The position numbers and the translations under genes were made by a program. Shown one piece after another: positions 1-64,000 of a stretch of 64,000 nucleotides of DNA; the first letter of the stretch is position 1, and every line of letters starts with the position of its first letter. The stretch comes from Lota lota (lineage: Eukaryota; Chordata; Actinopteri; Gadiformes; Lotidae): NCBI GenBank assembly GCA_026745465.1, contig JACYXH010000091.1, forward strand, positions 1,588,501-1,652,500, given 5' to 3'. Below the pieces are notes generated by a model. It worked only from the letters and a program-made list of their open reading frames with translations. It made no database searches and was not told the origin of the DNA.

Positions 1-347
1 TACCTACAGATGTGTTGAACATTCAGCGTGTGTGTCGGAATTTAAATAAACCTACAGGCTATAATTTCAAGATCTGTAGAGTCGTTGCTATTTGTGGCAA
101 CCAACAAGAAGAAGCGTGGGGGAGTGGGGGATAATGTTTTGTTGATTGTTAGGATTACCACGTTAGACATGGATATCATCACACACACAGTTTTCTTTTG
201 TTTTCTCTCTCAGATTTATTTGATTTTTTTATTCTTGTATGATTTGAGGTTGGGGTAAAAAAAACATGTCAAAGTAGTTTGAAAAGTCTCTGTCTCTGTC
301 TGGTTCCAAACATATTATAATGTTTGCCTTTCTCTTTCTTTCCTATG

Positions 348-409
<62 letters not shown>

Positions 410-1977
410 TTCCCTCCCTCTCATTCTGTTTTCCTTTCTTTGTGTCTATGCCCTTCTCTGGGTCAGTCTTTGTGTGAGCCAGTAGCAACAGCCTTCTCTC
501 TTGGCATCCAGTCTTCTTCTAGCTGACACAGACAAAACAGAGAGGGGGTTGGGGCCGGAATAGAGTGCCAGCAGTTCATGGTGCGTGTCACTCCTGAAGA
601 ACCCCATCTTCTTCAGAGACAGCCTCATGTGAATCTTCAGGTCATCATGGAAACAGGCCAATAACGGATTCTCACCCAAAAATTGTGCATCTGAAATCTG
701 GATATAAGCCAAAAATAACAAATATGAATTTGGATTGCCTAGCCACATAGCAGCTACATGTACATATACAGTGCAGGAGCCATTCCAAAGCTTCAATGGC
801 ATTCTAGTTGGGGCTTAATTTGACAGTCTTGGTTCGGGAGGTAAAAATTCCATTCATTTCTCCCATTGACAATTTTCCGCCATGGATTTTCGAGCATTTG
901 TGCAGCTCAAATGAACTCAACTCTCCATGATTAATCATAAGGCTACCGCAAACAATTGTTTGCAAGTTTGAGAAAGGTTGACACATACTGAGGAGCAATT
1001 AAATATGAATATATAAAAATGTAAAGGATATTTAATAAAGGAGAAATTCCTTTCTTCCTTTAGTGCTGTGAAATCAATTGTGGACGGATCTTTACAATAA
1101 GCCATACTAGTTAATATCTTGAATGTTGGTAGCCATGGATCAACCTAAGCTGCACCGGCCCAACCCATTGCGCGTTTGGTTTACATAATATGAGGAACAT
1201 TTAAGTCACATGCTGTCTTTTTATTTTTGCATATGAAGTGACAATAGCTTTTGTACAACTTTTGGACTTAGCCATGTTTTCCCGACATTCAGCAATCTGG
1301 ATTTTTCAAACCCTTCTCTATACCATTTTCGGTTTCTTTAAGAATCAGAATTTTTTCTTTTTTTCTTTAAGAAGTAAGAAATTACTTTGTTGTGAGTTTT
1401 CCAAGTTTCCAACTTTAGTTGGGAAGCGTTGTCCACCTGAAACCTAAATGATAATCTCATGTAGTGCACGACTGGTGTCTAACAGGGCTATTTTTTAAGA
1501 AAGATTTCAGTTAATAATCACAAAGCACTGACAGACCACAGCCGTAGCGTATTTTTACAGCTGCAGTGTGGCGGTTTTAAACCTGCCATAGGCAAGACCG
1601 GTGGGCCTACTCCTTTCTGTGGCCGTCTTCTGAATATATCACTAGACTGCATAAGTGCTAGTTGAATTTGACAGTATTTATATAGCCACCTGGGAAGCAC
1701 TTTCATGAATCACCCATTCATGCGTACATTCTCAGCCGTGCAAGTTGACAACCAGCTGGTCTGAAGCATTAATCTCGACTAATGCATGTTCATTCTTATT
1801 AGTCTAGTCTCTGAGTAAAAATGAAGACAAAGCAGCTAAACACTGCATAAAAGGTATCATAATGTTGTGCTACTATTACTATGGTATGTGCCACTAGGTT
1901 TATTTAAACCGCCTTGGCCTAACTCCATATTTAGTTTTCATCCCTTCGTCTGGTTGTGATCCTGTGTTTCCCTGCAG
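1..1977 (+). other. nfic: nfic intron (upstream part, window edge)
   Basis: This is intron sequence before the first nfic exon in the window. It ends in a good acceptor (polypyrimidine stretch then CTGCAG at 1972-1977). I saw no exon for the NFI DNA-binding domain in it, so those exons must lie further left. It holds a (TC)n tract at 351-403 and otherwise unremarkable AT-rich DNA. Short open frames here have no recognisable protein content. Confidence 0.7.
351..403. repeat. (TC)n microsatellite
   Basis: An uninterrupted TC dinucleotide tract of about 25 units inside the upstream nfic intron. It produces a spurious Leu/Ser open frame on the + strand. Confidence 0.95.
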
Positions 1978-2279
1978 AAGCTGAGCAGAACAGCAGTCCA
2001 AGTCGCACTGGCCTTGGTTCTGATCAGGAGGACAGTAGAACCACCACCTTGGGTGAGAAAATGCACACACCCACACGCAGGCACGCACCCACACGCAGGC
2101 ACGCACCCACACACAGGCACGCACCCACCCACACCCGCACGCACGCATGCACACACACACACGCAGGCACGCACCCACACACAGGCACGCACCCACCCAC
2201 ACCCGCGCGCACGCATGCACACACACACACGCAGGCACGCACCCACACACAGGCACGCACCCACCCGCACGCACACACA

Positions 2280-2315
<36 letters not shown>

Positions 2316-2325
2316 TGCACGCACG

Positions 2326-2407
<82 letters not shown>

Positions 2408-3765
2408 TTTCTTTTAAGAACCCCCTCCCCTGTAAGCCGCTGCAGTAAGAATACACGTAGTAGTATTCTGACAGTGAGTCATTTACATTTAGTCATAATT
2501 TAGTCATTAAGTCATAATTTAGCAGACGCTGTTATCCAAAGTGAGACTGAGAACTATCAAAGCATGCAATCAGAATTGTAGTAGCTACAAAAACAAACAT
2601 TATTATGCTGCACAACCTAGTTTAAATTAACCAGAAAATATCTGGTTAGTATTTTCTTTATAGTGGTAGTGTGAACAGTTACAATAGCTATGTATCACAC
2701 GTCCTAGTGCTTTCTAGATTCCACAACCATTTTCACATTTCCAACAAGTTCCAACACAACAATGGAGTCATGTACAAGTCATGTTTTGTGTTGTGTTCAT
2801 ATAGAGGGTCCAGAGTTCCAGGACAGCTTTGTCACCTCAGGAGTTTTCAGTGTCACTGAGCTGGTCCAGGTCTCTAGAAGTAAGTCCCCCTGACCTCATG
2901 TGACTCTTTTAGGAGTCACATGACTCCTAAAAGTCATGTGTCACTTTCTATCGTGTCACTTTACTCTAACAACTTTTCTCTCTTATATACTCTTTTAACT
3001 CTTACCACTCTATTCTTTACACCAATTTATTTATTTTCTAAAGGAGCTGTAGGTAAGATTTAAGAGCTATTATATGAGTGTAAGTTGTTATAAATGGCAA
3101 ATGCTCTGTGAGAATGTCTATTTAGAGTTGACTGCACCTGCCTCTGTATGAGACAATTTAGATTTTAGATCGCTCCCGGCTCATTTCTGACCAGTCAGGG
3201 CATCTCTTCCCTGATTGTAAGTTGTTAGAAATGGCAAATGCTCTGTGAGAATGTCTATTTAGAGTTGACTGCACCTGCCTCTGTATGAGACAATTTAGAT
3301 TTTAGATCGCTCCCGGCTCATTTCTGACCAGTCAGGGCATCTCTTCCCTGATTTATTAGGGGAATCCACCTTGCCTGTCATCACAGATGGGTGGATGCAA
3401 CACGTAGGGAGAGAGGGAGGAGAGAGGGAGGGGAGGTTTTTTGGGTTGTTCATTTTTCAAAATCGGTCTCTTTTCTGCTCTTTTCGGCTCACTCTCTTTA
3501 CAACTCTCAAATCTTACCTTCAGCAGCTTTAAGCCTTACATCCACATTTCACCACAGATACATACATCACGTGGCTCGTTTGATTTGACTGTCCTTATGT
3601 GTGATGTTGTGTGTGTTGTTGTTGTGTTCTAGCTCCAGTTGTAACAGGAGCAGGGCCCAGTTTCTCTCTGGGAGAGCTACAGGGCCATTTGGCCTACGAC
3701 CTCAACCAGTCAGTCAACCAGCCGGTCAGCCTGAGGCGATCGTTGGCCAGCACGTCATCAAGCGG

Positions 3766-3864
<99 letters not shown>

Positions 3865-4918
3865 CATTCTGTAGGTAAACCTTTAACATTTATTTGAGTG
3901 TTTTCTTTTTATGGTTGTATTGATATTATTTATTCCATCAAAGACAGTGGAACTGCATCTTGCTTCGGTAGTAAACAGGATATTAGAGGGAAATAAGACT
4001 ACCCAATCACACAGAGCGTGTTTTAACAGCTGAGGGTGGCTGTTTTGCCTTTGTAATCAATGGGAAACAAGCGATTCTTCCATTGCTATTGCGTTTCTGA
4101 CCGCCTCGCTTTTTTCTGCTGTGATCACCTTGCGTCCAAAAAAATGTGACTCTAGAAAATAGAGCCCAGTGTCATTGTAGGTTTAGATTTAGACATTCCA
4201 TGGTTGCTTTGCAACAGTAAAAACGTGCAACGCTTCAACGAAAAGCCAGTGCAGTGCACCTCACGGTTCACAGCCTGCAAAGGTTTGCGGTTTGATCGGC
4301 AACTAATGCTGTGCCTTGATACGTAATTTGAATGGTGTAAGCCGGAGGACTTACCGTAGTTATAAGTAAAGCAAATTATTGTATTTTCTTTTGTAGGTGT
4401 ATAATAAGAGTTTGAAACAGACCGTGGAGAGAAGAAGCATCTTAGCTCCTCTCCTAGCCTGGTTCCCAGATCTCTGGCAGCACTTTGAGAGAATTATTAT
4501 TAAGTGATTCATGGTGTCTGGCACTCTACTTCAAGAGGATAATGCTGAAACACAGAAATTAAATGCAGATATTGTAAAGTAAAACTAAACTAAAACGAAA
4601 ATAAACAAATTATGTCACGTTGCATAAGACCATCTAAATCCAGTTTTAAATTATTTTATTAAAAACAAATCATCCTGATCCTCTTCCCCTTGCAGTAGCA
4701 AGCGCCACAAGTCAGGCTCCATGGAGGAGGAGGCAGACAGCCCAGGGGGGGAGTACTACCCTTCCCCCTCCTCCCCCGCCAGCAACTCGAGGAACTGGGC
4801 CGATGACATGGAGGGAGGTGAGAGATGCACTCTGCAGCGCTGATGCTAATGCTAATGCTGGAATAAACATCTGGTGTTGGTCACAATAGCACCACTTACA
4901 CACACCTTACTCACCCAA

Positions 4919-4987
<69 letters not shown>

Positions 4988-5466
4988 AAGAAAGTATATC
5001 TAAATATTACCATGTGACTTGGGATGGACGGCCATGGTAAAATCAATTTATTCAAAAATCTATCAACATTTTTAATGCAGCTATTGTTGACAGGGCCTAG
5101 CTTATTTGAATACCAGCTTGAGTTGTGAAGTTAAACACAATTGCGTGTCTGTGTGTGTCCGTGTGTGTGTGTGCCTGTGAGCAGAACATCGCACCAAACA
5201 CCGCACCAACTGAAACTGAAACTTAAAGGTGCTTCTGAGAAATGAATGGTGCAGTCCAGCCAAGTACACACGCAAACCCACAGGGAGTTGGTGTAAAAGC
5301 ATGGTTATAATGGTATTACACCGGTATCTTGATATACCACTGCTATTGAAAACAGAACCTTTTAAATCGAAATAAACATGTTACTCCTTTACTTATCCAT
5401 TACTGGTTGTGTGAACCAGAGCAAGAGTTTGATGAAAATGGATCTGCATTTCTGACTGTGTGCCTA

Positions 5467-5541
<75 letters not shown>

Positions 5542-8500
5542 CCCAGGTCTTTCCCCTCCAGTGAAGAAGGCGGAGATGGACAGTCCGTCTCCTCAGGAGG
5601 ACTCACCCAGGATGGGTCCCTTCACCCAGCACCATCGACCTGTCATAGCCGTGCACAGTGGTGAGCGTGACGCTCGCGCACACACAAACACACACAGGCA
5701 CGCACACAAGGCACAGGCAGACACACATGTGAACACACACACAAACACACAGGCACACACAGAGATACACACACTCACACACACACAGGCGCACGAACAC
5801 ACTCACACACATACACACACACACACGCACACCCCTAAAAATACTCCCAAAACAACATTAAAGAAGCACTTTGCTCATTTGAGAACTTAGAGTCACTATG
5901 TTAATTGCTATTATATTGTAATCATGTAAGACCAGCTTCAGTGTAACTGTCTGCATGTGTATGTGTGTTTCTTTGTCTATCTTTCCCCCTGGGACCTGGT
6001 AAGGTTTGTCTCGGAGTCCCCATCCCTCGTCGTCTCTTCATTTCCCCACATCTTCTTACTTCCCCCACGGAGCGATACGCTACCCCCCCCACCTCACCCA
6101 GGACCCGCTCAAAGACCTGGTCTCATTGGCCTGCGACCCTTCCAATCAAAACCCCGGCTCTGTGAGTACCACACATCACAAATGAATCCAAACATCTTGA
6201 TTTTCTAACTTGTTTATTTTTCTAGTTTAGCTTTATTCATATAATTGTGTGGATATATAATCTACTGCAGACGCCCTCAGACAGATGATATTGTTTGCTT
6301 TCCAAGAAACCAATGAATAATGCCTTTCTTGGGCATGTAATCACTCATTTTGTCTTTGTGTGTGTGTGTGTTTTCCCCGCTCTGTATGCAGTTGAATGGC
6401 AGCGGCCAGGTTAAAGTGCCCAGTCACTACATCTCCTCTCAGATGTTGGCTCCGCCCGGCCCCGCCCCTTCGTCTCTGGCCCCGCCCCCTTCCTCCCTGA
6501 CCAGGCTCACGTTGGCCATAGACTCCAAGGCCATCACCACCTCCTCTGATGGGGGGGCTAACTCCCCCACGTCACCCAGTAAGTGACATGCACACATTTT
6601 TATAGTTTGTAACAAGAGAGTAGATTTCTGCTCTTGTTAGGCAAGAGAAATCTACTCTTGCCTAACAAGAGCGTGAGCTGGAATAGCTTCAAAGCTGCTT
6701 CTCTTCATTCCCAAATACACATAAAAAGTGTACTCCCAAAAAATCTCTTGCAGCCTAATCAAAGTGTTTTATAGCTAAATTGTACAATACTTCCCTAACA
6801 TTGACATTTAAAAGACGATGTGTATTTTCCTTCATTCATTTTCAGGTAAACATTTAATTTCAAACACCTTTTTATAATAACTTATAGGTGTATGTGCTAA
6901 CACTGATATATGTTGAGTGGCAGTCTTGCATTATTGGGAAACAGGAAACCAATGAGGGAACAAATAATTAAGTAGATCATTAAATGAAAACCCACCTTTT
7001 CCGTTGTGCTTTTCATCTACACACTACACGTGTGTGTATATATATGTGTGTGTGAGCATATATATATGTATATGTGTATCTACACATATGTAAATAATTT
7101 CTTATGTATTTAATTTATCCTCTTAGTATTCTATGTAAAGCGTCTTTGAGATACCTAATGAAACCACTCCATAAATCCAATTTAGTATGATTTCATGTTC
7201 AGGTTCATGTCAATATTACAGGTTCATGTCAATATTAATGATCATTATTCCCACCATATAATAGATCCAACACCAGAAAGAATTAAAAGCTATTGATCAC
7301 AGAGGAATTTATTCTCAGCGTCCGTTTCAAACACTAGTACATTTCAGTTAGAGTCCATTTCAAACAGAAAATGTTGCATATTGAACCTTGGAGGGCATAT
7401 CTTCTCATCGTACTTAATTTAGAATACAAAAGCGGGTATCACGATAACTCAGTATAATAAATAATAATACTTATAAAATAATATTGTAGTATTTCATGAC
7501 GATACAATACTAGTCAAAGACGATAAACAATTAATGATTGAATTATTGCCCAGGCCTAAGGTACACAAAATCATAGTTGAATATTGTCCCATTCTGTCTA
7601 TTCCCACCCCCACCCCTCTCAAAGCTTACTCCGCCCCTGGGACTCCCCCTACCAACCGCTCCTCCTTCGTGGGGGTCACCCCCCGAGACCCGGGGGGACT
7701 CTACCAAGCCCAGGTTAGTGGACCATACCAAGTCCAGGTTAGTGGACTGTACCAAGCCCAGGTTAGTGAACTGTACCAAGCCCAGGTTAGTTTACTCTAC
7801 CAAGTCCAGGTTAGTGGGCCATACCAAGTCCAGGTTAGTGGACTGTACCAAGCCAAGGTTAGTTTACTCTACCAAGTCCAGGTTAGTGGGCCATACCAAG
7901 TCCAGGCTAGTGGACTGTACCAAGCCCAGGTTAGTTTACTCTACCAAGTCCAGGTTAGTGGGCCATACCAAGTCCAGGTTAGTGGACCGTGCCAAGCCCA
8001 GTTTAGTGGACTGAACCAAGCCCAGGTTAGTGGGCCGTGCCAAGCCCAGTTTAGTGGACTGTACCAAGCCCAGTTTAGTGGACTATACCAAGCCCAGTTT
8101 AGTGGACTGTACCAAGCCCAGTTTAGTGGACTGTACCAAGTCCAGGTTAGTGGACCATACCAAGCCCAGGTTAATGGCCCGTACCAAGCCCAGGTTAATG
8201 GCCCGTACCAAGCCTAGGTTAGTGGACTGTACCAAGCCCAGGTTAGTGGACCATACCAAGCCCAGGTTAATGGCCCGTACCAAGCCCAGGTTAATGGCCC
8301 GTACCAAGCCTAGGTTAGTGGACTGTACCAAGCCCAGGTTAGTGGACCATACCAAGCCCAGGTTAGTGGTGTTCAGTGGACTCTACCAAGCCCAGGTTAC
8401 AGGATACAACAACTATGTCAAGTAAAAATGTACGAATAATGTAATGTAAAATATAGCATTTAAAATGTTTAATCTATGAAGTTGCTCCTACTAAGTGTGA

Positions 8501-9163
8501 GATTCCATTTAGTGGGAGTCTCAGTCATAGCCATATGAACTATAATACTCTATTCTGACTTATATTCAAAGGCTGAGTTATAGGATAAAATCAACGTGCT
8601 AGGCACACAGACCGACAAGCTGACAAACAGACACACACAATAGTTTTGCACACCATGAATGAAATGCCTCATTACCATTTTTAAAAGGCAATGTGAAAGC
8701 AATAGGATAGGGAATATAGCAATGTCAATTGTTATTTATATGCCCCATCAACCAATTGAGCTTAATTTCTCTCTGTTGACCTTTATGCTTTGTTACTTTA
8801 AATTGACTTATGGTTGAGACAATTTGAACTAATAATTTCAGTCACAATTGAATCATTGAAACGTTTGCATGTTGCAACTTTTAGAGGCCACTGCAGCTTT
8901 AACAAAAGGGAAGTATTCAATATTTAGCGACTTGCTTTCACATACACACATGCACAAAAGCGGACACACACACACACACACTGCATTAGTATATAGGTAG
9001 ATAGGTACCCCGACTCAGACTGCAGTAGATTCTGGTTAGTGGCTCTGGACCACTGCTGCATTGCAGTGCTTCTGCCCCATAAAACAGCCCGGCAAATACT
9101 GCTGAGCAAGGAAGACCCTGTGTGTGAGTGTGTGTGTGTATGTGTGTGAGCGTGTGTGTGCGT

Positions 9164-9194
<31 letters not shown>

Positions 9195-11121
9195 CCCGCG
9201 TGTGTGTGTGTATATGTGTGTGTGTGTGTATGTGTACCCACACGTGTTTGTGTGTGTGTGTGTGTGTATGTGTTGAAGCTGAATGTAAGGTGAATGTTAT
9301 CAGTGGTCTTTAGTAGTTGGCATGCTGCTTAATGAGAGAACGCATTGGCCAGAGTTGGTATGGTATGATGGTTTTAATAGTAAGATTAAACCGTGTATTA
9401 GCATTGAATTGATTCTTCATACTTCTAATTTCTATCATCTAAGTTCCATATAAAAGAGTAACACTAATGTGCTTATGCTTTTAAAGTCGGATTAGTAATT
9501 ATCAACTTAATAATGTTTGCAAGACAACTAATTAGGGCAAGTTAATGAATTGTTTTATCATCAGCTGCTCATATATAGTGGTATCATTTGTCATTTAATT
9601 ATAATACATACTAATACTATATGTAACATTATTCATTATATCACTACTGTGAACTGGTGCATACTGTCATTTGTAAGTGACCTCCATGTCAATCACCTCA
9701 CCATTCACTCACTGTCGTTTGAATCTGCATCAAAACAAGTACAAAGGTATTCTCTTCATTTTCCACTTTCTTGTTCACTTCCTGTAATTTCTTTAAAATA
9801 TCTGCACAGTGTTCTTGGCTTCCTCTCCTCTTCATTTTTCTTTCTCGTCCATTTGAATTCCAGAAAAACATTATTTTTTTGTACATAAATGTACCTCAGC
9901 TGCCACTATGTGATTGGATCTCTGTCTTGGCTTTCTCAGCAAACCAAATGATCCTCCTTTATATAGAGCAGCTTTTCTATAGGCTTCTTCCTTCTCCTTT
10001 TCAAGCTTTGTCGTATCCTTTCTTCCTCTTATTTCTACTCACTTCATCTTTTTCAGCGCTTCTTCTTTTTATTTTTACGGTTTGAGATAGATAGCTGGAT
10101 AGATACATGAATGATACATCCATGCCACATGGATCTATAGTTATTTCTGTGCATTCTCAATCAATTCTTCAGTTATCAGTCAGTATATGTTTTTTTTCAG
10201 TCAAGAATGGTAAGTGGAGATGTCACTCCCTACTGGTTCAATATGGAAATAGGAAATTCTGATAAATCCACAATGAAAATGATTAGCAGTTGTTCAAATT
10301 CATTTGTATACTAAACTGGATATCATCATTAACATGTAAAAAAGAAATGTAGTGGAAACATAAGGTTGTCATCTTGTTGTTTTTTGTGGAGCTAACTAGT
10401 TATGTGAATACATTACATTCATGTCTTGGAATTCCTGAGATTTGTCTTTGATTTAAGTAAAACGATGTGTTAGTACAAAGTGCTATACAACACTGTTTGA
10501 CAGTAATTCACATTCACTGTTAATGATATGGAAATAAATGCAGAACTAATGTACAGGTCATGTCAGGTGAAAAAGGCCTGACCAGAAGCATATATTTATT
10601 GATAGAAATATGCATCCGATAGCAATTTACATCAAAATGATGTAAATTCAATATTGTAAGCAGGTTTTATATTGGGAAGACACAACAAAACGATTAAACT
10701 ATTAAAAGTGAGATGGCTTTGTTGGCTGAACTAGACTTCTGTGTGACTGTACTCCAAAGGAGAGAAGAGGGTTGAGCTGGACTTGTAGCTGTGCTGTGCT
10801 TGACAGAAGAGGCCTCAGTTAGTCTTCTGGTAGTGCTTAGGTTGAGCGCAGGAATGTGCTGGAAAAAATAACAAATACCTCACATTCCTTAAAGTGAAGA
10901 CATAAGAAATACTCAAATTACTGTTTTCTTGGAGCACAATAAAGGGAATCTGAAAAGGAAAAGGTCACATTTATCAAAGAAAAGGTACATTTATCAAATG
11001 TGGGTTGGAGCATTCCCTGTTTCTTCAGTCTGTATAACTTGTGGTGCCACTTGTTTTCTTTCATGCTATTGACATTTTTGTATTCGGTCCTTTGTTACAG
11101 TCATGGTACCTGGGCAACTGA
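1978..11121 (+). CDS. nfic: Nuclear factor I/C, C-terminal half (partial, nine exons)
   Basis: NFI-C is a dimeric nuclear transcription factor that binds TTGGC(N5)GCCAA. Only the region after the DNA-binding domain is present. Coding exons: 1978-2052, 2805-2879, 3633-3765, 4696-4817, 5547-5660, 6004-6161, 6392-6578, 7625-7713, 11101-11121; all phases match, giving 323 complete residues after a split first codon. NFI-C rather than A, B or X is indicated by [80 protein letters not shown] and NRSSFVG. The RNA polymerase II CTD-like SPTSPTYS motif straddles 6578/7625. The C terminus is YQAQ-SWYLGN-stop; the family usually ends SWYLG. Compared with human NFIC as I recall it, about five residues after KKAEMD are missing. 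The exon 7625-7713 donor lies inside a minisatellite, so isoforms of different length are possible. Confidence 0.93.
2061..2402. repeat. Compound (CA)n / (GCAC)n array with internal higher-order copies
   Basis: The array begins 9 nt after the donor of nfic exon 1978-2052. The first part repeats a block of the type GCAGGCACGCACCCACACAC several times, with about 70-bp copies near 2100-2260. It then becomes (GCAC)n and finally a pure (CA)n run to 2402. Open frames on both strands here (His/Thr or Val/Cys repeats) are artefacts. Confidence 0.95.
2897..2940. repeat. Inverted repeat just after an nfic donor
   Basis: A near-palindrome with a perfect 13-bp core: CTTTTAGGAGTCA at 2906-2918 and its complement at 2921-2933, separated by 2 nt. 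The pairing extends imperfectly through CATGTG ends. It starts 17 nt after the donor at 2880. Confidence 0.85.
3080..3353. repeat. 137-bp tandem duplication in nfic intron
   Basis: Two adjacent, nearly identical copies (3080-3216 and 3217-3353) run from GTAAGTTGTTA to CTTCCCTGATT. The only difference noticed is T to G in TTGTTATAAATGG versus TTGTTAGAAATGG. This suggests a recent local duplication. Confidence 0.95.
3768..3858. repeat. (CA)n microsatellite fused to a splice donor
   Basis: About 45 uninterrupted CA units starting at position +3 of the intron after exon 3633-3765. The donor reads GCGG|GTACACAC, so the repeat forms part of the 5' splice site. Confidence 0.95.
4920..4985. repeat. 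(CA)n microsatellite
   Basis: About 33 uninterrupted CA units, roughly 100 nt after the donor of nfic exon 4696-4817. Confidence 0.95.
5469..5539. repeat. (TG)n microsatellite abutting an nfic acceptor
   Basis: About 35 TG units end at 5539, followed only by ATCCCAG before exon 5547. The repeat takes the place normally held by the polypyrimidine tract. Confidence 0.95.
5677..5833. repeat. Imperfect CA-rich array
   Basis: Interrupted (CA)n with AGGC, AAAC and GAAC interruptions, starting about 17 nt after the donor of nfic exon 5547-5660. Confidence 0.85.
6630..6672. repeat. Perfect inverted repeat, 18-bp arms
   Basis: The left arm is 6630-6647 (starts GCTCTTGTTAGG) and the right arm is 6655-6672, with a 7-nt loop. 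A second, overlapping pairing between GAGTAGATTT (6617-6626) and AAATCTACTC just right of the centre would form an alternative hairpin. It lies about 50 nt after the donor of nfic exon 6392-6578. Confidence 0.9.
7690..8395 (+). repeat. nfic: 24-bp minisatellite made from the nfic exon end and donor, 29 units
   Basis: The unit is GTTAGTGGACTGTACCAAGCCCAG with variants. The first unit is the true end of coding exon 7625-7713 (Gly-Leu-Tyr-Gln-Ala-Gln). Unit ends fall at 7713 + 24k up to 8361, and a last irregular unit ends at 8395. The unit is a multiple of 3, so units 1-21 extend the nfic frame as VSG(L/P)YQ(A/V)Q. Unit 22 ends TAG (8215-8217) and is the first in-frame stop. Twelve unit junctions before the stop read CAG|GTTAGT and one reads AAG|GTTAGT; six read CAG|TTTAGT or CAG|GCTAGT and lose a GT donor. 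Higher-order periods of 72 bp (near 7785-7975) and 96 bp (stops at 8217 and 8313) are visible. Confidence 0.95.
9120..9274. repeat. Imperfect (TG)n array
   Basis: TG dinucleotides interrupted by TATG, AGCG and CCCGCG, within the last nfic intron (7714-11100). Confidence 0.9.
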
Positions 11122-12260
11122 CCTGACAGAGGAGGGGTCATCACCATGGCAACACATTGTCGAAGGAACCCAACAATGTTGACGACCCAAAAGGATATAC
11201 TGAGTATATAAAAGTATAATATGTGGTTACACATATATAAATATGCACCTACAAATATTTATATATGTTTATCCATGCTTAATACCTTTTTTGGAGACTG
11301 CCTTTTGGAAAGAGGAAAGAGACGGTGGGAGAGCGGCAGAAGAACGTGGTCACTCTTGCTACTTGGCAGCCCCTTGGTTAACTACGCCCCAAATGGCGGA
11401 AAGGGCGACAGAATGACTGCTTCACAGCGGCAACCTTTTATGAGTTGAGATGTCCTAGTGAAAGCTAATTATTGACGGGGATGATCGGATGGCCCATGTG
11501 AACAGTCTTGGCCATGTGTTTGGCTGTAGAGCAAGGTGTCAACCCACCCCAGAGGGGTGGTGTGGTGGAATCATCGCATCCCCAGGTAGAAGCCTGCTCC
11601 CGGGACACAGGGCAGACAAACTGAACCGTCCATCCACAACCACAGTCCTTTATCCCTGACTGCTACCCTTTATCCCTTAGCCCAGCACAAGTTCTCCTTG
11701 CTGGGAAGGACTTCAGCCCAGCCTGCACCCTAAACGCCCTTTGCCCTTCCATTACTCCCAGAATGCCCCTCGCCACTGCAGGTGCTGCTTCTTATATATG
11801 CAAATATGCCTCTGTTCTTTTCTAAACCAACCCAAAATACATAGAGAGAGGGAGGGAGAGAGAGAGGGCACGATAGATATCCTGTTGTGAATATAAAGGT
11901 TTCTTTGCACTTTTTTTCATGATGCTCTTTGGATGTTAGGGGGGATGTGTAAACAGAGCGTTTGTTTTCCCTAGCTCTCTTCCCACCAAAAGACAAGGGG
12001 CTCTTTCTGTTTCTTGACAATCATCACCGGTACCCTTTACGTTGCTTCCAAAGGATCATCTTTTTAAGACTGTTTTTAATTGTTCTCTTTATAATGGAAA
12101 AAGAAAAATGGCGGGACATATGAACCATATTCATCACAGTGCACAATGCCATAGTCATACTCAGTGGTAGAGCTAAGCACAGTGTTATTTGTATGTGTAC
12201 ATTGTAAAAGGTATATAAAATGTTTTTTTACAGGAGAGAATTTGAGTTTTTACTGATAGT

Positions 12261-12266
12261 AATAAA
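12261..12266 (+). terminator. nfic: Candidate nfic polyadenylation signal
   Basis: The first clear AATAAA after the nfic stop, about 1.1 kb downstream. NFIC genes often have long 3' UTRs, so a later signal (16478-16483 or 18593-18598) may be used instead. Confidence 0.3.
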
Positions 12267-14002
12267 AAAAGGGTGTAATTTGTGTGCAAATTGCAGGATT
12301 AGGATGACTCATGTTACTGTAGTTATCTATCTTTAGTAGAAGCAGAAGTGACACGTTGGAATTGGGCACTGTGTACAGATGAAAATCTGTCAGTATGTGA
12401 CTATGGTTCTTTATGTCTCCACTACCATGCTCTTAATCCTAAAGAGATTGTGTAGGTCGTCGCTGTGTCCTCAAACACTTGTCTATTGTTTCGGGGGAAG
12501 ATACTTGGATACAGCAGGCATTGCACTATGATTACGTTAAATTTGTAATTTTTTTCGTCAAGGAAACCTTATTTTCTTGGATTGTTTGACATGATGCAAA
12601 GCGTTTAGGCCACAGCATGGTGTTGTTATAGGTAGTGGCCTGTAGCATTTCCCTAGCTAGCTAGCTGAATGTTAGTTTGAACTCAGCACAGGTTTCACCT
12701 TCATATTCTAGAATGTGCCACACTGCAGAATGTGGTGTTTTACTCTTGACCCTTCCTTTATTTTTACCAGGAACTTGTGGATACAGGAATGAGCTACACT
12801 AGTAACCTGCAGTTAAATGTGGACAACTTAATAAGGAATGTATGGCTAGTGCCAGGCAAGTTCAGCATGCGAGGGCTAAACCAAACGAATGCCCTAATTG
12901 CTTTCTGCTGGCAATAAGCAATGTAATGAACCTTTCGAGCTGCATTTTATATAGTATGAGCTTCAAAAACGAAGGTTTTTTTGTTCCCAACCTTGATGTA
13001 AAATGTTGGGATGGTTTAGTAGGGAAAAGCAATATTTTGACTATGGAATTATGCTAATTTGAGTTATTAATGTTTCTTACAAAGATGCTTCATGTAGTCA
13101 GTGCATTTCAGTCTTTTTGTAACATTTTGTTTCATGTCACTACCATTGCATCGCAACTAATTCAGTAGCAACCAGATTACATCCTTATTATGCTCAAAGC
13201 TAATATGAGGCCCAAGGCATTTTCTTACCATGTTTTGCTTATTGGTTTATAGATTATTTTCTGAAACACCATGCACCAACATTCACACTCTGTGATGCAA
13301 TTTAGATATCTCTTTTAATTCTGGCATTTTTATATATTCTAAAGCCCATTACATGGTACTCTGTGTTCAGTAAACCAGTACTTTTGCAAAAGAAATAATG
13401 AATGCTATTTATGGTGACTAGTTGTTTGATACCCAATGCTACATCATGACCTCTATGGAGCTTTGCGGCTAATACAACATACTATCATTGTTAGTTCCCA
13501 AGGGTTAATATGCACCGACTGGGCTGGCAGTCTCTGTGTTAGGAATTAGATTGATGTTTCTTTAAAGAGAGTTTTTTTTAACTGGGTGAAAGCAGGCAGC
13601 AGGCGAGGAGGATGACGGGGGCTCTGTGTTTTCTCGCGGTGTTGTGTCTGAAGGTGATGAGCTGTGTTAGGGCTCGGGGAGGATGGGAGATGGGGGTGGG
13701 GAGGTGGGGGGTGTAAGTTTGGATTAAAAAAAAAAGTTAGCTAAGAGCTGATGTAATACTGCATGGTGCTGCTATGGTCGCTGTGCTGACCTAAAGAATG
13801 CATGGCTCAACGCCCCCCCCCCCCCCCCACCCCCTTACCTCGGCCTCCTCTTAATGTCCACATGTTGTCCCGACCTCTTTCTCTGTACCTGCAGATGGGT
13901 AGGACATTACATGGAGAAGTCTTCCCCTATTCAAGTATACTCTTTTGGATTTTTAATAATAAGCCCTGTTGTTTAACCTCTATTTTGCACGATGTTTCAT
14001 AT

Positions 14003-14005
<3 letters not shown>

Positions 14006-14042
<37 letters not shown>
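14006..14042. repeat. (CA)n microsatellite
   Basis: About 18 uninterrupted CA units downstream of nfic. Confidence 0.95.
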
Positions 14043-14043
<1 letters not shown>

Positions 14044-17000
14044 TATGTGCCTTGCCTTAGTTTAAAAACGATACATTATGGAGAAATTACCTTTTTGTGT
14101 GTTCTTGGTACAACCGGTCTGGTAGCCCTTAAAAACAGAAAAATAGAAAAAATGCTGCATGTGTGACTGCTTGTCGCTGTCCAGTTTGGAGGGTTTCATT
14201 TAGGAGATGATTGTCTGTTAACAGTATAAATATTATTATAATTCAGAGATGTTACACTTGGTGTCAGCCCAACTGAAGGCCTGCACTGGCATCACAGCAG
14301 TATTACTCCACTTACTCTACGCCAACACATATTTCAGTCAGCTGTGCCCAAACTACAGACCCAGGATGAATGTAAAGGCCCCCGACATACTTAAAATAAA
14401 AGCGAAATTAACGTTTTCGCACGGGCTTTCGGAACTGCTGTCGAACACGGCTATTTGAACAGGGTTCAGAACATAGTCACTGCGATGTGAGTGTTGTTCG
14501 TTTAATGGCGCGAGTCGAGGTGGGAAGAGACGCGGCCCAGAGGACAACAGACACTATCGTGATATTGGTGCAGGCAGCTGTATATTGGGATGTGGGAAAG
14601 GTTTGACTAGTTTGGCTGATCATTGTTATAAGGATGACTGTCAGTAATAAAAAAACGAAAAACTCTAGATGAACAAACCCTTTCACAATAATGCATGGCC
14701 ATTTTCTAAATTGCTTAGTCTGACAGTGTTTAAATTGGAATAGAGGCAAACACACTGTTTGCAGGAGAAAGTCAATTTGTATTCATGATTGTGAATATTT
14801 TGACACACAATGCCACATTTAAGTGTTACATTTGAGGGCACCTGATGTTGTGGCCTAGCCAGTCAGTATTCCATCAAATGGAAAATAATAATTGTAAGGA
14901 TTCAGGGTTAAGGTTGATTTGACTTCTCTCAGTAGTTGGTGGGCTTCAATGTTCCGCAGCCGTGTGATTGTCCATCCGCCACTGATTTGTATTAATGGCT
15001 TGGTTTGACCATGTGACTCATCAAGGCCACAGGCCACATATGCGCTTCATACTGATTGATGCATGCACTAAACACTATCCTTAAGCTTTTATTATTGACT
15101 TATTTTATTTTTTATTTTTTTTCTTATAGCTTTGAACACAACTTTGTGTATAAATAATATGTAGCGTTATAGAGGTTATTTGTTATAAAGAAACGGATGA
15201 GTGTGTATAGATTCTTTACGTTTGTTTCGCTTTTTTATTTTTGTTACAGCTCTTTTGAACTAGTGGCCAAGCCACCGGATAATGGTTCCATGAAATGGAA
15301 GTAAAGATGCTGAGGTTCTGCCAAAGATGTGGAGGATGATAGGAGGAATGAGACATGAAGTATGTGGGGATAATGTCTGGGTCTGTCTGCAGGACATGTT
15401 CAGTGCTGTAATTGCAGCATTTCATGTCAAAGTAAAGTGTGCTTTCTAGCTAGAGCGAGGGTCATCGACAACACTGTTATTTGGTTGAAAAAGGTCAGAT
15501 TTAAATGTGTTGATAGTGGCATTGATAATATTGCTACGTTAACAAGGACAGGATCAGGAGGTACTGTACAGTGCAAACAGCTGCACTGCATCTGTACTCC
15601 TTTCATAGAAGTGCTGCAAATACTGAGCAAACAGACCAGCACAAGACAGAATGAGGTCTGAAGGTTCAGACATGTGTATGTAGAGAAGGCATGAACTGTG
15701 TTTTGGTTATGAATTGGTAAAAGAAAAAGAAAGATAGCCAGCCATTTTCCTTATCTCTTTGAAAGTCACTCTTGAAGTGGGTTGTGATTAGACTTTTTTA
15801 TTTTTCTCCTTCACCTTATCTTTATTCATAAAGGCTTGGGTCCTTGGGTGTCCAAGTATACCTGGGAGAAATGAGTTGTTTTTACTCTGCATCATAGTTT
15901 GACCAGTTTCACAAATTGCTGCCCTGTTTTGGCAGGCTGTCTACAAAGAAATAATTAAAATCACCAAGCGACTAGGTCCTTTGTCTGGTTAAATTACAAA
16001 TAATGCCCAAATGCAATTCAATCAAAATCAGCGCGAGAGGCAAGAAGATACATTCGCTGTGTTGCATAAGGTTAGCGTTTGTACAACACGCAAAACAAGT
16101 GTTTAAAATATGTTCAGGAACGCTGGGAAGAGACACAAAATGGGCCTTAATCATCATATTAGGGACAAAAACAAGTATAGCTCCTTCAATGAATTAAGCA
16201 TGCCAGTGCCCATAATTAACCCCATGAGATGCACCTGTTTTCAGCCCTACCGTTACACCTCTGTGATAAAGGCCTATAATCCAAGTCAAAGGGATAGAGT
16301 GAGAACAATTTTAAGACTACAATCTGAACTAGAAAGTGTCAACTAACCCCTACCCCTCTCTTGCCTTGTTCAACTTCTTAAGCCAATGCTGTCTTCTCCT
16401 CAGGTATAATGGTATATGTAAAACATATTTCTCCCATGTGGCATTGAATTATCTCTATCCTCGATACCTTTCTTTTAAATAAACCAGCAGGTCAGCGGTG
16501 TGAAAACAAAACCAAAACCAAAAAAGGTTTTCAAAAGAGCAGTGCTTTTTATATATTTGATTTGACATGTGTTTTGTTCTGTCCAGTGCAGTCATAATTC
16601 AAACGCCACACATGACATGAGCATGTGATACATTGAAGCCCTGGGGGTTGGTGCTCTATACATAACAAAGTTATCACTTGCCCTATCAGAGCTCACAAGC
16701 CATAATAGCCAAAGATGCTCATAGAAAATACAGAGGGAACGGTCCCAGAATACCAACATTATGAGGCTTGTTGGCTTTGCTCACAGTTCTGCATGTAGAC
16801 ATTGTAAAAGCTGTCATTAACGATGATGACGAGGTGGTGGGTGTGTCATACTTTTAAGTGAATACATGCCAATATATTCTTGTTCCCATCCTAATCAACC
16901 AGGAGATTTCAGTACAGGGCAATGATTTGAACAAATTTAAGAAATGTAAGTGATGAATGCAAAATATCACTGTCAAGAAAGAGGAACATGTAACTTGTTT

Positions 17001-19194
17001 TTTTCAATTACAATTCTGAAATCCGGTAAATCATGCTTGGCATTGATGGAATATAAAAACATGCAGACGTGTTTCTTTTTCATATTTTTTTACTTATTTA
17101 CAATGGCTCTGGATTCTGGACATGTATTAGCATTGTTAGCACTTTGAACCTCTCTGGGCGATTTCCTCAGATCTTTAGCTGGATGCAGTGTGAGTCAGAG
17201 GGGAAAAGGAATACCCTCTACTACATCCAAATGTTGTTGGTGTTTTGTGTTTTTTCATCTAGGGCTCTTTTTCATGAACAATCTGAGTCATTTCCCCACT
17301 GTAATGCTGCTGTTAACCGATAACCTTATTACTCCGATTTTGTTTCGTTTTTTTGTTTTTCTTTTTGGTGTTACTTGAATTGATGATTGTGTTTTTGCTG
17401 AAGGCAAAACCTAACAAAAAACCTTTTTGGAACTTCTAAAATGTAAATCACTATAATTATATTTTAAGTAATAATTAAGTAATTACAATTAACATCTTTG
17501 TAACGTGACATTTTTCCAACAACTGGTTACTTTCTGTCTTTCTTGGTACTTTAGTTTCTGCACACTGTTTTCTCCATGTGTTTTAGAATGTTTTTAAAGG
17601 AGGGAAGACACATGCTCTTTTCACAGAAAACCTTTTTATTCAGTGTCATATTTTAAGGACTTTATTTCTCATTATAACTTCAGATAATACTATAGTAAAG
17701 GACTGCTTTGCTTGCTGCGAAGAGACCGTATATGTCCCTCACACCAGAGATGTAATGTGGGAAATATATTTTAATAGGATCACTGCCTGGAGACTACATA
17801 TCTGCACTAGAGAGAGAAATGTCATATTTTGACAATTAACTGGGAGCTTTCTCCCTTTTCTTCCAACCTGATTTAGAGCTGGGTGATCCAATCCATGTCC
17901 TGGTTTTAAAGCTTACATTTAGCTGAGGTAATAGGTTATTTTAGCTAAATGATATGCACAAATAATTCCTCAGGCCTACCTTATTGGTCATAATTTCTAA
18001 ATTAAAAACAATATTTTTCAGACTGTCTCTATAATAAATAGTGAGTGCCTAATCAAACAATTGCGGTTTTCTGTAAAAAAAAATATGTTTTACGTTTGAT
18101 TTGATTAACATCGTCCACTCAAACCTGGCTTTGAAAAGAGCAGTCTGTAGAAAGACTTGTCTGGTGTCGGCACCAACCAACAATATTTTGTTCATACTGA
18201 AGTGAGGGCTAAATCCTAATGGCCAAAAATGTTCAGTGTGTAAAGACCTCTCTCTGCGGAACAACGTTGGGCATGTTTGGAGTAGTTTATTTTCCTACTC
18301 TAAAGCTTGAAATCTATCATGAATAATATGAACATTTCTTTTTTTTAGTTTAGTTTTTTTGGGTGAAAATCTGAAATTCTTAACTTTCTCTGTTCAGTTT
18401 TAAATGTGGTCTTTAACTGCAGAGCTTCAATGTGTGACACGTTTCTAAACTATTGTTATTGATTGACCTGGTGTGAGGGATGTAAACAGCTTGATGATAT
18501 GTCATTATTATAACGTATTCAGCCATTGCGATCAGCTGCTGCTGAGGAATTCATTACTGGAAGTTTGTTTCCCTATGCAAAAATATACCATTAATAAACA
18601 AGCTATGCCACAACTCAGCCAGCAAGTCTACTTCTTGTCCATTTAATACAATTTCCAACACACGTAATTCCAGCTGTTGTATCTTAGATCCTTTCTCATT
18701 TAATTTCCAATGTTTATTTCCACATGTAATTTCACTATGTTTTAAATTAACAAAGCAATTTATTAGTGATAAGTGTATTATGAGTTGTATTACATCTCAT
18801 CCCATATCTTACCATGGTGTGTGTCTCAAATTAATATATTTTTTAAATGTGTGTGTGTTTTGAATATAAACATTTATAACATTTCTCTGAAAAAAAAATG
18901 ATGTTCAGTTAGGAAAAGTCTCCTATCCATGCCAGTCTGGGAAGGCAACAGGAAAGAGCTCACAGAGAAAAAAGAACAAGATAAAGTCCAATATTACACT
19001 CACCAGCCCAGACAGAGTGGCTACAGCAGAGACCCACTTGAGTGGACCATTCAATCACTAACTGAAGTATTCGTCATGGGTACAAGTGTCCTTATACCCA
19101 TTTGGTATGAAATATTCACCCACAGCAAATACATTGCTTGTAGTAAGTTAACGGTCAGTAGGTTTAACAGTGGGTTAGCATATTACTCAAAACC

Positions 19195-19197
<3 letters not shown>

Positions 19198-19233
<36 letters not shown>
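19198..19233. repeat. (TA)n microsatellite
   Basis: About 18 TA units in the nfic-sass6 intergenic region. Confidence 0.95.
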
Positions 19234-19237
<4 letters not shown>

Positions 19238-19360
19238 TAGGCCTATATTAATTACTTTTTACAACTATCCAATTATGCACCCAGTCCTGAAAGTGTTGCA
19301 TTGTAACAATATTATGGCCTGTTTATAATTTACACAAAATTAGATCCTGTGCTTAGTTAG

Positions 19361-19424
19361 AACCAGGGCTATTTAGAGAGAAAAATAGCAACATTAGCAA
19401 CATTCTCTCTAAATAGCTCTGGTT
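19361..19424. repeat. Inverted repeat, 22-bp arms
   Basis: The left arm 19361-19382 (starts AACCAGGGCTATTT) pairs with the right arm 19403-19424 with one mismatch. The 20-nt loop contains TAGCAACAT twice. It lies about 500 bp upstream of sass6 and may be the remnant of a small mobile element. Confidence 0.85.
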
Positions 19425-19719
19425 AGTACTGGACTGGTCGAATGGTGAGAAAAGGACACCAGTTGACGGGTTAAGAACTGCCCCATCTAGTGGTCAAATA
19501 TATATTTTGCATTTGATGAAGCCACGCCCCGGACAGAACAGCACACTTGTCAAATTGGCCTAGTGAGTGGACTGTCACGTGACTAAAATTAAACTAACTC
19601 GTATGTATGCCATATATCATAGAGATATTCCTAAACATTATTGATAACGTTGATTGTTCATCGTAATTTACAGGTTTGCGAGGCAAAGACCTTTTGACAG
19701 TATTATCAGCCCGTTGAGA

Positions 19720-19921
19720 CTCCCGCCCCGCCCCGCCGAGTTACTGAGTAAAGTGAACAAACGCTCCTGTTTGCTGCTTCCGTTCGCGGTTGTAAAGCGC
19801 CAAACGTGAAATAAATTCCAAACGTCAACTTGTTATGGAAGTTTTTCAGCTCTTTTTGTGAAACGCCTGTCATTAGCATACACGTTGTTTTTTGGAACAG
19901 AAAACGCATCACTTAACAGCA
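19720..19921 (+). promoter_or_regulatory. sass6: sass6 promoter and 5' UTR region
   Basis: This stretch is GC-rich against an AT-rich background. Overlapping CCGCCCC GC boxes lie at about 19723-19738. GCGCCAAA at 19797-19804, the reverse of TTTGGCGC, matches the E2F consensus. SASS6 is a cell-cycle-controlled centriole gene, so an E2F site just upstream of the start fits. No TATA box is evident. The transcription start is not determined; somewhere between the E2F-like site and ATG 19922 is plausible. Confidence 0.55.
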
Positions 19922-26922
<7,001 letters not shown>

Positions 26923-27222
26923 TCTTCTAACCTTTACTGTTGCCAAGAAGCCACGGCTGATTATGGTGCTCCCTCTATTTATGATATTTGTATTTCCTGT
27001 TTCTCTTTTAAAATGGTTTTAATATAGTAATATTTTCAGTAGTATCTTGATGGGTCATTTCCACGTTTTTTATTGTATTTACTTGCATGTGCAAAAAGTG
27101 TAGTATGTCTAATTTATGTCACATTAAAATCGTATTTGAAGTTATCTCAATGTTTCACTTTTATTCTTTCAATTGTATATTTAAAAATGCATTTAACAAA
27201 AGTGTGTGAGGCCAAGTTCCAT

Positions 27223-27228
27223 AATAAA
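27223..27228 (+). terminator. sass6: sass6 polyadenylation signal
   Basis: AATAAA about 300 nt after the TAG stop at 26920-26922. This gives a short 3' UTR (26923 to roughly 27245). A weaker ATTAAA occurs at about 27123. Confidence 0.6.
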
Positions 27229-27639
27229 AGGGTCAAATGATCTTCATATAAATGATAAACAAAATGGCTTGTAATGTGTGGCAAACGCTTCCCAAGCCAT
27301 TCTGTTATGCATCCCTTCCATTAAACGTAGTAATTTGGATATCGGAACAAAAGGATTATTAAACTGACCTCCAACTGGCATGTTTCGCTAACAATCAAAA
27401 AATCAAACAAATCAACAATCAAATGGTGAAGTGTTTCAATTAATGGATTTGAGTGTAAAAGGAAGATTTCAACCAAAACAAAGTCTACAAGCGGCGTTTA
27501 AGTATTCCGTAGATGTAGACACCCTCACTAACGTTGGCAACTTTCTTTTGTAAATATAGGCTTACCGCAGTTTTAAGAAATTCAAGTTTGGCTTTCCAGT
27601 CGGTAAATAAACGTGTCACACACATCAGAAAAGGGCAAC

Positions 27640-30020
27640 GACAAACACTAAATATCAAAATATATTTTATTCTGAACCTTTTTTTTTTTTACTGATCCGA
27701 TTGAAATGGCAGCAGATCGATCTGATTTAACAAATAAAAGGGGGGCAAGGGAAATGGAGATGGAGCCAGACTGAAACGCTGTTATTTGTCAGGGAGACTC
27801 GGGTAAAGGTTGACTCAGCAATGTCCTGTCAACACTGTTTGTCATTCATTATTACAAAAGAAAAATCATTTTCTTACGCACATTTAATAATTTGACAATC
27901 TTTAAACTGTTGACTGAAGTGCTTTGAGTAAGGAATAATATAATTAACAGAGGTTTCTTGGAACATAAAACAAGCTCAGCTGTTTTTGCAAGCCACAAGT
28001 ATGCAGTTAATTTTTCTAAGCATGATTAATGAGGGGAAATATGGGAATAAAGTAAAGGCGTTCAGTTTTAGGCTGTTTTAAAAGCACTAAAGTCAACTCA
28101 TGAGGTGTATGGTCAAATGTGGAATTCTGCTTCTTAGAAACACAATTACAGGCAAAATGGCATCTTTTTTTACTTTTTATTCATTTTAATTACAAAATAC
28201 TTCCAGCTGAGTAATTACCGAGTCAACCTTTACACTGTTCCATAAGTAACAAAAGTATGGAACAAATGACTTCTGATAAATTCTCAACAATTTGATTTTT
28301 TCAATCTACAAAGAAATTACAAACACATTTTTGCTTTTTAAAATCGTACTTTAAAAGTTATTTAAAAAATGTCTGGTCAGGAAGGGACATTGTAATAAAA
28401 TGTGAGCAGTAATGAGGCCAAAATGAGGTCTAAGAATCATCAATGGTCAGATGATTTAACACTGATGAAATAGTTGAATCTTTGTTTTTGTGGCAATTTA
28501 ATTGACTGTGACACTGTCATGCTCAGGGGTGAAGGGGTAAGCGGTTGACTTTTTAAAAATGAAACATACCTGTATAGCCACAGGGCAATCACTAGTTAAT
28601 TTCTTTAAGAATTGCAAGGTATCTCTGAAACCACATTTTCTCAGACAACCAAAGTGCTGTAGTGTCACTGCAATGTGACAAACTTTTGATTACATGAAAA
28701 ATGTGTCTTCAAAATGTCCAGCAATTTCTCCAATGTGCGATCAACAATCAGATTGTAATTAATAAATCTTTTGGTTGTGTTTACACAGGCACACTCGAGT
28801 CCACCGCCCCTCCCCAATCAATACCTGGTTCTGATCTTCTGAATAGAGAAAGCCCATCTGCCCTGCTTATTCTGTGTAAAGGCAACCTTAACAAATATTT
28901 AACTAAATGTGTCCATCGGGATGGGTCATCTTTCAGGCAGAACAACAGCTCCTGTTGACCAGCGTAACACCTCATCCCATTAATTTCTCTTTTTCTGTTT
29001 TTAGAAAGTGGAAAACCCAAATGAGCACAAAAACAAGCAACTTTAGAAAAACAAATAAAACATCAAACATGTTTGATTAACGCAAATGATTTGGTTTCTT
29101 GTTACGAGGGATGGGTGACAAGCCAATGCAGTAGGTTTTGTCACAAGTTTGCCTAGTTGCTCAGGCTGATCTATAACAAAAAGGGTTTTTGGCTCAGCAC
29201 ACGATTGCTGCGGATGAGAAAGCATACATTATTTTGGCAGCTATGAAACCAAACAACCTCCTTGTAACATCGGAGTGCCAGCTTGCCCTTGTCAAGAATG
29301 GCAGTTCCATGGAACATTACATAATGCCGTGTAACACCTACAGGTGTTTGACAACTGATGCTGCTTTAGTTTGCTCTTTCGAGAGCCTATCCGACAAGCA
29401 GGGCCCAAGTACAAGTACAAGGCCGGCATGATTCTATGTTTTTCTTGTTTCCGACATGCTTAGGAAAGGACTGAAAGCAAAGTTTGGCTGACTAGCAAAT
29501 AGCACATGGACAACATGCCAATTGTGTTCAGTTTTATTATCCAAAAAGTCACGTCTCTCCAGCAGAACCTCTCAGCTGATCAAATACACCGTACAGGGAG
29601 TCATTCTCCCACGTTCCGTCTGTCAATAAGAAGCTTCTGAGCACCAAACCACTGCTTCCTTGCTCTGCTTGGCTGCAGAGGTCTAGAGCAACCCGAGCTC
29701 CACACCGTTGTTCTGCAATTTGGAGCGGATTGTTGCCTTTGGTTGGAATGTCAGCAATGAGTAAAGTAAAGTCATGTATGCCGGCCTTGTCCTTCTCTAA
29801 AGTTTAAACGGTTGATTGTTAAAGTGTAGCGTCGTGTTAGGTCGCCATGTGGCCCTCGCCTTATTGCAACTCTGACCTGACCAACAAAAAAACAAACCTA
29901 TTGAAATATGTGACCTGCAATGGAAAAACACATATAGTCCAACTGCCGTCCTGAACGGTGAAGTTGATATGCCGTCAACAATGACATCCAACTAAACAAA
30001 AAAGATCAATCGGGTTTTTT

Positions 30021-30054
<34 letters not shown>

Positions 30055-30527
30055 GTTTTGATGATGAAGAGGAGCATACTTTAAAGATTAAAAAAAAAAA
30101 AAAAAGTAGCCTCCAAATTTTGGTACATATACGGATCTGTTATTTTTTGTCTTTTGGGTTTTTTTTGTCATTTTTCCAACTGCATCTCCTCTGCGTCTCT
30201 GTTAGAGTCACTGCACAGATCAGAGAGAAAGAAGGAGCGCTTGTATGCCTCCGTCTGTCCCAGCCGTTCTGTCTGTCCATCTTCTCTGTTTAACCGTTGG
30301 CGCTGTGTGGTGGACCTGCTGTGTCAGGGTGCTTTGCTTCCTGTTCCCGTTCCTCCCCCCCCCCCCTTGCTTCCTGTCTGTCCATTGGTGGGCGGGGCCT
30401 GTGGTGGGCGGGGCCTGCGGTGGCGGTGAGCGCGAGTAGTGCGCAGGAACGGGGCAGGGACAGTCATTTTGGCTATGTACACATTCATGGTCGGTCCATG
30501 GCTTCCAAAGGAGCAGCAGCAGCAAGA
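27640..30527 (-). other. tbl1xr1: tbl1xr1 3' UTR (extent inferred)
   Basis: Read on the - strand, this follows the TAG stop at 30528-30530. No coding exon is recognisable on either strand. A reverse AATAAA lies at 27666-27671, with another candidate at 28176-28181. TBL1XR1 is known for a multi-kilobase 3' UTR, so one ending near 27640 is plausible. That leaves only about 400 bp to the sass6 signal. A run of 30 cytosines in the sense strand (30023-30052) lies within it. Confidence 0.45.
30023..30052. repeat. (G)30 homopolymer
   Basis: Thirty consecutive G on the + strand (C on the tbl1xr1 sense strand), preceded by eight T. Assembly length may be unreliable. Confidence 0.9.
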
Positions 30528-39472
<8,945 letters not shown>

Positions 39473-39519
39473 CTTTACTCTTGTTACACCATGAGGTCAG
39501 CACACACACGCACCTGGCC
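39473..39519 (-). other. tbl1xr1: tbl1xr1 5' UTR part of the first coding exon
   Basis: Sense sequence just before ATG reads AACAAGAGTAAAG. A strong acceptor (CCTCCTCCCCTCCTTCCAG) ends at 39520, suggesting that the exon starts at 39519 and carries 47 nt of 5' UTR. An internal AG could be used instead. Confidence 0.55.
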
Positions 39520-39699
39520 CTGGAAGGAGGGGAGGAGGAATATGGATTTCAAAATGGGTGCTTGTTCAGAGAAATAATTTGGCGGGGAAAGTGATTACAC
39601 CAAATTCACCTAAATAGACTTAATTGGCTTGTCCCCATTCCAACTACTACTTGGAAACAAGACATATCTTGCAATAAAACACCAGTGAACCGTGCCTTT

Positions 39700-39741
39700 A
39701 AAACAATAACAACAACAACAACAACAACAATAACAAAAACA
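39700..39741. repeat. (AAC)n trinucleotide repeat
   Basis: About ten AAC units with minor interruptions, in tbl1xr1 intron 1. Confidence 0.85.
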
Positions 39742-40799
39742 AAGGATGCAGTTCCGCCATGTGACCAGACCACTGCAGTGGCGCTGCGGAGCTGTGAGAG
39801 CCAAACCTCTGGCTCCTACTGTGTTGACACTATGGGGGCTGGGCAGGGGAAAGGAGGGAATCTCTCTATCCTCCTCCTCCCCCTCCCCCCCCTCTCTCTC
39901 TCGCTCTCTCCCTCCCTCTCTCCCTCCATCTCCCTCTCAGTGTCTGTGTGCTGCCAGTGGCTGGTGAGCGGGGCTGTAGTACTGTACATCTTAAATCAAG
40001 TCACGCCATCGGGGGCGAGAGAGGACCACGGATGCAGCCCCACAGTGAGACAAGAAATCATTCAAGGCCAAGATGGAATAAGGACGCGGCAAATGAGAGG
40101 GAGGGGAGGTGGGGGGGTAATGCATGAGTGTGCAACGTAAGCGTCTACTCCATCATACACACACACTCACACCTGAGTGGTGACCGCAGGGAAGTGGAAG
40201 CGACAAGGCAAACTTAATCTCATGTGTTTTCCATTGTCAGATGGGGCTAATTGGTCACAGCTGAAGGATGAAGGAGGAGGAATTCAAGATGGTTGTTTTT
40301 TTTTGTCACCTATATAGTTCACCTTTAACCTGAAAAATATGCTAGTAGTTATTTGACCCTGAAAACTAAGTGACCCACATAAGCTGCTAGCACAAGGAAA
40401 GGTCCGGCCGTTGTGATGACCTGGAAGGTGGAATTGTGTGCAGCAGTGACAACACACTGCTGTTATAGTGTTGCATTAATAGAGCTTAATAGACTCATAG
40501 GCTAGCTGATGTGTTAAGTTGGGTCATGTCAGCCCCTTGACTACTGTTGCATTAGAAACAGAGGACTAGGAAAATAGATCAACAGATATGACAAATATTG
40601 TTGCAGTATATCACAATTCCCATTATTTTACAGTTTAGTTAAGATCTGTTCTACAAACATGTTAGTGGGGGAGGGGAGGACAGCAAAGCACAGAAGAAAA
40701 GTAGGGGTGAAGGTTATGCTTAGTCACGTTGCCTTCGTGCAAAATAGCACTCGGCTTGGTTTCTTCCCCCCACTCTAGCACATCAGAAATAGATGCGGT

Positions 40800-40800
<1 letters not shown>

Positions 40801-40859
<59 letters not shown>

Positions 40860-40861
40860 CA
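40801..40861. repeat. (CA)n microsatellite
   Basis: About 26 uninterrupted units followed by an imperfect CA tail to about 40890. Confidence 0.95.
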
Positions 40862-40999
40862 CTCACACCCACACACTCATACACACACAAACACTCTTGA
40901 AATATGAGGGTTGCCAGGTTCCAGGCCCTGAATCCCCAGCCACTTTTTAAAGATGTACTGTGATTCAGGGTCTTGTGTCAGTTGCATGTTACTCTAGAC

Positions 41000-41389
41000 C
41001 AGGGGTCTGCAACCTTCACTATCAAAAGAGCCATTTTTGGTCCCTCTCCCACCAAATAAAATGGAGCTGGAGCCACAAAACCTATTCGACCCCTAAAATG
41101 AAGATAACACGGCGTAAAATGTTTTATATACAGTTATACTATATATAAAATAACTAATAGCCTATAGTTTGTTGCATTTATGAAATTTGTAGTTTATGAC
41201 ATTTATTTTGGTTGACAAAATATTAAAACACGTTTTTTGTTATTTTAGTGTCACAGTACCACCTTGATCTCCAAAATAAGAGGTGTTCCCTTTGAAAGAA
41301 AAACTTTAAATAGCCATTATTTATTTCCATTCTTTTCAAAGCTACAGGGAGCCTCTGCAGAGGGGCTCCAGAGCCGCGGGTTGACCCTG
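41000..41389. mobile_element. Non-autonomous hAT-type DNA transposon (390 bp)
   Basis: The left end CAGGGGTCTGCAACC and the right end GGGTTGACCCTG form imperfect terminal inverted repeats of the common vertebrate hAT type (CAGGGGTCGGCAACC). The motifs AAAGAGCCATTTTTGG and GAGCCACAAAAC just inside are also typical of that group. The element is flanked by an exact 8-bp target-site duplication, CTCTAGAC, at 40992-40999 and 41390-41397, the length expected for hAT. It has no transposase frame, so it must have been moved by a transposase supplied from elsewhere. Confidence 0.88.
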
Positions 41390-41399
41390 CTCTAGACGG

Positions 41400-41490
41400 A
41401 CATCACAGGACCAATTCGCAAATTTGTATGAGTCTGGAACCTCTCAGTTCCTTTTCAGTTTTCAATGGCCGTTATCAACGGGCGGAGACC
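41400..41490 (+). repeat. Dispersed repeat, copy 1
   Basis: It shares a diverged segment with 55550-55640: GACCAA-TTGCAAAT, then AACCTCTCAGTTC-TTTTC, then GGCGTTATCAACGGGC and GACCAAAA, in the same order and orientation. Probably an old interspersed element; downstream DNA to about 41700 may belong to it. Confidence 0.6.
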
Positions 41491-42990
41491 AAAATGCCTC
41501 CGGACACAATTGAATGAATGAATGAATAGACCTACAACCAATCAGAGCAATGAGACGTGTGACACATCGGCAGCCATCTGTGTTGTTTATGAAAATGCCT
41601 CAACGGGGCGCTCCCTCTGAACAGTCATCGTGTCAAACCTGCCCCATCTTAGATAAACGGTTGTGATTGGCCCGACCAGAGCCAGGTCTGCTGGAAATCT
41701 GTCTTAAAGGGAGGGGGGCCAGACGCATAAGTCAGAGCAAATAAAACATGCTGGCAGATTTGTCTAGTTTCCAGTATAGTATTAGTCGGCTCTGCCTTAA
41801 TTTTCACCGAGCCAATCATATTCTTGTAGGCGGGATATGATGACGGAATCCATTTGACCTTAGTGACCAACAGCAAACAACATGGCGACTCATGTAGCGT
41901 AAAGCTTTGATTCTGCATTTGTGTAGTTAAAGTTCAAAACAGCGAGCAACGTCACTTGCATAGTCGTTATCTACCAGAGAATGGTTTAGGTGGAAGCAAG
42001 AGGGTCAAATCACAACAACTCGATTTCTGAATTTGCAGCATTTTCAAGTGAGAATTGCGAATTGTGAAAAAGACTCATGGATTCAACGTTCAGCCTATAT
42101 AGCCAGTGAATGTGATTGTGATTGGTTAAAGTGATTTATTCACACACTAGACGATGAGAGCCATCAAAAATCGACCTTGGTGCGATACAAATTTATGTTG
42201 CTTTTTCGCTAAACGAATGTCGGGTCATACAGTCCCATTCAGCTCCATGATTTGAAATAATTTATTGACGTGGGAAAAGAAATCGCAACAAATAATCACG
42301 TTCAATGTAAAAAGGACCTTAAAGGTATTTTTACATTGAATGCACATTCAATTTTGACGGCTCTAGCATGTGACTAAATCAGTTTGACCAATCACACTTG
42401 GGTATCTTTGTCACAGTCACCATGGTCACTGTACATGATGTAGGACATGGCAGATGGCGCTACAAGCCAAAAGCTAGCCCAGATGTCCAAGGCATAGCCT
42501 GAAAATACATGACTGTGCTGTATTAAAAATGCACCATTGGAAATCTTAATAACTCTTTGTTATGAAAAGTTGGGTTTTCTAAATATTTTTTCTGCCACAA
42601 AAGAATATTGTGTTTTTACCGCTTTATAGAAATAGTTCCAATTGAAGTGTAGGCCATTAGTTTGCTGACTGCTGGTGTTCTAAAGTGTAAAGGAAGTACT
42701 GCCGAAACAGGAAATGGAGGACCCTAGAGCTCTGAGTTTGTCTACAAATAGCAACTTATTAATGTCTTGAAGGACTTGACTGACAAGAAAAGCAGAGCAG
42801 AGCAACAGTGCTGTGAATTATTGGCATATTTTTTTAAATGGCAGTTTTAGGTATAGAAACACACACACACAGCATAGTTCACATTCATTTTTAGCGACAT
42901 TGCATAAGTCTTTCGGGAAACTCCCTGAGTCTGCTATAAGCCCAAGTTATTGCAATGTTACATGCTAAAAGCAGGAAGCAGAGCCAGTTG

Positions 42991-42991
<1 letters not shown>

Positions 42992-43044
<53 letters not shown>
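42992..43044. repeat. (TG)n microsatellite
   Basis: About 26 uninterrupted TG units in tbl1xr1 intron 1. Confidence 0.95.
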
Positions 43045-43045
<1 letters not shown>

Positions 43046-43490
43046 TTGTTCTATCTCTCCCACCCACACATACACACACAAACCTCGGGTTGGAACCGGA
43101 AACCCCAAGATTACAAATCCAGCACTCTAACCATGGACATTCATCAGATTTCCCTTTCCTGCTAGAAAATATGTAATGGTTGCTTATCTGTGTGGTACGA
43201 CACGGTTGTTCCTAATATGATTTTGTGACTGGGCCTTCAAGGGTATCTGAAGCGTTCACATGTGTTGTTGTAGGCTTGGTCACTAGAGCACCACCTTAAT
43301 GCCACACATTCTTAGTGATCCCTTATTTGGAAAACAGTCTAGCCTGGTGTGCAGGTCTTGAAGAACCAGTCTGACAATTGTGTCAATGTTATATTTGACA
43401 ACAAAACATTTAAATCAATGAAATACCAGACCCATCATGCCTCCTTATACCCATCTTGCCTTTGTATAAAGAAAAGTATGCATTCACTTA

Positions 43491-44016
43491 TCAACTGGAG
43501 TAGTATGCTATTTCAACTAGAGCAGTATGCTATAGCAATTGCAGTATGCCAAATCAACTGGAGTATTATGCTATCACAACTGAAGTAGTATGCTACAGCA
43601 ACTGGGGTAGTATCCTATATCAACTCAATTATTCTATATCAACTGGAGTATCCTATATCAATTGGAATATGCTATAGCATCTGGAGTGGTATGTTATATA
43701 AACTGGAGTATGCTATAGCATTTGGAGTAGTATGTCAAATCAAATGGAATATGCTATATCAACTGGAGTATGCTATAGCATCTGGAGTGGTATGTCATAT
43801 CAACTGGAGTATGCTATAGCATCTGGAGTGGTATGTCATATCAACTGGAATATGCTATAGCATCTGGATTTGTATGCTATATCCACTGGAGTAGTATGTT
43901 ATATCAACTGGAGTACACTACATCAACTGGTGTGTATGTTATAGCATCTGGAGTAGTATACTATACCAACTGGAGCATGCTTTATCAACTGTAGTATGCT
44001 ACATCCACCGGAGTGA
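43491..44016. repeat. Degenerate minisatellite, about 41-bp unit
   Basis: Tandem units of the type TATCAACTGGAGTATGCTATAGCATCTGGAGTGG, each made of two related 20-21 bp halves (ATCAACTGGAGTATGCTAT and AGCATCTGGAGTGGTATGTC). About 13 units are present, with the outer ones more diverged. Confidence 0.9.
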
Positions 44017-44741
44017 AGTTTATTCAATCCACAATCACATACAGCATGCAGGTATATTTTGTGTGAATGGTGGGATTGTGCAAGTACACAACACTAAATG
44101 GACCCTGCCAACGATTAGCGTCTTTGATCAATCCTGTAATATCACAAATCTGTCATGCAGATGAGATCATTGACTTTGCCATCCCAATGCATGACGTGTT
44201 TGCCAATTTTCAACTTGCCATCACAGCAACATGATAATACATTGCACAAGCCTCTTTAGTGTCTGGAGGAGTCGATGAAACAGTGTTCAAGGCAACAGAC
44301 TTGACCGGGAGACATTTTAAAAGGCTTGTAAATAATTTACGGTACAGACACAAAAATCACTATGCAACCAAACGACAGAATGTTTTCCGATATTATCCCT
44401 TCTAGTTATTGAGGTAGTTGGAGGAAAATAACATGGGCAAAGTGTGGTCTGAAACGGTGGTGCTGCGCACTCCAAGATTTCCACCACAAGTATATTATGT
44501 GATCAGTTCTGAGTATTTCCAACTTTTGGACGAGTGGTGTAGTCGCTTACAAAACCCTGAGGAGCACCTACTGAAACAACCACCGCCACTCTGACCAAAA
44601 CAACAGATACAACGGCACCCTACTCAATCGAGAAAGAAAAACACCTCTGACATTTACTTTGTTGTTTGCGCTCAACAAATCAAAATATGCTAGCTTTGGG
44701 ACAGTGCTCGTTTTCTCTCTAAGACGGCGCTGAGCCAGAAG

Positions 44742-44945
44742 TCAGCAGTCAGGGAACAAGTAGTCATACTGAGGTTTACTGGCTAAACTAGATTCTTCGC
44801 TGACGTGCCGCCTGACTTGAGGGGCAGACTCCTTAGCCAACTGGCTGTCAGAATTATCATCACCTTCGGAGCCCGTACTCCCCCACCCCACAGGACACAG
44901 GAAGTAGAGAAGCCCCAGGGGGAAGACAGAAGTTGAAAAGGACAC
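44742..44945 (-). other. Unrecognised 67-codon open frame
   Basis: The frame runs ATG 44945 to stop 44742 and encodes a non-repetitive peptide with acidic and polar content (GSEGDDNSDSQLAKE, VRRHVSEESSLAS, ending PQYDYLFPDC). It does not look like a translated simple repeat, but I do not recognise it and see no clear splice sites or partner exons. It may be chance, a mobile-element remnant or an unidentified exon. Confidence 0.2.
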
Positions 44946-47354
44946 TCTGTGTACTTCAGGTGATATTGAGACGAGTCAACAAAGCCTCACCCGCCGTAGT
45001 CATTCCAGTAGCTCAGGGCCATGGGAGAGGGTTATTCCAGTTTTATTTGTTTTGCTTTTCACCGTTACTCCTTCAACTTGCAAAACGTGACAGACTGCAT
45101 TGGTGAGTCTAACTGTGCCGCACATGGAACATATACAGTAGGTGCAGTGCAGAGTGGCATTGGCTGTACCTCTCATGACAGATGGCGTGGTTATGTGTGC
45201 GCCCCCCCTCCCCCGGCTGGGCCCTAGCTTGGCTGCTGGACCTGTTCAAGTTCAGGCTCGTCATCCCATACCAAACTGCTAACGGTGAACACAGTGGGGT
45301 CAGCGAGGGCTTGCTGTATCATCTTTCTGCTTCTAGCGGCCGTGCTTGGCCACAAATTAGCAGGGCGACCACCAAAGTGTAAACTGCAGCTGGAGAAAGT
45401 ACAATGTTGTGCTTTTATGTGTGTGTAGTATAAAGTATACATTATATGTGCATGATGTACATGGTCATATATATGCATTCAATTCAATTCAATACCTCAC
45501 AGCAACGGCTAGCGCAATTTGCTTATGGTGCGTCAGCTCAGTAAATGAGGAAGAAGAACCTTTCACAGAACAGGAGACGGCAACGTATAACTCATGCATG
45601 GGATTCACACAACGCATAATACGCCTCCCTTCACTTTGTATCGGATGGGAACAATGCGCGTTGTAATGGATACTCCGCTCCTGGTGGGAGCCCGAGCCAT
45701 CTTCTATTGCAACATGTGCTCGCTTACGAGCGACATGTTCGCCCAGTCGGATAGAGTCACCTGACCCCTCTGCTCTGATAGTATTAGGGGGAGGAGTTGT
45801 GCATCGACAAGACTCCCCCGTTGAGTTGCTCTTCAGATTCAAATTGCTGTTTCCACGCATAAAGCACACGCTGTAGAGATCTGAGGTTGTGCATGGCGCC
45901 TCCTCTGCAGCCTACATGCAGTTTCAAATCTTCACCGGTTTTTTTTTCTCCATCTTTACGCTGGGGCAGGTTACAGTATAGTTACATTTTAATGGGACAA
46001 TAATCAATGACAATTTAACTGAAAATGGATTGTGCATAAACACAAAAATTATAACTATCAACCATCTTTAAGGTGCTTGTAATGCTAAAATGAATCAGCG
46101 TAAGAGACCCCTGAGGAAACAGGGGTTATTCAGGGTCGGTGGTGTTGCAGGAGCAATGGAATTTCTAGCTTCCTTGAGGATACATTGGTGGAAATGGCAT
46201 TGGCCTCTAACATATCTGTGGTTTATAATGAGAACAACGACTCTCTGAGCAGCAAGTTGTGCGCAGGAGTCTTCTAAAGCAAATGCTAAATCAACGAGGA
46301 ACAGAAAAACCAAACAAAACAAAAACCAAACACAACAAAGAAGCCTTTGTCTGTGTTACTGTGGTATTGTGGAAGCAGTAAAGATTTCCACCACAAAAAC
46401 TCTTGCCTGTTCAGTTCCCCCTCTCTGCCAAGCCTGTGAACTGTGTCTGGCTTTCTATATGCGGATGTCAATTACATGTGGTCTAGATTCCCTTCTAGAC
46501 AGATGTAAACCATTAACAATCAACATGACTAATTTATGAAGAATATACTGTGCTATAGTATCTAATAATCACAATTAGCTACAACGCACACACTATTTAT
46601 TTAGGGTTAAGTCAAAGGCTCAAAGACACTGTGTAATGCAAATGCATTTCCATGTACTGCTCTCTCATGTTGAGTTCATCTAACTATTCACAATTTTAAA
46701 TAATCATGTGTTTGAAGGCTCCAAATTAATGTTGGTCTAAGACTATGCTAGAAAATCTAACAAACAACTCAGACTAGGGTGAATACAACTGGTGTTTACC
46801 ATTTACAACATTTAGCCAACACAAATTGTTGTTAGTGACAAGATGGTGCACCTCACCCATTTTATTTGAACCTGCAAAAGAAAGCTGCAGCTGCTAATCA
46901 GCCTTACTTGAAACAGCACAGGTAATATAATGCCAGAAATGACAAATGAAAAACATAAAGATGATTGTCTGAGAGGCATCGGCCATGACAACCACCAAGT
47001 GTTTATCATTTATAATAAATGTCATTATAAAGACCATTCATTGAAAAGGCAACCACACTTTTTTGTCAACATTGTCAAAAGTCCAGCATTAATTAAAATC
47101 ACCTATGTCCATTGTCCACCGTTAGGACATAGAAAACGGCGTAACTTTGAAAGGGAAAAACAAAGGTGTGCCATGGAGGTCTTGCCATGGTGGTCATATG
47201 TATGGAGGAAACACACAGTGAAACCTTTGTGAGAGCCAGGCTGAGAATTGGGCCTTCTATGGCAGTCGACTAACAAATTAGTGGATAAACAGATTAGTCG
47301 ACGCAGTGCATCCTTTGTAGACTAGCCGGGAATCTGCGGCCAGACTTGCCAAGA

Positions 47355-47912
47355 GCTACCCTGCCACCAGTACCCCTCAACCAAAAGCTACCTGGCTATC
47401 CCAGCCCCTGGTACCCCTCAACCAAAAACTACCTGGATATCCCAGCCACCTGTTCCACTCAACCAAAAGCTACCTGGCTATCCCAGCCCCTGGTACCCCT
47501 CAACCAAAAACTACCTGGCTATCCCAGCCCCCGGTACCCCTCAACCAAAAACTACCTGGCTATCCCAGCCCCTGGTACCCCTCAACCAAAAACTACCTGG
47601 ATATCCCAGCCACCGGTACCCCTCAACCAAAAACTACCTGGCTGTCCCAGCCACCAGTACCCCTCAACCAAAAGCTACCTGGCTATCCCAGCCCCCGGTA
47701 CCCCTCAACCAAAAACTACCTGGATATCCCAGCCACCGGTACCCCTCAACCAAAAACTACCTGGCTGTCCCAGCCACCGGTACCCCTCAACCAAAAACTA
47801 CCTGGATATCCCAGCCACCAGTTCCCCTCAACCAAAAACTACCTGGATATCCCAGCCACCAGTTCCCTTCAACCCAAAAACTACCTGGCTATCCCAGCCA
47901 CAAATACCCCCC
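47355..47912 (+). repeat. 41-bp minisatellite, about 13 units, open in three frames
   Basis: The unit reads TACCCCTCAACCAAAAACTACCTGGCTATCCCAGCC and so on (41 bp), with small variants (GGATAT for GGCTAT, CACCGG for CCCTGG). Because 41 is not a multiple of 3, each unit shifts the frame. All three forward frames of the unit lack stops, which creates a 206-codon spurious open frame (47346-47966). Confidence 0.95.
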
Positions 47913-49506
47913 AAAAGGGTTTCTCCTTGGCAGGGAACACGGTTACCCGTCAGCGGGGAAGCTTAAATTCAGCGCATGTGGACACTCGTACATAGAGGGC
48001 TAATCAAAAGCACGGCCCCACCATTATAACGGAGGACCACAACAGGAAGTAACACATTTTTCATAATTAAGTAATAATTTAAGTAATTAAATTAAGTAAT
48101 TGTATCAGTCAGTGTTTATTGTATTCATTTCAATTTTGCATTGGTCGCATTGCTTTGTTGTTTGCACACTTTTGTGCAAACTTTCTGTGTGAAATTTGTG
48201 CTCATTTTATTGAATCAGTGGTATCTGGGCCATTTAAAATAAACCAATGAATTTGTCAACTTTCTGCAACATACAAGCAGTTTTTATTGGCAAGATATTT
48301 CTACACTTGTTTTACAATAAATCTAATTCCAAAAAGTTAACCTAATAATTTATTCTATCTATGGTGGTCATTTGCAATTCTGATTGAGGAATACACAATC
48401 GTGTATTACGTGCCTCCGGCAACAGGAAAAGAAAGTGAAACGCCCCGTTCACCCAGATTTGAGCTCTGCCATCAGACTTTAGATGTAAATCTGATGTGTG
48501 AGACTACCATATGGCCTACTCACCACAGCGCTACGCCTGTTTTCACCAGCACCACCACGTTGCTAAGTCGGGGCCTTGTTCCAGAGACTCAGCAGCACCT
48601 GTAATTAAGAAACAGAAATTAGATGGTCACTGGTGAGATTGTTTTTTAATTTCAACATAACGGAAGTCAGAGATGCTGTGTCGTAGACTTTAAATAAATA
48701 AAGCCATATTCAATATTCAACCAAAATATATTGAATCAAATGGAGCTGAAAGAACAACCCCATCTCTGGTGAACACGGGTTACTGCACCTACTGCCCGTT
48801 CTTGGCCGAAATGTAATTTGTAATAATGTATGTGGCGGGGGATATCCATTAATTGGCCTGGGCATTTGGGCAAATGGGAAATTGTCATTACAATAACCTG
48901 CATGAGTGCTATCACAATGATTGGATTCAAGCGATTGGTTCATTTTCAGGGACACATTCTAGATTTTGTGATTTTATATTTTTCAATATTTGCTGGTTGG
49001 TGGTTGGTGTTGTTGGTGAAAATCATAGTCCCTGTTTACAAGAAGAAATTGTCTGGATTAAATTGTGGCATTTCCAACTGCATAGTACAATGCAATGGGT
49101 TACTCATATCCAGACCTCGGTATCATGTAAGGTATGTATGTAGGTAGGTATCATCTAGTCAATACATATTTTAAATTTGATTATATAATCAAATTGTAAA
49201 AAACAACAACATTCGATTGGGAAAATATTTCAAAGATAACAAAGGTAGCTCTACTGCGGCTGTCTGGCCCAGTGAGCTGCATGACAGACATGAGTCACAC
49301 GTCCCTTGAAACTGAAATGTAGGACGAGCTTAAACGAGCAAAGATTTCAACAAAAAACATGTTGCAATGATGGCAGAGAGATCACAACCCAACCTCGTCC
49401 CCAGAGAATGATTTGCACTCCAAGCAATCTAAAAAGCCCGGCTTGGAAATAGGCCTTTTTCAGATTTTGGTCAGTACAAATTAGGGATGCAAAAAAAAAA
49501 AAGGGT

Positions 49507-49507
<1 letters not shown>

Positions 49508-49599
<92 letters not shown>
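49508..49599. repeat. (AG)n microsatellite
   Basis: About 46 uninterrupted units in tbl1xr1 intron 1. Confidence 0.96.
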
Positions 49600-49601
<2 letters not shown>

Positions 49602-50889
49602 CTAGGCCTAGGCTACGGTCGAAATTTCTTTATTTGTTTCTTTAATGTGTAAGTATGTATATATTTTAAAAGACATGTCTATATTGGAATAAATATACCG
49701 TTACAATAAGTTATGTCTCTCATTGTATTGGTTTGCCCTCTTATCGACATAATGTGCATATATATTCGAATGGTTTGAACCTATGTCTTTTATTAGTGGG
49801 AATAAGCAAAAGTCATTTTTGGCCAATTTTGACAGCCCTATGTTTCCAGTGCAAAACAGAGCCATGAAAGTAGCAGCTGTCTTTAAAATGTTAGCTGAGC
49901 ACCTAGCATAACATGACAATTGCCAAATATTGTTCAACATTGGAAATGTGAATATTACAATATTTTCTCTCCTTGAACATCCCATTATGGTCTAAAGGAA
50001 GATAAGGGAAAACAGAACCCTTATATGTTATGTTTGCCTTCATAACTACACATTTTCAGCATCCATCATGTTGGCTTTTTGGTTTTCTCCATTGTGTGAG
50101 CTGGTTTTTATCCGATTTTAGGGCAGTATTGATAGCTCCACCCGTACAGCACAGTTGGTATGCTTGGTACCTGCTGAAGACCCATAGCCAAAACCAGCAT
50201 TGGTACTACAGTGCTGTCCCTAAACCTTTTTTATTGTAAAAGCCATCTATTTTAGAAGAAGTGTAGAACTGTTTCCACTGGTTCAGCCTACGAGACGTCA
50301 AATCAGGGCAGGGCAGTGTACCGTTAAAGCTGCCATAACTAGCAGTTATGCAACAGCTAGTTATAACACCAGTTATAAAGTGAACACATTCAAAGTGTAG
50401 AAAAAACAATTACTATGCAGTGTAATATTTGCAATTCTTGTAAATAGCTCATGTTGTAAGGTTACCAATTAATTCACACCTGAAATGAACGGTCAGCATT
50501 TTAAAGAGTTGAAAATAACTATAGTGATACAAACGTAATGAAGCTGCTCACTCTTCAAATGTAAGTGGGGCTTAAGAAAGGGCTAATGGTGACTTATACA
50601 GACTGGAACATCAGATGGTCTTAATATAAAGGTTCAAAAACTGTATACAAATTTGGATTTGGTTCAAAATCGTTATGCATCAGGGTCATTACCCTAGCTT
50701 AAACCTCAAGGCAGCAGCATATGATAGTCTAAAAAGGTCCTACCATGTGACTGTTGCTCATTGAACAGTCTTCACAATGGTTCACATCTTCAGCCATAAG
50801 GAACAGAGGCTTTTATTTGTAGTAAGGATAGAGAGTTAATGAATATTGACTTGAGTAATTGTCAGCTCAACATAATTGGTAACAAGTAG

Positions 50890-51060
50890 GGATATGCATC
50901 TCTCCTTTCAAGCACTATTCGATACGCATCTCGATACATGGGCTGCCATAGGATACAGCAATAATACTTTTAGTTTGAAACGATATGATGCGATGCAAAA
51001 ACATTGATGTGATTCGGTTTGATACGATTGGATGCGATTCGATACAATTTAGGGATGCAG
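50890..51060. repeat. Degenerate GATACGATT-rich element
   Basis: Repeated GATACG, GATGCGATT and GATTCGATAC motifs are bounded by AGGGATATGCATC and AGGGATGCAGAACC. This resembles a common class of fish dispersed repeats, but no target-site duplication was identified. Confidence 0.5.
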
Positions 51061-51862
51061 AACCTTTGGTTACTTGCCGATACCGTGTACTGATAAGAGT
51101 TCTTTAAAAATAAAATTTACATTTTTCAGTTACAACAATACATGTTACATATGGATCAGTTGGGGTCCAATGCTAGTCATCATGTTAACACGATTAAAAG
51201 TAGGTTAATCCATCTATCCATCTAAACTGGATAATGGCTGTAACCTGGTTACTCTGCCTAACTGACCTTTTTGTGCATGTAAATGTAGTCAATTAACACA
51301 TTTTCACTTTTTATCATATGGTATTTAAACCATAAAACGAATTCCAAAGTAGCATGAATATTATTATATGAATTAAATAATTGTAAAAACCGGTGTCTTC
51401 ATCAACTACAATGAACTTATCACAACAACATGATGGTAATTTATGTGGTTTCCCATGGTTATCCATGGGAAATGGCCTAAAGGAGAACTACTCGTCACAC
51501 CAGTTAACAAGCAGTGCGATATATTGGACACTCACTGATCTACGACTGTACTAGAGCTTCAGTAAGAACATTAGCGCCTCTGAGAAATACAGGGCCACAG
51601 TACATCTCACAGAACAAGAAGCCTTAGTGATCTGAGCCTTTCGTTAGCGTGTATTATCTTAACACAAACCAAATTAGTCAAATGCAATTGAGCCAGGCTC
51701 CCAGCCCAGGTCTTGTGCCTTGCATTGTGGAAAGAGAAAAACACAAGTCCTTAGGCTGAGAAAACAACTGAACTGGTGTATCCATCTCATTTTCCACTGT
51801 CAAATCTTCCCCGCTGACTCTCATTTTCCTCAACCCCTCCCCCATGCATTGGCACACCCCAT

Positions 51863-51867
<5 letters not shown>

Positions 51868-51934
<67 letters not shown>
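51868..51934. repeat. (CA)n microsatellite
   Basis: About 33 uninterrupted units in tbl1xr1 intron 1. Confidence 0.96.
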
Positions 51935-51936
<2 letters not shown>

Positions 51937-54900
51937 CCCTGCATCCAAGTAGACTATCTCTCCTGCTGCCGCCCTGTTTACCCTTCCCTGCCATTTTCTC
52001 TTCATTTCCCTTGCTCATTTTACACTTACACAGGCTCACACACAAACACACACCCTTCCCCACTATTTTCAACCTCTCACCCTGTAAACTCCTGGGGCCA
52101 TAAAACAGGCTCACAGAATGAGGGGGGATACTGTTACATGGGATAAGACCCAGGCTGTCTTGGGTGTGGACAGTCCGAACCGTTGGAAGCATTTCAGGGT
52201 AACAGAGGGGGACTGCGAAGGAAGCTGGCCCAGTGAGCCCTGGGCTACACCCCACAAATAGTGGTGTGGGGGGCTCATGAATTACTCGAAACTATCACAC
52301 CAAAAGCCGCATTCATTGCAAGCATTCAACCCAATTAATGAGACTACAAGTTAGATGCTGCCAAGGGTCATGCTTCAACTCGCTTGAGGCAGTTGTGTGT
52401 AACAGAGATAGGTGGTTGGGTAATGCAACCTGAGGAACCAAGGTGTCATAGACTTCTACTTGAAAATGCTGAATTGTTTACACAATGTTTTATTTTCAGA
52501 TAGCACACTTAGCCCTTGCCCTTTATTTCTCAGGATTGTCGTATCAATAGACCGATAAAAGCCTATACGTTTTACCGAGCAAGCCACAAGAAGCTGTAGG
52601 CCATTTCAAATGTTATGTAAAAACATAGTAGTAATATAGAGCCAATAGATATTACACAGTGAAAGACAGCGGCAAAACTATTGTTGGTTGCAAAGGCTGG
52701 AAAGGCCAGTAATAAAATCATAAATGTTTAATTCTGGAAACCAAGCAAATTGCTAGTGCATCATATGTATAGTGTCAAACATACACATGCCAAATACAGA
52801 GAGGGTGAGACCATTGGCACCAAATGGTTTGGTGCGACACAAAGGCCTGATGCATAGTTTTACTATCACTGCACTGCTGCATGCTAATGCTGAACAGGGT
52901 GACCAAAACAATAGCCAGCTACTCAGGAATAAGACAGACTGAGCTGTAGAATATTTGGTATTCACGCTTATAAACAGCTGATACTAACTTGTTTGTAGAT
53001 TATCTTGGATAAAAAGAGAGCCATTTGAAGTCTCTGATTGCAAAGCAAAGTGTTATCCAATGCACTTGAGCGTATCAGTCCACACCAATGCCAAAGCAAG
53101 GAAATAATAAAACAAAACAATCCCATTGATAACAATAATAAACATGCATACGTAAAACCAACATTCTGTTTCGTATGTAGAGTGGTAAACAATGTTCAAT
53201 AGCAATGTATAAGCTTTTTTTTTAAGTTATCTTACTATACTGTGAGAATAGTAAGACATCTCTTCATCGATGTGCATGAGAAGAAATGCACGGACTATTT
53301 TGGGCTCTGGGTTTTAGCTAACACTATCAATAATCCTCAACACTGTGGTGCAGCACAGAGATCCCATGACATAGTAGGAGCTATACAGACCCAACCCAGC
53401 CCTCAGCCTCTCATAAAGCACACCCTTAGTCTCGTTGCAAAAAGAGGCCGCTGGCAGTATGGGGTGGGTCTTCCACATTTTTTATATAATTTAAAGAAAC
53501 CCTTTTTTAAGGAGAAGTGTGGGTCGTTTTTATCGACACCAGCACACACACGCACAGCCGAAATTTAACATAGAATGGCAGCAGATTTTGGCCTGGAAAA
53601 GATTTGTTTACATAAGTGGCTTAGACAGACCTGTTTGGAGTGTGGTTGAGGGGATTATGGTCAAATATAAAACATTTCCCGCAAAATTCCTTGTTGTAGT
53701 AGTGTGGCTTTCAAGAATGCAATTAATGTATGCAGTCTGTCGTACGTACGAAGGGCTAGGAAGGAATGCAGCACTGCTCTCGGGGGCTAGTAAAGATCAA
53801 AGCATTGTGGGGGGAGGGGTAAGCAAAGGCTGCGCCATTCTTTCACTAGGACGAACTTGACCCCTGTGGGTCGCGGCCCACACATCACGTGATTGCGGTT
53901 GTCAGTTAATGCCAACTCAGGTCTCTGGATCCTAGACTGGATATTTTTTTTGCATGTATAAACAGAACCAAAAAACTAAAAGAGAGGCCTGGTCGGTTAT
54001 TTAGCTTCTTTAAACAGAAGTATTTTTGAAAGCAGGCTTAAGAGAGGTCAAATAAAAAAATCACCTTATTTGGACTGTTGCGTTATGGGGTATTTTGTTT
54101 ATAATAATCGTATTGAGTATTATGCATATAATAATGAAATAATAATTGCACAATGTTTGAGTATCCAATTGAGGTTCATTAAATTAATTGAAATATACGC
54201 CATTTTAAGGGACAATTATTAACAAACAGTGTATAAAACAACAACCGTCTTGACTCGTGACGGTTCTACTTCCTCTCAATCATTACTCTACAGTGCTTGC
54301 TGTGAAGTAGGCCCCCACTCCCTGCCTTCTGCTGGCCAGAGATGTAACCAGAGATTAGACAAGTGTGAAGCAGTGACCGATGAGCTACCGCGACAAAAAG
54401 GTTGGGAGGGAGTAGGAAAACTGTGTCAAAGGAGTCCGCTAGCTGTCAGACAGCGCATGTAACTGATTAGACAAAGAGCGGATCTGTGCCAGCCCAGCAC
54501 TTTGGGCCAAAGGTTAGCCGCACAGTGTCCAAACGCCAAACCCAAAATCGTATGTGCACATGTTTCTTAGATACGCCAAAGTCCTAAGTGATGATAGGCC
54601 ATGAATGATACAGAATTGGTCGGAAATTGAGGGCCTTCAAATTATAATACTCATCTTCTGACACAGCGCCCAAATGATTCTCTACTGCATACGTTAACCA
54701 CTATAGTATATCCGCCTTTAGCAACCACTCCATTTCCTTTCCAGACGGCCTACTCTTGCAGGAGTATGGCTACGTCAGGCCCACTGACTCATTCACACAC
54801 GGAATTTCAATAGGACTCCACTCGCCTGGCCGTCCCTCCTCTGCTTGTGAATACCGCCTCCATCCCCTCACATCCCTTCCCCCACACATCCAATCCTACA

Positions 54901-55549
54901 GCACTGGCGAGCACCGCTTACATAACTCTAATAGCCCGCATTTCTCGCTCACAGTCTCTCACTGATTTAATGAGGCCCAATGATCGATGTGTTTTGTGTA
55001 GATAACTTTACCCTGCTACCTAATCAGTGACTGGACATTTTCTGGTGTCCACATGCTCCACATTCAATATAGGTGGGAAGAAAAGACTATGGAAACAGAG
55101 AAATGCTATGAGAACTTTGTAGTTCTCAGATCTAATCCATTGTCTCTCATAATTGGAATATGTACCATGACGACACCATTGTGGGTTTCCAAGCAAAACT
55201 ACCGCCATGATGGAGTTAAGAGTTGGCTTGACAGAATATGGACACACTTTTAAGTCAAAAAGCAGCAGAAATAACATTACAACCCCCACCGAAAAACACT
55301 ACAAATTTCCCTTAAAGATTCAGGTGTTAGAATCGGCTAACACTAAATCAACTAATATATTCGAAATTCATTCCAATATCCATGGTTCATACCATTAGCA
55401 AGCAAGGAATACAACTACATTTTCCAGAATTTCATTTTCCGTGGCAGTTAATATGCAACAGTCTTCTATCAGCTTCTTCAATCTGCAAATGAGGGAGCCA
55501 AGATGATAAAGACATGTTTGCCTCACATTTGTACAACCCTAGCTTGACA

Positions 55550-55640
55550 TCGCTAGACCAAATTGCAAATGCGTACAAGTAACCTCTCAGTTCATTTTCT
55601 TTTCTCCAAGGGGCGTTATCAACGGGCTTGGACCAAAACA
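55550..55640 (+). repeat. Dispersed repeat, copy 2
   Basis: Diverged copy of the segment at 41400-41490, sharing AACCTCTCAGTTC and GGCGTTATCAACGGGC in the same order. Confidence 0.6.
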
Positions 55641-58339
55641 CATCAAACACATCTTTCTTATCAACAAAAGCTTTGCGTGGCTCTATATGTTAGTTTTCCT
55701 TCCATCAGTTGCCTCTATCAGAGCACCAGCTTTAATATACTGAAAAAGAATGATGTTTTTTAACAAGGAAAACGTGCCACAGACTGGTGCACTCCTGCTA
55801 GTGTCCACCAGTGCACTAGATCTTTGCAACGCTCTAAACCTAATCTTTAAACCAAGGAATATCTTAGCAAAGTCTGTTTGCTAGTGGGTTTCTGTTGTGG
55901 GTTGTTGCCTACCAATAACATGAATGAGTTGTAGCCATCTGTCTGTAGTGTCTTTACTGATTCTTTTGGATAGGGCACTCCCCAAAAGAGGAAACTCCTA
56001 AAACAAGAGGTAGCTGGGTGGGGTGTCCAATAAGACCGACTAGGAAAGATTTGAAACAAAACAGGCCAGGTTCCTCAAAGTTTTGTATCTGTGAGCTTCC
56101 ATATAAAAATACAACAGCAAGTAAACATGAATAAAACCCAGGTTGCTAAAACACACGTCTGTGCTCCGCTGCCGGGGAGCTGATGATTCTTGCTAATCCT
56201 ATCAATCAATTTGTTTCCATAAACTGATTTTCCCTAAAAACCTTATTATGAGCGTCTATGTATACTCCAAGTGCTATTTAGCGCTACTGTGCACAATATT
56301 CTTTGCAAAATCAATTTTATTTTTTATTTTTTATTGTGAAATATTTTTATATTGTTTAGTTTTAAGGATTGATTGATTTGACTGAAAAGATAAGATGACA
56401 GGGGTGTGAGAGGCAGCAGTATTACTAGGATTACTAGCTTGCTTGCTTAGCTAAAACAGTTTGCAATAATTATATAGTATTAACTGATGTTATTCCATTA
56501 CTGGCCAGGCAACATATAACACATTTCTAATATTTTGCAACGCCAGTAATATTGCTTGCTGGTAGGAATGCATCAGACTCGCGCTACATATTTGAAGTAA
56601 ATGGAGGGACAAGGCCAGCTGGTGGATGACAGCCACTTAAAATACGCAGTTCCGTGCCACAATACTACAAACACGATGAGCTGGGAAACATTTACTCACA
56701 AAGACTCAACTTCAAAAGCCATTCTACAAGCCCTGCAAAGTATGGTGGACTGGAGGATGCTTTTGATCTGTATACTCTTATTGATAATGCCTAGGGATAA
56801 TAATAATAATGTCTCTGTGTTTTTGTTGATAGAATGTTTTGCCCATTATCAATTTCAACTTTTTAAAATGTCACCAGATTTATATTTTATTCTAACGTGA
56901 GAAATACAAGCTGTGCACACATCCCAAGTAGGCATCTTGACCTAGATTAAAATGGCATCTGTAAAAGCAAAACAAAACAGCCTTGCTCTGAAGTGTATCC
57001 AACTACCAGTTGGTGACTGTTTAAAATATACTGGGAAACTTTGCCAGAAATAACAGACATAACAACACAAAAAGTATGAATGACCAAAATAAATACTTGT
57101 ATCCATCATCCTGCTATGTTGCATATTGAGAACCTAGAGGAACTTGAAATGTTGTACACTACAATAACCATGAATATGAGTTACTTTGATGGCTTATGTG
57201 ACTATAAAGCCACAGCTAGAAAAGGCTAGTTACCAAGTACATTTACTAGTAAATATAATGTGGGTGTAATGTCCTTTAAACAACATCATATATCAAAAAA
57301 AGTAAAATCACGCTTTCGTATGTATTCAAATAAAGTCTTTCTGTTCTAATAAACCATTATAATTCCCCCCTGTGAATAGTCAAGAAAACATGTGAAACAA
57401 GTCACTACACACATGTGACGTGATGGTGGACTGTGCATGATGGATTTGAAATAGTTTACAAGTTCATTTCTAAATTATAGATGGTCAAGTTTAGGTATGG
57501 TGTTATACATGAGGTTATATGCTAGACGTAATGTCGTTTGATGTGGTTTGAAATAATTAGGTCAGTGTCAAAGTTTGAAATTGTTAAATTGGACACCTAC
57601 AAAATATCTTACAATCTGGGTGTACAATTGGAAAGGTTTTTGTGAAGGGAAGGGTTAAGGGTGTTTACAAATGCACGTCCAGCTGGTGTATTTAGTATCT
57701 CCCGACTAGAACATTATGTCAATGAGTTGATTTACAAGGTTGGCAAGTGAGCCTTTTCGTGCACGCGCGGTCGTGTGATTGCTGACTGCCCCTCCCCCAC
57801 GACCATGGATTTGAAACGCCAGTTGCATGGCACACTTGTAAGCTTTGATTCATGTTGTGATACACGAGTATTCAATTTAGCTACATTTTAATGGCGCGTC
57901 AAAGACCACGGGTAATTGCCAAAGCTAGAAAGAAATAGCAAAAATAAACATCCAAGTTATTGTTTTACTAATATTTCAGGGGATAAAATGTCAGTGGCAT
58001 GTCAATGGTTACAGTTTAACTTATCATACAGGTATTATTTATTTCCCCCAAAAAAATATGTATCCGTTTGTCAACTAACAAAAAAGTTTTGAAAAAGAAC
58101 ACGCTCGCAAACACACATACTTACTGCCACGCGCATACAGGCATTCACGCACAGTGCGCGCGCACTCACGCGCTGAGGTTGCCCATCCCCCACCACAAGA
58201 GAAAACATCAAAATAAACGTCCAAAACAGCCAATCAACCGGCCTAGATTATCAATATGAAGTAATCTCTAATTATTGTCATAGGTCGCACTATTTATAAT
58301 CGCGATAACAATGTAAAAATATATTAAAAAAACACTTAC

Positions 58340-58720
58340 CGGAGGTTCCAAATCACACAAGGGGTGCCTTCTCTTGTGTGCTCCTAATATGGAATCTCCT
58401 CCACCGTTGTTTTCCACCAGTATATTTAACCTAAAAAATACGTTATAATGGCCCGCTGACCCCGCGATCTGCTGCGTAAACTCCCAAGTTAACGCTGTGT
58501 TTTGAAAACGCCGGCATATAATTTAATAAATCCCGTTAAAATGGAAGTAGATGAACAGTTGGGATAGATTGTAAGGTTGCTCGCTAGTAGAGAAAGAGCC
58601 AAACGGTTCAGTAGCAGCCAACGGCTTCAGACTGAAACACAGAGGAGCTGACCCGCCAGGCGAAAATGAGGCAGGCCTGTGCAATTCTCGCTGCAGCTCT
58701 CATAGCTAAGGGAAAGACAC
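58340..58720 (-). promoter_or_regulatory. tbl1xr1: tbl1xr1 noncoding first exon and core promoter
   Basis: A consensus donor on the - strand (CCG|GTAAGTGTT, GT at 58339-58338) ends a GC-richer, CpG-containing stretch within AT-rich surroundings. It lies upstream of the tbl1xr1 coding exons on the same strand, and TBL1XR1 genes are known to start with noncoding exons. No TATA box is clear. The transcription start is not visible; 58720 is only an approximate upper limit. Confidence 0.5.
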
Positions 58721-58944
58721 TAGTCACATAAACATCAAATGGGTGTCGCAGTATGAAAAAAGAGAACGGCTCTGGTAGTCTGTAACGCTTGAAAAAAAAT
58801 GGCCACATTGTTATTATTACGCAGATTTAAATGATCTTTAATGCAATTCTGCATTATCCATTGACTCTCCATCAATATTTTGTAAAAACGTTTTATTGTT
58901 GCATGTTTTATGGCAACAGCAAACAAAGCAAGAATAGTGGGGCC

Positions 58945-59099
<155 letters not shown>

Positions 59100-59959
59100 G
59101 TGGAGGGGGGCTTAGCAACGTTTTTGGATTTTAAATAAAATAGGAAATATGGCATATTATAACTGTACTAATGGCAATTGTTTCACTTTTACTAATTCTG
59201 TTATGGTATCTTACTCAAACTACCTTGAGCTACTAGCCACTATGTTGCCTCCTATTTTGTGTAATTTTGACATTTTACTGTTTGTTTCTTGACAAACACG
59301 TTTCTTTATTGGATTTGCTTTCGTTATTATTTGATCTGCTCATGGTAAGACACAACTTCAGACATTTATTTTAAGAAAAAGTGATTCACAATGAAATCAC
59401 AACGCTTTCCATTATCAAAAAGGGCGAGGAAGAAAAAGAATCATACATTACATAGCTTTGATGAATACGCGACCATGTCGAAACCATCACTCTCTATATT
59501 GTGTGGCATTAAACAGAACCAGTGATTTTGTGAAAGCAATGAAATGAAAATTATGAATCTATTAAAAAAAATCATACTTGGAAAAGCTAAACTGATTTTA
59601 TTTAGCAGATTTGTATGGATGTTTTTATACCACCAGATTAGAATTCACTCCAGAATAATTTCTCTTCTAAATACTAAATTCCTCCAAGCGGGCAGGAATT
59701 ACGTACCAACCGTTCATAACTCTGTTGAGGCCTGCTCCGATTTGAAGGTAAGCAGATGGTAGTGACATAACATCCTCCTGGACTCCCAGCACCAATGAAA
59801 TCCTGAATTACTGAATCCTATCCCGCCCACATATTGTCCTGCCCTCTAATACTGTTTTATGACTGGGAGAGCCACTCTGCATTGCCTTTAAGGGATAAAG
59901 GCTGAATCTATTTTTACAAGGATCATTCCAATCATTGTTGGAGTGTGTAAACACTCTGC

Positions 59960-59962
<3 letters not shown>

Positions 59963-60056
<94 letters not shown>
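59963..60056. repeat. (TA)47 microsatellite
   Basis: A 94-bp uninterrupted TA run, self-complementary and able to form a cruciform. Confidence 0.96.
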
Positions 60057-60057
<1 letters not shown>

Positions 60058-60798
60058 GATGTACTGTAAGTCAACGTTTAAAACCAAACTAACTTTAAAC
60101 AGGACCTGAAAGATTAAGACCTGTCTCTTGGGTTGAGTGTTTCCTCGTTGTGTGATTCATTTTACCAGTGAGTACAATGGAGATATGTCTGGTTGGGTAA
60201 CTCATGAAGGAATGTAACTCATGGATAAACCCCAATGACCTACAAGAAGTAACTAATTCCCAATTGGGGCAATGTCCACTTCACATCATTATTCAAAAGG
60301 TCTACTTAGGTTTTTTTCTAAGGGTCCAATAAACGTACAATGTTATAGATTTAAGTCCCTTCCCACTAAGCTACTACTGATTGGCTGAGCCTTCTAGGCC
60401 AGGCTTTTACTATGAATACTTCATTAGGACATAAGATAGGATGTTACATCATGACCTGAATTGCCCAAGGGGGCAACATCAACGAGAAGTTTAATTCTCA
60501 TAATTGATTTATAACAATTGGTTTTTTTTTCAAGTTAGAGGGGCAATCACCACCACACACAAAACGTGAGTGGCATTTTGAAACAGGATACAGAAGTAGC
60601 GTTTGAGAGTGTCTGGTGCTCTACTGTATGTGATGTCTGCTTTGGAATAAGCCACTTATGGTTCATGGGTTTGGCTTCCAGTGCTAACTTGAAGGATTGC
60701 AGAACAACTGGCTGAGACAGCCATGTTTGTGGTGTAGGCTGCACCTGACAAAGCCATGGCATAAAGGAAAAACTAGAGAGTGACACAGGCTGACGTTG

Positions 60799-60802
<4 letters not shown>

Positions 60803-60846
<44 letters not shown>

Positions 60847-60855
60847 GGGGGGGGG
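60803..60855. repeat. (TG)n followed by poly-G
   Basis: About 13 TG units run into about 26 consecutive G. Confidence 0.93.
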
Positions 60856-61243
60856 ATGGTGGGTGTGTTTAAAAGATAATAACATGCCAGGAGTGGGAGG
60901 AGAAAGTGTCTAAAAACAGCTTTTACTACTGGAACGCTGGAACAGAGAGGTGTAGTAGTTCAAGAATGTACCTACGTTACATTACAAAAGTGTTTTTCCT
61001 GTTAATGGCCAGAGCTAAATGGCCTCCACGTCCTACGGCAGAACAGGGGCCTACACCCACTTCATTGTGCACACACACATGCACACATACACATTTTCTT
61101 ACTTACTCTTTTTCTGTCTCCCTATCCCCATTCCTGCCACACCTCTGACCTTTGTGTGTTGACCCCTGATAAGCAACCATCCCCCTCATTGATCCCCCCC
61201 CATACACCTCCCCCCCACACACACCCACACACACATACACTCA

Positions 61244-61245
<2 letters not shown>

Positions 61246-61312
<67 letters not shown>
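61246..61312. repeat. (CA)n microsatellite
   Basis: A perfect run flanked on both sides by imperfect CA-rich sequence (61205-61365). Confidence 0.95.
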
Positions 61313-61327
<15 letters not shown>

Positions 61328-62370
61328 CACACACACCCACACACACATACACTAACACACCCACACACCTTACAAATACTTTCTCCCGCCTCCATACACA
61401 CAAACACACTTCCTTTTAGCCATTTATTGTGCCCCTCCCCCATCCTCCCCCTCTTAGTATTTAGTTCCAGTTAAATTCTCTCTCGCTCTCCCCCTCTCTG
61501 TTGCTCAACTGCTCTTGGCTGCGCCCATTGCTCTATTCCCCTCCCCCTCCAAAGTGCAAAACAGGACGTGGCGTTTCCTTTCAACTGCGAGTCCACATGT
61601 TATCTTGTCTGTTGTCTATTTCAGGTCCAACCACGGCTGGGCATCACGAGACCCATACCATTATGTCATCATGTCTGTTCGTGTATTGGCTTATTCATTT
61701 TGTTATCTATAAGGAATGTTAAAATAGTAATACAAGAATAACAACCCCATTAAATATATTCATTAAACTTTAAAAAATAGAATTGTGTTGAAACTTTTCT
61801 TGAAAATCCTCTAGTATCAATTTTATGTATCAAGATATTCTGTTTTGATAAGATGAAGATCACGTTATTGTCTGATTTATACCGCAAATTGTCCTGTGTG
61901 GCAAAGTGCCATAGAAAGACAGACATGAGACAGTTAGACAGACATTCATAAAGTGTGTCTAGTTTATACAACATAAAAAGCCATTAAATCATTCAAACAA
62001 AGGATATTGTAGGCAAAAATATTTAGCCCTCCCCCCGGCACAGGATAACACAACATTATGCATGAGTCCAAGATAAGTAAAACCTTATGTAATGCTCCAA
62101 AATCAGCCTGTTTAGCACATTGTCAATGGGCTGGTGGCCTAACAAAGCATGACGCTGTGCTACATCTTCATATGGCTCAATGCGTGAACCAAGCTAGAGC
62201 TATAATTTAACACTCGCCGTGTGGACCGGAATAGCATAGAGCGCTGGCGAGGATGAGCCATTAAATAATTCAGCTTGGATAGATGGAGAACATGCATCTT
62301 TGTCTGCGACACAAAGAGAGGTGAAATTTGTGAGAGTGTGAGAGATAGAGTGAGACAGTAGAATAAAGTT

Positions 62371-62438
62371 GTGTGTACGTGTGTGTGTGTGTGTGCGTGT
62401 GTGTGTGTGCTCATGTGTGTGTGTCTGTATGTGTGTGC

Positions 62439-62496
<58 letters not shown>

Positions 62497-62517
62497 GTGT
62501 GTGCGTGTGTGTGTGCA
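62371..62517. repeat. Imperfect (GT)n array
   Basis: GT repeats with GC, CTCAT and CTTG interruptions and a perfect core at about 62442-62490. Confidence 0.93.
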
Positions 62518-63429
62518 TAGGCACTCATAGAAACATGAAAAGGGAGGCTGGAGAGAGACTGGTGCGTTCAACATTGATGCAACCATCCTCTGCTAACTTA
62601 CCATGCACAGAGATTGTCTGGAGAGACCAAAATATAGAGGCACAAGAGGGGGTCCATTTAGGTGAAACAACGTGGTTAAAGACCTTGGTGTGTGATACAC
62701 TAACAGCTTCAAAGTTGCAACCTTGTAAGATAGCCCAAAACACTATGGCTAGGTATGATTGTGTAACACATAGATCTGAACCAAACGATTAAATTATTAT
62801 ATAAGTCAATGATTTCACTATATGAATTACAAGTTGTTTTGTTTAGTTATTTCCTTTCATCATGCAATTATTCATGAAATCCATTCATTACGTTTATGTT
62901 TTGAGAAAAACCATAACCTACGTATAGTACAATGTGTTTCCTGTCTTGTCCTGTCTTCTTTTGTCTTATGTGCTCCCATTGGTTTTCCCCTTCCCCTTGT
63001 ATCGCTCTCCCCCATCCCCTCTGCTAGCAGTGAGTCATTAGAACTACAGAAGCCTGCCTCTCGGCCAAGTGTGTGAGAGAAGAAAAGCAGACGTAGAAGG
63101 GGGGAGTGAAAGAGAGGGCTGTCCTTTAGAACCCATTGCATAAGCTGTAAAAAAAATATATATATTTTCAGACACACACACACACTCACATAAGCACACA
63201 CGCCGGTTGCATGCAAGTCAAGACAGATTATGATTGTGTTCCCTCAATGAGGCTCTAATTGGTCCCTCCATAAATGGGTGGAGGAGGGTGATCTAGGGGG
63301 TGGAGGAGGGTGGGTGCATAGATAGATAGATGACTCAATCAATGCATACTCATTTCCTGCAGCCGGCAAGAATAACAAGTAAGACCACAAACACGTGTTT
63401 ACTACAACACCCTCAGCATTAAGGAATGG

Positions 63430-63431
<2 letters not shown>

Positions 63432-63494
<63 letters not shown>
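63432..63494. repeat. (GT)n microsatellite
   Basis: About 31 uninterrupted units. Confidence 0.95.
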
Positions 63495-63495
<1 letters not shown>

Positions 63496-63672
63496 ATGTG
63501 TGGGGGATTAATCAAAAGTGGCATTCATTGTGGGGTCACTTGCAATCAGAGCTCTGCTCTGTCTTTTATTTTATTCTCTTACCCTGAATGCCCACCTCTA
63601 CATCTGCCCTGCTCGCACAGAATGCAGTCATCCATTTTCAGCATGAGAACAAGTAGAACGAATGGAGGGAGA

Positions 63673-63676
<4 letters not shown>

Positions 63677-63762
<86 letters not shown>
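63677..63762. repeat. (GA)n microsatellite
   Basis: About 43 uninterrupted units. A short (CA)n follows at about 63857-63877. Confidence 0.95.
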
Positions 63763-63766
<4 letters not shown>

Positions 63767-64000
63767 TGCAAACTATTTAAGAGCTGCGCAGCGGCCGGGA
63801 CAGATTATGTCTGCGGAAGTAGAGACTGCAGGATTCAACCCATCCCCCACTAAACCACACACACACACACACACACTGTCATTTTTGCCTGGCTGGTCAC
63901 ACCACCAACTGCAATAGATAGATTCCACTCCTCCGCCCCCACAACCACCTCACTCCACCACCACCACCTCTCCCTCCCTCATTCAGACCTGGGAGAGAGT

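Follow-up and report, generated by a model that had tools for sequence, protein, structure and literature searches.

What happens to a gene when the end of one of its coding exons is copied many times in tandem together with its 5' splice site? The 64-kb window (the whole stretch of DNA that was analysed) carries the 3' part of nfic on its plus strand, where an earlier note had described a 24-bp unit that lies across an exon/intron boundary and is amplified to 29 copies. Such an array could be a ladder of alternative donors that gives the protein a repeat tail of variable length, or it could be mostly inert, with the first donor used.

The nfic gene and its repeated exon end

A splice model joins nine nfic coding exons with AG...GT borders in a single open frame of 323 residues (Table 1). 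The CTF_NFI region of the product (Pfam PF00859, E 5.7e-132) covers residues 30-317, and the best database protein, P0001, shares 321 of 323 residues with the model, including the same C-terminal ending. By these sequence comparisons, identity with the NFI/CTF transcription factor NFIC, including the NFIC C terminus, is secure. The NFIC of Gadus morhua (P0003) differs from the model at 4 of 298 aligned positions and that of the gadiform Muraenolepis orangiensis (P0006) at 10 of 303; the four percomorph entries tested (P0002, P0004, P0005 and P0010) have 29-34 differences, and the salmonid, Aplochiton and Osmerus entries 53-60. By these distances the DNA probably comes from a codfish or a near relative of codfishes. 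P0001 itself is labelled Lepidogalaxias salamandroides, a label that is taxonomically odd for a sequence near those of codfishes, and the record is possibly mislabelled or contaminated.

Tandem Repeats Finder (TRF) places the repeat at 7696-8369, with a period of 24, 28.1 copies, 86% matches and 0% indels. Its first unit, GGACTCTACCAAGCCCAG followed by GTTAGT, consists of the end of exon 7625-7713 (7696-7713) and the donor of that exon, and the array thus begins at the exon's own end. Followed unit by unit, the 29 copies described earlier are 28 in register and a displaced 29th. The many unit types and the two higher-order repeats, one of 72 bp in three copies and one of 96 bp in two, indicate that the array grew by block duplication within itself. 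When the 575-Mb assembly of the same genome was searched for the array and the best candidates were scored, four matches were obtained, all at this one locus (window 7600-8369).

Table 1. Positions of the nfic features, of other repeats in the window and of the homology-confirmed donor arrays elsewhere in the genome. A hyphen within a donor marks the exon/intron boundary.
Feature	Position	Strand	Basis or remark
Seven upstream nfic coding exons	1978-2052, 2805-2879, 3633-3765, 4696-4817, 5547-5660, 6004-6161, 6392-6578	+	Splice model, Pfam CTF_NFI, homology
Penultimate nfic coding exon; last 18 nt are unit 1 of the array	7625..7713	+	Splice model
Authentic nfic donor GTTAGT, nonamer CAG-GTTAGT	7714..7719	+	U1 duplex -7.7 kcal/mol
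Minisatellite of 24-bp units: 28 in register, 18 distinct variants, every unit a copy of exon end and donor	7696..8367	+	TRF, unit-by-unit register
72-bp higher-order repeat: units 5-7, 8-10, 11-13; types EFG, EHC, EFI	7792..8007	+
Dead-donor stretch: units 13 and 15-18 read CAG-TTTAGT; unit 14 retains GT	7984..8127	+
96-bp higher-order repeat: units 20-23, then 24-27, both of types OPQC	8152..8343	+
First in-frame stop, TAG, in unit 22; another in-frame TAG in unit 26	8215..8217	+
29th copy, 10 nt out of register, then GTTACA; 18 nt identical to the exonic copy	8378..8395	+
Last nfic coding exon, SWYLGN and stop, TCATGGTACCTGGGCAACTGA; acceptor ...tttgttacag	11101..11121	+	Splice model
CA-rich 68-bp array	2053-2401		Begins 12 nt past nfic donor 2052
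(AC)45	3766-3858		Abutted by nfic donor GTACAC
(TG)36	5467-5546		Precedes acceptor of nfic exon 5547
CA-rich repeat	5661-5832		After nfic donor 5660
Minisatellite, about 22/41/101 bp	43489-44014
Minisatellite, 41 bp x 13.3	47355-47901		91% matches
CHD4/5-like array	L060 836-1042 (C35:467k)	minus-strand positions	PDB 6guu, E 6e-22, aligned up to ...ELQ at the exon end; next exon at L060:1286, minus-strand count
K319L-like array	L061 499-873 (C161:178k)	minus-strand positions	Pfam PF22352, 7e-7; next exon at L061:1250, minus-strand count
In-frame ladder in K319L-like array	L061 537-879	minus	39 bp per unit, VSPQSKVEVVEMQ, open to about the array end
Muniscin-like (muHD) array	L062 229-2402 (C91:1.187-1.189M)	minus-strand positions	Pfam PF10291, 1.1e-6
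SMPD3-like array	L063 2155-2924 (C177:1.560M)	+	tblastn 1.7e-38; next homology at L063 3365, in-phase acceptor at 3346

Among the in-register units, 22 of 28 retain GT and 18 of 28 the full GTTAGT; the six losses are a GC in unit 9 and a TT in units 13 and 15-18. The earlier count is correct: 13 (C/A)AG-GTTAGT junctions lie ahead of the first in-frame stop (units 1-8, 10, 11, 12, 14 and 19). Of 16 donors, 13 are in phase before the stop; units 20 and 21 are in frame as well, with GTTAAT as donor. The proposed arithmetic also holds for these same donors, each step adding 8 residues and every in-phase junction splicing to SWYLGN at 11101. The 13 donors share one nonamer, with an A at -3 in unit 7 only, and their calculated U1 duplex energy is -7.7 kcal/mol (-6.2 kcal/mol for unit 7), within the span of -5.0 to -9.7 kcal/mol covered by the remaining seven nfic donors of the window. 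Because the later intact donors match the first in this energy, the nonamer carries no mark of the first. The array was also considered as a series of recursive (ratchet) splice sites; AG-GT is present, but the preceding GGACTGTACCAAGCC is by inspection not pyrimidine-rich. A special RNA structure was set aside, as the fold of exon plus array is unremarkable (z = -1.36).

Variation among the units and the predicted tail

A minimum spanning tree of the unit variants requires 23 changes, of which 7 are synonymous, 14 nonsynonymous and 2 create stops. The expected synonymous share is 22-29%, so no purifying selection on the repeat protein sequence, as a coding repeat domain would show, was detected in the nfic units. 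Six of these changes fall on the donor positions, which make up 9 of the 24 in a unit (p = 0.18), and two of the 23 fall on the GT pair. The units look like neutral sequence, with donors that decay like other positions, and neither the variant tree nor the donor positions of the nfic array give a sign that the copies are constrained as protein or as splice sites.

Comparison with other NFI proteins used 120 listed entries of 609 NFI hits. The canonical ending YQxQ-SWYLG, or one close to it, was found in 84 of the 120, including the 99%-identical protein. Another 14 read through the donor as V... (13 found by script and P0056 by eye), meaning that read-through isoforms are annotated at the penultimate nfic exon; in five percomorph entries among the 120 the read-through is VS(K/M), which points to just one GTNAGN donor at that site. 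YQ(A/V)Q-like motifs number two at most in each of the 120. A search for a protein containing the ladder, with scoring of the 8000 candidates that had the most words in common with it, returned none at E <= 0.001, and a further search of the same extent gave one unrelated-looking match at E 0.3. That match, P0121, an entry of 122 residues from an ENA contig with ladder-like 8-residue SLLYQVQQ repeats, was set aside as probably due to chance. These searches are weak evidence of absence since the protein database may lack this species, and isoforms may be hidden in its 90% clusters. The coelacanth NFIC model P0118 has an in-frame extension ending in SWYLG, which, as a gene model, shows at least that extensions at this terminal junction are annotated elsewhere.

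The tail that the ladder would encode is rich in Q (24%), V (14%), S (11%), Y (11%) and G (10%). Single-sequence AlphaFold2 predicted regular strands for exon plus ladder, with a mean pLDDT of 68.6 (mostly 70-85) and a pTM of 0.66; the other four models scored 47.8-55.2. Single-sequence structure models tend to favour repeats, and the prediction says only that the ladder peptide, if made, would be regular.

Donor arrays elsewhere in the genome and in other species

Three CAGGTNAGT words spaced 3-33 nt apart were found at 1575 places in the same genome, compared with 250 for the reversed word, although a long array contributes many such places, which therefore do not count as independent. With a purine at +3 the triple word occurs at 679 places (control, 155) and with a pyrimidine at 848 (control, 93); single words in this genome have no clear excess (9888 versus 9187, and 11087 versus 13270). 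Seeding by donor words is not supported as the whole cause of the excess, since arrays with the less donor-like pyrimidine at +3 are equally common. The first places listed resolve into 26 distinct arrays (10 purine, 16 pyrimidine), comprising 25 that were retrieved and the nfic array. Extrapolation from the density of the listing suggests roughly 70 purine and 135 pyrimidine arrays of repeated CAGGTNAGT genome-wide.

Five of the 26 listed arrays start at a homology-confirmed coding exon end: those in nfic and in the CHD4/5-like, K319L-like, SMPD3-like and muniscin-like genes. In all five the array is followed by the next coding exon, in phase with the first donor. For the muniscin-like gene this is the last exon, GKYLADN and stop at ~L062:3460 (minus-strand count), located by its motif; the SMPD3-like gene was recognised by tblastn, and its upstream frame had no PDB match. 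Even with cases judged by eye (L035, L038, L044, L049 and L052, not counted as confirmed), only about 10 of the 26 listed arrays lie on exon ends. In L042, L048, L055 and L057 the start of the array or its vicinity has doubtful exon-like sequence, the flank of L039 is masked, and inspection gave no sign of an exon in L036, L037, L040, L043, L045, L051, L053, L054, L056, L058 and L059. Open frames upstream of 20 arrays are not longer than those at the opposite end (medians 123 versus 96 nt, p = 0.53); short exons are unrecognisable by this measure, and we therefore relied on homology. Of 10 upstream frames picked by eye and scanned against Pfam, two had matches above the cut-off, one had a weak match below it (Chromo, E 0.052) and seven had no family.

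The unit lengths are 24 bp in nfic, 41 in the CHD-like, 39 in the K319L-like, 40 in the SMPD3-like and 31 in the muniscin-like array. Multiples of 3 thus account for two of the five confirmed arrays, or 5 of 10 when those judged by eye are included (p = 0.21), and selection for in-frame units is not supported. Every intact (C/A)AG-GTNAGT donor ahead of the stop is in phase in nfic and in the K319L-like gene. Donors in phase before a stop number 8/8 in the K319L-like array, 6/18 in the SMPD3-like, 1/4 in the CHD-like and 1/64 in the muniscin-like array, where up to 63 donor copies follow the exon's own donor. Unit lengths that are not multiples of 3 and the presence of stops mean that only the first donor keeps the frame in the CHD-like and muniscin-like genes, so this donor must work if those genes make proteins. 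In four of the five confirmed arrays the amplified donor carries a pyrimidine at +3 (GTCAGT or GTTAGT). C or T at this position is uncommon among donors, and selection against multiplying strong donors could explain such a bias.

A splice-donor minisatellite was reportedly described in the human 6-16 gene (IFI6, or G1P3) by Turri, Cuin and Porter in 1995. Its unit is about 12 bp long and resembles the donor consensus, whereas the nfic unit has 24 bp, 18 nt of which are conserved coding exon. Tandem duplication of AGGT is a route to new introns, in which exon segments with AG-GT are duplicated; such a duplication creates an intron, whereas the nfic array multiplies an existing donor. In human 6-16/IFI6, two downstream repeat units act as donors and give rise to three mRNAs (PMC4526556). 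6-16/IFI6 is the closest precedent, an exon-end minisatellite with donor-supplying units as in nfic; its later donors are shown in use, those of nfic being putative donors. Unlike the human case, the array type recurs here at at least five genes of one genome. Cod and haddock, which probably belong to the same fish group, have an extreme density of tandem repeats, including in coding parts; the accessible text of that study counts units of 1-10 bp and does not mention exon-end donor arrays (PMC5894186). The sea bream GH and MSTN-2 genes, like nfic, carry intron repeats, in their case polymorphic minisatellites, with one consensus donor (gtaagt) in all MSTN-2 first-intron alleles and no multiplied donor described in the portion available (PMC3045353). 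In the literature searched, mostly without subscription papers and in part as partial texts, we found exon-end donor arrays nowhere described as a class that recurs within a genome.

A probable tolerated duplication and its alternatives

The nfic array belongs to a class that recurs in this tandem-repeat-rich genome, and the likely explanation is a tandem duplication across exon ends that is tolerated, with a working first copy and later copies that are mostly latent donors. We infer that the founding duplication spanned the nfic exon end and its 5' splice site and that 72- and 96-bp block duplications then enlarged the array within the intron. The first copy would still serve as exon end and donor, with splicing mainly from 7713 to 11101, and the copies behind it would drift as intron. 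The 12 later intact in-frame donors would be latent competitors, and any low-level use of them should be harmless because 24 is a multiple of 3; in nfic and the K319L-like gene, latent donors could leak in-frame longer tails. Tolerance would follow from an upstream copy that keeps exon and donor whole, so that such duplications may escape selection and can extend into the intron. Use of the first donor, by analogy with the CHD-like and muniscin-like genes, would be the simplest account for nfic, and since sister arrays have units that are not multiples of 3 and contain stops, the in-phase nfic length may be a one-in-three accident. Several points count against this explanation. Intact donors further along the array pair with U1 as strongly as the first. 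Competition between two equal donors often favours the intron-proximal one, contrary to a first-donor reading. Selection for a ladder would likewise place all intact pre-stop donors in phase, as in nfic and the K319L-like gene; the strand pattern predicted for the ladder is as regular as a translated repeat could have; and some listed NFI proteins read through the nfic donor.

The splice-choice ladder proposed in the earlier note would have several donors appreciably used, adding 8(k-1) residues of VSG(L/P)YQ(A/V)Q before SWYLGN. The length of an NFIC tail rich in Y, Q, S and G would then depend on the number of repeats and on the donor chosen. Its anatomy and arithmetic stand, and the 13 near-identical nonamers in phase without a stop, the composition and predicted strands of the tail, the coelacanth extension, the K319L-like array of the same design and human 6-16/IFI6 all argue for it. 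As the main function of the array, however, it is unlikely, given the neutral variation, the dead donors and stops, the out-of-frame sister arrays and the failure to find a ladder protein among the best word-sharing candidates. A ladder function is possible in view of the sequence but not favoured; the indirect evidence favours the other reading in the earlier note, a mostly inert array with its first donor used. We consider it distinctly unlikely that exon-end donor ladders are a genome-wide habit, with dozens to hundreds of 5' splice sites multiplied and the in-phase ones (nfic, K319L-like) spliced at several rungs; if this were so, alleles that differ in repeat number would encode proteins whose tails or inserts differ in length.

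Translation straight through the donor, in a composite terminal exon or a retained intron, would add 167 ladder residues up to the TAG at 8215. The frame is open that far and the read-through NFI entries give a parallel, but by their names these are probably mostly predicted gene models, the protein searches found no ladder-bearing protein and the units lack purifying selection, so we regard this as very unlikely. A platform for U1 binding would be under selection to strengthen a +3-pyrimidine donor or to shield the 3.4-kb intron from premature polyadenylation, its copies remaining unspliced. All 16 plus-strand matches to (C/A)AGGT(A/T/G)AGT in the 64-kb window fall within the array and none on the other strand, and the +3 pyrimidines of the confirmed arrays are in keeping with this idea; the donor positions, however, are no more conserved than the rest and six have lost GT, and the +3 sample is small, which makes such a platform highly improbable. 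An assembly artefact is scarcely credible: the array does exceed the length of short reads and is known from one assembly, but 18 unit types in a structured order, two different higher-order repeats, a single nfic locus and four similar arrays at other exon ends speak against it.

The choice of the spliceosome among identical neighbouring donors is usually studied with two engineered sites. In the natural layout described here, a single exon is followed by a series of near-identical donors, from 16 in nfic to 64 in the muniscin-like gene, and use of a wrong donor keeps the frame in nfic and the K319L-like gene and would shorten the protein in the CHD-like and muniscin-like genes. Donor arrays thus make splice-site competition testable in nature. 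That they recur at several genes suggests that minisatellites arise and persist at exon ends, a site that has been overlooked.
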